From assembly GCF_002443295.1 (NCBI RefSeq), contig NZ_BAOS01000038.1, positions 1-64,000 on the forward strand: a stretch of 64,000 nucleotides of DNA, given 5' to 3'. The position numbers and the translations under genes are program-made. The notes beneath the pieces were generated by a model that was given only the letters and a program-made list of their open reading frames with translations, had not been told where the DNA came from and ran no database searches. The stretch is from Candidatus Scalindua japonica. Lineage in GTDB: Bacteria; Planctomycetota; Brocadiia; Brocadiales; Scalinduaceae. Shown here one piece after another: positions 1 through 64,000 of this stretch; the stretch's first letter is position 1, and each line of letters begins with the position of its first letter.

Positions 1-170
1 ATTCGTTAGATTAAGTGTTTTCCGAAGTTTTTTTGGGGGATTACTACTCGATACTTTGGTGATATTTTTACAGATTCCATATAACGCCTCCATTCATTAG
101 CTGTTAATTATTGCATCACTGAAGATTTTAAATATTGGTGTGTTCACTTATTATAATAACCTCCTTGCAT

Positions 171-209
171 TAATCAGTGATATATTACGAAAGTATATAT
201 CACTGATTA
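171..209. repeat. 15-bp perfect inverted repeat downstream of ydbL-like gene
   Basis: Arms at 171-185 and 195-209 are exact reverse complements (TAATCAGTGATATAT) around a 9-nt loop. It lies 28 bp past the stop codon of the minus-strand gene at 237-839, so it may end or stabilise that transcript. No T-run follows on either strand, so it is not a classical intrinsic terminator. The rest of 1-236 shows no gene. Confidence 0.6.
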
Positions 210-236
210 ATAAAAACAAGAGCGTCTTCATTGTTA

Positions 237-839
237 TTACTTCTGCGTCCAATTCCCATTTTCATCATGGTGCCAGTGGCCGGGTCTGGCTTTTTGTTTA
301 AGGGTCTTCGCGAAGACGGCCTTTATTTTTCCAACGTCTGACAGCGCGATTTTATTTGCGGTTGCCAACTCCTTATAGAGAGCTTCACGGTCGTTATTTT
401 CAGCCCTCACCAAGCGTTTGACCGTCCTGATACCCTCTCCTCCAAGACCACCCATTTCCCTTATCGCAAGCATACCGTCATTCGTTTCACCAATGGCGCC
501 TTTCTCCTTAAATTCCATGATTTTTGCATTACGGGCCTTCATGGAATCGATCAGTTTTCGGATAACAGGGGTTGTCAGGTTGAGGTCTATTTCACCCGCG
601 TAAACTGTTGAGTTTCCGAAGAGGTTAAAAGGTATACTCTTTCGAAAATAGCTTTGTTGATCACTATTGACCGTGTTGTCTTGTGTGCCGTCTTCTCCCT
701 GGATCTCGTCAATAATTATTTCGGCAGCCTCTTCGACTGCTTCGGTTGGGAAGTAAACGTTAACAGTAATCACGGCACAACTAATGACAAAAAATGCCAG
801 AAGTGGTAATCCAAGAAATCTTATCATCTGCTTCTTCAT
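237..839 (-). CDS. ydbL: YdbL-like (DUF1318) envelope lipoprotein
   Basis: A 200-residue lipoprotein with a short hydrophobic leader ending in VISC (lipobox, Cys about 21). The C-terminal half carries the DUF1318/YdbL pattern: an alpha-helical stretch, then KARPGHWHHDENGNW, which matches the ARPGEYVQGINGKW ending I recall for E. coli YdbL. In E. coli, YdbH, the lipoprotein YnbE and periplasmic YdbL form an envelope-spanning lipid-transport unit. Here the gene sits 30 bp behind a YdbH-like gene with a good GGAG ribosome site. Unlike E. coli YdbL it is itself lipidated. The segment just after the Cys (VITVNVYFP) is a short beta-prone strand like the one YnbE contributes, so this may merge the YnbE and YdbL roles; that part is inference. 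Confidence 0.8.
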   Translation of the reverse strand: MKKQMIRFLGLPLLAFFVISCAVITVNVYFPTEAVEEAAEIIIDEIQGEDGTQDNTVNSDQQSYFRKSIPFNLFGNSTVYAGEIDLNLTTPVIRKLIDSMKARNAKIMEFKEKGAIGETNDGMLAIREMGGLGGEGIRTVKRLVRAENNDREALYKELATANKIALSDVGKIKAVFAKTLKQKARPGHWHHDENGNWTQK

Positions 840-869
840 AAATTAACTCCTTTCAATTGTTTTCATTTT

Positions 870-3800
870 TTATTTAATCTGAACTTGAGTGCCATCAACA
901 TCTGAATCTAATATTCCTTTGAATGAGCTGAGGAATGTCTTGAATGGTACTCTTTTTTCGGCATTGGGGAACACAATCTCAAGCCTTTTCATCCCTGCTC
1001 CTTTCATAAACAACTCTTTTCCGTCTTTTTTTACAGCCCCCCGCAATTTTATATAGTCATTTTCCAGTCTGGCATGTAGTCCCATTACAGCATATTTATA
1101 ATTTGTAAACCCTACTTTGTCCAATGCTTTTCCAATACCGGGAACAAAGTTTTTAAGGAATTTTGTACTGACGGACTGTTTAATACCGGATGTTTTTTCG
1201 GTCCTCATCTGAATTTCAAAGCCGGATGGTTCTCCGGCGACTAATTTAAAATCTTTTATCTGCCCGTTTATTATGCCTGTAATGTTGCCCCACTCACGGT
1301 AGGTATTAGACATTTGTCCCAAATCCAGGTGTTTAACTTCTGCTGATAATCCAATCTCCATCATAGACGTCATGAAATTGTTCAACGTTAAGTCTCTAAT
1401 GGTAATATCTCCGCCAAATAGCTTAATGTTTATCTCTTCTTTTGAAGAGAGTTTCTGCCCCTGCTGTTGGAAAGAGATGGCCGAGCTGTTTAATGTCTCC
1501 TCTAAGGGTGTCAGTTTGTAAGTTGTAGACAAATCTTTGAGGCTGATATTATTTAACTGAAATCCAAGTTTAAACTTTCTATCACTGTTTATCATATTTT
1601 CCACAGCTATATTTCTGATCTCTATTGTGCCATCAAATACAGGTATTTTAAAAGGATTTTTTATAAAGAAATTATTTGAGTTGATAATAGGATTAATCCG
1701 GACATCCTTAATTTCAAGTGGGCCGTATGAGAGCTTATTTAATTGTACGACTCCATATTGCGTCAGAGGAACATCCTGTTTCCGCATAGGAGTTTTGGAA
1801 CGGGGATAAGCCATTGTGATGGGAAGATCAATGTTGACGTCTTCAATAGACAGTTCTCCGTAGGTGATTCCCAGGTCATTTACGTCCAGATGGCCATTAA
1901 TCGTTAAATCATTTTTAGGGCCGTTAATTTGAAAGTGTGTACTTGATTCACCCTCAACACTGGTATTAAACAGTACCGGGTTAGAGTATTCTACCGTGTC
2001 TTTAACAAAGGTTTCAAATAGTGCTGTATTTGAGAACTTCTTTACCGCTAATTGTATATCAATATGTGGATTGCTGTTCAGGTGTAGAATTTTTCCCTCT
2101 GCTGTGACCGTCCCCAGATTGTTCCAGGACAATTCGCTTTTAACTCCTGTAAGACTTTTTTCAGAAGTGTCATAATTGCAACTGATGGAAAAACGTGTCT
2201 TCATACCTCTCATGTCTGTAGTAAATTCTCCCAGTTGGATAAGGAATGGACTAAATGTACCGCTTGTCTGCAAGGAGAACTTGCTGAAATTGGCGTCCAT
2301 AGCAGTATCTATTTTGATGGTTCCGTCTATTTTTTCTCCAAAATAGTCATAGTCGGGAGATGAGAATTTGAGTTTAGAAAATGACAAGTCCGTGACCGCT
2401 CTTGTTTTCTGAGATCTATCTCCTCCAATAACATCAATGATAGAATCTATGGAGATATCGCCATTTAATGACCACTCCTTATAGCCTTCGGGGATAAAGT
2501 GAGTAAACGTTTCCGAGAGGGTTCTACTGTTCATGTTATGGAGTTTAAAGGAGGTTTCTCTGATTACTTTCTCCTTAATATCAATATTTCCGGTAATACG
2601 CGCTGGATCTGAAAACATCGTATCAATCTGTGTCTCAAACATTGTGCTCTCCGGACGTTTCAAATCAATAACAGTTTTAAAGTTTGAAATTAGTTTATTG
2701 ATAGAGTAGAGAGTGTCATCATAGTGTAATTTTCCATGAATTTCATTCGAAGCGAGGGTTATCTGGTCCGGATAATCGATGGCGAAAACTATTGGGATGT
2801 CTATGTCTGTTACTTGTACTTTCGGTATCTGAAAAAAACCATTATGTACTGTAAACTTACTGTCTACTTTTATTACTCTTTGATGATCAGAGAAGGAGAG
2901 CATTGCCTCGACCGGTATTTCCAGAACATCTGCCCTAAAGGCCATATCCCCACTCTTCAGGTCCAGGTTGTTTATTGGACTGTTTAAGCTTATTTCTGTT
3001 TTCTCAAAGTTTCCCTGGACAGAAATATCAATGTCGCACTCTCCTTCTATAGTAAGAGGGGGGAGCTCTATCAGTTTAATATCATTTAATAAATCGTAGA
3101 TAGTATTGATAGAGAGCCCGTGTGAGCTTATATTACATTTAATTTCAGGTGTTGAGAGTAGAGAACGTGCTTTGCCATTGACAAAAAATTTCTCTAAATC
3201 ATTTATGAGAAAAAAAGAGTTGTCCAGAATGATCAATTCATCATTTAGTATACTGTATTTTGTGTTTATCTCAACTGTTCCGGGTAAGTTTGAAGTAGTA
3301 TTTTTTGTAAGGTGTGAAATAGAAAAATCTCCTTTTATTGAGATATCAAAAGGATTTGCAAACTGGATATCTTTACCATTCATGCTCATTTTTGTTAATG
3401 CTAGTTTGTTGTCATCTAACACAATCTGTACATCTGTGTTATTTATAGAGACAGCGTCAACAGAGAGATGTCCTGGATAAAACTCTTTTATGTTCATGGG
3501 TGCCGTTTCTTTGTCATCTGAAGTCTGACCGGCTGTTTTATTACTTTGTACATGGAGATTGATCTGAGCGTCAGAAATGTCTATTCGTCTAATACGTCTC
3601 TTTAAAAGACCAGATAGCCCATAATCAATAGTAATGGTGCTACATTCAAGCGCAAAATGAACCTGGCCGCTTAACCAGGTTCCATTGATCTGTTTTAACT
3701 GAAGTCCGTTAAAAATGTCAAGATGTATGTCCGCGATTCTCATATCAAACTTTGTATCTCCCTTGATCCTGCGCTCAATGTATGGCGTTAACTTTCCTTT

Positions 3801-3899
3801 GTTTATGAGAAAGACACAGGCGGATATGACCGATATTATAGTGATAAGGGCAACGGAAAGTATAATGGCAATTATTATAGAAGTTTTTCTCATAATCAC
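870..3899 (-). CDS. ydbH: YdbH-like AsmA-superfamily intermembrane lipid transport protein
   Basis: A 1009-residue protein with one N-terminal membrane anchor (about residues 6-32) and a long, mostly beta periplasmic body, as in AsmA-like bridge proteins. The C-terminal third (about 650-1000) resembles the YdbH 'dicarboxylate transport' domain, now understood as a phospholipid transport bridge; the older name is misleading. E. coli YdbH is about 880 residues, so this one is somewhat longer. It is the first gene of a two-gene unit with the DUF1318 lipoprotein downstream, the same order as ydbH-ynbE-ydbL. Family assignment rests on architecture, neighbour and local similarity; the YdbL partner makes it convincing. 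Confidence 0.75.
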   Translation of the reverse strand: MIMRKTSIIIAIILSVALITIISVISACVFLINKGKLTPYIERRIKGDTKFDMRIADIHLDIFNGLQLKQINGTWLSGQVHFALECSTITIDYGLSGLLKRRIRRIDISDAQINLHVQSNKTAGQTSDDKETAPMNIKEFYPGHLSVDAVSINNTDVQIVLDDNKLALTKMSMNGKDIQFANPFDISIKGDFSISHLTKNTTSNLPGTVEINTKYSILNDELIILDNSFFLINDLEKFFVNGKARSLLSTPEIKCNISSHGLSINTIYDLLNDIKLIELPPLTIEGECDIDISVQGNFEKTEISLNSPINNLDLKSGDMAFRADVLEIPVEAMLSFSDHQRVIKVDSKFTVHNGFFQIPKVQVTDIDIPIVFAIDYPDQITLASNEIHGKLHYDDTLYSINKLISNFKTVIDLKRPESTMFETQIDTMFSDPARITGNIDIKEKVIRETSFKLHNMNSRTLSETFTHFIPEGYKEWSLNGDISIDSIIDVIGGDRSQKTRAVTDLSFSKLKFSSPDYDYFGEKIDGTIKIDTAMDANFSKFSLQTSGTFSPFLIQLGEFTTDMRGMKTRFSISCNYDTSEKSLTGVKSELSWNNLGTVTAEGKILHLNSNPHIDIQLAVKKFSNTALFETFVKDTVEYSNPVLFNTSVEGESSTHFQINGPKNDLTINGHLDVNDLGITYGELSIEDVNIDLPITMAYPRSKTPMRKQDVPLTQYGVVQLNKLSYGPLEIKDVRINPIINSNNFFIKNPFKIPVFDGTIEIRNIAVENMINSDRKFKLGFQLNNISLKDLSTTYKLTPLEETLNSSAISFQQQGQKLSSKEEINIKLFGGDITIRDLTLNNFMTSMMEIGLSAEVKHLDLGQMSNTYREWGNITGIINGQIKDFKLVAGEPSGFEIQMRTEKTSGIKQSVSTKFLKNFVPGIGKALDKVGFTNYKYAVMGLHARLENDYIKLRGAVKKDGKELFMKGAGMKRLEIVFPNAEKRVPFKTFLSSFKGILDSDVDGTQVQIK

Positions 3900-4049
3900 A
3901 TTTTACAATAGAATGATTGGGTTTTAAAGCGGTTTCACTAAACACCTTATTATTTCTTGATTACGGAAAAAACAGGTGCTACAATCCAGACACTAATTGT
4001 ACCAATTGGTACGAATACACTTTATTGAGTATTTTTTCTGTAGAATATT

Positions 4050-4274
4050 ATACGCCTCAGCGAACTGGAACAGCAAACTATTAAAGAGAGTGTTTCTGTT
4101 TTTGATAAACAGGCAAAAGTTGTTTTGTTCAGTTCCCGTGCCAGAGACACTGCGCTCGGCGGAGACATCGATCTGTTATTCATATTTGATAGTATAAAAC
4201 AGCAGGACCTGGGGCAGATACGATGGCAAATCAGGGAGAAGCCTGGTGAGCAGAAGATTGACATGTCCCTATAG
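4050..4274 (+). pseudogene. Decayed MNT-type nucleotidyltransferase (74 codons)
   Basis: Read from an ATA codon at 4050, the frame gives IRLSELEQQTIKESV, then VVLFSSRARDTALGGDIDLLF, then GEQKIDMSL and a stop. This is the minimal nucleotidyltransferase fold (family form: MRLSE..LFGSR..GGDIDL..GEQKIDVV). The first G of the GS motif has become S (LFSSR), the initiator ATG is now ATA, and the tail after QKID is lost. The GGDIDL metal-binding Asp pair is intact. Such genes are normally antitoxin-like MNT partners of HEPN toxins; no partner is nearby. Interpreted as a relic. Confidence 0.75.
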
Positions 4275-4389
4275 GAGAAGAGAGCATGGAGAGCAGAATG
4301 ACAAGTCGGCATGTCATTCTGAGGAAGGCACGATTAAAGAATATCAACGTCATCAACTTTGAAATTCCTATACATTAAATTAAGGGGGG

Positions 4390-4521
4390 AAAGTGGTTGT
4401 TGAGAAGGAAAAAGAGATTGAAACAGACTATTCATGTATACCTGTCCCGTTTCCGGATAAACTGGCAAACGAATGGGGACAGGATGAGCACGGAATTTTT
4501 CAGTTGTTTACCATAAACTGA
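4390..4521 (+). pseudogene. Fragment of a formylglycine-generating-enzyme-like (SUMF1) protein
   Basis: An in-frame stretch of 43 codons reads ...PVPFPDKLANEWGQDEHGIF, then QLFTIN and a stop. The ASEWGQDEYG-type motif usually leads into the FGE-sulfatase (SUMF1) domain in planctomycete and cyanobacterial proteins, which is wholly absent here. No start codon is convincing. It is a remnant lying between two other relics in the same 800-bp gap. Confidence 0.55.
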
Positions 4522-4536
4522 GCAATTGCGTATTGT

Positions 4537-5636
<1,100 letters not shown>

Positions 5637-5727
5637 TGATTAGTTTCCTGTTCTTATTTTATTGTTCTTAAATAAATTATAATTGTAGTAGTAAATCATG
5701 GATTGCCACTACAGATAAATTGAATGT

Positions 5728-6474
5728 TCAGGGATGTGGACCACCCATTATTTTTGCCTGTTGCGCGCTTTTTTCTTTCATTAATTCTTCATACTTTTTA
5801 AATTCAGTATCGGCATCTTTTGATCTTCCCTGCATCAGGTAAATGACCCCTATATTGTTGTGCGGTTGTGGAAATTTTGGATCGATAGCTGCCGCATTTT
5901 GAAACGCGGCAATGGCCTCTTCATGTTTCTCCAGCTTCATCAAGGCCATTCCAATCTCATCATACGCAAGAGCTGAAAGAGGGTTTAATTCAATTGCCTT
6001 ATTAAGTTCATTTATTGCCGCATCATATTCCTGGTCATATCTATAGGCAATACCAAGGTTTATGTAACTTTTCGGGTTGGCAGGGTCGAGCTCTACTGCT
6101 TTCTTATATGCATCGATAGCGCCTTCTATCATACCCTGTGTATAGTACGCGCGTCCCAGGTAATTGTATGCTTTTACCATAGTCGGTTCAATTTCTACAG
6201 CTTTTAGCCATGCCTGGACTGCCAGAGGAAATTTTCCGTCTTTTATTGCTCCGATACCGAAGGTGTAATAATCTTCCGCGTCTGTACCGAGGTTTGGAAG
6301 TTTTACCTCGGGTTTTTCCTCCACTTTTTCTTCTGTTGATGTTTCAGTTTTTACCTCTTCTGAAACAGATGCCACCTCTGTTCCTCCTTCTTTACCGCAT
6401 CCGTATATAAAGAATGCTGCCAGCAAGAGGCAAATAATTGGATTGTAACTTATTGTCTTAAAGATGTTTTTCAT
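5728..6474 (-). CDS. TPR-repeat lipoprotein
   Basis: A 248-residue protein with a signal peptide ending in IYGCG (lipobox, Cys about 26). A Glu/Lys/Val-rich linker (about 30-60) precedes four to five TPR units (about 65-220). The domain arrangement resembles PilF/NlpI-type TPR lipoproteins, but no specific orthology can be claimed. It lies 29 bp after the polyprenyl synthase gene in the same direction, and the exported TPR gene at 4701 follows, so the three are likely co-transcribed. Confidence 0.85.
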   Translation of the reverse strand: MKNIFKTISYNPIICLLLAAFFIYGCGKEGGTEVASVSEEVKTETSTEEKVEEKPEVKLPNLGTDAEDYYTFGIGAIKDGKFPLAVQAWLKAVEIEPTMVKAYNYLGRAYYTQGMIEGAIDAYKKAVELDPANPKSYINLGIAYRYDQEYDAAINELNKAIELNPLSALAYDEIGMALMKLEKHEEAIAAFQNAAAIDPKFPQPHNNIGVIYLMQGRSKDADTEFKKYEELMKEKSAQQAKIMGGPHP

Positions 6475-6503
6475 GTATTATTCCTTCTTGTTAAAAAAAT
6501 TTG

Positions 6504-7496
6504 TTAAGTCATACGTTGGGCCATAAAGTTTGCAATATCTTTGAAAACTGTCTTGTTGTTTGTTGGTATTTTATCGATTATAACATAAGATTGTTTTATT
6601 AAATCATCGGCATATTGTTGCGCATGGTCTATAGCGCCATATTTATTGTAGATATCCAGGACATGTTTTACATCATCATCGGTTGTCTCTTCCCTCTGTT
6701 TAGTCATTATTTCAATCAGTGATTTTTTGTCGTTATTTTCTGCCTGTTCTGAGGTGTACGCATATAAGAAACTGGCTTTTCCCTCTTGAATGTCCGAGCC
6801 TATAACACCTCCGCGTCCTTTGCCTACTGTTAAATCAATTAAATCATCTTTTATCTGGAAGGCGGGGCCCATTAGTTTACCTAACGCCCAGATCTTATCT
6901 ATAGTTCCCTCAAAATTTTCTGATGCTACTATGGCGCCTCCGACCATTCCACATGCGAGATAGTACCCCGTTTTCAGTCTTACAAGTTTAAGATACTTCT
7001 CAACGGTATAATCCGCAACCCCTCTCGCGTTTATATCGAGTGCCTGGCCTTCTACTGTTTTTTCGTATGTCAAATTAAATATCTCTAATAGTTTCAACTT
7101 CCTGTCTGATGGTATCGGGCTTATCAGAATAGAGTGGTAGGCCCGTGCCAGTAGATAATCACCGGAATTGATGGCATTTGCAATGCCGTATTTGACCCAC
7201 ACGGTTGGTTGATCGCGTCTCATGGTGTCTTCATCTTCAATATCATCGTGCAGGAGAAACATATTATGTAATATCTCTATTGCCAACGCGAAATGGAGCG
7301 CTTCATCGGGATTGCCACCCAACTCTTTGCACGTAATCAAGCATATGGCAGGTCTTATTCGTTTCCCTCCTGTTTTCAGGTGGTGCCAGATAGGTTCGCT
7401 TAAAAAATCATCTCTATCCGGCGGTATGATCTCTTTAAGTAAGTCATCAATCTTTTTACCATATATTTTTATAGATTCTTCTATGTTTGTCTGCAT
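6504..7496 (-). CDS. Polyprenyl diphosphate synthase (trans-prenyltransferase)
   Basis: A 330-residue enzyme of the isoprenyl synthase family, which condenses isopentenyl diphosphate onto allylic diphosphates. Both metal-binding Asp-rich motifs are present: DDIED at about residues 98-102 (followed by the RRDQPTVW signature) and DDLID at about 217-221. The bulky residues near the first motif do not by themselves fix product length, so it may make geranylgeranyl, octaprenyl or similar chains for quinones and carotenoids. It starts 39 bp downstream of efp. No defects seen. Confidence 0.92.
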   Translation of the reverse strand: MQTNIEESIKIYGKKIDDLLKEIIPPDRDDFLSEPIWHHLKTGGKRIRPAICLITCKELGGNPDEALHFALAIEILHNMFLLHDDIEDEDTMRRDQPTVWVKYGIANAINSGDYLLARAYHSILISPIPSDRKLKLLEIFNLTYEKTVEGQALDINARGVADYTVEKYLKLVRLKTGYYLACGMVGGAIVASENFEGTIDKIWALGKLMGPAFQIKDDLIDLTVGKGRGGVIGSDIQEGKASFLYAYTSEQAENNDKKSLIEIMTKQREETTDDDVKHVLDIYNKYGAIDHAQQYADDLIKQSYVIIDKIPTNNKTVFKDIANFMAQRMT

Positions 7497-7535
7497 TTTT
7501 CTCCATAGCTTTAGTTCACTTCACGCTTATTTATC

Positions 7536-8093
7536 CTATGCTCTGCCCATGAATTCACCCGTACGTGTATCAATTTTTACCATTTCATCGGTATTCACAA
7601 AAAGTGGTACTTTGGTCACATAGCCTGTTTCCAGTGTTGCCGGTTTGAATACATTTGTTACGGTGTCTCCTTTTGTGCCGGGGTCTGTCTCTGTAATTTT
7701 AAGTATGACAGAGGAGGGGAGTTCTACTCCGATGGCATTATTATTGTAGAGCGAAACCGATACTTTAGCGTTTGGCGCTATATACGACATTGCGTCTCCA
7801 AGGACCTCCTTTGAAAGGAATACCTGCTCGTAGCTTTCTGTATCCATAAAACAATAGCTGTCTCCTTCCTGATATAGGTATTCCATGTCTCTGTGGTCTA
7901 CAAATATATCTTCCACCTTGTCTGATGGCCTGAAGCGTTTTTGTGTAACATTGCCCTGTTTTAAACTCTTTATGCTCACCTGCATATGAGCGCGTCCCTT
8001 ACCGGGGGTAACGTGTTGGTAGCTGGCCACCGTGTAAAGTTCTCCGTCAATCTTTATGACCAGTCCTTTTCTTAAATCTATTGCGTTTATCAA
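7536..8093 (-). CDS. efp: Translation elongation factor P
   Basis: 185 residues, the normal EF-P length, with the KOW-like N-terminal domain and two OB-type domains. The modification loop reads TPGKGRAH, with Lys32 at the place of E. coli Lys34. EF-P enters stalled ribosomes and promotes bond formation at polyproline stretches. The lysine is conserved but no epmA/epmB gene lies in view, so its modification state is open. C-terminus ends in the usual VKIDTRTGEFMGRA form. Located between hemW and the polyprenyl synthase. Confidence 0.97.
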   Translation of the reverse strand: MINAIDLRKGLVIKIDGELYTVASYQHVTPGKGRAHMQVSIKSLKQGNVTQKRFRPSDKVEDIFVDHRDMEYLYQEGDSYCFMDTESYEQVFLSKEVLGDAMSYIAPNAKVSVSLYNNNAIGVELPSSVILKITETDPGTKGDTVTNVFKPATLETGYVTKVPLFVNTDEMVKIDTRTGEFMGRA

Positions 8094-8117
8094 ATTAATA
8101 GCTCCTTAACAAAATTA

Positions 8118-9254
8118 TTACATAAATTCCGTCATTACTGAGTCTGCCAGAGACAGACCTTTTCTGGTTAATTTAACTCTTTCATCATCAAAGTTTATCA
8201 AACCTGCCTGTGTCAGGTTGTCTAGTTGTTTTTGAAAGAGTTCGTTTAAATCAAAACCGGACCTTTGAATGAAGTCCTTTCTTGAGATACCGGACGTCAT
8301 CCTCAATGCCATAATAAGTATTTCAGACGCTCTTTGCTTTTGAGGTAATTTTTCAGAAAAACATTTTAACCTCTTCTTTGATTTAGCTGAAGAGATGTAC
8401 TCTTTTACATTTTTTATATTACTGTATCGTTCACCATGGACGTAAGAAAATGCCCCGGCGCCTATTCCAATGTATTCTCTGTTTTCCCAGTAGACGGTAT
8501 TATGTCGACACTCTTTACCCTGCTTTGCAAAATTTGATATTTCATAGTGATTATAACCTTTATCACAGAGAAAATCATTTGTGAATTCGTACATCTTCAG
8601 CTCTTCTTCTTCACTTAATTTATTTAGAGCCCCGGAATTTGTCATCTCAACAATTGGTGTTCCCTGTTCGTACGTAAGACAATAAGCAGAGATATGTTCA
8701 GGGCCTAACCCGCAGCACTCTTCCAGCTCCTTCTGCCATTCGTTTAAAGTCTGAGCAGGATAACCGTAAATCATATCAACACTGAGATTGTTGAATCCTT
8801 TTGCTCTTAAGTTTGAAAAAATATCTTTTGCTTCATTTGCAGAATGAATTCGTCCGAGAAGTTTCAAATACCTGTCGTTAAAGGATTGAATGCCAATGCT
8901 GACCCTGTTAACATGGCTGTTTTTCATGATGATGGCTTTTTCGTCGCTCAATGTCCCCGGGTTTACTTCAATTGTATATTCTTTGAGGTTGGGAATATCG
9001 ACATATTTGGTGACCGCACTCAACAGCCTGTCCAGTTGTGTTTCATTTAAGACAGTAGGAGTACCGCCACCTATGAAAACAGTTTTGAACGAATATTTTT
9101 TGATAGTGGATTGAAGCTCCTCTTCAATCGTCCCAAGATATTCATCAACTACCTGTGAATTTGTTACAATTGAGTTGAAATCACAATATATGCATTTACT
9201 TATGCAAAATGGAATGTGAATGTATAAAGAAGGTATATGGTGTTGGATAATCAC
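8118..9254 (-). CDS. hemW: Radical SAM protein HemW (coproporphyrinogen oxidase-like heme chaperone)
   Basis: 378 residues with the radical-SAM cluster motif CISKCIYCDF (Cys17, 21, 24), the GGGTPT SAM-binding strand (about 83) and the HemW-type C-terminal domain with a winged-helix end. HemW is often annotated as HemN but acts as a heme chaperone rather than the oxygen-independent oxidase. A heme-handling protein suits a cytochrome-rich organism. The stop lies 24 bp upstream of the efp start, so the two are likely in one operon. Confidence 0.9.
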   Translation of the reverse strand: MIIQHHIPSLYIHIPFCISKCIYCDFNSIVTNSQVVDEYLGTIEEELQSTIKKYSFKTVFIGGGTPTVLNETQLDRLLSAVTKYVDIPNLKEYTIEVNPGTLSDEKAIIMKNSHVNRVSIGIQSFNDRYLKLLGRIHSANEAKDIFSNLRAKGFNNLSVDMIYGYPAQTLNEWQKELEECCGLGPEHISAYCLTYEQGTPIVEMTNSGALNKLSEEEELKMYEFTNDFLCDKGYNHYEISNFAKQGKECRHNTVYWENREYIGIGAGAFSYVHGERYSNIKNVKEYISSAKSKKRLKCFSEKLPQKQRASEILIMALRMTSGISRKDFIQRSGFDLNELFQKQLDNLTQAGLINFDDERVKLTRKGLSLADSVMTEFM

Positions 9255-9296
9255 TACTAAGCCTAATTGTTTTTAAAGTTTTTCTGATTTTGTGCA

Positions 9297-10016
9297 TCAA
9301 ATATATATAGTTGCCTGATTTCTTGAGTTTTCACTAGATTCTCTTTTTATTATCTCTTTGTAATAATTAATTCTTATTGTAGGGTTATCAAGGTCCCCGC
9401 TAAAACGTTTCTCCGCGTTATTGTAAATAAGTTTAACCGGTATTTCTTTAATGCTGAGTCCTGATTTCCATGCCTGTATCCACAATTGCAGAGGCATGCC
9501 ATAACCAGTCTCTGTCAGCCTCAATTTTTTTATTGCTGCAGTTTTGTACGCCTTAAAGCCACAAAACGAATCTGTTAAATCAAGCTTAGTTGTTTCGTTT
9601 AACAGTTGGGTGATTTCCATATTTATTGCATACCTGTCGGGTGGAATTTGTGGATCTGATTTATTGGCTTCTATTAGATACCTTGACCCAGACACAATAT
9701 CGTAGTCTGATATTTGTGACAGAAAAATCTGGATTTCATCAGGTATATGTTGACCGTCACAATCCATTGTAATTATGCTGTCATATCCATGTGAGATCGC
9801 ATATTTGAAGGCGTCAATAATGGTTTGTCCATAGCCAAGATTTATTTCGTGGACGATGGTGTTTATATTTTCTATGTTCGACAATTGCTCTTGCGTTCCG
9901 TCTGTAGATCCGTCATCTATTACCAGTATGTCTAAATCATAGCTCTTTATTTGGGATATGATAAATCCTATATCTTTTCTTTCGTTGTAAGCGGGCAGCG
10001 CGATAAGTGTATTCAT
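9297..10016 (-). CDS. Family 2 glycosyltransferase
   Basis: GT2 fold with the N-terminal nucleotide-sugar strand LIALPAYNE, the VIDDGSTDGT loop and the metal-binding MDCDGQH (DxD-type) motif, followed by the acceptor region GSRYL and a LIYN..KRFSG segment. It resembles dolichol-phosphate-mannose/polyprenyl-phosphate sugar transferases but lacks membrane helices. An in-frame start 90 bp upstream (10106) would add 30 residues absent from the fold; the start at 10016 (MNTLIALP) is preferred. No strong ribosome site marks either. Runs towards hemW on the same strand. Confidence 0.85.
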   Translation of the reverse strand: MNTLIALPAYNERKDIGFIISQIKSYDLDILVIDDGSTDGTQEQLSNIENINTIVHEINLGYGQTIIDAFKYAISHGYDSIITMDCDGQHIPDEIQIFLSQISDYDIVSGSRYLIEANKSDPQIPPDRYAINMEITQLLNETTKLDLTDSFCGFKAYKTAAIKKLRLTETGYGMPLQLWIQAWKSGLSIKEIPVKLIYNNAEKRFSGDLDNPTIRINYYKEIIKRESSENSRNQATIYI

Positions 10017-10274
10017 AATTATAATAATATTACCTGGTGAAAGGATCAAATATACAATACTTTTAATCTTATATGGTTGACAATTTAAATCAAGAAAAAT
10101 ATACATACTTAGTTAACCTATTCACTGATAATTTACTGAATTACCAGCGGTAAATAGACCGATTTACCACTTCTACTGAGTGTTTGAAAAAAGTTTAATA
10201 GCAATACTCTATAGTATACTTATAAGAGAGTGCGTAGAAATTGTAATGAAAACATGTATATGTTTGTTTTTTTC

Positions 10275-10303
10275 TTGACAATAATTAAGTCACATGATAC
10301 AAG
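10275..10303 (+). promoter_or_regulatory. Probable sigma70-type promoter for the basic protein and hflX
   Basis: An exact TTGACA at 10275-10280 is followed, after 17 nt, by TACAAG at 10298 as a weak -10. It is about 95 bp upstream of the ATG at 10397. The surrounding region 10107-10396 is AT-rich intergenic DNA between divergent genes, with a short palindrome (GGTAAAT..ATTTACC near 10149-10168). Confidence 0.45.
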
Positions 10304-10396
10304 CCACTTATAGCGTGGGAGAGAGTAAAAGAGTAATGATGGTTTTAATTTATAATTATATTCTCGTTTTTGTAAATTTAGAAGAGGGAGATCTAT

Positions 10397-10747
10397 ATGG
10401 CTGCAAAAAAAACAGCTAAAAAAACGCCTGTTAAATTATGGACAAAGGCAGAGTTGAGTACGTTAATAAAAGAATATCCAAAAACCGATACACAAAAACT
10501 TGCAAAAAAACTTAAGAGAACACTGGAAGCTGTACGTTTTCAGGCAAAAAAACATGGTCTGAAAAAAACAAAAACTTATATGCAGTCTTTATATAAAGCG
10601 GCCAGTAAGACGGCAGCGAAAAAACCGGCTAAAAATGTTGTCAAAAAGGTAACGAAAACAGTAGCTAAAAAGGCAGTTAAGAAAGTGGTAAAAAAAGCAG
10701 TTCAAAAAACTACAAAGAAAAGGGCGGCTTGTAAGACAAAGCGTTAA
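10397..10747 (+). CDS. Histone H1-like basic protein with N-terminal helix-turn-helix
   Basis: 116 residues, preceded by GAGGGAG eight bases from the ATG. Residues about 14-58 (LWTKAELSTLIKEYP...LAKKLKRTLEAVRFQAKKHGL) form a SANT/Myb- or homing-endonuclease-type helix-turn-helix as seen in phage and planctomycete DNA-binding proteins. Residues 60-116 are an Ala/Lys/Val tail with repeated AKK/VKK units, as in bacterial H1-like proteins. The expected role is nucleoid binding. hflX starts 13 bp after its stop, so the two genes are probably co-transcribed. Confidence 0.8.
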   Translation: MAAKKTAKKTPVKLWTKAELSTLIKEYPKTDTQKLAKKLKRTLEAVRFQAKKHGLKKTKTYMQSLYKAASKTAAKKPAKNVVKKVTKTVAKKAVKKVVKKAVQKTTKKRAACKTKR

Positions 10748-10760
10748 TTGCAATCAGTAA

Positions 10761-12053
10761 ATGGTAGAGTTAAAGAGAACTGATTTATCCGTAAGGGCTG
10801 AACGTGCAATATTGCTTTATACATTGTTGCATAAAGACAAAAATGACGAAGCTCCCCTTGAAGAGCTTAAGAGCCTGGCTGAAACGGCGGGAGCAAAAGT
10901 GCTGGATAGTGTTGTGCAGAGAAGGAGAAAAGTGGATCCTTCTCTCTACATAGGTAAGGGGAAAGTTGCTCAACTGGCAGAACTTTGTAAAGATAAAAGA
11001 ATAGATGTCGTGATTTGTGATGACGACCTTTCTCCCGCGCAGGTCAGTAATCTGGAGAAAATCATTGATACGAAGGTAATTGACAGGAGCGAATTGATCC
11101 TGGATATCTTTGCCGCGAGGGCTAAGACTGCTCAGGCAAAATTGCAGGTCGAACTGGCACAACTGGAATATACAAGACCTCGCTTGAAGAGAATGTGGTC
11201 TCATCTGTCCAGAATAGAAGGGGGTATCGGGACCAGGGGGCCGGGAGAAAAGCAATTAGAAGTAGACAAACGGTTGGTGTCAAAAAGAGTACTTGCTTTG
11301 AAGAAAAGACTCGGGCAGGTAACGGAACGCAGGAAGAGGCAGGCAAAGGCAAGAAAAGAACACACAACCGTTTCGCTGGTAGGGTATACTAATTCCGGTA
11401 AATCAACCTTAATGAACAGTTTGACAGAAGCCGGAGTACTTGTTGAAGATAGACTCTTTGCCACCCTTGACACGAAAACCAGTTTATGTGACCTGGGAAA
11501 CGGCAAGACGGTTATTTTAAGCGACACCGTAGGGTTTATCAGGAAACTTCCTCACCATTTAATCTCATCCTTTGAAGCAACCCTTGAAGAAGTAATATGG
11601 GCAGATTTCCTGTTACATGTTGTTGATGTCAGCTCTTCTGATGTGGTTGAACAGGTTGCGGCCGCTAATAATGTTCTTAAAGAACTAGATTGTGACAAAA
11701 AACCATTAATAATGGTTCTCAACAAAGTAGATGTATTGAAAGATTCGTCAATTACCACGTTTTTTCAAAGTAAATATGACAACGTAGTAACTATTTCTGC
11801 ATTGACCGGAGAGGGTCTGGACATGCTGAAAGAGAAAATGGTTGGTTTTGCAAATAGAGGTGTCACGGAGATTAAGCTGGAATGTGATGCCAGTAATGGT
11901 AAATTACTGGCATATATTTATGAGCATAGCCAGGTGCTGGGTCGTACATTCATAAATTCCGGTGTCAATTTTCATATCCTTATTAATGAGAAAAACCTAT
12001 CAAAATTGTACAAATTGGGTGGAGGGCACTTTAAGGTTACACAGCTTTCATGA
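10761..12053 (+). CDS. hflX: Ribosome-associated GTPase HflX
   Basis: 430 residues. The N-terminal HflX domain (about 25-195) includes the GPGEKQLEVDKR glycine-rich motif. The G domain (about 200-365) has G1 GYTNSGKST, G3 DTVGF, and G4 NKVD; the switch region LPHHLISSFEATLEE is typical. A short C-terminal domain follows. HflX binds and splits stalled or idle 70S ribosomes under stress. No clear ribosome site precedes it, suggesting translational coupling to the upstream basic-protein gene. Confidence 0.95.
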   Translation: MVELKRTDLSVRAERAILLYTLLHKDKNDEAPLEELKSLAETAGAKVLDSVVQRRRKVDPSLYIGKGKVAQLAELCKDKRIDVVICDDDLSPAQVSNLEKIIDTKVIDRSELILDIFAARAKTAQAKLQVELAQLEYTRPRLKRMWSHLSRIEGGIGTRGPGEKQLEVDKRLVSKRVLALKKRLGQVTERRKRQAKARKEHTTVSLVGYTNSGKSTLMNSLTEAGVLVEDRLFATLDTKTSLCDLGNGKTVILSDTVGFIRKLPHHLISSFEATLEEVIWADFLLHVVDVSSSDVVEQVAAANNVLKELDCDKKPLIMVLNKVDVLKDSSITTFFQSKYDNVVTISALTGEGLDMLKEKMVGFANRGVTEIKLECDASNGKLLAYIYEHSQVLGRTFINSGVNFHILINEKNLSKLYKLGGGHFKVTQLS

Positions 12054-12211
12054 ACCTTGCATCATCAATGCCGCTCGTACGTTTGGAAATTTCTGATGCA
12101 GTCTGGGTGTTGCTGGTCCCTTTAGGTATAAGTTATCCAATCGTAAAATACCATAGACTTAACTACATGAAGTTACAAAAACGCAAAATTCGCAAATTTG
12201 GTTTAATATAG

Positions 12212-13306
12212 TCAATTTCGATTAGGTTTAGCAGTGGTTGAAGTTGATGGCGGCAGTATCGGAAAAATTACTGAAGGTTGATCTCCGGTTAAGGTCCGTA
12301 GAAATGCCACAATTTTGCTTGTTTCGCTATCAGTAAGTTTCAGCCCCAACTGATATTCATTCATGATATTAACAGCTTCTGCCAGGTCCCAGGTACTTGC
12401 GTCGTGGAAGTAGGGGGCCGTGAGTTCAATATTTCTCAAGAGAGGGACTTTGAAAACATATTTATCTTTCTCGTCTTTTGTTACGTTGTATCTTCCAAGA
12501 GTATGAGTATCTTTGTCATACGGTTTTGCAATTCCAAATTTCTGATAAGAGTTTCCTCCTACACCGACACCGTTATGACAGACAATGCACCCTTTCTCCT
12601 TAAATAAATCATATCCTTCCTTTTCTATTTCGGAAATTGAATTGTCATATCCATTCAGCCAATTGTCAAAGTTTGAGTTTGGTGTGACTAACGTTTCCTC
12701 AAACGCAGCGATAGCATCAGTGACCTGGTCTATAGTTATTATTTCATCTCCATACATCTCATCCAGTCCATATATTTCACTGAACCATTGTACGTACTCT
12801 GGTATTGATTGTAAAATGCTCACTGCCAACTCGTGGTTTGAACCCATTTCAAGAGGATTGGCTATCGGGCCTCCTGCCTGTTCTTTTAAATCCTTTGCAC
12901 GACCATCCCAGAACTGGGCCAGATTGAATTTTGAATTCAGGACGGTAGGTGAGTTTATCGGCCCTAAAAACCATTTATGTCCGATAGAGGTTGGTAAATT
13001 ATCTGCCCCGCCGGTTGCGAGGTTATGACAGGAATTACAGGTGATCCATCCGGATTTAGACAATCGGGGTTCGAAGAACAATTTCTTTCCTAATTCTACC
13101 TTTGCTCTATTATAGTCAAAGTTTATTGAGATTGGCTTAATTGGTTCATCTTCACGTGCTGATGACGCACCACCAGACATTCTTCCTCCTCTGCCATAAC
13201 CGACCCCTGATTGCTGTTCATCTGCAATAGTAACTGATAGAATTATAGTGTTAATAACGAAAAAAGCCAATAAACAGATAATCGTACTAAATTTGCCTGT
13301 ATTCAT
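12212..13306 (-). CDS. Di-heme cytochrome c peroxidase (CcpA/MauG family)
   Basis: 364 residues with a signal peptide (about 1-28). Two c-heme motifs are present: CNSCH (about 95) with GGADN/PTVLNS.F/FWDGRA family motifs following, and CIVCH (about 240). The family reduces H2O2 to water with electrons from small cytochromes, or oxidises other substrates in the MauG branch. The order of motifs and the GRYNVT...FKVPLLRNIELTAPYFHDAS end are those of bacterial peroxidases. It stands alone, convergent with hflX. The 158-bp gap to hflX shows nothing. Confidence 0.92.
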   Translation of the reverse strand: MNTGKFSTIICLLAFFVINTIILSVTIADEQQSGVGYGRGGRMSGGASSAREDEPIKPISINFDYNRAKVELGKKLFFEPRLSKSGWITCNSCHNLATGGADNLPTSIGHKWFLGPINSPTVLNSKFNLAQFWDGRAKDLKEQAGGPIANPLEMGSNHELAVSILQSIPEYVQWFSEIYGLDEMYGDEIITIDQVTDAIAAFEETLVTPNSNFDNWLNGYDNSISEIEKEGYDLFKEKGCIVCHNGVGVGGNSYQKFGIAKPYDKDTHTLGRYNVTKDEKDKYVFKVPLLRNIELTAPYFHDASTWDLAEAVNIMNEYQLGLKLTDSETSKIVAFLRTLTGDQPSVIFPILPPSTSTTAKPNRN

Positions 13307-13772
13307 TTGCTCTCCTTTATAGTTAATTTGATGAGTCTGTGCTCTTTTGTTTTGAATGAACAGAGACTTTAATCACAATTTATTCTTTATAAATAATGAT
13401 ATTTGTTGTATTAATAATTGTCAAGAGCATTTAATTTGTATTTATCATATTGCCAGTTAGAATTATTAACAGAGATTAAAGATAAGTATTGAAAATACCA
13501 AGAATAAAACGTAATCGGTAGTACAAAAAAATTTAATTTTACGACGGTTTTTTTTAAGCTTGAAAGTTTTAGTTTTCTGTGTTATATAGCAAAACTGGAA
13601 AGACGCAGTATATAGTTTTAAATAGTTAATGTTTCATCCTGATATTCCATCCATCATCCCACGGTTATCTATTTTATGATTAAAATGTATGTTTGTTCGT
13701 ACATTTAACCAGACTGCCTGATGTCGGTACACAGGGTAATATTGAAAATACTAATTTATTGTAGGGGGGGGT
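13307..13772. other. Intergenic region without a recognisable gene
   Basis: About 466 bp of AT-rich DNA between divergently transcribed genes, so it should hold promoters for both. No convincing coding frame, RNA or repeat was found. A strong ribosome site (AGGGGGGG) lies at its right end, just before the ATG at 13773. Confidence 0.6.
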
Positions 13773-14135
13773 ATGAAAATGAAAAAAATATTTGTAATAT
13801 CAGTATTGGTTTTAAGTATCAGCTTTTTTGTACAAGGTAGTTTCATTAATGATGCGGAAGCAAAGAAATATTCGGACCATAGTACTGCAGGAAAAGTTGG
13901 ATTGGTTGCTGCCAGCACTGTTACAACTGCTGTATATATGCCATTTAAGGCAGCATATGCTCTTCTAGGTGGCGTTGCGAGTGGGTTAACTTATGCGGTA
14001 AGTGTTACCTCAGAGTCTGAGTCTGCATATAGAATTGCTCATAAGGCTTTTACGGGAGACTGGTATATACATCCGGATATACTGACTAGCCATAAGTATT
14101 TACACTTTGTAGGGCCTGAGAATAAAAAGGATTAA
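13773..14135 (+). CDS. Small exported protein of unknown function
   Basis: 120 residues with a signal peptide (about 1-30, ending DAEAKK). A Gly/Ala-rich hydrophobic segment (about 44-75) may lie in or on a membrane. The C-terminus reads GDWYIHPDILTSHKYLHFVGPE, a pattern like the 'G.Y.I.PD.L.G.....FVG' endings of small secreted proteins in other environmental bacteria. No function known. It has a strong ribosome site and is convergent with the large TPR gene. Confidence 0.75.
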   Translation: MKMKKIFVISVLVLSISFFVQGSFINDAEAKKYSDHSTAGKVGLVAASTVTTAVYMPFKAAYALLGGVASGLTYAVSVTSESESAYRIAHKAFTGDWYIHPDILTSHKYLHFVGPENKKD

Positions 14136-14168
14136 ACTTCAATCGCTTATGTCTCCTGTATTTAATGA

Positions 14169-16007
14169 TTATCTCCCTGTTATCTTTAGAAATTCGGGGT
14201 CGTTTCTGTAATTCTGAAAGTCGGGTACCTGTTGTAGTGCCATTTTATACCTGGGGTTTAAACCTATTGCTTTTTTTAATGAGTGTAGCATATTGTCTTT
14301 TTCTCCCAGTAGGGAGTATGAACAGGCCATGTTAAACCATGCGGCATCAAATGCGGGATTTGCCTGTATTGAGCTTTTATAAGCCTCAATCGCCTCGTCG
14401 TGTTTTCCTAGTTTATCAAGAACAAGACCCTTGTTGTTAAGTGCTGCGATGAAACCAGGATTAACCTTGAATGCTTCGTTATATGCGGAGACGGCTTCCT
14501 GCAATCTTCCAAGATCTTCAAGTACAAAGCCCTTATAATTCCATGTTTCATGGAAGCCCGGCTTTAACGTTATCGCCCTTTCAAATGCCTTTAGCGCTTC
14601 GTCCAGTTTACCAATTCTTACTTCAGCAAGTCCTTTATTTAACCAGGTTGCAAAGGAATTTTGATCTATTTTAAGGGCTTTTTCAAACTCTGCTGCCGCT
14701 TCTGTAAATTGTTGATTGCGGACTAATGCAAGGCCCTTCTTGTTCAAAGCTCTGTATTTGATTTTGCCAAGACGTGGCACCTCATAGGCATCATTATCAG
14801 GAATTGTTTTAATGACCATGTTATAGGCTTTTATGGCTCCATCTATCTTTGCTAAATTGGTCAGTATGTCGCCTTTGACATTCCAGGCTTGGGGATAATC
14901 GGGTTTGAGGTTAATAGCTTTTTCAATAGCGGTAAGTGCCTCTGAATACTTTTCTATCCTTGTTAGCTCAAGGGCTTTGTTTGTTATCGTTTCGTATGAA
15001 TCCGGTTGAAGCTTGATGGCGTGGTTATACGCGTCTATGGCAGCATTATGTTTGTTTACGCGGGAGTAAGCAAGCCCAAGGTTTGTCCATGCACCGTATG
15101 AGTCAGGATCTATCTCAGATGCTTTTATATAAGCGGTTACTGATTCCTCGTGTCTTCCCAATTTGTCAAGCGCCAGACCTATACCATTCCATGACGCGTA
15201 AGAGTTTGGTTTAATCTCTACCGCTTTTCTAAACGCGTCTACTGCTTTCTCATTTTCTCCAAGATCGGCAAGTGTAAAACCGATGTCTGCCCAGGCAGCA
15301 TGTTCTCCAGGTTTTATTTCAATTGCCTTTTCATAGGATTTAACGGCATCTTCATAGTTTCTTACGCGCACGTGAGCATTTCCCTTGTTCACCCATGCCT
15401 CATAATAATCCGATTTTATGACAATTGCCTTGTCGTATGCTTCTATTGCCTCTACTCTTCTTTCGGGTATTCGTGCAAGTGTAAGCCCTTTATTATTCCA
15501 CGCTTCATGTGAATCGGGCTTTAAATCAATTATTCTGTCATATGTTTTTATTGCCTCTTTATATCTACCAATGTGGTCAAGTACATTCCCTTTTTTGTAG
15601 AGGGCTGCAACATAGTCAGGTTTGAGTGCCAAAGCTCTATCAAACGCGGAGATAGATTCTACGAATTTTGTATTATGGTCCAGCGCGTTACCCATTACAA
15701 ACCAGGCTTCATGATTATCGGGTTCAATTTTTACTGCCAGTTCAAGTGCATCCACAGCCTCTTCATATCTGCCAAGCAAATCAAGGGTGATGCCTTTGTT
15801 GTACCAACCTATAAAGGACTCTGATTTGAGCTTTGTCGCTCCTTGGTAAGCCTCAAGCGCTTCATTGTACTTCTTTTTTGTAATCAACCTGTTTCCTTTA
15901 ACAATTAATTTATCATGTTCAGAAACCTCCTGTGCTGTTAAAATAACACTATTGAAGCAAATCAGTACAAGTAGAATGAAAAATGAGAAAAATATTCTTT
16001 TTAACAT
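14169..16007 (-). CDS. Large exported TPR protein
   Basis: About 612 residues made almost entirely of some 14-16 tetratricopeptide repeats after a signal peptide (ending about ILTAQE). The repeats use the AWNNKGLAL/YEEAI.AYDKAI.IKPD pattern found in archaeal and planctomycete TPR proteins. An in-frame GTG at 16019 would add four residues, but the sequence GTGAGGTGTATA there supplies the ribosome site for the ATG at 16007, so that start is chosen. No enzymatic domain; likely a periplasmic scaffold. Confidence 0.88.
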   Translation of the reverse strand: MLKRIFFSFFILLVLICFNSVILTAQEVSEHDKLIVKGNRLITKKKYNEALEAYQGATKLKSESFIGWYNKGITLDLLGRYEEAVDALELAVKIEPDNHEAWFVMGNALDHNTKFVESISAFDRALALKPDYVAALYKKGNVLDHIGRYKEAIKTYDRIIDLKPDSHEAWNNKGLTLARIPERRVEAIEAYDKAIVIKSDYYEAWVNKGNAHVRVRNYEDAVKSYEKAIEIKPGEHAAWADIGFTLADLGENEKAVDAFRKAVEIKPNSYASWNGIGLALDKLGRHEESVTAYIKASEIDPDSYGAWTNLGLAYSRVNKHNAAIDAYNHAIKLQPDSYETITNKALELTRIEKYSEALTAIEKAINLKPDYPQAWNVKGDILTNLAKIDGAIKAYNMVIKTIPDNDAYEVPRLGKIKYRALNKKGLALVRNQQFTEAAAEFEKALKIDQNSFATWLNKGLAEVRIGKLDEALKAFERAITLKPGFHETWNYKGFVLEDLGRLQEAVSAYNEAFKVNPGFIAALNNKGLVLDKLGKHDEAIEAYKSSIQANPAFDAAWFNMACSYSLLGEKDNMLHSLKKAIGLNPRYKMALQQVPDFQNYRNDPEFLKITGR

Positions 16008-16104
16008 TATACACCTCACTATCTGTTGATATATGGAATAAAATTATGTAATTTATATCTGCCATGGTATCTACTTTTGACAGGAAGCTTTCGGAGACAA
16101 CAAA

Positions 16105-17562
16105 CTATTCTTTTATTCTCGACTCTTTTAAAATACTTTCTATGTTGGCATCTTCTAGTTTATATGGAAGGATGTAACCACGCCGGGTAACAAGCTTGCC
16201 GGTATAAGTTACTTTATCGCCTTTTTTTGTACCTAAAACCAGGCGCTCTTTATCGTTAGAGAAAACTAACTCTACATCGGTACCTTTGTGGTGCTTTATT
16301 CCCATCCTTAGACCGCTAACCCTTCCTTTTCCTCTGAAAACGACCACTCCCGTCCATCTGATGTATTTGTTTTTATACTCTTTCCAAAGTTTATCCTTAA
16401 GCGATTCAGTCATTCTGCTTTCCTTGCCGAATAGCGCGTCAAGGTCTTCAAAAGGAATTTTTATCGATCCGTCCATAGCCTCAATAATTTCTACATCTTT
16501 GCTTTTAGTAACTTTTGGTGCCATTGATTCTTCCAATATAATCTCCGGTTCTTTTATAACTTCAGGCACCGTTATATTATTTGTGTCTGATACTGATGCA
16601 TCTTTTTCAATTTCCGCGACTTCTTTATCTCCAATTGTTTTTATTTCTATATTTTCAACACTGCATAGGAGATTTCTTCCAAACAGTTTTGCCAGTCTAC
16701 CGGTGTAAGTAATTTTGTCTTCTCTTTGTATCATATTAATTAAGTTTTCACTGTCTGCATCAATTTTTAACTCAACATTTGTACCCACATTATGCCTTAT
16801 GCCAATCCTGCCTAAATCATTCTTTCCGGGCCCCTTGTAATTGACAACCCCTTGCCATTCTATCTCTTTTCCTCTGTAAGATTTCCACAGCTCTTCTTTT
16901 CGTGATTGTGAGATGCTACTATTCTTGCCAAAAATTTTGTTCAGGCCTTCAAAAGATAAAATATCTTCTCCTTCAGGAGATTCTTTAGGGTTCGGATTAG
17001 CTGATGTTTCTGGTATATTAAAGGGCGATGAAGATGTAGTGACGTCCTCCTTTAATTTATTCGCTAATTCATCTATAGTTACATCATTAACAGTTTCAAC
17101 ATTTGCGTCTTCCAGTTTAAACATCAGGTTTCTGTTAAACAGAAACGATAATTTTCCTGTATAGGTGACGCGGTCGCCTTTGTTTATCATCTTGACAACT
17201 CCCTTTTTGTCTTTACCCAGCATCATCTCAACATTTGTGTCTACATTATGCCTGATACCAATTCTGTTCCAATCGTCATTGGTTAAGCCTTTATAGTTAA
17301 CAACACCATTCCATCTTACGTATTTTCCTTTATAATTGTTAATCCATGAATCTTTCTTCTCTGATTCTGTAAGTTTGCTGTAGTTGCCAAGAATATTCGA
17401 TAGATCTTCGAATGATTCAGTTATAAATTCTGCTTTGGTTTCTCCCATTGGAAAGCTGAAGCCTTCAAATAAAGATGAAGATTCTTCTCCGGCAAAAATA
17501 AAAGTTGATATAAGGAGAATTGAAGATAGAATTCCAGATATTAAGAGTGTTTTCTTTTGCAT
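16105..17562 (-). CDS. Exported protein with three long internal repeats
   Basis: 485 residues with a signal peptide (about 1-24). Three homologous units of about 107 residues lie at about 51-158, 204-311 and 371-480. Each runs F(E/D)(D/G)L..(I/L)(F/L)GK.S..(T/S)(E/Q)S.K..LW..Y(K/R)(G/N)K.(I/V).W.GVV..(R/K)G, then (R/G)IGIRHN.GT(N/D)VEL, then GD(K/R)(V/I)TYTG(K/R)L. The strand pattern suggests an OB-like beta-barrel in each. Linkers of 45-60 residues rich in Pro/Glu/Ser separate them. Family not recognised; function unknown. No neighbour suggests a role beyond export. Confidence 0.8.
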   Translation of the reverse strand: MQKKTLLISGILSSILLISTFIFAGEESSSLFEGFSFPMGETKAEFITESFEDLSNILGNYSKLTESEKKDSWINNYKGKYVRWNGVVNYKGLTNDDWNRIGIRHNVDTNVEMMLGKDKKGVVKMINKGDRVTYTGKLSFLFNRNLMFKLEDANVETVNDVTIDELANKLKEDVTTSSSPFNIPETSANPNPKESPEGEDILSFEGLNKIFGKNSSISQSRKEELWKSYRGKEIEWQGVVNYKGPGKNDLGRIGIRHNVGTNVELKIDADSENLINMIQREDKITYTGRLAKLFGRNLLCSVENIEIKTIGDKEVAEIEKDASVSDTNNITVPEVIKEPEIILEESMAPKVTKSKDVEIIEAMDGSIKIPFEDLDALFGKESRMTESLKDKLWKEYKNKYIRWTGVVVFRGKGRVSGLRMGIKHHKGTDVELVFSNDKERLVLGTKKGDKVTYTGKLVTRRGYILPYKLEDANIESILKESRIKE

Positions 17563-17706
17563 TTTTTATGGGTTTTGATAAATAGAATGAAGTTTATGTG
17601 AAATAAATGCTATTGGAAATATTCTTGTGAGTCAAGGACTTTTATGTAATTGGTCCATTTTTAAATTTTTAAGTACAAAGATAGATTGATTGCCGCGAAA
17701 ACTGTC

Positions 17707-19365
17707 ATGAAGAAGAGTCATAAAAGAGTAAAAAGCGTCTGCTTTATAAATCTATTGGTATCTGTTCTGCTTATAGCCGGTAGCTCAAAAAGTATATTTG
17801 CAGAAAACATCTTTGAAAGTCCTCAGAACATTCAATACAGTCAGTCAAAATATTCAGGCAATGCATTGTTTGAATATTTGATATCAGAGGACGATGAGCA
17901 CATTGGTCTGGCTGAAGTTTCGTTGTTATTAGCAAATGAGGAGCATTCTGAAATTAAGATAGAGGATTATGTGGAGTGTGTTGATTGGTACGCAAGAATG
18001 ATAAAGGTACGAATCACAGATGGTGATGGGCCAATGTCGAAAATAAAAATAATAAATAAATTTCTATTTGATGAACTGGGATTTGTTTATGTGCAGACTG
18101 GTAATCTGGAGGATTTATATTTAAATAAAGTAATTGATCGGAGAAAAGGAAATTGTATAGGACTAACTATCTTATACCTCTCTATTGCGGAGAGACTCGG
18201 GTTACCTTTGTTTGGCGTTAATGTTCCGGAGCATATTTTCGTCAGATATGATGATGGCAAACAGAAGATAAATATTGAGATGGGTCACAAGGGAATGAGT
18301 CTGCCGGACTCATTTTATGTATCAAATAGTGTGGAGCGATTTGATGAAGAGAGTATCACCCATGGATGCTATTTACAGAGTTTGAATAAAAAGGAAGTAA
18401 TTTCGAATATATTATTAAATCGTTCTAAAATAAGAAGAGAGAATGGGGATCATAAGGGAGCTCTTGGAGATTGTAAAAAGTCTATATTATTAAATCCTAA
18501 AAACCCTGGCGCTTTCTGTAACATGGGGGTGGTTTACGAAAAAATGGGTTTAATTGCTGAGGCAATAAAGAACTATAGTATGGCAATATCACTTAATAAG
18601 AAATATGCCTCAGCGTATTATAACAGAGGTTCGCTTCTGGGCGTTGAGGGGAGATATGGCAAGGCAATAGAAGATTTTAATGAGGCGATTGCTATTAGTC
18701 CCAGGTTTACACTGTCCTATTTAAACAGGGCGATTGCGTTTAAGAAAATTGGGAAAATAGATAAAGCAATATTAGATTACGATAAAATAATTGAAATTGA
18801 TCCTGATTACGCACAGGCGTATTGTAACAGAGGTGTCGCTTTTGCGGAAACAGGTAGATTTGATAATGCAATGAATGATCTAAATAAAGCAATCGAATTA
18901 GACCCTTATCTCAGTGATGCATATTTTTCGAGGGCAATATTCTTTGCTGACTGTAATAAACTGAAAGAAGCAATTGAAGATTTTGGGAAATGCATCAGTT
19001 TAACTCCGAATAAGGTCTTTACATATTACCTGAGAGGGAAGATGTATAAGGAAACCGGAGAGCTTGAGAAGGCAGTCCGGGATTTCAGTAAGGCAATAAC
19101 CTTAAATCCTTCTATGGCAGGATTGTATATAGACAGGGGAGTACTCCTGCTGCAGACCGGAAGGCTAGATGAGGCTATAGCTGATTTTGATAAATCCCTT
19201 GAGCTGTTTCCCGGTAATCCGGTTGCTTTCAGGTACCGGGGGCAGTCGTTTAAAGAGAAAGGAGAGTATGGGAAAGCAATAGATGATTTAGAGACAGTTT
19301 TGAAGATTGCTCCCGATATACCCAGCGCAAATATTATTAGAAAAGAAATAGAGGCGTTGAGATAG
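17707..19365 (+). CDS. Exported transglutaminase-like (SirB1-type) domain plus TPR protein
   Basis: About 552 residues. After a signal peptide (MKKSHKRVK leader, cut near IFAEN) come about 200 residues like the SirB1/transglutaminase-like domain: NKFLFDELGF, then RRKGNCIGLTILYLSIAERLGLPLFGVNVPEHIFVRY, with the Cys and His of a papain-like core (GNCIGL and PEHIFVRY). Nine to ten TPRs follow (about 240-545). SirB1-type domains are often inactive proteases. The upstream TTG at 17686 is in frame but the ATG at 17707 starts a standard signal peptide. Confidence 0.85.
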   Translation: MKKSHKRVKSVCFINLLVSVLLIAGSSKSIFAENIFESPQNIQYSQSKYSGNALFEYLISEDDEHIGLAEVSLLLANEEHSEIKIEDYVECVDWYARMIKVRITDGDGPMSKIKIINKFLFDELGFVYVQTGNLEDLYLNKVIDRRKGNCIGLTILYLSIAERLGLPLFGVNVPEHIFVRYDDGKQKINIEMGHKGMSLPDSFYVSNSVERFDEESITHGCYLQSLNKKEVISNILLNRSKIRRENGDHKGALGDCKKSILLNPKNPGAFCNMGVVYEKMGLIAEAIKNYSMAISLNKKYASAYYNRGSLLGVEGRYGKAIEDFNEAIAISPRFTLSYLNRAIAFKKIGKIDKAILDYDKIIEIDPDYAQAYCNRGVAFAETGRFDNAMNDLNKAIELDPYLSDAYFSRAIFFADCNKLKEAIEDFGKCISLTPNKVFTYYLRGKMYKETGELEKAVRDFSKAITLNPSMAGLYIDRGVLLLQTGRLDEAIADFDKSLELFPGNPVAFRYRGQSFKEKGEYGKAIDDLETVLKIAPDIPSANIIRKEIEALR

Positions 19366-19367
19366 AG

Positions 19368-19570
19368 TTAAATATCTTTAGCTTTTAATAAAACATAACG
19401 TGTTGCTGCCGAACCGCATAGTTCATAAATAACAGTTGTGGCAAAAATAGTGTTATGAGTTGCTCCGCCGTTTATGATGGAGACTTACTTTTACCATCAT
19501 GACTGGTCCGATGGCTACACCAGCGTGCGCCATGAGGGCAAACCCCATATACCTCTTTTATACTTGCCCT
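19368..19570 (-). pseudogene. C-terminal remnant of a cation:proton antiporter
   Basis: Minus-strand frames give GAYSGAVITGAG, then (frameshifted) RGIWGLPLMAHAGVAIGPVMMV, then GATHNTIFATTVIYELCGSAATRYVLLKAKDI and a stop at 19368. These match the last membrane helices of Kef/Na+:H+ antiporters (GLALMPQAGVAIGLALLV...IFTTVIYELVGP...ALVKAGEI). At least two frame breaks and loss of the N-terminal three quarters show it is dead. It begins 3 bp after the neighbouring TPR gene's stop. Confidence 0.7.
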
Positions 19571-19601
19571 GCTCCTGTGATAACAGCTCCGGAATAAGCT
19601 C

Positions 19602-19778
19602 CTAAGATTTAATGATCCCTAAAATGTTGTTGTCCTGGCCAGTGACGGGAAGTGTGTGATTGTTATAAGTGTGAAATTTTGCCATAAGTTGGGCCAGGTT
19701 TTCGTTCTCTCTTACTGTTATAACCCCTCTGTTTATTATATTTTTTGCAATCATTGGATCCTTTCCATTGCAAAGGAA
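19602..19778 (-). pseudogene. CBS-domain fragment
   Basis: A minus-strand frame reads ...NGKDPMIAKNIINRGVITV, RENENLAQLMAKFHTYNNHT, LPVTGQDNNILGIIKS and a stop at 19602. This is one CBS motif (V.ENE.L.....F......LPV.D..N.LLGII). It precedes the antiporter remnant on the same strand and could be the end of a separate CBS protein or chloride channel once beside it. No start codon or second CBS half is visible. Confidence 0.65.
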
Positions 19779-19973
19779 AGTCTGAAAACATTTTTGTTAA
19801 TTATTGAAGTAAATATGATTGACTATTATATTCGACAAAGTATGCTAGTAAATAGTATTTTTCAACTCTTCAGAGGATAAGAAAATTGGCAGAAAATATC
19901 CGAAACTGTACCAGGCATTTGATAATATCAGGTAAAATCTAATTGACTACATTGGACAAAGGGGAACAAGACA

Positions 19974-20246
19974 GTGGTGAAAAATGAGGGAAACAAGAAA
20001 AGTAAGATTGTAGACGGCAACCACGAATTATTAGGCAAACATGTGATTTCATTAACGGTGCCACTTACGTTGTTTGATGCTACAAAGATAGCAGGACGTT
20101 TTAATTCAATGCCTAGTAATCCTGACAGGGAAATGTTTACGGTAAAACTTGTTTCCAATCAAAAGTCTAAAGAGAAAAATTATTTGGTAGTGAGGAAACT
20201 CTGTATAGGTGATAGCATAGACTTTATTGATTATCCAAAAGAGTAG
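19974..20246 (+). CDS. Hypothetical 90-residue protein
   Basis: A short cytoplasmic-looking protein starting at GTG 19974 (a second GTG follows), with AAAGGGG ten bases upstream as a ribosome site. It is rich in Lys and Asn; the core LLGKHVISLTVPLTLFDATKIAGRFNS contains one amphipathic stretch. No domain recognised. It sits alone downstream of gene remnants, so its reality is only moderately supported. Confidence 0.45.
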   Translation: MVKNEGNKKSKIVDGNHELLGKHVISLTVPLTLFDATKIAGRFNSMPSNPDREMFTVKLVSNQKSKEKNYLVVRKLCIGDSIDFIDYPKE

Positions 20247-20303
20247 AAAAGGGGAATTAAAGCACAGAAAATGGTAATAGTAGCATACAAATTACCAGTA
20301 AGT

Positions 20304-20411
20304 TTATTTTATGTAATCAGTACCGGATCCTGCTTCTGGTAGCCCGATATCATATAGTGTTGAATGTTTATGCACTTTGCCTAATTCATTGAGAATAACC
20401 TGCATCACAGT
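20304..20411 (-). other. Short minus-strand frame, possible gene remnant
   Basis: A 35-codon frame (KVCTVMQVILNELGKVHKHS, then TLYDIGLPEAGSGTDYIK and stop) lies downstream of the TDT transporter gene. Its composition looks protein-like, but I do not recognise a family and there is no ribosome site. Noted as an unknown remnant. Confidence 0.25.
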
Positions 20412-20463
20412 ACATACTTTAAATTACATGTACTGCGATACAATTGGAAATAAATCAATCTGG

Positions 20464-21510
20464 CTATTTTGCAGTAGTTTCCTTTGCCGTTACAGCCTTA
20501 AATATTGAAATCAGCATACTGACAAATATAATTGTCCATCCAATGTAAGCGAGATAGATAAAATATTTTGAAATGTTTGCAATAAACGGAATTTCTAAAG
20601 CCTGTGAAAGTTTATATGTACAGGCCGTATACATACCCAATGGAAAGACCATGCCCCAATCTAGCGGCGTATACTTAAACTGTTGTTTACGTACAAAGAA
20701 CTTCCAGATTCCTAAAATTATTAAAAGCGGTATCCACCATGTACCGAATGACCAGAAAAACAGTGTAAATCCCTTTGTGAATGTTAAGAAATCAGTAAAA
20801 ACTCCACCTATTTTAGGGATGGTTAAGCATATTATTGAACCTGCTAGAGTGGTGATGGCAATTGCCCCCATATTAATCCAGTAAGGCGGTATCAATGCCT
20901 CCGGAACTAGCTTGAAGAATACCAATCGATAGAACAGCAGTGTAATCAAAATTACATAGAGGAATGCTCCGATCATCCACCACACAAGTGAAGAAAACAA
21001 CACAAAACTCCCACCGCTTACAAATTCAGATGCAAGTGCCGCACCGAGAACTGCCACTGATTGTGTTCCCACGGTAGCTATCAGCCAGCCTCCGTGTATA
21101 ACTGATTCCGGACCTTCCTCGCACTTGATAAAGAGTATGCTGAACGCGAATAACGAAACAATAACCCAGAGAAGGATACCAAAATACCAGAAAATTTTTG
21201 CGATTTCCGGTTGATTTACTATAGTAATAAATTGTGCACCCAGCACATTTGTCGCCGCAACTGTAGTAAAAAAAACAAGACTTAGTTTGGCATTGCAAAG
21301 GTCTTTATATAAGTTATCCCAGAACATAAATGCACGTAGTATCTGAATAGGCAATATAATCGCATATGCAACAATATTTATATAAAAAAGCGCGTATGCA
21401 ATATCGGTAAAACCTAAAAGTTTGGATGCAATGGAAATTATGCCCGTAGACATTACCATCGCAAAATAGGCGGGGTGCAACCCTTTGATTGTATTACTAA
21501 TAACGTTCAT
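20464..21510 (-). CDS. TDT-family (TehA/Mae1/SLAC1-like) membrane transporter
   Basis: 348 residues with about ten transmembrane helices filling the chain. It opens with LHPAYFAMVMSTGIISIA, a hallmark of the tellurite-resistance/dicarboxylate transporter family (TehA, malate permease Mae1, plant SLAC1 anion channels). Those proteins move dicarboxylates or act as anion channels gated by a pore Phe. The substrate cannot be fixed from sequence. It is a single gene; no tehB-like methyltransferase is adjacent. Confidence 0.88.
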   Translation of the reverse strand: MNVISNTIKGLHPAYFAMVMSTGIISIASKLLGFTDIAYALFYINIVAYAIILPIQILRAFMFWDNLYKDLCNAKLSLVFFTTVAATNVLGAQFITIVNQPEIAKIFWYFGILLWVIVSLFAFSILFIKCEEGPESVIHGGWLIATVGTQSVAVLGAALASEFVSGGSFVLFSSLVWWMIGAFLYVILITLLFYRLVFFKLVPEALIPPYWINMGAIAITTLAGSIICLTIPKIGGVFTDFLTFTKGFTLFFWSFGTWWIPLLIILGIWKFFVRKQQFKYTPLDWGMVFPLGMYTACTYKLSQALEIPFIANISKYFIYLAYIGWTIIFVSMLISIFKAVTAKETTAK

Positions 21511-21600
21511 TCAGTGTTTCCTCTCTTTTAATTCGAAGATAGATTATAAAGAAATTTGCTCACTTCACTTCAATTAAAACAAATCGACATACTACATCAA

Positions 21601-21726
21601 CCACAAAAAAAATACCACAAAAAAAATACCACAAAAAAAATACCACAAAAAAAATACCACAAAAAAAATACCACAAAAAAAATACCACAAAAAAAATACC
21701 ACAAAAAAAATACCACAAAAAAAAAA
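21601..21726. repeat. Nine tandem copies of a 14-bp A-rich unit
   Basis: The unit CCACAAAAAAAATA repeats head to tail from 21601; eight copies are exact and the ninth ends in extra A. It lies directly against the REP palindrome at 21725. The open frame through it (KKNTTKKIPQ...) is a by-product of the repeat and not a gene. Confidence 0.9.
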
Positions 21727-21747
21727 CATGGGGACAACCCCCATGTT
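21725..21747. repeat. REP-like palindrome, left of RAYT gene
   Basis: AACATGGGGACAACCCCCAT plus GTT forms a near-perfect hairpin. It overlaps the last codons and stop of the RAYT gene at 21746. The same core (GGGACAACCC) recurs at 22455, 39031, 39061 and 40838. Confidence 0.8.
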
Positions 21748-22414
21748 ATTGGTTTTGCTTCTTGTTGCGAGGTCTTCCTCCCTTCTTACGGCTTAAATCT
21801 CGGTTAAGAATTCCTCTTAGTTTTTCAAAGAAATTTACGCCACCTAATGGCCTACCTGTTGAAGTTGCTTTTCTGATATTATTTTCATTTTTCTCATCAA
21901 GTATTAATTCCATATATTGTTCTCTATCTTCTTTTGACCATTTGTGAAGATTAATCTTTCCATCATGTTCACCTTTTATATGTTCACTGGCACTTGACCA
22001 GTCCCACAGCTCAGGCTTTTTAACAATTCCTGCCCTTACAGGATTCATCTCTATGTATTTTACAACTGCCCAATAATATTCATTTTTATCAATAGGGCAC
22101 GAAAAATAGCGATTTTGCCATAGCCTCCCGCTTCTACTATATTTCATATTAAAATATTGGGCATATCGAAAAGTAGTACCATGCAAACATTGACCTAAAC
22201 CATCTCTGCTGTTTGGTGAAATAAGCAAATGAAAATGGTTGTCCATTAAACAGTATGCCCCTACTTCTGATTCTGTTTTGTTTGTCAATTCATTAAGAAG
22301 CTTTAGAAAGTGATGACGGTCTTCATTGTCAATAAATATTTCTAACTTATTTGTTCCTCTTTGAGTAATATGATGAGGATATTGTGGAACCACTACTCTT
22401 GCAATTCTAGGCAT
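21746..22414 (-). CDS. REP-associated tyrosine transposase (RAYT, Y1/IS200-like)
   Basis: 222 residues of the Y1_Tnp family. It begins MPRIARVVVPQYPHHITQRG and has the HUH pair NHFHLLISP (about 60-67) and the catalytic-Tyr helix VVKYIEMNPVRAGIV (Tyr about 119). The form and the flanking palindromes mark it as a RAYT, a single-copy relative of IS200 transposases that acts on genomic REP hairpins. REP copies lie at both ends (21725 and 22455, opposite orientation), so gene plus REPs form one unit of about 750 bp placed between the TDT transporter and the CNB-AAA protein. Confidence 0.92.
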   Translation of the reverse strand: MPRIARVVVPQYPHHITQRGTNKLEIFIDNEDRHHFLKLLNELTNKTESEVGAYCLMDNHFHLLISPNSRDGLGQCLHGTTFRYAQYFNMKYSRSGRLWQNRYFSCPIDKNEYYWAVVKYIEMNPVRAGIVKKPELWDWSSASEHIKGEHDGKINLHKWSKEDREQYMELILDEKNENNIRKATSTGRPLGGVNFFEKLRGILNRDLSRKKGGRPRNKKQNQ

Positions 22415-22445
22415 GTGAGCTATTTTAATTAATTATTAATCAATA

Positions 22446-25043
22446 TCAACAATAATATGGGGGTTGTCCCCATGTTTGTGAGATGAAAAACAGAATGATA
22501 TAAATGATGGTTAATACAAATGGTACTATTCCCTGGATTGCAAATATTTGAAGATGTCTCTTTGGATTGATTTTATTCTGAATAATTTTATAAATGAGAT
22601 ATTCGGTTATGAGTAGACCAGTGAGAACAAAGAATACTTGAAAGGTTGTTGTGAAATTAATATCCAGTTGAAAGGTATTGAATATCATTAAAGTCCCTTT
22701 TACAGTGCCAAAGACCTCAATAGAATAAAGTGATATGAACCCGAATAAGATAAGTGGGATGATTGAATAACCAAAGAGTTTAATGTGCCAAATTACTGTC
22801 TCTTTTGATATCAGTGCGGCAATGTAGTTTGTTGTAATGTTCAGGGTTAGTGAAAAAAATATGGAAGCGGAAAATATGAAAAGATAATTTGCCTGGATAG
22901 TATCTGCTATTGAAAAGATTTCAGCAACTAATAAACCGGAAAGTATAATTGAAAATATGGCTCCGGCCAGAGAAGCCTGCCTTAATGAACTTATTCCTGC
23001 ACCGGGGATTCGGAGATTTAAGCGTGCCGCATTGTGTGTACAGTTTTTAATGCAATTCAGACAGACTTTGCAATTTCTGTTATCCGACAGGAATTGCAGG
23101 TGCAAAAACATTGGACACGGGTTTGCCCTTTCAGAACCTTTAAAACAATCATGTGTTGTGCATATTGTAGTACATACGTTCTTGTTTGCACGTATTTCTA
23201 TCATAGAAGACATGGAAAACAGCGCAGCCATTCCGCCCATAGGGCATAGGTGACGACACCATGCAGACTTTTCAAAAATCAAGTCAACAATTATGGCTAA
23301 AAACAAAATACTGAATATCAGGTAGGCTGTCTTATTTACAGATGAGGCCATATGAGTATATTCTTCTAAGAATAAAATAGATGTAAACCCTGTACCCATA
23401 ATCCAGGCATCATATTCTTTAATAAAATCTGGAACCGGTATTTTTAAATTACGTTTATTGAGAAATCTGGTAATAGAGTATATTGGACATATTCCGCATC
23501 CAAAACGGGCCGCAAAAAGAAACAGTACAAATAAGAGAGGTATGCCTAACTGCCAGAGAAGAATCAAAGTAATATTTTTTCCACCTATTGAAATATCAGA
23601 TTGTATTATGAGCATGCAAAGGAGTGAAATGAAAATTATCAATGTGGTGGCCTTGAATACGGAAATAATCCTGGGGCTTTTGCAAAATCTTTCGATCAGA
23701 GATATGTTTAAAAGGTTGACCCTTTTTTCATCCTCAATACCTGTTGGATTACCCAGGAAGATTACTTCTTCTTCAATGTCTGTGTCTGCTTTTGAAAGCG
23801 TGATTGCTCGCTCAATCACATTTTCCAGTTCCTTTACATTTCCGGGATAGTCATATTTTAGTAATTTGTTTGTGGCGCCATTTGAAAATCTTTTTGTCTG
23901 TGTGTGCCTTATTTTATCTATTCTATCAACAAAATGTTCCATAAGAGATGGAATGTCTTTTTTATGTTCACATAGTGGTGGGATTTCCAGTTTCTGGCTA
24001 CTTAACATACGGAACAATGGCTGGTACAGTTGCTTCTGCATTAAGCTGATATCTGTAGTGGTAACAATGATCCTGACATTTGAATGTACCAGTTTGCTTC
24101 CTCCTATTCTCAGGAATTCCCCGGTTTTCATAAATTTTAGAAAAATTTTCTGAATGTTTAAAGACATGTTTTCTATGTTTTTGATGATCAGTGTTCCATT
24201 ATTTACCAATTCCAGATATCCAATTCTTTTTTCTTCCTCGGTGGTAAATGTAATTTTTTCCTTTCCGAACAATTCAGACTCGACTTGATCAAGTTGTCTT
24301 CTTTCATTATGGATGGGTATTCTTTCCATCCTTCTCTCTTTTGGTAGTACTATTTCAAAAACAGGGGATTTCGCCTTTGCGCTGTCTGTATGTATCTTTC
24401 TGGAAATAATCTCTTTTCCCGTACCTGGTTTACCGATGATGGTGACAGGAGCATCATTTTCTGAGAATTTTTTGGCTTCCTTAAATACACTCTGCATTTT
24501 TTTAGATTTCCAGACTACACCGCTATACTGGTAATTCTTTGTTTTCTGAAGGTATCTGCTTAAAGCAATCTCATATTCTTTCAGACCAATATTTTTTATG
24601 TTTTGATTTTCAATTCGTTCGGAAAGCAATTTATTAAAATGTTTATTAATATGGGGGTTTTTTGAGATAATGTCATCAAAATCACTCTTTGTGATAGAAT
24701 AAAGAAGAGAATCTTCATTTGCTTTTACTGTGGCGCAACAAGGTTCACCGGTAAGCAGAGACATTTCACCAAAACATTTCCCATTTGGTATAGTTGCAAT
24801 AATAAATTCTTCGTGTTCTGATTCAGATACAACTCGGGCGCTTCCCGTTTTGATCAAGTAAAGGCGGGCCCCGACCGAACCTCTCTTTATAACAATATTA
24901 TCTTTGGAGAAGGAGTTAATTTGGATCTTTGCAGAGATTTTTTCTAATGATTCTCTAGGCAGCTCCTTAAAGAGAGAAACTTTCCCCAAGAATTCCATTA
25001 TATCTTCACTGTTTTTTTCGAATATCGTTAGTTTCTTTTCCAT
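22446..25043 (-). CDS. Cyclic-nucleotide-binding / degenerate sigma54-AAA / membrane polyferredoxin fusion
   Basis: 865 residues. Domain 1 (about 18-140) is a CNB domain with GKCFGEMSLLTGEP; the usual phosphate-binding Arg after GEP is Cys (GEPCCATV). Domain 2 (about 180-420) is sigma54-activator-like AAA: Walker A GKPGTGKE (204-211) is intact, but GAFTGA is replaced (EKITFTTE) and Walker B reads TLIIKNIE instead of TLFLDEI, so remodelling of sigma54 is unlikely; no DNA-binding domain follows. Domain 3 (about 455-865) has eight or so membrane helices with NapH/NosR-type cysteines CGICP (516-520), CRHLCP (596-601), and a ferredoxin cluster CKVCLNCIKNC (658-668). It follows the cyclase gene by 13 bp. 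The C-terminus is encoded by a REP. Confidence 0.85.
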   Translation of the reverse strand: MEKKLTIFEKNSEDIMEFLGKVSLFKELPRESLEKISAKIQINSFSKDNIVIKRGSVGARLYLIKTGSARVVSESEHEEFIIATIPNGKCFGEMSLLTGEPCCATVKANEDSLLYSITKSDFDDIISKNPHINKHFNKLLSERIENQNIKNIGLKEYEIALSRYLQKTKNYQYSGVVWKSKKMQSVFKEAKKFSENDAPVTIIGKPGTGKEIISRKIHTDSAKAKSPVFEIVLPKERRMERIPIHNERRQLDQVESELFGKEKITFTTEEEKRIGYLELVNNGTLIIKNIENMSLNIQKIFLKFMKTGEFLRIGGSKLVHSNVRIIVTTTDISLMQKQLYQPLFRMLSSQKLEIPPLCEHKKDIPSLMEHFVDRIDKIRHTQTKRFSNGATNKLLKYDYPGNVKELENVIERAITLSKADTDIEEEVIFLGNPTGIEDEKRVNLLNISLIERFCKSPRIISVFKATTLIIFISLLCMLIIQSDISIGGKNITLILLWQLGIPLLFVLFLFAARFGCGICPIYSITRFLNKRNLKIPVPDFIKEYDAWIMGTGFTSILFLEEYTHMASSVNKTAYLIFSILFLAIIVDLIFEKSAWCRHLCPMGGMAALFSMSSMIEIRANKNVCTTICTTHDCFKGSERANPCPMFLHLQFLSDNRNCKVCLNCIKNCTHNAARLNLRIPGAGISSLRQASLAGAIFSIILSGLLVAEIFSIADTIQANYLFIFSASIFFSLTLNITTNYIAALISKETVIWHIKLFGYSIIPLILFGFISLYSIEVFGTVKGTLMIFNTFQLDINFTTTFQVFFVLTGLLITEYLIYKIIQNKINPKRHLQIFAIQGIVPFVLTIIYIILFFISQTWGQPPYYC
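22455..22477. repeat. REP-like palindrome, right of RAYT gene
   Basis: ATATGGGGGTTGTCCCCATG plus TTT is the reverse complement of the left REP apart from end bases. It lies inside the reading frame of the 865-residue protein and encodes its last residues (QTWGQPPYY). Confidence 0.8.
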
Positions 25044-25056
25044 ATATTTTGCACAG

Positions 25057-27459
25057 TTACTTTTCTGTTAATATGTAAACACCATCCCAATTTTCCGGAG
25101 GAGGATTCTGTGTGTATGCTTTACATCTTTCCAAATATGTTAATGCTGGTCCATCATGAGGGACCTTGACCACCGCTTTTTGAAACATGTCTATTGCGTT
25201 CTGCCACTCTTTTTTTTTATACGCTATCAGCCCCTCTTCATAAAGTTCTAAAACTATACGTTTCGCATTTGATATTTCTCCCTTCCGGCCAATGAGTTCA
25301 TATACTTTGACCGGTTTCTTCTTTCCGATAACCCGGATCATATCCAACTCTCTCGCCTCTATATGGTCACTGGCCAGTTCATAAGTTCTTTCACTTATCA
25401 TTGTATAAGTTCCATAATACTTATTGGCGGCTTCCAGTCTGGCACCGAGATTGACCTCATCTCCGATTACGGTATATGAAAGCCTGTTAGTTGAACCTAC
25501 ATTTCCCACGAGTACACGGCCAGTGTTCAGGCCGATCCTGGCCTTTATCTGGAGCCGTCCTTCCTTCTTAAATTTTGTGTTCAACTCACATATTCTTTTT
25601 TGATTATCAATGGACGCCAGGCATGCCTTTAGCGCGTGGTCAGGTTGCTCCAGTGGTGTCCCAAACGCCGCGACGATTGCGTCTCCGATGTATTTGTCCA
25701 GAAATCCTCCATAGCCAAGTATCTGGTCTGTCATCTCACTTAAATATTCATTAAGAAGTTCTATTAATTCGGACGGTTTCAGCTTTTCTGAAATAGAGCT
25801 GAATTTTTCAATATCGGAGAAGTATACGGTGACCTCCCTCTCTTCACCACCGAGCTTTATATCTTCGGGTTCTTTCAATATTTCATGTACTACCTTCGGA
25901 TCCATAAAGTTCTCAAACGCGGTTTTGACCCCTTTTCTCAGTTTTTCTTCGGACATGAAGCGATACAAAATAATTGAAGAAAAACATATAATTATTGTAA
26001 TACCCGGGTACGTTACGTTCAACCATGTCCCATCATTTACGAATCTTTCATAAACATAATAATAATACCCGGCCCATAAAAAGATACTTGCCACAGCCCC
26101 CCAGATTGAGGGAAGCAGTGGCAGGACTATGCCCATTACAAGGCTTATGCAGATGATTGCGATTATGTCATGAAGCACTTCCCACTCTCCTCTTACCACA
26201 AACTTTTCATGTAATATATTTTCTGTAATTGTAGCATGCTTTTCTACGCCCGGTGTCTGCGATGAAAATGGGGTCGCTATGTAGTCGCCCAGACCAAATG
26301 CAGTTGCACCTAGAAAAACTATTTTATTGTTGAATGCATCAGGAGATACCTTACCTTCTATGACATCACAGAACGAAAAATATTTGAACGTGGATTCAGG
26401 GCCGCAGTAGTTGATCATCATCCGGTTCCAGCTATCTATGGGAATTTCAGTCTCCTTAAAGACCAGCTTTTCTGTCAGCACCAGCTTCAGCTCGCCATAA
26501 TCGATATTTTTATATATTCTGGCCGCCTGGACACCAAGCGGGGGATAAAATTCATTTTCAAAATGAATAGCCATATACTCACTCCTGACAATTCCGGAAT
26601 AATCAACATTCGTATCCACAAATCCCTGATAAGTTACCCACTCCGCGAACGGATCAATCATATTGATGACCCCAACGGCCGTCTTTGGCCTGTAAAGTGC
26701 CAGAATATTATTCATTATCTCTTTTCGGTTTTTAGAAGTTAGTACTGTTAATTGATTACCATCAGGGCTCTTCTTCTTGCTACTTATATCCCCTCCTACC
26801 AGGACCGGGAAATAAGCGGATTCTTTCAGTAATTCTTTGCCGAGGGATGAGACCTCTTTACCCGTAAATCCGGTAGTGTTTCTTTGTGTCATGTAAACAA
26901 AATCAATCGCGGAAATAATATCCATTCCACTATCCATCACCGCTCTTCTAAAAGCCTCTTTGAGCCTGCTATCTTCATCAAATGTTTTTCGTTTTTCATA
27001 TAACGCAGACAGAAACTGCTCTTTATCGGTCTCTTCAGGCAGGTTTTTCCACAGAGGGGACTCATTGTAATCTCTGGTCAGTATGTCAAAGGTCTTCAAA
27101 ATATCAGTGTTTTGTTCCTCAGAGTAGATAACATCCAGAGCAAGTAGCTTCGCTTTCGCTGCTGATACTTTATCAACTAATTCTGCGATATAACGTCTTG
27201 ACCACGGGTAACGTCCCAGTTTTTCTATGCTGTTTTCATCTATTGCGACTATTACAATTTCGTCACCGGTGTCGCGCTTTCCCCTTATTTGAAATCTCAT
27301 ATCCATGGATTTCTGTTCAATGGCTTTGAAAATCCTCAGCAGCTTAAACGTATCACGGTCTTCAAGATTATAGATTGTAATGACAATAATTAAGATAAAG
27401 ATTGAAATAAGGATTGATATGGTTTTTTTGCCGGGCTTTATACTTTTAATAAAACTCAT
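25057..27459 (-). CDS. CHASE2-sensor class III adenylyl cyclase with TPR tail
   Basis: 800 residues. An N-terminal membrane helix (about 14-30) leads into an extracytoplasmic CHASE2 domain (about 45-405; VAIDENSIEKLGRYPWSR start), then three membrane helices (about 425-500), then a class III cyclase domain (about 545-735). Metal-binding aspartates are in YFSDIEKFS and YIGDAIVAAFG; Lys in LDKYIGD and Asp in VIGDEVNLGARL suggest ATP as substrate. A TPR-like tail (about 745-790) follows. It should convert an envelope signal to cAMP. The next gene carries a CNB domain, suggesting a sender-receiver pair. FecR genes, common neighbours of CHASE2 cyclases, lie in the divergent cluster. Confidence 0.92.
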   Translation of the reverse strand: MSFIKSIKPGKKTISILISIFILIIVITIYNLEDRDTFKLLRIFKAIEQKSMDMRFQIRGKRDTGDEIVIVAIDENSIEKLGRYPWSRRYIAELVDKVSAAKAKLLALDVIYSEEQNTDILKTFDILTRDYNESPLWKNLPEETDKEQFLSALYEKRKTFDEDSRLKEAFRRAVMDSGMDIISAIDFVYMTQRNTTGFTGKEVSSLGKELLKESAYFPVLVGGDISSKKKSPDGNQLTVLTSKNRKEIMNNILALYRPKTAVGVINMIDPFAEWVTYQGFVDTNVDYSGIVRSEYMAIHFENEFYPPLGVQAARIYKNIDYGELKLVLTEKLVFKETEIPIDSWNRMMINYCGPESTFKYFSFCDVIEGKVSPDAFNNKIVFLGATAFGLGDYIATPFSSQTPGVEKHATITENILHEKFVVRGEWEVLHDIIAIICISLVMGIVLPLLPSIWGAVASIFLWAGYYYYVYERFVNDGTWLNVTYPGITIIICFSSIILYRFMSEEKLRKGVKTAFENFMDPKVVHEILKEPEDIKLGGEEREVTVYFSDIEKFSSISEKLKPSELIELLNEYLSEMTDQILGYGGFLDKYIGDAIVAAFGTPLEQPDHALKACLASIDNQKRICELNTKFKKEGRLQIKARIGLNTGRVLVGNVGSTNRLSYTVIGDEVNLGARLEAANKYYGTYTMISERTYELASDHIEARELDMIRVIGKKKPVKVYELIGRKGEISNAKRIVLELYEEGLIAYKKKEWQNAIDMFQKAVVKVPHDGPALTYLERCKAYTQNPPPENWDGVYILTEK

Positions 27460-27531
27460 TTTAGTTAGTGATTATTAAAAAGATATCGATAAAATTTCAT
27501 AAAAAAATCTACTTCAAGGGTAAGTTTAGTA

Positions 27532-27559
27532 TTGACAAAGTTGTTTACATTTGTAAATT
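27532..27559 (+). promoter_or_regulatory. Promoter candidate with overlapping palindrome in the divergent region
   Basis: TTGACA at 27532-27537 and TAAATT at 27554-27559 (16-nt spacer) form a plausible sigma70 promoter towards the surface-protein cluster. A perfect 14-bp palindrome TTTACATTTGTAAA (27544-27557) sits over the spacer and -10, where a repressor could bind. It lies between the cyclase gene and the first surface gene. Confidence 0.4.
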
Positions 27560-27644
27560 GTAGCATAAACAGAGCTATAACGTAATGTAAATCTGCAGTT
27601 ATATAGCTCAGAACTACTACTAAATACTAAAGGCGTTTGATATT

Positions 27645-27684
27645 GTAGGGTGGCATGGAAAAACTTTGTTTGTCAATGCCACCG
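27645..27684. repeat. Intergenic palindromic repeat, copy 1
   Basis: GTAGGGTGGCATGGAAAAAC...GTTTGTC, then ATGCCACC: arms GGTGGCAT (27649-27656) and ATGCCACC (27676-27683). It belongs to a family also seen near 29428, 32241 and 34322. The first possible ATG of the following gene (27655) lies inside its left arm. Confidence 0.65.
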
Positions 27685-29400
27685 CATATAGGTTCAGGAA
27701 AAACATTGATGAGTATACTGGATTTTTTATCAAAGCAGGCTTGTTACTATTTATGTTTAACACTACTTGGCAGAGGTTTCCTCAGGCACATCTGTCCTGA
27801 CGGCTTAATGGCACGTGCGGCATTGACGAAAAACACATCTGCTTCATTCAGAACAGGCCTGACGGACTATTTTGTGCTTTTCTTCTTACTCTATATTGTG
27901 GTATTTACGTTATTAATTTCGTCCTGGTCTTACGCGCAGGACGCTGCTGGTGTGACAGGCACAGAACAGGATATCACTGCAGTTGTAGCCGCACCACGAG
28001 GTGTCACAGTCGGGAGTGGGGCGTCTCTTGATATTAACAACGGCGCTCTTACCATACCATACGATATTATTAATAACGGAACATTACAGACAAGTACCGG
28101 CACTCTCGAAGTAGGTGGAAACTGGGTAAATACCGGGACGTTTACTTCGGGGACAGGTTTGGTAAATTTGATAGACGGTCAGAGCCCTGTTGGTATTTCA
28201 GGCAATAGCACTTTCTACAATTTCAGCGCTACAACTAATACCGGTAAAAGGCTGGAACTTGATGTTGCCAACACTCAGACAATAACCAATTTGCTGACAC
28301 TGCAGGGAGCTGTTGGAAATTTACTATTTTTAAGAAGCAGCGCTGATGGTCAACAGGCCCGTATAGATCTTCAGTCCGGTGGTACGCAGTTGATAGACTA
28401 TATTGATGTAAAGGATCTGGATGCCACTGGAGAGTCGCTTGCTCCAGGGTCGCCCGGCGATTACAATTCTGTTGATTCCGGTAATAACAACAACTGGTTT
28501 CAGGCTATTGACAGTGATGGTGACGGCATACCGGACCCATGGGAGATAAGTAATTTCGGAGATCTTGCCACGGCAAATGGGACGACCGATTTTGATAATG
28601 ACGGCCTTCTTGACATAGATGAGAGTTTAAACGGTACAAACCCAAAGAATACCGACAGTGACGGTGACGGAATGGATGACGGCTGGGAGGTTACTAATGG
28701 GCTTGGCCCATTGGTGGATGACAGTGGTCTGGATCCGGATGGAGACGGTCTTACTAACTTACAGGAATATAACAATGGTATCAATAGTACAGATCCAAAC
28801 GTTTCAGATCTGACAATAACGGCTATTACACCTTCAATCGGTACAAGTGATGGAGTAGTTAATATAACGGACATCTCCGGCAGTGGATTTGACAACGGGG
28901 CCGCGGTCAGACTTGTAAAGGCCGGCGAATCTGATATTAATGCTACGGGTGTGACCGTTGTCGGTCCTACAATGATAACGTGCGCCTTTGATATTACAAA
29001 CGTCTCTACCGGAGGGTGGGACGTTGTGGTGATGAACCCGGATACCCAATCAGTTACACGTACTAATGGCTTTATTGTCAAATGTCCCACTCCAACATGC
29101 TCAATAGATTTAATACCGCCCGGGCCGAAATATGGTGTGAAGGTAAGTTTCAGCAACCCTTGTTCAGAGCCCCAATTGATAGAGCTGAAGATTTGGGCTG
29201 AGTATGGGGGAGTGAATATTGTGTTATTGAACGTCGGCGCTGGCCGCAAAACCTCGTTTCCTGCCGGACTTGAAAGCATAGATATCACGTTAATTCCCCA
29301 GGGGTCATTTGATTTTATAACAGGTGTTCGATGGTGGATAAGGTTAATAGACCCTGTTTCGGGTGAGACCTTTGACGATAACTCCGTGATAATACCGTAA
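27655..29400 (+). CDS. Surface protein with thrombospondin-3-type calcium repeats
   Basis: Up to 581 residues, but the true start is uncertain: ATG 27655 is within a palindromic repeat; ATG 27709 (with AGGA upstream) or ATG 27808 are more natural. The signal segment is the hydrophobic YFVLFFLLYIVVFTLLISS (about 72-90) ending SYAQDA. A beta-solenoid-like part (about 100-270) follows, then TSP3-type Asp-rich motifs DSDGDGIPDPWE, DFDNDGLLDIDE, DSDGDGMDDGWE and DPDGDGLTNLQE (about 280-375), an IPT/TIG-like domain (about 385-475), and a C-terminal domain (about 480-581) shared with the protein at 36689. Likely calcium-dependent cell surface protein. Confidence 0.8.
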   Translation: MEKLCLSMPPHIGSGKTLMSILDFLSKQACYYLCLTLLGRGFLRHICPDGLMARAALTKNTSASFRTGLTDYFVLFFLLYIVVFTLLISSWSYAQDAAGVTGTEQDITAVVAAPRGVTVGSGASLDINNGALTIPYDIINNGTLQTSTGTLEVGGNWVNTGTFTSGTGLVNLIDGQSPVGISGNSTFYNFSATTNTGKRLELDVANTQTITNLLTLQGAVGNLLFLRSSADGQQARIDLQSGGTQLIDYIDVKDLDATGESLAPGSPGDYNSVDSGNNNNWFQAIDSDGDGIPDPWEISNFGDLATANGTTDFDNDGLLDIDESLNGTNPKNTDSDGDGMDDGWEVTNGLGPLVDDSGLDPDGDGLTNLQEYNNGINSTDPNVSDLTITAITPSIGTSDGVVNITDISGSGFDNGAAVRLVKAGESDINATGVTVVGPTMITCAFDITNVSTGGWDVVVMNPDTQSVTRTNGFIVKCPTPTCSIDLIPPGPKYGVKVSFSNPCSEPQLIELKIWAEYGGVNIVLLNVGAGRKTSFPAGLESIDITLIPQGSFDFITGVRWWIRLIDPVSGETFDDNSVIIP

Positions 29401-29477
29401 GGAAATTCAATATTTTTATAACACTGTAGGGTGGCAAAAAAATTGCAGAAGGCTTAGTTTAAGGAGGTATAAATATT

Positions 29478-32183
29478 ATGAAAACAGACAAGAAGCATTA
29501 TCTTTTGTTCCTTATGTCAGTAGCCATTCTGGCAGCTGTTTTTGCGCTGCCGAGTGGAATTCATGCCGCTAATATCGTGGCTAAACTCCCGTCTAATGAT
29601 GGAAACGATGCTTTTGAGGTGCAGGACTCCGGGAGCGTCTCTCTAATGGATGTCCTGTCAGATGGGAAGGTTGGCATTGGGACTGCTACTCCTAAAGAGA
29701 TATTTCAGATTGGAGATCGCTGGACGTTTTCAGATGGTGGCTGGAAAGTGATGGGGCTTAATTCGTTCTGGGATGGCGTGAATGATGTCAGGATAGAAAA
29801 CGGCCCGTCTGCAGCCTTGGCATTTACCTCTTTAGGAGATATCCTGTTCAGGACAGCATCGTCAGGGAGCACCGGAGACCTTCTTGATGGAGGCGGATTT
29901 TCAACGTGGGTGACACCGCCATTTATCATAAAGAATGACGGCAAAGTCGGTATAGGGACTTCGTCACCGTCCAGGAGGTTTGAGATTTTTGAATCTGATA
30001 CCGGGGCCCACCAGCAGATATTAAGTATCAGTAGTGTATTTGGAGGAAGCGTAAACAATTTCCGCAGTATTGTATGGCGCGATGAGTTTGATCAGACAGT
30101 TGCGGGAATTGGTTCCGTCTGGGACGGCACCTCTAACAATATCCATTTTCACAGTCAGTACAAAGGCGGTGTCAAGAGTGAATCTGATGTGACGATGAGT
30201 ATTATGGGGACCGGCAAAGTCGGTATCGGCACGACAGTTCCGTCAGCAATTCTAAGCGTGAAAGACGATCTTTCAAGCACTTCAAATGCCATGCAGATAG
30301 ATACTGACGGATCAGGAACAGCGCTTTATGTAGCAGTAGAGGGTACCGGGGATGTTCTCCACGCATTTCAATCTACTACGGACAATGGGCTTACAGTGAA
30401 GAATTCCGGCAACGTTGGTATTGGGACGGCATCGCCGAACCAGAAGCTTACGTTAGCAGGGACGATGAGTTTAAAGGAGCAGGCATCGGCAAACGCCGAT
30501 ACTGCTGCGTACGGCCAGATTTGGGTAAAAACGGCTACCCCCAACCAATTATGGTTTACGGATGATGCGGGCACCGATGTACAGTTGGGTGTCGGAGGCG
30601 GTGGTGGCGCTTCTGCTATCAATGACCTTTCAGACGGTATTACGAATACAACAAGTGTATTTCTGGGCTCCGGTGCCGGAGTTAGTGATGATGGGACGAA
30701 CAACAACAATACGGCATTAGGAACAGGTACTTTAAACCAAAATACCTCTGGTTCAGGAAATACTGCAACTGGGTTCCATGCATTAAACCAAAATATCACA
30801 GGCTTCCAAAACACTGCAACTGGATTCATGGCATTACGATACAACACCACAGGTGTCCAGAATGCTGCAAATGGAGACCTCGCGTTAACATCGAACACCA
30901 CAGGTTCCAATAATACCGCCAATGGTACTTTGGCATCGGGTAACAACACTGAAGGTCTCAATAATACTGCCATTGGGTCCGCGGCATTAAATTATAATCA
31001 GATAGGAAATAATAATGTATCTTTAGGGTACCAGGCAGGATTGGGTGTGAATGGAAACAGCCAATCCAATAACATCTTTCTCGGGTACAGAGCGGCAGAT
31101 AATGTAACAACCGGGTCAAACAACATCGTTTTAGGCTATGACATAGATTTGACGACTCCCACGAGTTCTAATACCTTAAACATTGGTAATCTTATTTTTG
31201 GGACAGGCATTGACGGGACCGGCACGACTCTTTCAAGCGGCAACGTCGGCATCGGCACGACAAGTCCGACTGATAAGCTGACTGTGAAGGGATTAGCTAC
31301 TTTCCTTGACTCTGCAGACAATAATCGTCTCGCAATTGGATTTGATGTAGAACCCATCATTGAGCTTCGTGACTCTGCAGGTAAAGATCGGATTTTGATT
31401 GATGTTGATGATGCACAAGGTGGCGTCTTCGAAGTGCTTAATGCGACTGAGCAGCAATTAGCTATTATGACTGAAGGTGTGGGAGGGAATGGAGTTGTTA
31501 TCGTAAGGCCAGCAAGTAGTAGTGCTGAAACTGCTGGTATGGGAGGTGATGGTGTCTTATTCGTCAACACCGGCACCGGTACAAGAGTTGCGGAGATGTT
31601 TTCAATAAGTAGCACTGGTAATGGGGCTATTAACCTCTATAGTTCGACAGGTACTAACGGAATGTTTCTAGGTGGTGATGGTACTGCTTCTAAAGTTAAT
31701 GGAACATCGTGGACAGTATTATCGGACGAAAGACTTAAAGTCATTCATGGTACTTTTGATGCGGGGATTGACGAGGTATTAAAACTACAGCCAATAAAAT
31801 TCCGATACAAGAAGGACAATTTAATGAATCTTCCTGAAAATGGTGAGCATATCGGCTTTAGCGCTCAGGAGGTCCAAAAGATTCTGCCGGAGGCGGTAAG
31901 TGAAAATGCGAAGGGATTTCTTCAGATACAGAGTGATCCGATCTTATGGTCAATGCTTAATGCCATCAAGGAGCAGCAGGTACAGATCGAGCAACTCAAG
32001 ATGGACAATGAGATTGCCAGAAGAGATAATACCGCCCTCAAGGCCGGGAACAATCTGCTGAGGGAAGAGTTAGTCTCGCAGAAAGAGCGGCAGAATGCTC
32101 TCGAAGCAATGTTCCTTGTCGGAACAGGAGCCCGGAAGAAAAAGCTGGTAAAATTGAATGATAATAAAGTGATTACAAAATAA
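29478..32183 (+). CDS. Fibre-like surface adhesin with YadA-type repeats and S74 chaperone domain
   Basis: 901 residues with a textbook ribosome site (AAGGAGG) and a signal peptide (about 1-31). Recurrent G.VGIGT..P segments (about 55, 155, 250, 310, 590) and Asn/Thr-Gly-Ala repeats of about 14-16 residues (about 400-560, like NTATGFHALNQNITG) resemble trimeric autotransporter or tail-fibre shafts. The end (about 750-830) is an intramolecular chaperone (peptidase S74) domain: SDERLK with the autocleavage Ser, then LKLQPIKFRYK and IGFSAQEVQKILPEAV, and a coiled coil (about 835-880). S74 domains trimerise fibres and usually cut themselves off. Here it makes an envelope fibre, not a phage tail, judging from the signal peptide and neighbours. 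Confidence 0.88.
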   Translation: MKTDKKHYLLFLMSVAILAAVFALPSGIHAANIVAKLPSNDGNDAFEVQDSGSVSLMDVLSDGKVGIGTATPKEIFQIGDRWTFSDGGWKVMGLNSFWDGVNDVRIENGPSAALAFTSLGDILFRTASSGSTGDLLDGGGFSTWVTPPFIIKNDGKVGIGTSSPSRRFEIFESDTGAHQQILSISSVFGGSVNNFRSIVWRDEFDQTVAGIGSVWDGTSNNIHFHSQYKGGVKSESDVTMSIMGTGKVGIGTTVPSAILSVKDDLSSTSNAMQIDTDGSGTALYVAVEGTGDVLHAFQSTTDNGLTVKNSGNVGIGTASPNQKLTLAGTMSLKEQASANADTAAYGQIWVKTATPNQLWFTDDAGTDVQLGVGGGGGASAINDLSDGITNTTSVFLGSGAGVSDDGTNNNNTALGTGTLNQNTSGSGNTATGFHALNQNITGFQNTATGFMALRYNTTGVQNAANGDLALTSNTTGSNNTANGTLASGNNTEGLNNTAIGSAALNYNQIGNNNVSLGYQAGLGVNGNSQSNNIFLGYRAADNVTTGSNNIVLGYDIDLTTPTSSNTLNIGNLIFGTGIDGTGTTLSSGNVGIGTTSPTDKLTVKGLATFLDSADNNRLAIGFDVEPIIELRDSAGKDRILIDVDDAQGGVFEVLNATEQQLAIMTEGVGGNGVVIVRPASSSAETAGMGGDGVLFVNTGTGTRVAEMFSISSTGNGAINLYSSTGTNGMFLGGDGTASKVNGTSWTVLSDERLKVIHGTFDAGIDEVLKLQPIKFRYKKDNLMNLPENGEHIGFSAQEVQKILPEAVSENAKGFLQIQSDPILWSMLNAIKEQQVQIEQLKMDNEIARRDNTALKAGNNLLREELVSQKERQNALEAMFLVGTGARKKKLVKLNDNKVITK

Positions 32184-32210
32184 TAATTTAGCTCAGGAAC
32201 TTTAACATAA

Positions 32211-32330
32211 TTATACAGGAATTCCAAAGTCTTTGGTCCCGTAGGATGGCATGGACAACTTTTGTTTGTCCGTGTTTTCAGTTTATTACAACGCTTTGCA
32301 TGGACACACAAAGTGGTCCATGCCATCCCG
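32211..32330. repeat. Intergenic palindromic repeat, copy 3 (long form)
   Basis: Starts with TATACAGGAATTCCAAAGTC and contains GGATGGCATGGAC (32244-32256) and its exact complement GTCCATGCCATCC (32316-32328), with an inner hairpin CATGGACAA..TTGTCCGTG. A close copy begins at 34293. It may act as a transcript-end or stability element between the adhesin and the FecR gene. Confidence 0.65.
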
Positions 32331-32407
32331 CAAGTATAATTTATATTGACATGTAAGTAAAATATTGTACCATAAACGCAATTTGAATAATTATTTAGGT
32401 AATTATA

Positions 32408-32992
32408 ATGAACTTGATATCTACTGTTAAAGGTTTATTAGTTCTATCATTTTTTCTTGTATCTGTTTGTGCCTTGCCAGTTGGCGCTCAAACCACACAT
32501 AAACTCTACGCTTTTGTGAATGATGCAAAAGGTGATGTGGAGATAAAGAAGGCAGATACACAAACGTGGGCCGCTGCAACCACAGAAAGTATAATTTCTG
32601 CGGGAGACCAGATCCGCACAGGCCCTTTCTCAAATCTACAGCTTGTATTTGCCGATAGCAGTTTCATCATGGTAGATTCCTTTTCTCATCTCACTATTAA
32701 TAAATTCTCGGTAACGGACAACGTTGTCGGTACAAACCTCTTCTTAAGTGTTGGTTCTGTCATCAGCACCTTAAATGATAATGTTTCGTTTGAAAATAAG
32801 TATACAATAATGACTCCTGCAACAACTATATCGTTGAAGGGTGGTGAAATCAAAAAAGTTGTAGTCGGTGCAATGTACAATGATACTATCAGGACAAACA
32901 ATAAAAAGTATACTGTTGCAGTTGACAAAGAAACAGGTGAAACAGCTAAGGAAAAGAAGGGGCAGAAGGTCTCTTCTCTCCCTCCAAATTAA
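32408..32992 (+). CDS. Exported FecR-domain protein (short)
   Basis: 194 residues with a signal peptide (about 1-27, cut near GAQTT). A FecR domain (about 33-150) follows: YAFVNDAKGDVEIKK...GDQIRTGPFSNLQLVFADSSFIMVDSFSHLTINKF, then a segment LFLSVGSVISTLN...YTIMTPATTISLKGGEI. FecR domains in such stand-alone exported proteins are thought to bind periplasmic or cell-wall partners. No anti-sigma (N-terminal membrane) form here. It is the first of two FecR genes in tandem. Confidence 0.85.
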   Translation: MNLISTVKGLLVLSFFLVSVCALPVGAQTTHKLYAFVNDAKGDVEIKKADTQTWAAATTESIISAGDQIRTGPFSNLQLVFADSSFIMVDSFSHLTINKFSVTDNVVGTNLFLSVGSVISTLNDNVSFENKYTIMTPATTISLKGGEIKKVVVGAMYNDTIRTNNKKYTVAVDKETGETAKEKKGQKVSSLPPN

Positions 32993-33107
32993 AAACATTA
33001 GACGCTTTAAAAAAGATATAGCAGTTGAATATATAGGCAAATAGGCAAAAACCTGAGCGAATAGCGCTGAGGCAGTTAGGCCTTTATTCATTGGAGGAAA
33101 ACGTGTT

Positions 33108-34286
33108 ATGATAATTCGCTACTTTTCTGTAAAACCCAGGTGTGGACTGAAATTGAAAATATTCCTTACGATATTTCTTGTTTTTCTCTCTTTTCAGCAG
33201 ACATTGATGTCGCAGGAGAGAATAGCCGTAATATCTAAATATAAGGGACAGGTAAGTGTTAAGCATGATGGGGCGCGGAAAGAGGTAAGAAAAATCGGTA
33301 ACAGGATAAGAAACTCCTCTGTTTATGATGAAGATGAGGTTGAAACTAAGCCTGTTTCCACAGCAGAAATAGTTTTTAACGACAATACACACCTGGAAGT
33401 CAAAGAAGATACTACACTTAAAATTACAACAAAACAGTTAAGCGAAGCAGAGAGAGGGAAAAAGGGCCTTATCAGGACAGTTGCCGATACTCAAAGAAAC
33501 GTTGTCAGAAGAGTTGACCTGAAGATGGGAAAATTGTGGGCAAACATAACTCCAAGCAAGTCAGTCCTGACTGAGTTTGAAACACCTACCGGTGTGGCGT
33601 CCGTAAGGGGCACGATAATAAGTCTGGTTTATGATGGAATCAATACATTAATGGAAGTATTCCAGGGATTAATGGAGTTTAAAAGTAAAGATGATGTATT
33701 ACGGTTTGAGATCACAGGTGGCGTAGAGGCAAATATTTTTGAACCGGCGCCGGGAATGATCACGTTAGAAGTATTATCAGGAAGACTTTCTATCCCAACT
33801 GGCGCTGGAGATGTAAATCTCGGTGAAGGAAGTAAGATGACCTTAAAAAAGGCAGATGATGGCACTGGTGGGAGTGTTGTTGACAGTGTGAAAGGTGAGG
33901 CAACCATAACTGACGAAAATGGCAATACGACAAATCTGAAGAGTGGTAAAAACCTGGGTACTTTACCGGGAAGTTCTTCCGGTAGCAGTAATTCGAAAAA
34001 ATCTGTGAAAAAGTTTCAGAAGGATGCCGAAGGCTATAGCTATAATGGTAGTTCAAGATTGGAAGGAATGCCAGCAGTTTGGAATCCTCCCACTCCAGGC
34101 CCTGGTATGGAAGAGGGACCGGGTACAAGTGAAAATGAAAATGGTGGAGGAGCTAGAGAATCTATAGAATCTGGAGATTTTAGAGAACCTGGGGGACATG
34201 AGGGCCCACCCTGTACTTTAGCCCCAGATTTCGGAAGTATAAGCTGCCCCGATCTTGGTGATATTTTGGGCCCGATTACTGAATAA
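33108..34286 (+). CDS. Exported FecR-domain protein with low-complexity tail
   Basis: 392 residues, ribosome site TTGGAGG. Signal segment LKIFLTIFLVFLSFQQTLMS (about 15-34). FecR domain about 37-190 (AVISKYKGQVSVKHDG...EDEVETKPVSTAEIVFNDNTHLEVKEDTTLKI; GKLWANITPSKSVLTEFETPTGVASVRGT). The region 195-275 continues as beta; the rest is Gly/Ser/Pro/Glu-rich and probably disordered. Tandem with the shorter FecR gene and upstream of a beta-barrel gene, suggesting one surface-assembly operon. Confidence 0.85.
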   Translation: MIIRYFSVKPRCGLKLKIFLTIFLVFLSFQQTLMSQERIAVISKYKGQVSVKHDGARKEVRKIGNRIRNSSVYDEDEVETKPVSTAEIVFNDNTHLEVKEDTTLKITTKQLSEAERGKKGLIRTVADTQRNVVRRVDLKMGKLWANITPSKSVLTEFETPTGVASVRGTIISLVYDGINTLMEVFQGLMEFKSKDDVLRFEITGGVEANIFEPAPGMITLEVLSGRLSIPTGAGDVNLGEGSKMTLKKADDGTGGSVVDSVKGEATITDENGNTTNLKSGKNLGTLPGSSSGSSNSKKSVKKFQKDAEGYSYNGSSRLEGMPAVWNPPTPGPGMEEGPGTSENENGGGARESIESGDFREPGGHEGPPCTLAPDFGSISCPDLGDILGPITE

Positions 34287-34292
34287 GTAATC

Positions 34293-34365
34293 TGTATAGG
34301 AATTTCAAAGTTTTTGACTCTTTAGGATGGTACGGACAAACAAGGTTGTCCATGTAACCACGTAC
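34293..34365. repeat. Intergenic palindromic repeat, copy 4
   Basis: TGTATAGGAATTTCAAAGTT followed by TTAGGATGGTACGGACAAAC and GTTGTCCATGTAACC repeats the layout of the copy at 32211 with scattered changes. It forms an imperfect hairpin about 35 bp past the FecR stop. Confidence 0.6.
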
Positions 34366-34456
34366 GGTTAGCAAAAAAAATGTCGAAGGCTTCCAGCCTG
34401 TAGCGAATTGCACGTTTGGGCGAGTAGTCTTTTATTTCAGACAGGCGGAGATAGAA

Positions 34457-35947
34457 ATGCGTAGTAAATTAAATAAGTTCGGCGTTATCTGCATTATGTT
34501 TTATGTATGCTACACAGGCATTAAAGCAGACAATATTGTTTCCGGCCAGACCTTGATAGAGCAGGCGACCGGAGTGCGGCAGCTGAAGCAGGACCTGGAG
34601 GCGCAGCGTGAAATGGATTTGAAGCGTGACCTTGCGCAACGCTTTCCGTGGGATTGGGGAGGTTATGAAAGGTTCTCTTTTCTCACATTTGACGATATCG
34701 ATAACAGGGGTGTTTCAGATAAACGTAGAACACAGAGAGTCAGTAACACATATCTGTGGGGCAACATGAACGTTGGCGATATACATAATTTTTATATGAG
34801 ACTTCATCTCAAGTATATTGATTGGAACCAGGGAGATGAGTACAGGAGTACAGAGAACCAGTTTAAGTGGAACCTTGAAGAGGGCTTTAACTATGGTACG
34901 TATACCCTGTCAATTGATAGGGCGTTAAAAAAATACTTCAATTATGAGGCCCCGTTTCAAATGAAATTAACGGCCGGGAGGTTCCGCTCGTCCCTGGGAA
35001 ACCAGATGGTATATACAAGGAGGGCGAATGGTGTTCAGTTGGAAGGAAAAAGTAAGTGGCTGGATGTTAAACTGTTCGGATTCAGAAACCTCAATGACGA
35101 AGAGAATATCGATTTCAGCGTACCGGGTTTCCGCTCCAGTAAACGTTTTTTTTATGGTACCGAAATAACATATAACGGTTTCAAGCAACATAGGCCTTAT
35201 GCATATGCGCTGATACAGGAAGACGATAGCGGAGAAAATATTGAAGTCTCTTTTCAGGATTACGAATACGACTCCAGATATTATGGTATCGGGTCCCGAG
35301 GTAGAATTATAAATGGACTTCGTTATGATATAGAGGGAGTCCTGGAGGACGGTAAGAGCTTTCCTCAGGCTAGCGCGGCTTCAATAGCGGCCGGAGAATC
35401 ACCCGATAACGTACAGATAGATGCCTGGGCGCTAGACGCCAATCTGGCTTACACATATAATATATTAACAAAACCACGTTTTACGGCGGAGTACCTGTTT
35501 GGTTCAGGTGATTCTGACCGTGTAACTCCGGGCAGGGTAACGACAACTGCGTTTGGTAATAAAGAGGGGACTACAGACAGAGGTTTTCTGGGCTTTGGTT
35601 ATAAAAGTACTGGCAACAGCCTCGCTCCCCGCTTATCCAACCTTCAGATGCTTAAGTTTGGAACGTCCTTTACACCATCAGAATTCATCAGTAAAGGAAA
35701 CAGGAGTGTTCGCGCGGAAGTAGACTTTTTCCTGTTTCGTAAAGACAAGAAAGAGGCGGCAATATCTGACTTCAGGGCAGACAGACCGCAGCGAAACATC
35801 GGTAAGGAGTTTGACGTGAATATTACGTGGCAAATATTTTCAGATTTAAAGGCATCTGTAAATTACGGCAGGTTTTACCCGGGGAACGCGTACAGTGACA
35901 AAGATGCCAGGGATTACGTACTGTGCAGGATAGTGTTTCAGTTTTAA
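34457..35947 (+). CDS. Outer-membrane beta-barrel (alginate-export/porin-like)
   Basis: 496 residues: signal peptide (about 1-24), a short coiled segment (EQATGVRQLKQDLEAQRE, about 35-57), then alternating aromatic strands typical of a 16-18 strand barrel and a C-terminal Phe (VLCRIVFQF) as in the outer-membrane insertion signal. The strand pattern (YERFSFLTFDD, FYMRLHLKYIDW, YDIEGVLEDGK) resembles the alginate-export (AlgE) family. The exported substrate is unknown. It sits between the FecR genes and further exported proteins. Confidence 0.75.
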   Translation: MRSKLNKFGVICIMFYVCYTGIKADNIVSGQTLIEQATGVRQLKQDLEAQREMDLKRDLAQRFPWDWGGYERFSFLTFDDIDNRGVSDKRRTQRVSNTYLWGNMNVGDIHNFYMRLHLKYIDWNQGDEYRSTENQFKWNLEEGFNYGTYTLSIDRALKKYFNYEAPFQMKLTAGRFRSSLGNQMVYTRRANGVQLEGKSKWLDVKLFGFRNLNDEENIDFSVPGFRSSKRFFYGTEITYNGFKQHRPYAYALIQEDDSGENIEVSFQDYEYDSRYYGIGSRGRIINGLRYDIEGVLEDGKSFPQASAASIAAGESPDNVQIDAWALDANLAYTYNILTKPRFTAEYLFGSGDSDRVTPGRVTTTAFGNKEGTTDRGFLGFGYKSTGNSLAPRLSNLQMLKFGTSFTPSEFISKGNRSVRAEVDFFLFRKDKKEAAISDFRADRPQRNIGKEFDVNITWQIFSDLKASVNYGRFYPGNAYSDKDARDYVLCRIVFQF

Positions 35948-35960
35948 AGAGAGATATAAA

Positions 35961-36608
35961 ATGGGCTTTACAATCAACAGAAAACGTATAATCAACTACT
36001 TTTTTTTATCCCTTTTAGCGTTACTGCTGCTGTCTCCGGGCAGATGCGCCTCAGCAGGTAATGGTGATAATATATACAGGGACCTGATTGAAAGGGAAAT
36101 TGTTACATACGAGGATGGTTGCAGGGCAATATCTTGTTTTGCGGAAGTGTCTGCTGCGACAATGACATTCAACGAAATGGTGGCAGAACTTGAGGAAAAA
36201 GGGATTGTAGAAAAGAGTTGGAAATACAAGGCTGAAACGCCGCTTACACGCGGGACAATGGCTTTTATGATCTCTAAATTACTTAAGATAAAGGGAGGCC
36301 TGACCATGCGTGCGATAGCTCTGACCAGGCGCTTCACCCGCTTTATATCAAAGGGGTTTAAGAAAAAGAATGGCCCACTCTTGCCTGATATCGGTATGAG
36401 TAAGCGATATGCCTATAGGGAAACTCAGCATATGGGTCTGTTGCCGTCAGGCAACAATAAAACATATATTACAGGTACTGATATGTTGGCAGGATTGTAT
36501 AGATTAGAGCAGTATATCAAAGCGGAAGAGAGAAAAGAGAAGAAGGTAGAGAAAAGGAAGGAAAAAAAAGAACGAGTAGTATCTAAGACTCCCACAGGAA
36601 AGCCATAA
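35961..36608 (+). CDS. Exported Lys-rich protein of unknown function
   Basis: 215 residues with a signal peptide (about 1-30, ending CASAGN). The middle (about 65-165) contains two helix pairs spaced like degenerate S-layer-homology units (MTFNEMVAELEEKGIVEKSW...PLTRGTMAFMISKLL; LLPDIGMSKRYAYRETQHMGLLPS...TGTDMLAGLYRLEQYI). The tail (about 180-215) is Lys/Glu-rich. It starts 13 bp after the beta-barrel gene, so the two are co-transcribed. Possibly a cell-wall anchoring or barrel-associated protein; the SLH resemblance is weak. Confidence 0.7.
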   Translation: MGFTINRKRIINYFFLSLLALLLLSPGRCASAGNGDNIYRDLIEREIVTYEDGCRAISCFAEVSAATMTFNEMVAELEEKGIVEKSWKYKAETPLTRGTMAFMISKLLKIKGGLTMRAIALTRRFTRFISKGFKKKNGPLLPDIGMSKRYAYRETQHMGLLPSGNNKTYITGTDMLAGLYRLEQYIKAEERKEKKVEKRKEKKERVVSKTPTGKP

Positions 36609-36619
36609 GAAGGTGATAT

Positions 36620-36670
36620 ATGAAATTATTGTCTAAGAAATTGTTGATTGGCATGGCACTGGTTTGTTAA
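36620..36670 (+). other. Sixteen-codon frame with ribosome site
   Basis: GAAGGTGAT precedes ATG at 36620; the frame MKLLSKKLLIGMALVC ends at TAA 36668. It looks like the cut-off start of a signal peptide or lipoprotein. It may be a relic or a leader translated before the gene at 36689. Confidence 0.3.
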
Positions 36671-36688
36671 TAAAAATAAAAAATAATT

Positions 36689-38956
36689 ATGAAATCTTTT
36701 TATCTACTGTATTGCCTTATACTAACATTTTTTATTAATAGTTCTTTCTCTTTCGGAGCAGAATTTAGCTACGATGTTAGTAAATATACACAGGTTTCAG
36801 GTAATTCCATATTTATAGACAATTTTAATGACGATGTAGAACCTCCCGACGGGCCAAGTGGGGCTTCAACATACCGCACTCTTTTTCCGTTTTCTGCTAA
36901 TGCTGAGAGCGGGGGATTCCTGAATCTTAATGGCAATGATGCGTCTTCGTTTACAGGTGATGAGGACAATGTGATTGGAGCAGAATTGAATGATAATACG
37001 TATTTCTTCAATTCTGGTTCTGGAGGAACGGTGGAGTGTAAATTTAGATTTACGAATGGAATTAATGAGGGAAGTGGTTTTCAGATTAGCATACTCACAT
37101 TGTCTACAGTGGTACCTGGTCAATCGCCTGTTATTGCAGAATCAGCATTTTTCAATTTAGAAAAGAGATTATCGGGTGAAATTTTTGCAACTTTTGGTTC
37201 TCTGACAAATAACTTAGATGTAGTGATAAGTGATTCAAATATTACCAGTTTACTAAACGGAATTACTGACGTAACCCTTAAACTGAATATAGATAATGCA
37301 AATGTCGTTACCGCATCACTTGATATTGGCAGTAACGGTAGTATCGATGTAACGATGCAAGGCTCTCATACATTAGCTTTTTTGTCTGGAGAAGACTATA
37401 CAGGTTCATTCTCGGGTTGGATGGAGCGTGCTATTCGAAATGGCTTTAATACCTATACGCTGGCAAGTAATGATGATGAGTCAACAGGAGAAGTGCAAAT
37501 CGGTTTCACCGTAAACTTTTTTGGCTTAAACTTTTCCAGCCTGTTTGTCAACAATAACGGCAACATAACCTTCGATAGCCCTTTAACTACGTATACACCA
37601 TTCGATCTTACCACTACTGGCCAGCAAATCATTGCTCCATTCTTTGCTGATGTTGATACCAGGAATTCAAGTTCTGTAACATATGGAACGGGTACAGTTG
37701 GTGGCCATAATGCGTTTGGGGTCAACTGGGAAAATGTTGGTTATTATAATCAGAATGCAGATAAACTCAACAGTTTTCAGCTTGTGTTAATTGATAGATC
37801 TGATACTGGAACTGGTAATTTTGACATTGAATTGAACTACGATAAAATTGAATGGGAAACTGGGGATGCAAGTGGTGGAACTGGAGGGTTAGGTGGTGAT
37901 TCTGCAAGATCAGGATATTCTAACGGTACAACTAATGCGGGGACCTTCTTAGAGCTTCCGGGTTCAGCGGTAAACGGAGCATTGCTTGATTCAAACATGG
38001 TTACAGGAATTATTCACAATAGCAACAATAGCAATCTGCCAGGACGTTATTTGTTTAAAGTAAGGAACGGTGTGATTGAATGTACTTTTTTTGTTTCACC
38101 TGTAAGCGGGTCTTTTGATACAGGCGGAGGCACGGGTACTGTTGATATAACGGCGCCAGGTGGATGTGATTGGACTGCTCTAAGCAATGACTCCTGGATA
38201 ACGATAACGTCAGGAAGTAGCGGAAGCGGTAATGGGGAGGTGCTTTATTCTGTTTCTGCAAGCACAAATGCAAGAGTTGGCACAATGACCATAGCCGAAG
38301 AAACGTTTACCGTGAGAGTTTGTACATTTTCCATTTCACCTGAAAGTGGACATTTTGATACAAGTGGAGGTACTGGTACTGTAGATGTAACGGCGCCTGG
38401 TGGTTGTGATTGGACTGCTTTAAGCAATGACTCCTGGATAACAATAACATCAGGAAGTAACGGAAGTGGTAATGGGACAGTAGCATATTCTATTGAAGAA
38501 AATACAAGTTCTGTGTCACGTACTGGCACTCTTACTATTGCCGGGCAGACATTTACCGTTATACAAACCGAAAATTGTACTAACGGAATAGACGATGATG
38601 GGGATGGAGATGTTGACTGTGCTGACTCTGATTGTTTTCCTCCGTGCGCAATAAAGTTGACGGGTACGTCACCTTTATATGGCGTTGCTGTGGATTTTAG
38701 TAATCTGTGCGCTGTTATCAAACCTATTGAGATAAAGATGTGGGCGGAGTTTCCGGGAATTGTTAATAATATCGTTTTGCTTAATCTTGAAACGGCACTT
38801 CCGGCTGCCCCATTTAACAGAAATAATATAGAGCTGATTCCAGAAGGCGTGTTTAATTTTAAAACAGGTGTTGTATGGCATATAAGACTGATTGACCCAA
38901 CGACCGGAGAGGAATTCTGTACTGACTCGGTAATAATACCTGCTGAGGTTCCTTAA
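36689..38956 (+). CDS. Surface protein with NIDO-like, two BACON-like and shared C-terminal domains
   Basis: 755 residues, signal peptide about 1-23. The N-terminal 230 residues are a beta-rich lectin-like part. A nidogen-like (NIDO) part follows (about 255-460; FVNNNGNITFD...IIAPFFADVDTR...NSFQLVLIDRS). Two near-identical BACON-like units come next (about 470-545 and 550-625; PGGCDWTALSNDSWITITSG in both), then an Asp-rich MopE-type motif NGIDDDGDGDVDCADSDC (about 632-649), and a final domain of about 100 residues (YGVAVDFSNLC...IEIKMWAEF...IRLIDPTTGE...DSVIIP) also present at the end of the protein at 27655. Probably cell-surface. Confidence 0.8.
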   Translation: MKSFYLLYCLILTFFINSSFSFGAEFSYDVSKYTQVSGNSIFIDNFNDDVEPPDGPSGASTYRTLFPFSANAESGGFLNLNGNDASSFTGDEDNVIGAELNDNTYFFNSGSGGTVECKFRFTNGINEGSGFQISILTLSTVVPGQSPVIAESAFFNLEKRLSGEIFATFGSLTNNLDVVISDSNITSLLNGITDVTLKLNIDNANVVTASLDIGSNGSIDVTMQGSHTLAFLSGEDYTGSFSGWMERAIRNGFNTYTLASNDDESTGEVQIGFTVNFFGLNFSSLFVNNNGNITFDSPLTTYTPFDLTTTGQQIIAPFFADVDTRNSSSVTYGTGTVGGHNAFGVNWENVGYYNQNADKLNSFQLVLIDRSDTGTGNFDIELNYDKIEWETGDASGGTGGLGGDSARSGYSNGTTNAGTFLELPGSAVNGALLDSNMVTGIIHNSNNSNLPGRYLFKVRNGVIECTFFVSPVSGSFDTGGGTGTVDITAPGGCDWTALSNDSWITITSGSSGSGNGEVLYSVSASTNARVGTMTIAEETFTVRVCTFSISPESGHFDTSGGTGTVDVTAPGGCDWTALSNDSWITITSGSNGSGNGTVAYSIEENTSSVSRTGTLTIAGQTFTVIQTENCTNGIDDDGDGDVDCADSDCFPPCAIKLTGTSPLYGVAVDFSNLCAVIKPIEIKMWAEFPGIVNNIVLLNLETALPAAPFNRNNIELIPEGVFNFKTGVVWHIRLIDPTTGEEFCTDSVIIPAEVP

Positions 38957-39037
38957 AACAGGTATTGATATTAGGGTTTGCATAAAGGCCGTGTCAACAA
39001 ACTGTCCACCTCGCGCACACTTGGCATAGGGGGAAAC

Positions 39038-39079
39038 ATAGGGACAACCCCCATATAAAAATATGGGGGTTGTCCCTAT
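39038..39079. repeat. Perfect 19-bp inverted repeat of two REP copies
   Basis: Arms 39038-39056 (ATAGGGACAACCCCCATAT) and 39061-39079 are exact complements around AAAA. This is a REP doublet (REPIN-like) forming a very stable hairpin. Confidence 0.85.
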
Positions 39080-39080
39080 A

Positions 39081-39156
39081 CTGTTCTATACTGTTCTATA
39101 CTGTTCTATACTGTTCTATACTGTTCTATACTGTTCTATACTGTTCTATACTGTTC
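39081..39156. repeat. Seven tandem copies of a 10-bp unit
   Basis: CTGTTCTATA is repeated exactly seven times from 39081, then CTGTTC merges into the left IS end (CTGTTCGGCACG). The unit looks like slipped copies of the IS/REP junction (CCCTATACTGTTC). Confidence 0.9.
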
Positions 39157-39316
39157 GGCACGGTATTTGGTTTTGAATTCAGATGTTAGATTTTGTGGAT
39201 GGTCATTGTACCCTGAGGTTATTAAAATACAAGAGGAAGCGAAAGTATGATGAAAAGAGAAAATAAAGACGTACCTCTCCCCTGAGAGGTTGATGGTGAC
39301 AATTAACCATATACTC

Positions 39317-40567
39317 TTATTTTTGATTGTCAGATTTAAGTTTTTCAATATGTGCTATGAGTTCATCGAGCGTAGCCCATCCTTGAAAGTAAAGGCATAT
39401 CATCTCGAAGGTACGTTTTGTTGGTTTGCGGCCTGCCCAAAGCCTGATCAACAGATTAGCAATCAAAGCACAGTAGACTTGAATGGTAATTCCGTTTTGA
39501 GATTGTGCCAATAAATGCTGGCAACCCAATATACACTTAAACCATCTGAAGAAGAGTTCAATTTGCCAGCGATAACGATAGATAAGCCCGATGATCTCTG
39601 CCGGTAAATCCATGCGGTCAGTGGCAATCAATATTGTTTGCTCGGCAGATCGAGTCCTGAATGTCTTCTTGCTTGAGACACGAGATTTACGTTTGTAGTA
39701 GCCTGAGAGTACCCGTTCATCGTAATAGTGAATCTGTATAATTCTTATAGGCTTGGAGATGTCCTCACGTTTCTGTTTACTCCCAAGCCAAATAGTACGA
39801 TCAAACTCAACCCCAGCTTCACGGTCCGCTTGAGTCAGTGTGTGCTCTTTAATCGTTTCATATGATGCGTTATCTCTAAGTCGGACAACAGAGGAACTTG
39901 ATTTCCGGATAATCTTTTCCAGAAATTTATATTTTGCATAAGCAGCATCTAAGCAATAAAGTTTGCCTGGTGTTAAAACTGACTCAAGTTTAGCTATCTC
40001 ACTCTCATTAGCGTTGGTAACTTGAACTTGAAGAGGAGCACCTTTATGGATACTAAATTCTAAATGCATTTTTACGGCCCGATGGTCTTCGTCAAGCCAT
40101 AGTGCCCATAGCATTTTGGGAGTGCTTTTAGTAAGCCGCCATCAAAAGCAACAAGATCCATATTGAGTTTATCTAAACGATCGTCAAGTTTCAGGGGGAC
40201 TGACATCACGTACAAGATCGTTGATGATTGGTCTCAGGAGTTGTGGATCAAATACATGACTGGCTTCTGACATGCTGCCAAGGCTGGTGCGTTTGATACC
40301 AAGCTTTTTTTGTACATTATCTAATTCACTTGCATGTTGGATAGATCGTAGTCCCGTGAAAGTTGGATTGAAGAAATAGAGTAATAGCAGGCTGACATAT
40401 TGATCGTAATGTAGTTGTCTATTGTGGCAATCCGCATGAGAGTGAAGTCTGCTCAGGAGAAGTTTGAAGGATCGTAGGACAGGGAGTCTTTGTATGGTAT
40501 TAACACGGTTGAGTTCTTTGTCTATATTATCAGTGTTTCCCCTATTCATAATGGTAATTACTAACAT
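39317..40567 (-). pseudogene. IS4-family transposase, frameshifted
   Basis: The N-terminal part (40567 to about 40184) ends at ...VRDVSPPET; the frame resumes as LDDRLDKLNMDLVAFDGGLLKALPK and again as MLWALWLDEDHRAVKMHLEF from about 40114 to the stop at 39317. The DDE catalytic parts are recognisable: FDGGLL, YCLDAAYAKYKF, and YRWQIELFFRWFK (the Y-x2-R-x3-E-x6-K signature). Two one-base changes explain the breaks: an extra C in a C5 run near 40193 and a missing A in an A4 run near 40115. Full length would be about 415 residues. Inactive unless these are sequencing errors in homopolymers. Confidence 0.85.
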
Positions 40568-40837
40568 GAGAGGGGAGAGAAATCAAGTATATAAAATGCA
40601 TAAACTATTAATATGTAATAAGTTATGGAATTTCACGATTTATGATATTAAAAATATTTCAAATAACTTTTCAACGAAGCAGTTCAAGTAGAAAAAAGCA
40701 GAAAAGAATTTTTGAATACCTGCCTGCAGTCTGGGTGGGAGAGTAATGTTAAAGAAGTTCTGAAGGAGCACAATTGAGGATGATGGGCGTGAACAATTCT
40801 GATGGAAAGGCGTACTCAAAAATCGTGCCGAACAGTA

Positions 40838-40860
40838 TTAGGGTTGTCCCTATGTTTCCC
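40838..40860. repeat. REP-like sequence at right end of the IS
   Basis: TTAGGGTTGTCCCTATGTTT plus CCC matches the left outer repeat in inverse orientation. It ends 9 bp before the stop codon of the DUF362 gene. Confidence 0.7.
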
Positions 40861-40868
40861 TGTCATGG

Positions 40869-41933
40869 TTAAATTATCATTATTTTGTGATTTATCAAAT
40901 TCAGGTCGCTTACACCAAGACCGTATTTGGAAGCAGTTTCTATATGTTTCGGGAGATTGGGACGATCAAATAGTGAACGAAGTTCTTTCTTTTTTCTCTT
41001 TTCCTCAATAATGTCCATTCCTATTGTATCAAGGGCTACAGGGTCTCTGCTCAAAATAATTCCGTTATTGCTCCATGTATGCCTTTTTTTTGGCATTGGT
41101 CCTCCTTCGTAGAGGCCAACTATTCCATTGCAGATGTGGAGTTTGATTTTGTCCTTTATCACGGGGATTGAATTAATGGCGGCAATAAAGGGATCACATG
41201 AATTATCATGGAAGTTATCGGGATGGCTGATAACACCGTGAGAAATATTTTTAAGCGCGATGCTTACACCCGCGAGACCATGGTCTTTTAATAAACCCAG
41301 GTTAATCATTGAATCAACTTCTTCCGTTAATATCTTGCTTATCTTAACAGCTCCATAGCCACTGTCATATTCTCTGTATGAACTGCCGGAATCAAGGGCC
41401 TCTTTTCCTCCACCTCCGTCTGTTGTATATGCTCTCACACCTTTGAAAGATCTGTTTATTTTGAAACCTGATGAAAGAAAAAAATGCTGATATTGGTCCC
41501 AAATGATGATATTGTTTTCTTTTACTCCAATGCTTTTTAAAGCATCAACAATAGCCCAGCAAATCTGATAATTACCTGCAAGGATATCGGCGCCAAGACC
41601 GTTTATCTTTATGCCTATCCTTTCATCCTCATGAAAGAGTGATTTCCAGGCGTCTTTCGGATTGTCTGTTCCGGTAAGTGAAGTTATTCCAGAACTCATC
41701 ATCCGTTTAACCAATGAAATATCCGGCGTCATTCCTTTAATAATTTCTGACTTGCTTTTAACATCAACTACAAGGGATTGTAGAGTTTTTGTGTTTTTCG
41801 GTTTTAAACCGGTTTTAATATCATCGGGAAGAGGATCAAGAGGCAATGGTATTTGTGATAAAAACATACCACCCAGAAATGTATTTACGCACGCCTCTTT
41901 AATAAACTCTCTGCGAGTTCTGTCTTTACTCAT
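40869..41933 (-). CDS. Tat-exported DUF362 protein
   Basis: 354 residues. The N-terminus RTRREFIKEACVNTFLGGMFLS is a twin-arginine signal with the usual RRxFxK core, so the protein is folded (possibly with a cofactor) before export. The DUF362 domain covers about 75-340 (RIGIKINGLGAD, IIIWDQ, DSMINLGLLKDHGLAGVSIALKNISHGVI, DPVALDTIGMDII). DUF362 proteins are often linked to Fe-S proteins, but no ferredoxin CxxCxxC is present here. Function unknown. Single gene; its 3' end abuts a REP. Confidence 0.85.
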   Translation of the reverse strand: MSKDRTRREFIKEACVNTFLGGMFLSQIPLPLDPLPDDIKTGLKPKNTKTLQSLVVDVKSKSEIIKGMTPDISLVKRMMSSGITSLTGTDNPKDAWKSLFHEDERIGIKINGLGADILAGNYQICWAIVDALKSIGVKENNIIIWDQYQHFFLSSGFKINRSFKGVRAYTTDGGGGKEALDSGSSYREYDSGYGAVKISKILTEEVDSMINLGLLKDHGLAGVSIALKNISHGVISHPDNFHDNSCDPFIAAINSIPVIKDKIKLHICNGIVGLYEGGPMPKKRHTWSNNGIILSRDPVALDTIGMDIIEEKRKKKELRSLFDRPNLPKHIETASKYGLGVSDLNLINHKIMII

Positions 41934-42254
41934 AATAATCCCTCCTCAAACAGGTAATAGATTATCAGCACTTAATTGAAGTTTCCATGTTTACTACTTA
42001 ATTCTCTTTAGTTCCATTCTAGCATTCTTATTGGACACATTCAATTATAGAATTGCTGAGTTCTTATGATATATTGTATAGTAGCATATAAAAGCAGGCG
42101 AGGTTATATTCACGTTTTAACCCGGATATATGGAACAGTAGTTTGTTATACTAAGTATACTAAATGTAAAGGATTAGTTGCTAAGATACAGCGATCTTTG
42201 ATTATGCCGTTACTTTGGTAAACAAAATAGGTTTAAGTAAAGGGGATATCCAGA
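41934..42254. other. Divergent intergenic region with a small palindrome
   Basis: About 320 bp between the DUF362 gene and the metal-efflux operon. TATACTAAGTATA at 42147-42159 is a perfect palindrome about 95 bp before the efflux ATG and could be an operator. A clear ribosome site (AAAGGGGAT) ends the region. No gene seen. Confidence 0.45.
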
Positions 42255-44468
42255 ATGAAAGACGTACCAGACTCACCCGTAGCAGGACAAAAAAATTTTT
42301 GGGCTAAATGGAATGTAATACCTGCCTTTATTGGAATTTTTGTAGCAGGCTTAGTTATCGGTTTGCTTTTAAGAAGCAGTGGAAACCCGATGCAAACCAT
42401 ATCACAAACTTCTACTCCTGTCACTGATATTCTTTTCTGGACTTGCAGTATGCATCCACAGATTAAACAGAAAGGGTCAGGGCGTTGTCCAATCTGTGAT
42501 ATGGACCTTACTCCGATGAGGGAGGAGCCTGGTGGAGGCGATAAAGCTGTTTTAAGGCTTGGAGAAAGGGCCCGCCATCTTGCATCAATTCGAACAACTC
42601 CGGTAAAGTTCAGGGAGTTGGAAAAGTCCGTTTATACTCTGGGAAAGATAGATTATAACGAGAGTCGTGTTGCACATGTTACCGCATGGGTTTCCGGGCG
42701 CATCGAGAAGCTCTACGTTGATTTTACCGGGACTATAGTGAAAAAGGGTGAACATCTGGTAAGTATGTATAGTCCGGATCTCCTCTCTACTCAGAAGGAG
42801 TACTTACTGGCATATAATGGAGCAGAACAGTCCAGTAATAGCAGTATACAGGATGTAATCTCTTCATCACAGTCCCTCCTGGAGAATACAAAACAGAGAC
42901 TGTTGTTGTGGGGAATAACAGAGGCACAAATTGATGAGCTTGAAAGAACACAGACCCCTCAGGTTCATTTAACTATCTATGCGCCTATTGGCGGCACCAT
43001 TATTCAGAAAAATGCAGTTGAAGGGATGTATTTCAAAACAGGTGATAAGCTTTTTACCATTGTAGATCTGAGTCGTGTCTGGCTGTATCTTGATATTTAC
43101 GAATATGATATTCCCTGGATCAGGTATGGGCAGGCGATTGAGGTTGTTACAGAATCTTATCCGGGAGAAGTTTTTCACGGGAATGTTGTTTTTATAGACC
43201 CGTTTCTGAGTGAGACAACAAGGGCCGTCAAAGTTCGTATCAATATGGATAACCATGAAGGAAAACTGAAGCCCGGTATGTACGTTAATGCCAGGCTTAA
43301 GGCTAAGCTTGGAGGTAAGGGTGTTGTTATTGATTCAGAAATCATGGGGAAATACATGTGTCCCATGCATCCTGACGTTATATCAGACAAAGAGGAGAAT
43401 TGTCCTGAGTGTGGAATGAAGCTTGAACTCATTGGTGGAAGGACAGGTATGTTTGTTCCGGGTTTAATTCAACCACACTATGATTGCCCTATGAAATGTA
43501 AAGGCTCAGCTTCGGATGAGCCGGGAAATTGTCCCAAGTGTAAGATGGTCCTTATTGAAAATGAAGGTGATAAACCCCAGGGAGATGATGCGGTATATGT
43601 CTGTTCTGAACATATTGAGATACAAACCGGACTTCCAGGTACATGCCCTTCCTGCCAGGGGAATCTCAAGAAAAGTAGTGAGAAAGACGTGGGTGTTCTT
43701 TCCATTCCGCATAGTGCAGTGCTTATTACGGGAAAACGTAATATTGTTTACGTGGAAAAAGAGGAGGGAAGCTATGTGCTGAGAGATGTAGTACTCGGTC
43801 CAAAAGCTGATGAATTTTATCCTGTGATTGAAGGTTTGAGTGTGGGAGAAAATGTCGTAACAGAAGGGAATTTTCTTATAGACTCGCAAATGCAGTTACT
43901 AGGCAAACCAAGCCTTTTGTTTCAGGAAGGTTCTACTTTTGAGAAAACGACGGTGGCAGAGAAGGATGAAGAACTGAGAGATAAAGGTAAGCTCTCTACG
44001 GCACACATAATTGACGAATCCATATTGAATCAGATGCAGGAAGTAATGGAGGATATACTTGATAATTATTATCGTGTTGCGGCAAGTCTTGCAGCTGATT
44101 CCACAGAAGGTATTGACAATAATCTGGATTTGATCATAGGTAATACAGGAAAGATTAAGGGGCTGGGACCTGGTATTCCGGAGAACCTGTCTGTAATTAT
44201 TGGGAATATTGAAAATGATGCAACTGAGATGAAGGGGACAGGACTGGAAGAATCTCGAAAGAAATTTAAGGACTTAAGCAAATCTATGATTGATTGTATT
44301 AAAGAACTTCATGGAAAAAATAAAGGTGCTGAAAAAATGTACGTCTACTACTGCCCTATGGCAAATGCCTCTTGGTTACAGAAAGAGGAGGGGACGCGCA
44401 ATCCTTATTTTGGCACCAGGATGCTGAAGTGTGGTTCAGTTAGGGAAGTGTTGTCACGTGAGCACTAA
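42255..44468 (+). CDS. cusB: CusB-type RND efflux adaptor with several heavy-metal-binding inserts
   Basis: 737 residues with an N-terminal membrane anchor (about 16-36). A first heavy-metal-binding domain WTCSMHPQIKQKGSGRCPICDMDL (about 58-80) precedes the membrane-fusion core (about 95-350; ARVTAWVSGRIEKLYV, then a helical hairpin and barrel). A second CPMHP..C.ECGM unit (about 368-390) and two further Cys-pair units (CPMKCKG...CPKCKM, then CSEHIEI...CPSCQG, about 410-485) interrupt the chain before the rest of the core (about 490-560). A DUF3347 domain follows (about 595-735, with CPMANASW). It should pass Cu/Ag-type metal to the pump encoded 6 bp downstream. Confidence 0.9.
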   Translation: MKDVPDSPVAGQKNFWAKWNVIPAFIGIFVAGLVIGLLLRSSGNPMQTISQTSTPVTDILFWTCSMHPQIKQKGSGRCPICDMDLTPMREEPGGGDKAVLRLGERARHLASIRTTPVKFRELEKSVYTLGKIDYNESRVAHVTAWVSGRIEKLYVDFTGTIVKKGEHLVSMYSPDLLSTQKEYLLAYNGAEQSSNSSIQDVISSSQSLLENTKQRLLLWGITEAQIDELERTQTPQVHLTIYAPIGGTIIQKNAVEGMYFKTGDKLFTIVDLSRVWLYLDIYEYDIPWIRYGQAIEVVTESYPGEVFHGNVVFIDPFLSETTRAVKVRINMDNHEGKLKPGMYVNARLKAKLGGKGVVIDSEIMGKYMCPMHPDVISDKEENCPECGMKLELIGGRTGMFVPGLIQPHYDCPMKCKGSASDEPGNCPKCKMVLIENEGDKPQGDDAVYVCSEHIEIQTGLPGTCPSCQGNLKKSSEKDVGVLSIPHSAVLITGKRNIVYVEKEEGSYVLRDVVLGPKADEFYPVIEGLSVGENVVTEGNFLIDSQMQLLGKPSLLFQEGSTFEKTTVAEKDEELRDKGKLSTAHIIDESILNQMQEVMEDILDNYYRVAASLAADSTEGIDNNLDLIIGNTGKIKGLGPGIPENLSVIIGNIENDATEMKGTGLEESRKKFKDLSKSMIDCIKELHGKNKGAEKMYVYYCPMANASWLQKEEGTRNPYFGTRMLKCGSVREVLSREH

Positions 44469-44474
44469 AAAAAC

Positions 44475-47400
44475 ATGATAAACAGGCTTATAAGATTTTG
44501 TCTGGAGAATACGTTTATTACTCTGGCCATAACCTTGCTGGTTATAGGAGCAGGTTATTATAGTATCAAGAATGTACCGGTAGACGCAATTCCGGACATA
44601 AGTGAAAACCAGTCAATAGTATTCACCGATTGGCCAGGTCGCGACCCACATACAGTGGAAGACCAGGTTACATATCCATTAACTACCAGCCTCGAAGGAG
44701 TTCCGGGTGTTAAGGTAGTACGTTCATATTCGGGTTTTGGTTTTTCTGTAATTTACGTTATATTCAAGGAAGATGTTGAATTCTATTGGGCACGTTCAAG
44801 GGTATTGGAACGTCTTAATGTTGCACAAAGATGGCTGCCGGATGGTGTAGTTCCTGTGCTTGGACCTGATGCAACCGCACTGGGACAGATTTTCTGGTAT
44901 ACAGTTGAAAATGGTTTCTTTTGCCCTGAACATAGTGGTGGAGTTTTTGTTTGCCCTGATGATTTTACCATAGCTTCCGATGAGGCGGGCAATTGCTCTG
45001 AACATGATCATCAGCTTGTGCTTAAGCGGGTATTCAATGATGGTGGGGCCTGCCCGATGGGAGATGCCGAACTGGTAAAATCCAACTATAATCTGGGCGA
45101 GTTGCGTTCACTTCAGGATTGGTATGTGAGGTATCAGTTGAATGCTGTTGACGGGGTTTCTGAAGTGGCATCAGTTGGCGGCTTTGTAAAGCAATACCAG
45201 ATAGATGTGGACCCTGACAAAATGAGAGCTCACAGGGTAAAGCTGTCTGATATTTATGATGCCGTGCGGAAATCAAATGTGGATGTTGGCGCAAAAGTTA
45301 TAGAAAATTACGGGATGGAGTATATCATCCGTGGTATTGGTTTTATTAAAAACATTGAAGACGTAGAAGAAATTGTGGTTAAGTCTACAGAAGGGACTCC
45401 GCTATATGTAAAAAATGTAGCAAATGTGACATTTGGACCTGATTTCAGACGTGGTGGTCTGGATAAGGAAGGTGCGGAGGTGGTTGGTGCTGTAGCCACT
45501 ATGAGGTATGGAGAGAATCCTTTACGGGTTATTAATAGTGTAAAGGAAAAGATCAGGAAGATAGAACCAGGTTTGCCGAGTGGTGTACACATTGTCCCCT
45601 TTTATGACAGAACACAGCTTATTAAAGAAACAATTGGCACGTTAAAGAAGGCGCTTACAGAAGAGATTATCATTACCATAGTAATTATAGCGATTTTCCT
45701 TTTCCATATCAGAAGTTCTCTTGTTGTCGCCATTACCCTGCCACTGGCCGTGCTTTTGGCGTTTACAGCAATGTATAGATTTGGTGTTGATTCAAATGTC
45801 ATGTCCCTTTCCGGTATCGCCATTGCCATCGGTACATTGGTTGATATGGGCATAATAATGACAGAGAACATTTATCGCCATCTTACAGAGTCTGATGGTT
45901 CAAAGCCAAGAATTGAGGTTATCTATGAAGCAAGTAGAGAGGTTGCCGGTGCAATCATAACGGCTGTAGCGACTACCATAATCTCTTTTATACCAGTCTT
46001 TTTTATGGAGAGCCAGGAGGGTAAACTTTTTAAGCCATTGGCATACACAAAGACGTTTGCCTTATTCGCATCTGTAGTTGTTGCCATTACAATAGTGCCT
46101 GTCCTCAGTAACCTGTTCTTAAGGGAAGGAAATTGGAGGCGGAGGAGTTCAATAATACTTGGTAGTGCCCCAGGCATATGCTTAATCTTTATAATTCGTT
46201 ATCTGATATTTGGTAGATATGAAACTGTCAGTTTATCTACTGCCTGGGTGTATTCAGTAATTGGAGGTTTGATTATAGGATATCTCATTTACGTAATGAG
46301 CAGGGAACGCCTCAAACCAATACAACAAAACGGTATATCCAGAGCTATCTATGCAGTATACGAACCCACTCTCAGATGGATACTCTCCCATAAAGTTCTT
46401 TTCCTGATAATTCCCGTATTTATAGTTTTTAGTGGTATTTCGATATGGCTGGGGCTGGGCCGGATTGCTTATCCGATTGAAAAGTGTTTGAGTTACGTTA
46501 AGTTGGATTTAGATAAAATAGACCCATGGGTTGCGCTTAAACACAAGTTTCCCGGTATAGGACGCGAGTTTATGCCCGCGCTGGACGAGGGGTCATTATT
46601 GTACATGCCTTCATTTTTGCCTGCTGCAGGTTTCACAGAGGTAATGACCGGTTTAAAAAAGCAGGATATATTAATGAAGCAGATACCTGAAGTGGATATG
46701 GTTGTTGGTAAGATGGGAAGGGCAGAGACGGCGCTTGATCCGGCCCCAACCTCAATGATTGAGACAATTGTAAACCTGAAGCCCAAGGACCAATGGAGAA
46801 ATGTAACTATAAAAAGATGGTATTCAAATTGGTATATTCCACAGTGGACAAAACATATTCTCGGTTTGGTCTGGCCGGAGGAGAGGACTATCACAAAGAA
46901 TGAGATACTTGAAGAATTACGTGAGTCAGCTGATATGCCTGGTGTTGCGCCCACGTGGCTTCAACCTATTCAGACCCGGGTGATCATGCTCCAGTCAGGC
47001 CTACGTGCAATGATGGGCGCAAAGATTTACGGTGATGATCTTAAAGAGATAGAACGTATTGGTTTGCAGCTGGAGAAGATTTTAAAACAAGTACCGGGTG
47101 CGGTGGATGTGATAGCTGATAGAATCGTTGGTAAACCGTATATTGAGTATAAAATAGACCGAGAAGCGATTGCAAGATATGGAGTCGATTTAGAGGAGGT
47201 CCAGGAGGTTATAGAGATTGCTCTCGGAGGTAAAAATATTACATGGACTGTTGAAGGCCGTGAACGTTATCCGGTCAGGGTCAGGTATATGAGAGAGATA
47301 AGGGATGATTTTGAAATGCTGCCACAGATACTTGTCCCGACTCCTACCGGAGCACAAATACCCATTGCTCAGGTATGTGATATAGAATATACAATAGGTC

Positions 47401-48143
47401 CTTCCATGATTAAGAGCGAAGACACTCTCCTGGTTGGGTATGTAACGTTTAACACCAGGGAGCGGGACGAGGTAAGTGTGGTTGAAGATGCTGATAAACT
47501 CGTAAAGGCAAAGATAGCATCCGGAGAGCTGAATTTGCCGAAAGGGTATTATATAAAATGGGCCGGCCAATTTGAAAACCAGGTAAGGGCTAACAAACGT
47601 CTGGTGGTCTTGTTGCCTATATGTCTTTTTGTGAACTTTTTTATTCTATACATACAATTTCGATCTGTAATGACAACATTATTCATTTACTTTGCGATTC
47701 CCGTGTCACTGGCAGGAGGATTTATCCTTCTTAATATCTTTGGATACAACCTTAGTGTTGCGGTATGGGTTGGTTTTATTGCTCTATTTGGTATCGCAGT
47801 GGACGATGGTGTTGTTATCACAACGTATCTTGACCAGACATTTAAGAAGAGAAAGATAAAGTCTGTTCAAGATGCCAGGGAGGCCACTGTGCAGGCAGGC
47901 CTTAAACGTATCCGTCCATGTCTGATGACATCCGCCACTACTATAATTGCCCTGATGCCTGTTCTCTTATCTACCGGTCGGGGTTCAGACGTAATGAAAC
48001 CAATGGCAATACCCACCGTTGGAGGAATGGCTGTAGTATTGATAGCTATATTCATTGTACCATGCTGTTATTGTGGACTTATGGAACTGAAGCTGAAGAG
48101 GGGCATCAAGGACCCTTGCTTTGAGGAAAATGACACGGCCTGA
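44475..48143 (+). CDS. cusA: CusA/CzcA-type heavy-metal RND efflux pump
   Basis: 1222 residues, longer than the usual 1040-1050. It has the RND layout of twelve membrane helices and two periplasmic loops, the NVPVDAIPDISENQ start, and the SGIAIAIGTLVDMGIIMTEN helix of the proton relay. Two differences from standard CusA stand out. About 50 residues are inserted at about 147-203 with four Cys and several His (FCPEHSGG, CPDD, CSEHDH, CPMGD), resembling metal-binding units. Extra hydrophobic sequence lies at about 556-640 between helices. It would expel monovalent (Cu/Ag) or divalent metal. No CusC/TolC gene follows. Confidence 0.93.
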   Translation: MINRLIRFCLENTFITLAITLLVIGAGYYSIKNVPVDAIPDISENQSIVFTDWPGRDPHTVEDQVTYPLTTSLEGVPGVKVVRSYSGFGFSVIYVIFKEDVEFYWARSRVLERLNVAQRWLPDGVVPVLGPDATALGQIFWYTVENGFFCPEHSGGVFVCPDDFTIASDEAGNCSEHDHQLVLKRVFNDGGACPMGDAELVKSNYNLGELRSLQDWYVRYQLNAVDGVSEVASVGGFVKQYQIDVDPDKMRAHRVKLSDIYDAVRKSNVDVGAKVIENYGMEYIIRGIGFIKNIEDVEEIVVKSTEGTPLYVKNVANVTFGPDFRRGGLDKEGAEVVGAVATMRYGENPLRVINSVKEKIRKIEPGLPSGVHIVPFYDRTQLIKETIGTLKKALTEEIIITIVIIAIFLFHIRSSLVVAITLPLAVLLAFTAMYRFGVDSNVMSLSGIAIAIGTLVDMGIIMTENIYRHLTESDGSKPRIEVIYEASREVAGAIITAVATTIISFIPVFFMESQEGKLFKPLAYTKTFALFASVVVAITIVPVLSNLFLREGNWRRRSSIILGSAPGICLIFIIRYLIFGRYETVSLSTAWVYSVIGGLIIGYLIYVMSRERLKPIQQNGISRAIYAVYEPTLRWILSHKVLFLIIPVFIVFSGISIWLGLGRIAYPIEKCLSYVKLDLDKIDPWVALKHKFPGIGREFMPALDEGSLLYMPSFLPAAGFTEVMTGLKKQDILMKQIPEVDMVVGKMGRAETALDPAPTSMIETIVNLKPKDQWRNVTIKRWYSNWYIPQWTKHILGLVWPEERTITKNEILEELRESADMPGVAPTWLQPIQTRVIMLQSGLRAMMGAKIYGDDLKEIERIGLQLEKILKQVPGAVDVIADRIVGKPYIEYKIDREAIARYGVDLEEVQEVIEIALGGKNITWTVEGRERYPVRVRYMREIRDDFEMLPQILVPTPTGAQIPIAQVCDIEYTIGPSMIKSEDTLLVGYVTFNTRERDEVSVVEDADKLVKAKIASGELNLPKGYYIKWAGQFENQVRANKRLVVLLPICLFVNFFILYIQFRSVMTTLFIYFAIPVSLAGGFILLNIFGYNLSVAVWVGFIALFGIAVDDGVVITTYLDQTFKKRKIKSVQDAREATVQAGLKRIRPCLMTSATTIIALMPVLLSTGRGSDVMKPMAIPTVGGMAVVLIAIFIVPCCYCGLMELKLKRGIKDPCFEENDTA

Positions 48144-48422
48144 TCATATATTTCTCAAACACAATATATCTGTTTGAAATAAGGAGAATATTTTATAAAA
48201 TCAGATGTCTTTTTGAAACCCCAGAGTATGTTATTAATAACACAAGTGCGTCAAATAGCATATCGAGCTTGTGTGCTGCCTGGCCATTTCAGGAAACATT
48301 GGTCTTTGACTTTTCCGGCAGACCTGAAGAGTATAGCGAAGTGTGTTTACTCGGGACATTAATTAAAACAAAAGAAGATCAGGTTAAAAAAAGGAACATT
48401 TTGATACACCTCAACTTGACAG

Positions 48423-48794
48423 TTATGACTGATGTTTGTGAATAGTATGTGAAATAATATATCTATTGTTTGCTACCCAGCGATAGACCAAAAAAGATAG
48501 AAAACTGATTACAGGCATCTTGAATAAAATTGCCAGCCATCTGAAATATCTTAAGTTGCGAAGTATTTCCGGCAACGATTTGTCGCCTGTCAGGATACGT
48601 CCATCAGGGGTAACCATGTGTATAGCTTCCCTACATAATTCCTCTCTTATCTTCGGAAATCGGCTCTTACGTTCTTCCGATTGACACGCGATAAATTCAA
48701 ACACATCTGCTTCCATTGCGTGTGATTTAATCCAGCTCATACACCCGCAGCATAAGCTGCACTCCGCATCATATATTAGTACAGTAGATTTCAT
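48423..48794 (-). CDS. DCC-family (DUF393) thiol-disulfide oxidoreductase-like protein
   Basis: 123 residues with the DCC signature near the start: VLIYDAECSLCCGCMSWI (DxxCxxC at about 9-15). The remainder (RFPKIREELCREAIHMVTPDGRILTGDKSLPEILR, then FLVYRWVANNRY) matches the family, predicted to have a thioredoxin-like fold. Substrate unknown. It follows the metal pump in opposite orientation. The 280-bp gap between them has no convincing gene. Confidence 0.85.
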   Translation of the reverse strand: MKSTVLIYDAECSLCCGCMSWIKSHAMEADVFEFIACQSEERKSRFPKIREELCREAIHMVTPDGRILTGDKSLPEILRNLRYFRWLAILFKMPVISFLSFLVYRWVANNRYIISHTIHKHQS

Positions 48795-49582
48795 TTATAG
48801 CTACACATTTGAATAGTAGACTTCTTCAGAATATGATAAATTTGTTCAGTGCTTAAAGGACTGTAGTTGCCATGACATTAGTTTGTAACACTTCGACAGA
48901 GTTTACATTAAGTGTTCGAAATTACCCAGTGTGACGACATCCTGAGTGCCCGCCCATGTCCGATCGGTAGTAGTCGAAGGATAGTTTTTGTAACGGTAGC
49001 GAACAGGCTTCTTATCGAAGCGTCTCTTATAAAGAAATGTGAGATTTATAAAATGATATGTCAAAATAGATCTGATTTCAAACAATTAATCTTTGCAGAA
49101 ATTGGTCATGCTGAAATGAAACCTCTTGCGGAATAGCAGGGAAAATGCTAAAGTCACTAACCTTATAGATAACAAAAAAACAGCAGATTGTTTGTAATGG
49201 GTTTATCTGGTTTTTCTAAGAAAAACCAAAGGCAATATCCGATGTTAAGGTAGATATGTAGTCAAGAGGAAATTTGAACCCCTTCTTCTTATAAAGCAGG
49301 CATCGGGTCTCTTTTTTGGTAAGGCAGTCGGTAGCACTAAGCTTGTTTTCCATGTTTTGTTCCAAATAGTACAATAAGTGGAAGATGCCAAGTTGTTTTT
49401 AATAAGCGGACAAGGCTTTCTGTTTTTATATGTTTAATATCATAATAAGTGGAAATATTTTCCATCTATAGCAGGTAATATCATGGAAACTTTCCACTTA
49501 TTGCACTGATAAGTGTGACCGTTCGCTCCGCTCACTTGGCCTGTGGCCATCACACTTATCGGTGGCTGTTGAGTGCTGCACA
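48795..49582. other. Gene-free stretch with two inverted repeats at its right end
   Basis: No convincing coding frame. A 10-bp near-hairpin (TGGTTTTTCT/AGAAAAACCA, 49208-49228) is followed by two clear inverted repeats: AATAAGTGGAAA (49444-49455 with 49491-49502) and GATAAGTGTGA (49508-49518 with 49550-49560). The second has the spacing and GC-rich loop (CGTTCGCTCCGCT) seen in integron attC-type stems and directly precedes the first attC-like site. Confidence 0.5.
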
Positions 49583-49636
49583 CTCTAACGCCCTTGACAG
49601 GCTCCGCTCTCGCTCCACCTATCAAGGGCGTTAGAG
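49583..49636. repeat. attC-like site 1
   Basis: CTCTAACGCCCTTGA (49583-49597) pairs exactly with TCAAGGGCGTTAGAG (49622-49636). The outer boxes TCTAAC and GTTAGAG fit the RYYYAAC...GTTRRRY integron pattern. It is 27 bp before the ATG of the first cassette gene. Confidence 0.6.
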
Positions 49637-49663
49637 CCGACTGCGCTTCTCAGGAGAACTAAT

Positions 49664-50059
49664 ATGAAAATTGTTTCCATCACGATCACTTTGCTACTTT
49701 TATTAATTGCCAATAATGCATTTGCTGAATGCTGGATAGCCTCTGGATTTAAAGGGTATGGTAGTAATGCGTATGACAAATTTAACATTCATGAAGATGG
49801 ATTATCCAATAAAAAAATCCATATAAGCATCAATGGTAATAAAAGTTCCGTTACAGGAAGTGAAGAGATATCTTTTAAGGAAGTCACTCCACAATTAATA
49901 GTTGGTGTATACATGAGCGGTAGTTACAAAGGTGTGGTTGAATCGTGGGGAATAGATATTGAAAATCGTAAAGTCTTTTATACGCAAACGAAAAGCGGTT
50001 ACACCATTTTTGACGGTGCAAAAATGTTTATTGGCGATCTAGAAGGTAAATGTAAATAA
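49664..50059 (+). CDS. Exported protein of unknown function (cassette gene)
   Basis: 131 residues with a cleavable signal peptide (about 1-21, ending NNAFAECW). The mature part is a small beta-rich domain (KKIHISINGNKSSVTGSEEISFKEV...VGVYMSGSYKG...KVFYTQTKSGYTIFDGAKMFIGDLEGKC) with two Cys that may pair. Ribosome site CAGGAG. It lies between attC-like sites 1 and 2, the standard layout of one integron cassette. Function unknown. Confidence 0.75.
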   Translation: MKIVSITITLLLLLIANNAFAECWIASGFKGYGSNAYDKFNIHEDGLSNKKIHISINGNKSSVTGSEEISFKEVTPQLIVGVYMSGSYKGVVESWGIDIENRKVFYTQTKSGYTIFDGAKMFIGDLEGKCK

Positions 50060-50064
50060 TGCTT

Positions 50065-50120
50065 TGATAACAAAGTCAATACAGCCGATCGCTACGCTCC
50101 GGCTGATTTCTGCGTTATAT
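50065..50120. repeat. attC-like site 2
   Basis: TGATAAC (50065-50071) and GTTATAT (50114-50120) bracket paired inner arms (AATACAGCCG with CGGCTGATTT) and a loop GATCGCTACGCT. Size 56 bp, near the lower limit for attC sites. It starts 5 bp past the stop of the preceding gene. Confidence 0.65.
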
Positions 50121-50155
50121 TAAACAATTGGCAATTTTTTAGATTATAATAGAAA

Positions 50156-50638
50156 ATGAAACCAAAAGTTTATATTGAAACTACAATTGTAAGTTATCTT
50201 ACATCAAGACCTAGCAGAGATTTAATTATTGCCGCCCATCAGCAAATAACAAAAGAATGGTGGGAGACAAGGCAACAACACTTTGAAATGTATATTTCTC
50301 AATTAGTTGTTAAAGAGTCAAAGGCTGGTGATGAAAATGCTGCTAAAAGAAGAATAAAGGAACTAGAGAAAATTTCAATACTTGAAACAAATGAAGAAGC
50401 TTTAAAGCTATCAAAAATATTAATTGCCAAAAAACTTGTTCCTCAAAAAGCGATTGAAGATGCTATTCATGTATCAGTTGCAACTGTTCATGGTATGGAT
50501 TATTTACTGACATGGAATTGTACTCATATAGCAAATGCTGAAATGAGGCACTTAATAGAATTTCAGTGTTCTGAATTGGGATATCAAGCACCAGTCATAT
50601 GTACACCTGAAGAATTAATGGGAGGTCAAAATGATTAA
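50156..50638 (+). CDS. PIN-domain toxin (VapC-like), cassette gene
   Basis: 160 residues of the PIN RNase fold: VYIETTIVSYL (first acidic residue, Glu instead of the commoner Asp), KESKAGD, KAIEDAIHVSVATVHGMDYLLTWN (acidic residue of the central helix) and the LLTWNCTHI strand with Asn. VapC-like toxins cleave tRNA or rRNA. The stop overlaps the start of the 61-residue antitoxin candidate by 8 bp, as in a type II toxin-antitoxin operon with toxin first. Confidence 0.85.
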   Translation: MKPKVYIETTIVSYLTSRPSRDLIIAAHQQITKEWWETRQQHFEMYISQLVVKESKAGDENAAKRRIKELEKISILETNEEALKLSKILIAKKLVPQKAIEDAIHVSVATVHGMDYLLTWNCTHIANAEMRHLIEFQCSELGYQAPVICTPEELMGGQND

Positions 50639-50816
50639 AGATTGTATAGTTGAAAGTATACGGGATATTAGGGAAGCACACGCAAAAAAGTTCGATTTTG
50701 ATTTAGATAAAATTTACAAAGATATTAAAGAGTCAGAAAAAACAAATCCCAATAAAATCATAGCGTTAAAACCTAAATTACTTAAACATACTCATATAAC
50801 AAAAAAATCCAGTTGA
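50631..50816 (+). CDS. Antitoxin partner of PIN toxin
   Basis: 61 residues, acidic-basic helical N-terminal part (CIVESIRDIREAHAKKFDFDLDKIYKDIKE) typical of short antitoxins; the family form ('EVRAIREELAKKYNFDLDAIFEDL') is often seen next to PIN toxins. It overlaps the toxin gene by 8 bp with a GGAGG ribosome site inside the toxin. Its last codons run into the attC-like site 3, so the C-terminus depends on the recombination site. Confidence 0.75.
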   Translation: MIKDCIVESIRDIREAHAKKFDFDLDKIYKDIKESEKTNPNKIIALKPKLLKHTHITKKSS

Positions 50817-50921
50817 CCAAAAATGCACTTGTTTTTAGTCAATGTTATAGTTAATAAAGTTTTCAGCTTGTCCAATATCTATCAGCTTGCCATTTTTGGC
50901 AACTGATTTAGGGCGTTAGGC
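50794..50921. repeat. attC-like site 3 (long form)
   Basis: ATATAAC (50794-50800) and GTTAGGC (50915-50921) bracket imperfect inverted arms: CAGTTGACCAAAAATG and CATTTTTGGCAACTG. At 128 bp it has the size of Vibrio-type attC repeats. GTTAGGC is an exact GTTRRRY box, 12 bp before the next cassette gene. Confidence 0.65.
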
Positions 50922-50933
50922 ATAAGAAAGATA

Positions 50934-52412
50934 ATGCAAATCAATTTAAAAAAACACTATGCTCCATCTAAAAACCACACTTATCCTATTTTTCTTTCAT
51001 CAATATGTGTTGATGACAATTTAGATCCAAAGGATAGACTAAAAAGGTTACGAAAGCGTATTTACGAGGAGGCAGGTGCGTGTTCTCAAGTATATGTTGA
51101 TGAAATAGTAAAGCCAAGGGATATACAAAGCCAAGATCATTTAGAAGCTGTTGATGATCTAATAGAGCGTGTTCGTGAAGCAAATATATTTATATGTGTT
51201 CTCGGTGGTAGTCGCCATGGATCACCTATAAAAATAGATTCACTTAACTCTGCTGTCTCTTTCTTTGAAATAGAACTCTATCAAGCTGCTCTATTAGAAA
51301 AGGAAATCCACTTTTTCGTCCTGGATGAATTTAACCCAGACCCTAGACTAAAACGGCTTCTTGATATTTTAAACTTTGCCTTTCCAGAATGGATAAATCG
51401 TGAGCGATTGAGCGAACCTAAGATAATAGATCACGTAAAAAGATTAGTCGGAAAGAAGCGACGGCAAAAAATACTATGGCCCTTAAGAATAATTAGAACT
51501 CCTATTTCCAGATTAGTACAGGCATTGTATATTGATCGAGTACGCCAAGCTCAAAATGCACAGATACTATTCTTGGACGAACAATTTGAATCCCGAACAG
51601 GAGGATCAAATCAGCAAATTCTTTCCTCTCTTCAACATAAGTTAAGTACAGAGAGAAATGAGGGAAAAAGACTAACGAGGCTGTGGGTTGCTATTCGTGA
51701 ATTAATGAGTAGTCCATACACTGAAATAAAGGACAGACAACTACTTGAGTACTGGGACGAAATATTATGTGAATGGGCACGTGCTGGAGCATGGTACGGC
51801 TTGCATGGCGATACCCCTTTAGGATGTTTAGCGGCTCTAAATAGTGTTGCAAAGATTAGACAAGACTTGAAAGAAAAATATGAGAAACAACTTCAACCTG
51901 AAAAGACAATATATCCAGGTGGTGCCTTAGCCAGCGCAAAGTATTCTATAGCAAAACGTTTATTTGTAAAATCAGACCGTGCTGCAAGGCTGAATGAAGC
52001 TCTTGATGACATCAAAATTTCATTGAAAGAAACTGGGTCGGATAAAACAAATTTAATAGCAATACGAGGCAGCATTCTTAGACAACTCGGTAAAACTACA
52101 GAGTCAATTAAAGATTACAAAGAAGTTTTAAAACAAAGAGAAGAACAGAGTGCTTCAGATTCTTCCATTGGGGAAGCACTTTCAGAACTAGGTTTTGGCT
52201 TTCTACGGCAGGGGCATCTCTTGAAAGGGTTACAGTATACTAAAGATGGTGTACATTACATGCGAAACGGCACAACGGCAGGATTTTTAGCGAGAGGATT
52301 GAAAAAACTTTCATTGGCTTACCTTGCAAATGGAAGGTTAATAAAGGCTTATGATACTTGGCAGGAGTGTAAAAAGATTGCAATTCGACATGAAACGTTT
52401 GACCAGATATGA
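50934..52412 (+). CDS. DUF4062 (TIR-related) protein with TPR-like C-terminus, cassette gene
   Basis: 492 residues. The first 160 residues resemble DUF4062, a TIR-related fold: YPIFLSSICVDDNLDPKDRLKRLRKRI, then LIERVREANIFICVLGGSRHG, then EIELYQAALLEKEIHFFVLDE. The middle (about 200-320) is helical. The end (about 330-490) contains TPR-like helical pairs (AIRGSILRQLGKTTESIKDYKEVLK; EALSELGFGFLRQGHLLKGLQYTKDG). TIR-like plus TPR proteins often work in defence or signalling by nucleotide cleavage; the catalytic Glu cannot be assigned here. Position between two attC-like sites makes it one cassette. Confidence 0.75.
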   Translation: MQINLKKHYAPSKNHTYPIFLSSICVDDNLDPKDRLKRLRKRIYEEAGACSQVYVDEIVKPRDIQSQDHLEAVDDLIERVREANIFICVLGGSRHGSPIKIDSLNSAVSFFEIELYQAALLEKEIHFFVLDEFNPDPRLKRLLDILNFAFPEWINRERLSEPKIIDHVKRLVGKKRRQKILWPLRIIRTPISRLVQALYIDRVRQAQNAQILFLDEQFESRTGGSNQQILSSLQHKLSTERNEGKRLTRLWVAIRELMSSPYTEIKDRQLLEYWDEILCEWARAGAWYGLHGDTPLGCLAALNSVAKIRQDLKEKYEKQLQPEKTIYPGGALASAKYSIAKRLFVKSDRAARLNEALDDIKISLKETGSDKTNLIAIRGSILRQLGKTTESIKDYKEVLKQREEQSASDSSIGEALSELGFGFLRQGHLLKGLQYTKDGVHYMRNGTTAGFLARGLKKLSLAYLANGRLIKAYDTWQECKKIAIRHETFDQI

Positions 52413-52419
52413 AAAAAAT

Positions 52420-52544
52420 GCCCAACAAATCAGTCGAGGTGACGCCTTTATCATGTGCGATTTCTACGGTTTTAAATTCCTTGCTTATTTTATTTTACCC
52501 ATTATTTTATACGCCATACGGCACACCTCACCTCGACGTTATAT
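52420..52544. repeat. attC-like site 4 (long form)
   Basis: GCCCAAC (52420-52426) and GTTATAT (52538-52544) bracket arms TCGAGGTGACGCC and CACACCTCACCTCGA. At 125 bp it has the size of long attC sites. It starts 7 bp after the DUF4062 stop. An open frame runs through it but belongs to no gene. Confidence 0.7.
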
Positions 52545-52554
52545 TTTATATCGT

Positions 52555-52995
52555 ATGATTCAAGACAATACTGTAAAACAAGAAATTGAAGATGAATGGA
52601 AAGGAGTAAGATCCTTCCAATCAAGAATTCAGGCACATCTAAATGCTTCAGGCGGTATGGGTGGAGTAGGCGCCACTCATCAATTAAGAAATATATCTCA
52701 TAATTTGACTTTGCTTTTTGCATTCTCAGTATTAGAAACAACGCTAAAGCAATTGCGAGATGAAAGCGTTTTTAACGAAAGCCGTAATGGGTTAAAGGCT
52801 TTAATGCATTCAAGCCAGATACATATCCCATGGCGGAATTTTGATTTAGTCGACAAAGCAAGGGAAGATAGAAATAGAGTAGCTCATGATCAAGAAATAC
52901 TGGAGCGCGGGGAGTGTTGGAACATTATTGATGGCATCGAGAATGAATTGGTTTCTTGGAATGTGGTTTCAACCAAAATACCATTTAACCACTAA
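52555..52995 (+). CDS. HEPN-like protein, cassette gene
   Basis: 146 residues, start chosen at ATG 52555 because the longer in-frame version from 52351 would translate the attC site and overlap the previous gene. All-helical: SHNLTLLFAFSVLETTLKQLRDES, then KAREDRNRVAHDQEIL. RNRVAH fits the RX4-6H motif of HEPN RNases. HEPN proteins act as toxins, in phage defence or in RNA processing. No MNT partner is adjacent (the only MNT relic is at 4050). Followed by the attC-like repeat at 53002. Confidence 0.65.
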   Translation: MIQDNTVKQEIEDEWKGVRSFQSRIQAHLNASGGMGGVGATHQLRNISHNLTLLFAFSVLETTLKQLRDESVFNESRNGLKALMHSSQIHIPWRNFDLVDKAREDRNRVAHDQEILERGECWNIIDGIENELVSWNVVSTKIPFNH

Positions 52996-53001
52996 AAAAT
53001 A

Positions 53002-53053
53002 TAACGAATAAGGTTAGATTGTGTGAGGGACGAACCACAATCTGAACCGTTTG
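53002..53053. repeat. attC-like site 5, copy A of a 52-bp exact repeat
   Basis: A 52-bp sequence beginning TAACGAATAAGGTTAGATTG is repeated without change at 54963-55014. Inner arms GGTTAGATTGTG and CACAATCTGAACC pair around TGAGGGACGAAC. The left box is ATATAAC. It closes the HEPN cassette. Confidence 0.7.
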
Positions 53054-53294
53054 TTGGACAAGCCCGTTGTTTGGGTGCTAAACATTGTATAAGAAAATAT
53101 CTTATGAAGATTGCTTCTCTTTTTTACCGCAGAAGCTATGAAGCCAAAGAAGTGGATTTTTCAATTGCTGTCGTCATGCTTTAGGAGCTACAGAACATGG
53201 TTTTTCAGCCATTTTACCTCAAATTTGGGCGAACGGGGGCCATCTCGACCCGATAATGCCGTTTTTGCAAATCTTAGATGCATAGCGGATTCGA

Positions 53295-54080
53295 TTACAT
53301 AACCAGAACAGCCTCCTCTTTTGTTAACTTGTAGGGGAAAGACCTGGATTTGTGTGATGGAGGTATCATCGTTTTTATGATCTTCATTATTCCTCCACAG
53401 CATTTGCACGTAAGCTTTGGACGCTCTCTGAACCAGGCTGACGACTTATTCGGGTTGATACCGGTAAGGTACTGAAGCAATGCAATCAAGCGTTTGCTAT
53501 TAGGGTGGAGGAAACCAAAGTTCCGTGTTCGCCTGAAACCTTTGGGTAGAACATGCTGGAGAATCAACCTGAGAAACTGCGGGCCGGGAAGTGTTCTTGT
53601 GAGCATTTTTTTGCTCTTACTATCCTGGTAACGAAAGGTCACCTGACCATCTTTGCACGTAATAATATCTTTCTCTTGAATGACCCCTTTGTAGAGATAA
53701 CGACCAAGATAGACCAGTGCCTTTTCACCGTTGCCGACAAATTTGCAATCGACGACCCATGTTTTGGGATAATTAACTGGAAGCGTAAGAGCCGCTTTGT
53801 TCACGGCATCGAGCATTTTTGCTCGAAACACTTTAGCCAGCGCTTTGTGATTGAAAAGGTACCGCGTCTTTCCTTCGCTTTTTTTGAAGCTCCAAAGCTT
53901 TTTCTTCTGATTGATGGCCCCGGCTGGCATTACCAGATGGATATGCGGGTGGTAATCGAGAGAGCGAGAGTGGGTGTGCAAAACAGTGATGGCTCCAGCG
54001 CTTCCTTGTAATACGCTGTCATTTTGGACAAAGGTTTTTACGGTTTCCCAACAACACTGTATCATTATGGAGTATAACAT
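53295..54080 (-). pseudogene. IS91-family transposase, N-terminus missing
   Basis: 261 residues matching the C-terminal two thirds of Y2-type IS91 transposases: the HUH motif in DYHPHIHLVMPAGAI (about 42-56), the two-Tyr helix ALVYLGRYLYKGVI (about 119-132), LPGPQFLRLILQHVLPKGFRRTRNFGFLHPN and a Zn-binding CKCCGGIM near the end. Family members are about 370-400 residues and begin with a zinc finger, absent here. The likely first Met falls in the middle of the family's domain, so the gene is truncated. Confidence 0.85.
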
Positions 54081-54084
54081 TCCC

Positions 54085-54262
54085 TCATTCTATGGAAAAA
54101 CCATTCATCAAATCATTAATTAATTGCAAGGCATTACGATTTGTATGAGAGGTCAGGTGGGTATATTTGGGAGTGGTTAAAATACTGTGGTGGCCGAGAA
54201 TTTTTTGTACTTCAAGCAGATCAACACCCGCCTCAATCAGATGATAAATCGGGGGACACCAT
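54085..54262 (-). pseudogene. Tyrosine recombinase C-terminal fragment
   Basis: The minus-strand frame reads IYHLIEAGVDLLEVQKILGHHSILTT and PKYTHLTSHTNRNALQLIND, stopping at 54085. HLLEAGVDL..VQ.LLGH.SI.TT..YTH is the catalytic end of phage-integrase-type recombinases, with the second HxxR-type His (GHHS) and nucleophile Tyr (YTH). The N-terminal 80 percent is absent. It ends 5 bp before the IS91 transposase remnant. Confidence 0.8.
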
Positions 54263-54378
54263 ACCTATTTAATTGATTTATAAGAATACGAAAGCTAAGA
54301 TAATGGCAAGAAGAAAAAGAATAGGACCAATTCTTTATTGTTAACATATTCTTTCAACTTCTAAAAGGGATAGTAACA

Positions 54379-54804
54379 ATGAAAATTCAACGAATATATA
54401 TTGATACTTCTGTTATTGGAGGATGTTTTGATACAGAATTTGAAAAATGGTCAAATGGATTGATAACAGATTTTAATAATGGTATTTATATACCTGTACT
54501 TTCAGAAATCACTACTATCGAAATCAATAAGGCACCAGAGTTTGTAAAATTAAAATATACCGAAACTCTTGAACTTCTTCAGTCCTATAAGGCTCAGAAC
54601 ATTTTAGGAGAAAAATTCAGAAATGATTTATTACATATAGCTCTTGCAACAGTCTCTGAAGTTGACATATTAGTAAGCTGGAATTTCAAACACATAGTAC
54701 ACTTTGACAAGATCATGCTGTTCAATGCTGTAAACATAGAATTAGGATTTAAACCTTTAAATATTTTTTCTCCAAGAGAGGTAACTACTTATGAACAAGA
54801 TTAA
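54379..54804 (+). CDS. PIN-domain toxin (VapC-like), second copy
   Basis: 141 residues: RIYIDTSVIGG (first Asp), SEITTIEINKAP (central Glu), FRNDLLHIALATVSEVDILVSWNFKHIV (helix Asp and the SWN strand). Same PIN subfamily as the gene at 50156 but clearly diverged. It overlaps the 71-residue partner by 14 bp. With the attC repeat at its end it forms a toxin-antitoxin cassette. Confidence 0.85.
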   Translation: MKIQRIYIDTSVIGGCFDTEFEKWSNGLITDFNNGIYIPVLSEITTIEINKAPEFVKLKYTETLELLQSYKAQNILGEKFRNDLLHIALATVSEVDILVSWNFKHIVHFDKIMLFNAVNIELGFKPLNIFSPREVTTYEQD

Positions 54805-55006
54805 AACTATTGATATGGTAAGGCGCATACGTGATACACAATATGAAATAACAAAAGAAAAGTCGCCAAAGGAGTTAAAAGCATATTTCCATCAAGAAGC
54901 GAAAAAAGCTGATGATGAAATAAATAAATTGTTAAAAAAATATCATAAAACAACTGATCGCCTAACGAATAAGGTTAGATTGTGTGAGGGACGAACCACA
55001 ATCTGA
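54791..55006 (+). CDS. Antitoxin partner of second PIN toxin
   Basis: 71 residues. The first 50 (IKTIDMVRRIRDTQYEITKEKSPKELKAYFHQEAKKADDEINKLLKK) form the helical antitoxin type found next to PIN genes ('MVR.IRD..YE.TKG.S..E...Y....A'). The last 20 codons lie inside the 52-bp attC-like repeat, so the natural C-terminus was probably replaced when the cassette formed. Confidence 0.75.
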   Translation: MNKIKTIDMVRRIRDTQYEITKEKSPKELKAYFHQEAKKADDEINKLLKKYHKTTDRLTNKVRLCEGRTTI

Positions 55007-55014
55007 ACCGTTTG
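54963..55014. repeat. attC-like site 6, copy B of the 52-bp exact repeat
   Basis: Identical to 53002-53053 over 52 bp; here the left box is GCCTAAC, a perfect attC box. It covers the end of the antitoxin gene. Confidence 0.7.
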
Positions 55015-55136
55015 AACCAATCGCTGAAGCTAACCCCGCTATCATGTGTGGTTTTCATGTTTTTAGATTCTTTGTTTAGTTTATCTATTTTCATCGCTCT
55101 ATTTGCCAAGCGGGTTAGCTCACCTCAACGTTAGGA
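55015..55136. repeat. attC-like site 7 (long form)
   Basis: Arms GCTGAAGCTAACCCCGC and GCGGGTTAGCTCACC, ending with CAACGTTAGGA (GTTAGGA box at 55130-55136). Together with the preceding copy it makes a double site. The following 200 bp to the next ATG carry no gene. Confidence 0.6.
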
Positions 55137-55344
55137 TTAGTGTTGTATTTATTGCTGACAAATGATTGATAAAACTAATAGGAATATAAATGATTAATTA
55201 GTACTATTTCACTAAAACTTACCGACACATTATTTGCCCTTTAAACATTTTTTCAGACTTCCATTCTATACGTTTTTTGTTACCATGTTGTTGTGTAGAA
55301 ATAACTTATAACTGACGTAAGATGAAATATAGGAGATTTAATTT

Positions 55345-55542
55345 ATGAAAATGAACCCAAATTATATTGTAGATGAACATAATCATAGAATTGCAGTTCA
55401 ACTTGATATTAAAACTTTTGAAAAAATTGAAGAAATATTTGAAAATTATGCTCTTTACCATTTAATGGAGAAAGAAGACAATGATGATGAAACATTAGAT
55501 TTAGAATCAGCTAAAGAGTATTATACAACGCTAGAAAAATAA
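55345..55542 (+). CDS. Orphan RelB/Phd-type antitoxin
   Basis: 65 residues, acidic, with AGGAG before the ATG. NYIVDEHNHRIAVQLDIKTFEKIEEIFENYALYHLMEKEDND...LESAKEYYTTLEK matches short antitoxins that carry a ribbon 'Y.VDE...R.AV.L....FEKI.E..E.Y' followed by an acidic toxin-binding tail. The gene after it is a truncated toxin, so this antitoxin may now be orphaned or protect against a toxin elsewhere. Confidence 0.75.
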   Translation: MKMNPNYIVDEHNHRIAVQLDIKTFEKIEEIFENYALYHLMEKEDNDDETLDLESAKEYYTTLEK

Positions 55543-55544
55543 AA

Positions 55545-55688
55545 ATGAAAGTTCATTACCGCAAAAAGTTCTTGAAACAACTATCTAAGATTCCATCTCA
55601 TTATACATTATTAGGATGTCACTATGAAACCAACAGTAAGAATAGCCACTGCCCGGACCCCGGATGGGGGAGAGATGGAGCTTTTTAA
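55545..55688 (+). pseudogene. Truncated RelE-type toxin
   Basis: Starting 2 bp after the antitoxin stop, MKVHYRKKFLKQLSKIPSH is the normal N-terminus of RelE/ParE-type toxins (about 85-95 residues). From about 55600 the frame turns into unrelated sequence and overlaps the next gene by 65 bp before stopping at 55688. The catalytic C-terminal part is gone, so the toxin is dead. Confidence 0.65.
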
Positions 55689-56373
55689 GCATGATCGTGA
55701 TTTTTTGATTAAGATCAACGGTCAGGAGTTGATGAGCAGCCGCCAGCATGAGTCGGAACTGGAGCTGGCGAGGCTTGGTTGCGCGCACCTGGTGGGTCAC
55801 ATGTCACCAGGTGTACTCATTGGCGGCCTGGGGCTGGGTTATACCTTGTACCAGGTCCTCGATATGCTTAGCTCAAGTACCCATGTGGTAGTTGGTGAGC
55901 TGTTGAGTGCTGTAGTAGAGTGGAATCGCGAGTTTCTTGGGGAACTCAACGGCCGATTACTGGAGGATGAAAGAGTTGACCTCAAGACGGGAGACATTGT
56001 GACAATTATCTCACGTTCCAGGAGCAAATTCGACGCGATCCTGCTGGACATTGATAATGGACCTAACGCGATGACTAATTCAGCAAACCGCCGTCTCTAT
56101 TGTTATGAAGGAGTTATGGCATGTCGCTACGCGTTACGAAAACAGGGGTGTCTGGCTGTGTGGTCGGTGGAGCCGAGTAAAAAATTCGAACGGCTATTGA
56201 CAGGCTGCGGTTTTCATGTGCGGCGTTTTCGTGTTCCGGCATACAAGGGGAGTAAATCGGAGTTTCGTTTTGTGTGGGTTGCTTCGGAGAACAAGGCTAT
56301 TCTGCCTCCCGGTGGCGGCGAATTACGTAAATTGGTTAGAGGCGAGTCAAAGAAAAGTCACAGAGTGTCCTGA
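55624..56373 (+). CDS. Spermidine-synthase-like Rossmann protein
   Basis: 249 residues. The nucleotide-binding motif VLIGGLGLGYTLYQVLD (about 65-81), an acidic strand end VVVGELLSAVVEWNREF, then SKFDAILLDIDNGPNAM (about 136-152) match the spermidine/spermine-synthase-like methyltransferase superfamily. The usual SpeE gatekeeping motif GGGDG is replaced by GGLGLGY, so it need not make polyamines. GC content is visibly above the neighbouring cassette genes, suggesting a different origin. It begins 24 bp after the RelE truncation point. Confidence 0.78.
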   Translation: MKPTVRIATARTPDGGEMELFKHDRDFLIKINGQELMSSRQHESELELARLGCAHLVGHMSPGVLIGGLGLGYTLYQVLDMLSSSTHVVVGELLSAVVEWNREFLGELNGRLLEDERVDLKTGDIVTIISRSRSKFDAILLDIDNGPNAMTNSANRRLYCYEGVMACRYALRKQGCLAVWSVEPSKKFERLLTGCGFHVRRFRVPAYKGSKSEFRFVWVASENKAILPPGGGELRKLVRGESKKSHRVS

Positions 56374-56445
56374 GAGAGGCATTAGTTGGAACATCAGTGG
56401 GTTGGATAGAAGCACTATACTCCTGCTTTCCTACATCTCCATACC

Positions 56446-57885
56446 TTACTCTCCGGCAGATTCAGCCTTAAGTTGTTTAAGGATCGAGGGGAGGTATTCG
56501 AACATGTATTCCACATCTTCTTTAGTGCTTGAAAGACCAAAACTGAAACGGATAATACCGTAACGATCGGTATCGACACCCAGTGCCTTAATGGTATATG
56601 ACGCGTCTGTACTGCCCGCACTACAGGCGGAGCCGGATGAAACATACACTCCGATTTGATTCAGGCTTAGGAGAAGAGACCCACTGTCGACATCCGGGAA
56701 GCCTATGTTAAGATTATTAGCTGTTCGGTGTTCCAGTGAACCGTTTACAATTATTCCGGGTTCAATTTTTCGAAGTCCTTCTAGAAAATAGTTCCTCAGT
56801 TCAAGTAAGCGTCTATTTTCCTTTTCCATTTCAGAGCAGGCCAGTCTGGCTGCCTGGCCAAAAGCCATTATTGCTCCTACATTTTCTGTCCCTGCTCGTA
56901 ATCCGTATTCCTGCGCTCCACCATGAATAAGTGGCACAACTGATATTTCTTTACTTACATATAAAGCTCCAACCCCTTTTGGAGCATAGATTTTGTGGCC
57001 GGACATAGTCATTAATGATAACCCCATTTTCTTTGGAAGGAGCGTTATCTTCCCAAATCCTTGTATGGCGTCTACCATGAACGGGACACCCGCTTCTTTG
57101 CAGGATTTTCCAATTTCACTGATCGGGTTTATGACTCCAATCTCATTATTTATTGCCATTATTGATACAAGGATGGTATCTGTTCTCAGATTATTTTTTA
57201 CGGATTGGGCCGTGACACGTCCATCCTTAGATACATTCAGATATGTTACCGAAAAACCCAGGTCTTCAAGATATTCCAAAGTCTTTAATACTGCAGGATG
57301 CTCTACCTTGCTACTGATAATATGTCCTTTATTATCAAGATGTTTAAAGGCGATTCCCTTAATGGCCGCATTGTTAGCCTCTGAACCGGAACCCGTAAAA
57401 ATTATTTCTTCAGGGTTTACCTTAAGGCAATCAGAGATTTGTATGCGGGAATTTCGGATTATGTCATAGGATAAGATACCGGGATTTGTGCTGCTGCTCG
57501 GGTTTCCAAAACCGGAAGAACCGCTGTAATATTCCACCAGGTTCTTTCTTACTTCATCACGTATAAAGGTTGTGGCGTTATTATCCAGGTAGACTTCCCT
57601 GAAATTTTCCACATTAACGGTAGCCATGGGTTTACACAGGTCTCTCCCCGTCTGAATAGGTATCCCAACCCAGGTATAAACCGATGCGAGACCGTGTGGA
57701 AAGAGTTCCTCAATAGCCTCTTTAGTAGCTCCCGTATTCTTCTTAATTTTCTGATATAAAGGGCCGACCCTGTTTTTTTCATAGTAATCATATGCAAAGT
57801 TCAGGATGTTCATGTGCCTGTCTGTCAAAGTTGTACCGGATATTTTTGACATTCGGTTTATGAGAGTTTTTACGAGATTATTCAT
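56446..57885 (-). CDS. Cysteine desulfurase fused to an N-terminal DsrC/TusE-like domain
   Basis: 479 residues. Residues about 15-90 resemble the DsrC/TusE/DsvC sulfur-carrier fold: LTDRHMNILNFAYDYYEKNRVGPLYQKI, then ELFPHGLASVYTWVGIPIQTGRDLCKP, with a single Cys where DsrC keeps its C-terminal persulfide Cys. Residues about 97-470 are class V aminotransferase/NifS-IscS: YLDNNATT start, GSEANNAAI, SSKVEHPA, VDAIQGFGK, PLP lysine in MSGHKIYAPKG, and the catalytic Cys in SSGSACSAG. The enzyme takes sulfur from cysteine; the fusion suggests handing persulfide to its own carrier. It follows folD and the DUF169 gene on the same strand. Confidence 0.88.
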   Translation of the reverse strand: MNNLVKTLINRMSKISGTTLTDRHMNILNFAYDYYEKNRVGPLYQKIKKNTGATKEAIEELFPHGLASVYTWVGIPIQTGRDLCKPMATVNVENFREVYLDNNATTFIRDEVRKNLVEYYSGSSGFGNPSSSTNPGILSYDIIRNSRIQISDCLKVNPEEIIFTGSGSEANNAAIKGIAFKHLDNKGHIISSKVEHPAVLKTLEYLEDLGFSVTYLNVSKDGRVTAQSVKNNLRTDTILVSIMAINNEIGVINPISEIGKSCKEAGVPFMVDAIQGFGKITLLPKKMGLSLMTMSGHKIYAPKGVGALYVSKEISVVPLIHGGAQEYGLRAGTENVGAIMAFGQAARLACSEMEKENRRLLELRNYFLEGLRKIEPGIIVNGSLEHRTANNLNIGFPDVDSGSLLLSLNQIGVYVSSGSACSAGSTDASYTIKALGVDTDRYGIIRFSFGLSSTKEDVEYMFEYLPSILKQLKAESAGE

Positions 57886-57923
57886 GATAATATGGTATAA
57901 AATATTATTTATAAATATTTGTT

Positions 57924-58123
57924 CATTCTTTTGACTTTAGAACTCTCCCGGATGAATCCTGGTCCGGCATATAGATAGGCAGATTAAAGTCGTACGATCC
58001 TGGCAGCAGACCTCTCTTTCGAGAGGATTCCAGTATTGGATATTGAAATCCTTTCGAAAGAGATGGGGGCTTGTCCTTGCATTTGTAATGAAACGAATAT
58101 GTAGAGAACCAAACCTTACCGTT
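57924..58123 (-). other. Open frame directly after the DUF169 stop codon
   Basis: In the same frame as the DUF169 gene, past its TAA, about 66 codons stay open: NGKVWFSTYSFHYKCKDKPP, then SLSKGFQYPILESSRKRGLL, PGSYDFNLPIYMPDQDSSGR, VLKSKE, stop. There is no start codon or ribosome site. It may be a remnant or chance. Confidence 0.25.
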
Positions 58124-58987
58124 TTAAGCAACACCGGGATATAGGTGGAATGGGAATCCGGATTTTGAATCTTCCATTCCTTTGACCACTTCTTCAAAGA
58201 TTGAAAATGGCATTCCGATACCCATTCGGTCTGCTTCGAATTCTGCTATCAACCTGGCACCAAGGCAATAGGGGGCCACATTGATTTTTCCAGTCAGATA
58301 AGGTCTCACGATCAGGTCAGAGTTAACAACTCTCAACCCTCCCATACTTGCCGTTACCCGTTCTCCGGTATTGAACTGATATGCCTGTATAATCCTTGTA
58401 AGCTCAACGGAGCGAACACTCAAGACAATCACATCTGGAATTATATCAATATCATCAAAATCTCTGGAATAGAGAAAGACGGCTTTTGTTGTAGGGGGTT
58501 GAATTGCCATCATGTCTTTCATGGCCTTTTTTGCCGTTTCTACGTCTTTAAACCTGCCTGCGTCTTCATTGCCGAAAAGTGCGAAGTCCATATGGCCTGA
58601 GTCTTTGCAAGCATAAACATTACCTTCGGAAAAGTCCTTTGGAGATGGTGGTTTGAAATCGTCACCCAAACCGGACTGGTCTCGCATGATATCGGTATAT
58701 ACTCTTGAATCACCAAGTGGTTCAGTCTGGTTCTTATCTACAAGACCAAATGTTATAGCGGCTGCGACACAACCGATATTATCGGAAGTTAACAGGGCCG
58801 CATCTCCCAGGGATGCCTGTTTTGTTGCCTGACAACTGGTTAATGATATAGTTGGTTGATTCTCCTTTGCAGACTCCGGAATTTTGTCTTCGTTTTTATA
58901 GAACTTGACAGCTGTCATAGGAATCTCCAGATTTTCAACTCCCATGGCATCAATTAGTCTGGAATAGAGTTGATTGATGGTTGTCAT
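58124..58987 (-). CDS. DUF169 protein
   Basis: 287 residues with GGAGAGC before the ATG. It has the DUF169 pattern: an N-terminal helix (QLYSRLIDAMGVE), VAVKF-like strand (MTAVKFYKNEDKIPE), a Cys in SCQATKQASLGDAALLTSDNIGC with GC..A motif, and an end with PYLTGKINVAPYCLGAR. Members occur near redox enzymes in anaerobes; the function is unknown. The conserved Cys residues (about 52, 73, 243) hint at metal or thiol chemistry. It stands between folD and the DsrC-desulfurase fusion in one direction. Confidence 0.82.
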   Translation of the reverse strand: MTTINQLYSRLIDAMGVENLEIPMTAVKFYKNEDKIPESAKENQPTISLTSCQATKQASLGDAALLTSDNIGCVAAAITFGLVDKNQTEPLGDSRVYTDIMRDQSGLGDDFKPPSPKDFSEGNVYACKDSGHMDFALFGNEDAGRFKDVETAKKAMKDMMAIQPPTTKAVFLYSRDFDDIDIIPDVIVLSVRSVELTRIIQAYQFNTGERVTASMGGLRVVNSDLIVRPYLTGKINVAPYCLGARLIAEFEADRMGIGMPFSIFEEVVKGMEDSKSGFPFHLYPGVA

Positions 58988-59055
58988 TTTGCTCTCCTTG
59001 TAAATAGTAACATATACATTTATCCTGCGATAATAACTAAAAAGGTTTCGTTGTT

Positions 59056-59967
59056 CTATTGTATGCCCAATTTGAATTTAAGAGATCTGAGGGTATTCCT
59101 CATAAGCATGGTAATTGTCATCGGTCCAACACCTCCGGGTACCGGTGTAATACTGCCTGCTATCTCTTTTGCTTTATCAAAGTCAACATCACCCTGTAAA
59201 ACGGCAACCATCTTATTCGGGTCTTTCTTGCTGGGTTTTTCTCCTACCCTGTTAACTCCGACGTCAATTACACACGCGCCAGGTTTGATCCAGTCAGGTT
59301 TTACTAAACCGGGCACACCGGCAGCTACTATCAAAATGTCTGCGCGTTTGCAGTGTTCGTCCATATTTTTTGTTCCTGTATGAACGATTGTTACTGTAGA
59401 ATTAGCGCCCTTTCCTTTCTGGAGCAACATATTGGCGATAGGTTTCCCGACAATATTTGAACGGCCAACAACAACAACTTCTGCCCCATTCGTTTCAACT
59501 CCTGCACGTACTATCATTTCCTGAATACCTGCAGGTGTGCAGGGTGGGAACTTAAGCTCGCTTCCGCCTATCATGAGTCGACCAACATTTACCGGATGGA
59601 AGCCATCAACATCCTTATCGGGATCAATGGCATTTAAAACTTTCTTTTCATCTATGTGGTCCGGAATGGGAAGCTGTACAAGAATACCGTTAATGGTATC
59701 ATCATTATTATATTTATCAATAAGTGCCAGCAGATCCTCTTCTGAAATATCAACCGGTTGGGTATCCTGTACTTCTTTAAATCCAACCCTGTGAGCAGTT
59801 TTGATTTTAAGTGTTACATACGACATGGAAGCAGGATTTTCGCCGATCAGGATAGTTACAAGGCCTGGTACAACTCCGTGTTTTTCTTTTATTTCTGCTA
59901 CCTCAGCAGTGATCTCTTCCAGTATCTGTTCCCGAATTTCAGTACCTTTAATTAGCGTTGCAGTCAT
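59056..59967 (-). CDS. folD: Bifunctional methylenetetrahydrofolate dehydrogenase/cyclohydrolase
   Basis: 303 residues with all FolD motifs: SYVTLKIKTAHRVGF (catalytic Lys about 56), QLPIPDHIDEKKVLNAIDPDKDVDGFHP, VVVGRSNIVGKPIANMLL (NAD(P) binding) and PVPGGVGPMTITMLMRNT. It interconverts 5,10-methylene- and 10-formyl-tetrahydrofolate. In anammox bacteria it also belongs to the methyl branch of the Wood-Ljungdahl pathway used for CO2 fixation. A ribosome site AAGGAG precedes the ATG. First gene of the minus-strand set with DUF169. Confidence 0.97.
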   Translation of the reverse strand: MTATLIKGTEIREQILEEITAEVAEIKEKHGVVPGLVTILIGENPASMSYVTLKIKTAHRVGFKEVQDTQPVDISEEDLLALIDKYNNDDTINGILVQLPIPDHIDEKKVLNAIDPDKDVDGFHPVNVGRLMIGGSELKFPPCTPAGIQEMIVRAGVETNGAEVVVVGRSNIVGKPIANMLLQKGKGANSTVTIVHTGTKNMDEHCKRADILIVAAGVPGLVKPDWIKPGACVIDVGVNRVGEKPSKKDPNKMVAVLQGDVDFDKAKEIAGSITPVPGGVGPMTITMLMRNTLRSLKFKLGIQ

Positions 59968-60313
59968 TTTTCAAAATCTCCTTATTTATTATTAAATGCA
60001 TATTGTTCGATAAAGCCCCTGCCTGCCGATTGTCAAGCAGATGACCAGGGTTTGAAGTATCAATAATGCCTGAATTAAAACAAAAGATATGTTTTTTACA
60101 TATTATATTTCTATGTAGTATCTTTGTATGTATTATCTGAAACACAAAATGATAGTGTAACAATCAGTAAAATACAACTTTTTTCTTGGATCTTTTGTAT
60201 ACCAATTTCACGAATTTTTACTGACTTATCTTTGATATAATTTACAACCTTTAAGCCAAAAGTTTATTGTCTTAAAGAATATTTGGCAAACTGAGATCTG
60301 TGTTACATCTGAA
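59968..60313. other. Intergenic region between folD and the HAO-type gene
   Basis: About 350 bp of AT-rich sequence holding the folD promoter. No gene or repeat recognised apart from the terminator listed at its right border. Confidence 0.5.
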
Positions 60314-60349
60314 CAAAAAAAGGGAGCCGGGCAAAAAGCCCGGCTCCCT
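60314..60349 (-). terminator. Strong intrinsic terminator of the HAO-type gene
   Basis: On the minus strand AGGGAGCCGGGC, loop TTTTT and GCCCGGCTCCCT form a perfect 12-bp GC-rich stem (60321-60349) followed by seven T. It is about 48 bp past the stop codon. Expected for a very highly expressed single-gene transcript. Confidence 0.93.
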
Positions 60350-60396
60350 TTTGTACTTCTAATACTTATCTAAATCTATCTATTTTAAACATTAAA

Positions 60397-62124
60397 TTAA
60401 TGTTTTTTCATAGATCTTGAACCTGGATTCTCATGTGCAGAATGATGCCCAGCCTTCATGCCCAATGAATCCAACATTCTGTTGATGTACTCAACTTCTG
60501 CCGCTGGTGCATGATTTGTATCCAACCAGCCCGGCTCAGGACATAGATCAAATATAGTCTTGCCTGGGAACTCCTTAACAATCTTCATACCAGACAACTG
60601 ATCTGAGTAATCTCCCTTTCTCCAGAACTCAGCAGGTACCCAGTTGATTCCGGCCTTCTTCTCCAATGCAGTAAATCTTCTCGCCTGCTCTGAAGCTGCC
60701 TTTGCCTTCACCAACCATCTGTCCATACCAAAGGATCCATCACAATATGTCGCATCATTCCATGAACCATGCGCCGTTCCTTTGAATATGTAAGTCATCC
60801 AGTATCCAACACTCTCAAAACATACTCTTTCTATGTCTGAACAGTTAGACATTCTGAACTCACCTGACTCACCCTTCTTACCACCATACTTCGGACCATC
60901 ATGATAAGCACCAATCTTCAAACTCCAGATGTGCTGACCACTCCAGTCTGGTGCCAGATCCTTAGGCATTGGTTCGCCCATTCCATCCAGCATCAAATTC
61001 TCTGCTACTTTAAATGTTTCTGTATACTTCAGACCTGCATCCTTACAAGCTTCGTCCATTGCCTGCAAGTTCTCCCTTGCAAATCTTGGTGAATGACAGT
61101 CGTCACATACTGATACCCAGGTGTCTCTCTTTTCTTTCCAGAGAGGCGCACCCCTGTCTGCATTTGACATACCCATACTTGTGTATACAGTTGAAAGCCT
61201 CTGTACGTTGTGATGACCGCCTCTTAAATGACAGTACTGACAAGTCGGCCCAACGTAATCAGCATCAGACAACTTCTTGGTTAAATCAAACTGAGTAGGA
61301 TCCCATTTGTTGGTCTGCCATACAACACCGTGTATTGAGATGTCATATGCTTCCCAGTCCCTGTGGTCTTTTCCCCAGTGACAAGTCTTACACTGTTCTG
61401 ACTTTCTGGCAACTACCGGATTAAACTGATGCCTCTGATGACATGTGCTACAACGCTCTTCTGAACTTGTGTGACAGAAAGTACATCCCGCAGTATCTCC
61501 AGGAGGTCTTTCGATTGACCATGCACACTCAATCTGTGCAAAGCTGGAACATGAAGCGTGTGAACCTATACCACCCTGTGAATTCTGGATGTACTGTTCT
61601 TCGTGACAATCACTAACGCCACAAGCCTTTGAACTTGGCATAAGCAACTTCTGATGATTGTTACCATGACAGGTATCACAACCTGTTGGACTAGGTTCTG
61701 CTTTCGCATGCGCACTCTTTTCGTAATCTCTTACGATACCAGGTGTGACTACTGAATGACAACCCAGACACTCCTTCAGTCTGAACTGACCCTTGATTGG
61801 GTTTGATGGCCTTACTTCATCCCTGTTGTACATATAATCCGGGATGTAGTAACGATATGCAGGGAGTGTTCTCCAGAATCTGGAATACTTTCCAGGATAT
61901 GGAGGCGCGCCCTTTGGATATCCCATGTACTTCGCGTACAAACCTGAAAAGAAAACCTTTCCAGAGTTGTCAGGGTCTCCAGGCATACCATAGACTTCGT
62001 GCGGTACCCAATGCGTGATAATTTCTACCGCATCAGCGTCTTTACTGGAAAAATTCGCGTAAAAACAGAATGCTGCTACGAAAACCAGTAATGCAATAAA
62101 TAATGTATTAAATTTCTTTAACAT
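60397..62124 (-). CDS. hao: Octaheme hydroxylamine oxidoreductase-type protein (HAO/hydrazine dehydrogenase family)
   Basis: 575 residues with a signal peptide (about 1-32). Eight c-heme motifs: CLGCH (119), CDTCH (149), CGVSDCH (168, a CX4CH variant), CTFCH (214, the heme-4 P460 position), CSTCH (225), CKTCH (245), CQYCH (295), CDDCH (340). Family members oxidise hydroxylamine or hydrazine at the P460 heme, which a Tyr from the next subunit crosslinks; Tyr441, Tyr445 and Tyr460 in YWMTYIFKGTAHGSWNDATY are candidates. The enzyme is soluble (no C-terminal helix). It could be hydrazine dehydrogenase or hydroxylamine oxidase; sequence alone does not decide. Own terminator; divergent from a SorC-type regulator. 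Confidence 0.93.
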   Translation of the reverse strand: MLKKFNTLFIALLVFVAAFCFYANFSSKDADAVEIITHWVPHEVYGMPGDPDNSGKVFFSGLYAKYMGYPKGAPPYPGKYSRFWRTLPAYRYYIPDYMYNRDEVRPSNPIKGQFRLKECLGCHSVVTPGIVRDYEKSAHAKAEPSPTGCDTCHGNNHQKLLMPSSKACGVSDCHEEQYIQNSQGGIGSHASCSSFAQIECAWSIERPPGDTAGCTFCHTSSEERCSTCHQRHQFNPVVARKSEQCKTCHWGKDHRDWEAYDISIHGVVWQTNKWDPTQFDLTKKLSDADYVGPTCQYCHLRGGHHNVQRLSTVYTSMGMSNADRGAPLWKEKRDTWVSVCDDCHSPRFARENLQAMDEACKDAGLKYTETFKVAENLMLDGMGEPMPKDLAPDWSGQHIWSLKIGAYHDGPKYGGKKGESGEFRMSNCSDIERVCFESVGYWMTYIFKGTAHGSWNDATYCDGSFGMDRWLVKAKAASEQARRFTALEKKAGINWVPAEFWRKGDYSDQLSGMKIVKEFPGKTIFDLCPEPGWLDTNHAPAAEVEYINRMLDSLGMKAGHHSAHENPGSRSMKKH

Positions 62125-62820
62125 TTATTCTTACCTTCTCCTTTCCACTTCAAAAAATATAAAATAACGTTGATACTAGTTGATACTAATTAAGTTGAGA
62201 CTTATTAGGCGTGCCGTGTGATCACTAACGGCAATGCCTTTGAACGTCTCCCTGCAATTGTAATAATTTCCTTCCTGTAATCTCACCCCCTCCTCAGACC
62301 ATATTATGCAAAATTACTAACCGTTCTCTACTTTTGGCCTCTTTAAAAGATTTGTCTGGAAAGAAACTAGACCCGAACCAATCTTTTTCAAGTTTCTCTG
62401 TGACCATCAATATTAATATATTGCCTTTCGTTTTGAATCCTTGAAAAGCATTTTACCTCTAATATTTAGCAAATAAATTATATGGTACTGCAATTGAGTA
62501 TATACTTCTTCTGAAGTTTGTAATTTTACATTATTGTATGATGTAATCAATGATAATAATAAATAAATTTGAATTGATCAACGTGTTGAAATTATTACTG
62601 TTTATCATAAGTAATTGATATTACAATGTTAACACACCAATATCTTTAGTGTTTATTATTATGCATAATTATGGTGTAATATGTTGATAAATTTATGCTT
62701 TGGGTGATAATCTGATTATAATATTGAGTAAATGAAACAGGATTTTATTGTTATTTTGAGATTATGTGTCATAATTAACCGTAATGATTTTCTGAAACTA
62801 TTATGTTGGAGTTATATTTT
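62125..62820. other. Long divergent regulatory region
   Basis: About 700 bp, very AT-rich, between the HAO-type gene and the SorC-type regulator. It should contain both promoters. No coding frame or clear operator repeat was found. The regulator's ribosome site GGAG is at 62808-62811. The length is unusual for this window and suits a heavily regulated gene or a long leader. Confidence 0.5.
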
Positions 62821-64000
62821 ATGTCTGGTAAAAAAAATGTAAATAAAAATAAGTCCGGAATTGCTATCAGTCATCTGGAACTGGATAATAAGATCTCAAA
62901 GATCATTTTTGAAAAATGGCCTAAATTTGTTACCCAAAAGGAGATTGCGGATGAGTTGAATGTATCGCAGTCGCTCGTTTCCAAACGGCTGTCGAGTTGG
63001 ACAAATAAGAAAAATGTTCCACTTAAGATGTCCTATGAGGAGAGAAACGTCGAGCTTGAGAAAAAGCTGAAAGACAGTTACCATCTTAATGATGTTGTTG
63101 TCTTAAAAAATGCGGACTATTTTGTTCATACCCAGGCTTATTATAAACAGATAGGTAAGTATGCGTCTGATATTCTTGTCCGAAAGATAAATGTAATTCT
63201 TGAGAACAACACTAAGACCATGAGTCACCAAATCAAGGAAAATGATATAATTAAAGAAACAGAAATCAAGATATCGGCACAGGGCGGAAGCAGTGTTTTG
63301 ACTACAATAATGAGCCTTGCTGACGAGCTTGAGGATACGGATATAAAGTTACTTTTTTCAAGCTGTATAGCTTTAAGATCGAACAACTTAATAGAACTTT
63401 CTCCTCTGCATATTGTGTCACAGCTATTAAACCGAAATCTCAACGTCGGGGTCACACATACTTATCAGCTTCCTGAAATCACTAATCTCTATAGCAAGGA
63501 ATCGTTGTATGAGATTATCGAGCAGAGAATCAGGACCAGAAAAATGCTTGGATTTGAGGACGAAGTATTAAACAGTGATGTCGTTATTTTAGGTTTGGGG
63601 AGCATAAGGTGGAACCACCCTGTAACAGGTTTTATGCGCCATGTTTATAATTTACGGTTACAATCCTTTTTAAATAATTTTGATATTGTAGGTGAAATTG
63701 CGTTTGCTCCTTTCAGCAAAAAAGGATTTTTGTTTCATCATCTGGTTGGGGAAGTGTTTGAACGAGAAAACGGGAAATTTAAATATGAGGAACACGAGCA
63801 GATTAAAAGGCTGAAAAATTTTGCTAACAAGGACGTGATCTTATCTAAGCAGGATCTTATTGATGCCGTGACTTTCTTCAGTTCTATATTTACGGTAAAT
63901 TTCTGCGAGATTGAGGACCGTTTGCAGAAACAGGATAAAAAGCCATATATACTTCTTGCTGCAGGAGGGCCCAGCCAGAAAGCCCTGCCTCTTAAGATAA
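62821..64000 (+). CDS. SorC/DeoR-type sugar-binding transcriptional regulator (cut by window end)
   Basis: Open for 393 codons to the window edge. Residues about 33-62 are a helix-turn-helix: KFVTQKEIADELNVSQSLVSKRL. The rest is the SorC/CggR effector domain: the sugar-phosphate-binding start appears as ISAQGGSSVLTTIMSLADEL, later VVILGLGSIRWNH, and LLAAGGPSQKALPLKI near the edge. Such regulators form tetramers and respond to phosphorylated sugars. It is divergent from the HAO-type gene, so it may control itself or that gene, but the effector in this organism is unknown. Probably 10-40 residues are missing. Confidence 0.82.
   Translation, partial: MSGKKNVNKNKSGIAISHLELDNKISKIIFEKWPKFVTQKEIADELNVSQSLVSKRLSSWTNKKNVPLKMSYEERNVELEKKLKDSYHLNDVVVLKNADYFVHTQAYYKQIGKYASDILVRKINVILENNTKTMSHQIKENDIIKETEIKISAQGGSSVLTTIMSLADELEDTDIKLLFSSCIALRSNNLIELSPLHIVSQLLNRNLNVGVTHTYQLPEITNLYSKESLYEIIEQRIRTRKMLGFEDEVLNSDVVILGLGSIRWNHPVTGFMRHVYNLRLQSFLNNFDIVGEIAFAPFSKKGFLFHHLVGEVFERENGKFKYEEHEQIKRLKNFANKDVILSKQDLIDAVTFFSSIFTVNFCEIEDRLQKQDKKPYILLAAGGPSQKALPLKI

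Follow-up and report, generated by a model that had tools for sequence, protein, structure and literature searches.

The window analysed here, a stretch of 64,000 nucleotides from Candidatus Scalindua japonica, carries two adjacent genes encoding a cyclase (P0002) and a protein (P0001) in which a cyclic-nucleotide (CNB) domain, a sigma54-activator-type AAA+ domain and an Fe-S membrane part are fused. The genes and features of the locus are listed below, all on the minus strand, with residue numbers referring to the fusion protein.

25057..27459, minus strand: P0002, CHASE2 - TM - class IIIb adenylyl cyclase - weak TPR, 800 aa
25044..25056, minus strand: 13-bp gap from the cyclase stop to the fusion start
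22446..25043, minus strand: P0001, CNB / pseudo-AAA / Fe-S membrane fusion, 865 aa
24654..24998, minus strand: CNB domain, aa 16-130 (PF00027; PKG/PKA-R/SthK-like CNBs in the PDB)
24717..24782, minus strand: phosphate-binding cassette (PBC) region, aa 88-109, core KCFGEMSLLTGEPCCATVKA; Arg replaced by C102, followed by C103
24009..24521, minus strand: sigma54-activator-type AAA+ domain, aa 175-345; Walker A kept, Walker B DE replaced by KN, no GAFTGA
23784..23969, minus strand: AAA lid, aa 359-420 (PF25601); sensor II Arg replaced by Lys404
23028..23576, minus strand: Fe-S membrane core, aa 490-672; 12 Cys, matched by NapH models
22470..22976, minus strand: C-terminal membrane helices, aa 690-858 (helices in the structure model, hydropathy)
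20464..21510, minus strand: SLAC1-family anion channel gene (Pfam), a conserved downstream neighbour

These coordinates bear out the sequence-only reading, which had placed a CHASE2 cyclase 13 bp upstream of the fusion, and the two genes are likely to be carried on one transcript. A motif scan of the locus for promoter-like sites returned no excess over shuffled sequence. The SLAC1 neighbour is 75-85% identical in the loci L038, L040, L042 and L044, and it is uncertain that it forms part of the system. A Y1/RAYT-like transposase ORF (21746-22414, minus strand) lies between inverted REP-like palindromes (CATGGGGACAACCCCCATG; 21727-21745, plus strand, and 22456-22474, minus strand), the second of which falls inside the 3' end of the fusion gene, where it codes for the strain-specific tail WGQPPYY. 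One further copy only of this palindrome is present in the genome, together with a degenerate pair at 39037-39080.

The fusion protein matched the Pfam models PF00027 (cNMP_binding, 5.9e-19, aa 44-129), PF00158 (1.5e-29, aa 178-345) and PF25601 for the AAA lid (1.6e-17), Fer4_5 being slightly below its cut-off with the full protein and slightly above it with the isolated C-terminal part. Together with the NapH-model matches presented below, these assignments agree with the initial description of CNB, sigma54-type AAA and Fe-S membrane parts in one open reading frame. Other proteins with the same three-part order were sought with two patterns derived from the Fe-S part, and 48 full-length members from several phyla were obtained; the family counts given here are lower bounds because only these two patterns were used. 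The order CNB-(GAF)-AAA-FeS is constant in 48/48 of the full-length members aligned, whose hosts are Scalindua, Anammoxibacter, Desulfobulbales, Desulfobacterales, Desulfomonile, Myxococcota MAGs and Poribacteria. Such conservation rules out a chance or mis-called fusion. Orthologues are 68-78% identical with a dN/dS of about 0.1-0.3 in every domain, which indicates purifying selection on the architecture. No orthologues were found in which the parts are separate genes with unrelated roles, and of the three parts only the Fe-S module was found on its own, in Bacillus, Mesobacillus, Desulfosporosinus and Bacteroidota.

The family consists of three Scalindua/Anammoxibacter types and a large sulfate-reducer branch. 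Type 1 (854-867 aa), the subfamily of the window, is full length in six species, the window included, and the copy of genome G004 is interrupted by a stop, close to a contig end. Type 2 (883-898 aa) is present in Scalindua sediminis, G011 and Anammoxibacter, and type 3 (1056-1065 aa), which carries an extra GAF domain, also occurs in the genome of the window itself, on C14. Regarding the neighbourhoods, the type 2 gene (L067:1777-7977, L068:1791-8004) is divergent to an operon encoding Rieske, NAD(P)-oxidoreductase/Fer4_20, cytochrome b and multihaem cytochrome proteins, which resembles anammox bc1-type complexes. Type 3 genes (L082:4251-7533) are divergent to a conserved set of genes, among them those for an FHA-trypsin protein and for two proteins that match no Pfam model; several genomes also have an HD-GYP gene convergent to the type 3 gene. 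When the neighbour genes of the Desulfobulbales members were compared, no consistent partner was found.

The structure model of the AAA domain superimposes on NtrC1 (1ny5) with a Z of 27.2 over 246 aligned residues at 2.1 A. Like the bEBPs NtrC1, NifA and PspF, the fusion protein has the AAA+ fold, the lid and a Walker A motif (GKPGTGKE); type 1 and 31/48 members overall retain its lysine, and 15 have an arginine there. Unlike them, it lacks the Walker B acids, GAFTGA and the HTH, has a lysine in place of the sensor II arginine and has gained a membrane redox part. The 'DE' of the Walker B sequence GTLFLDE aligns with the 'KN' of GTLIIKN in the window, and across the family the aspartate is found in 9/48 members and the glutamate in none (0/48). 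GAFTGA, aligned to ITFTTE in the window, is absent from all members tabulated, the sensor II arginine is kept in one family member only, and in every member the membrane Fe-S part stands in the place of a C-terminal HTH. The loss of GAFTGA and of the Walker B acids had been read correctly from the window, and the absence of the glutamate in all 48 members means that the AAA domain is dead across the family and not decayed in one strain. It is nonetheless maintained, as the dN/dS of about 0.1-0.3 in every domain shows; this purifying selection and the family-wide glutamate loss dispose of strain-specific decay. Judging from these motifs, the type 1 AAA domain may still bind nucleotide, and neither ATP hydrolysis nor contact with sigma54 would be expected of it.

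The core of the Fe-S membrane part displays the motifs CGICP (516-520), WCRHLCP (595-601), C624-X3-C-X4-C-X9-C643P and C658-X2-C-X2-C-X3-C668. The 12 cysteines are invariant in 58/58 sequences, stand-alone Fe-S relatives included, and these sets fit 4Fe-4S clusters, CX2CP and CX3CP being situated at predicted membrane helix ends and C-X3-C-X4-C-X9-CP and CX2CX2CX3C in a soluble insert. The best named relative is NapH (models at 5.6e-9 and 4.9e-8, with 35.5 bits against a curated cut-off of 234), and the stand-alone relatives matched the NapH model at 2e-6 to 4e-11. As for the label 'polyferredoxin, NapH/NosR-like' proposed earlier, the matches to NapH models are significant, but they lie far below the curated cut-offs, so that these scores argue for NapH homology and against membership of the NapH/MauN family. 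When the model of the Fe-S part was compared with solved structures, no meaningful match was obtained (Foldseek best E 0.19, VIA-align best Z 6.9).

Like NapH, NosR and RdhC (PceC), the fusion protein has a membrane module with CX3CP and 4Fe-4S cysteine sets, the NapH match extending over aa ~508-679. Whereas these proteins have two CX3CP motifs, it has one (596-601) preceded by a CX2CP (516-520) as its first motif, and it differs further by the cysteine set C-X3-C-X4-C-X9-CP, by additional C-terminal helices and by the cytosolic CNB-AAA head. It also differs from NosR and RdhC by the lack of an FMN-binding motif, a motif search for [ST]G[AS]T.[ST] having found none in the protein. NapH-like modules are modular electron carriers, and NapH, NosR and RdhC have been shown or proposed to be quinol-fed carriers (PMC8238504, PMC5928378). 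From the NapH-like homology, we infer that the Fe-S part of the fusion would transfer electrons. The AAA losses and the 12 invariant cysteines together therefore define a protein in which a pseudo-AAA regulatory head sits on an intact Fe-S membrane module. Next to the Fe-S gene, a convergent ApbE flavin transferase gene is present in two sulfate reducers only (L065:5058-6086, L107:1563-2669). The stand-alone Bacteroidota homologues (L115:2441-2980, L116) directly follow a gene for a 179-aa RsbW-like HATPase, which hints at another pairing of the Fe-S module with signalling proteins.

Regarding the CNB domain, Pfam, alignment and PDB matches agree on a CNB fold with an FGE cassette, and the CNB region of the structure model gave a Z of 19 to that of AKT1. 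These traits are shared with PKA-R, PKG, SthK and CRP, from which type 1 departs by the replacement of the PBC arginine with a cysteine and by an output that is an Fe-S membrane protein and not a kinase, channel or DNA-binding domain. The PBC of the fusion reads FGEMSLLTGEPCCATVKA, and Cys102 is thus at the position of the phosphate-binding arginine; the arginine, the lack of which the sequence-only reading had pointed out, is indeed replaced by Cys102, followed by Cys103, in 6/6 type 1 proteins aligned. This invariant Cys-Cys pair is found only in type 1, and C90 is common to type 3. No stretch of the CNB is more conserved than the PBC, in which 18/22 columns are invariant in type 1 and dN is 0.035, compared to 0.146 for the whole domain. 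Across the family the arginine is lost in 34/48 members and kept in 14/48, among them type 2 (NPREAS), Desulfobacterales (GEPRSAS) and Poribacteria, and it is therefore probably ancestral. These alignments make it plausible that the CNB of the family originally bound cNMP. For the type 1 domain, cAMP is a plausible candidate ligand. The genome of the window encodes twelve CNB domains, of which seven, all outside the fusion, have the PBC arginine. Some of its CNBs are fused to membrane transporters (L126, L129, L131), which, with families judged by eye, are Na+/H+ antiporter-like, RND/MMPL-like and ZIP-like with two CNBs lacking the arginine.

The cyclase matched CHASE2 (4e-55), Guanylate_cyc (1.1e-23) and, weakly, TPR in Pfam, and it aligns with solved cyclases such as CyaB (3r5g). 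Like CHASE2 class III cyclases and the catalytic domain of P. aeruginosa CyaB, it has all six catalytic and specificity residues, namely the metal-binding pair D549/D593, the adenine-type specificity pair K589/T663, N670 and R674, which are identical in all cyclase orthologues aligned, and from these residues the enzyme looks active. What sets it apart from other CHASE2 class III cyclases is its genetic pairing with a redox fusion protein. The cyclase gene is directly upstream of the type 1 fusion in 7/7 species, with a gap of 5-22 bp in most and a larger one in G012 and G002; by contrast, in flanks of up to 8 kb around all other family members, no gene matching the type 1-linked cyclase was found. 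The linkage to CHASE2 cyclases thus holds for type 1 and does not extend to the wider family. In S. arabica, the fusion is reduced to a remnant and the SLAC1 gene stays, and a cyclase orthologue was looked for there and not found; in G011, the cyclase is kept and a search for a type 1 fusion found none. The seven species do not amount to seven independent events because the pairing has one evolutionary origin, and synteny extends in part to the nearby SLAC1 and TPR genes. The pairing is real, of single origin and set in a partly conserved neighbourhood. Three class III cyclases are encoded by the genome of the window, and at least one such enzyme is encoded somewhere in 29/30 host genomes, so that its presence fails to separate family members.

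We propose, at somewhat less than even confidence, that the two genes form a signalling module in which a cytosolic signal gates NapH-like membrane electron transfer. The CHASE2 domain would sense an extracytosolic cue and the class IIIb cyclase would then produce cAMP, a step that its sequence supports. In the weakest step, cAMP, or another ligand fitting the Arg-less pocket, would bind to the CNB of the fusion and change its conformation. The helical linker would transmit this change to the AAA+ domain, which would serve as a relay or as an oligomerisation unit. As NapH homology and the 12 invariant cysteines suggest, the passage of electrons between quinone pool and [4Fe-4S] clusters could thereby be gated, and elsewhere in the family a head of this kind may gate such a module in response to different signals, type 3 with its GAF domains being an example. 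The constant order in 48 proteins, the family-wide loss of the Walker B glutamate, the cysteines conserved in 58/58 sequences, the constraint on every domain and on the PBC above all, the 7/7 pairing, the intact cyclase, the fusion remnant in S. arabica, where no cyclase orthologue was found, the PBC arginine kept in 14/48 members, the modular nature of NapH-like carriers and the type 2 genes divergent to a Rieske/cytochrome b operon speak for such a module. Against it stand the cysteine at the PBC arginine position in type 1, the G011 cyclase without a type 1 fusion, the interrupted G004 copy, the single origin of the pairing, the seven Arg-bearing CNBs elsewhere as possible cAMP targets and the lack of a solved-fold match for the Fe-S part. 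The control of membrane electron transfer by cNMP, put forward from the window sequence, is thus supported in part, by the conserved order, the dead AAA domain, the invariant cysteines and the paired cyclase, and is weakened by the missing PBC arginine of the cyclase-linked type and by the wider family having no linked cyclase.

The signal could also flow in the reverse direction, which we consider unlikely: the Fe-S module would sense the quinone or redox state, and the AAA and CNB domains would pass it on by touching a partner protein, the cyclase in type 1, altering cAMP for the other CNB proteins of the genome. An Arg-less CNB may fail to bind cAMP, seven Arg-bearing CNBs, some fused to transporters, are available elsewhere, and NosR-type proteins were initially regarded as regulators; yet within the domain conservation remains highest in the PBC pocket, a linked cyclase is missing in most family members and the cyclase already has its own sensor, CHASE2.

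An improbable alternative of similar standing is that the CNB binds a ligand other than a cyclic nucleotide, C90, C102 and C103 forming a thiol, metal or NO/redox sensor or the domain a nucleoside pocket, with the cyclase pairing serving another purpose. The change of the PBC arginine and the next residue to an invariant Cys-Cys only in type 1 would fit, as would the precedent of the trypanosomatid PKA regulatory subunit, whose phosphate arginine is replaced likewise and which binds purine nucleosides and not cAMP (PMC10959531). This precedent is only partly matched because the second substitution, the glutamate that replaces Ala202 and fixes the nucleoside, corresponds to Ser95 in the fusion; moreover, C90 is common to type 3.

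It is less probable still that the CNB and AAA domains are purely structural, as an assembly or oligomerisation scaffold of a constitutive NapH-like electron carrier. An AAA domain devoid of catalytic residues, a PBC arginine lost in 34/48 members and an Fe-S module that stands alone in Bacillus and Bacteroidota suit a scaffold, but the strong constraint on the PBC, the intact cyclase partner and the extra GAF sensors of type 3 do not. A membrane-tethered transcription regulator acting via sigma54 or sigma70 is hardly credible, for although the AAA domain folds like those of sigma54 activators (Z 27) and VpsR, a relative with a degenerate AAA domain, is among the fold matches, GAFTGA and the Walker B glutamate are missing and membrane helices replace the DNA-binding HTH in every member.

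Returning to signal-gated electron transfer, its extension to the whole family is more tentative: a messenger domain would gate, via a pseudo-AAA+ domain, a quinone-linked Fe-S carrier, which in Scalindua might be driven by its own cyclase through a pocket whose PBC arginine has become a cysteine pair. No description of a CNB / sigma54-AAA / Fe-S membrane protein was found in the open-licence papers searched, in line with the earlier remark that no described system of exactly this form was known. The individual parts are known ones; that literature describes neither their combination and its breadth nor an AAA domain that is dead throughout the family. The known targets of second messengers are kinases, channels and transcription factors, and to our knowledge the respiratory control of sulfate reducers and anammox bacteria is poorly known. 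If the proposal is true, second messengers would have a new output with immediate energetic consequences, the direct control of a membrane electron carrier, and sulfate reducers and anammox bacteria alike would have conserved an inert relay recruited from the AAA+ motor of transcription activators.
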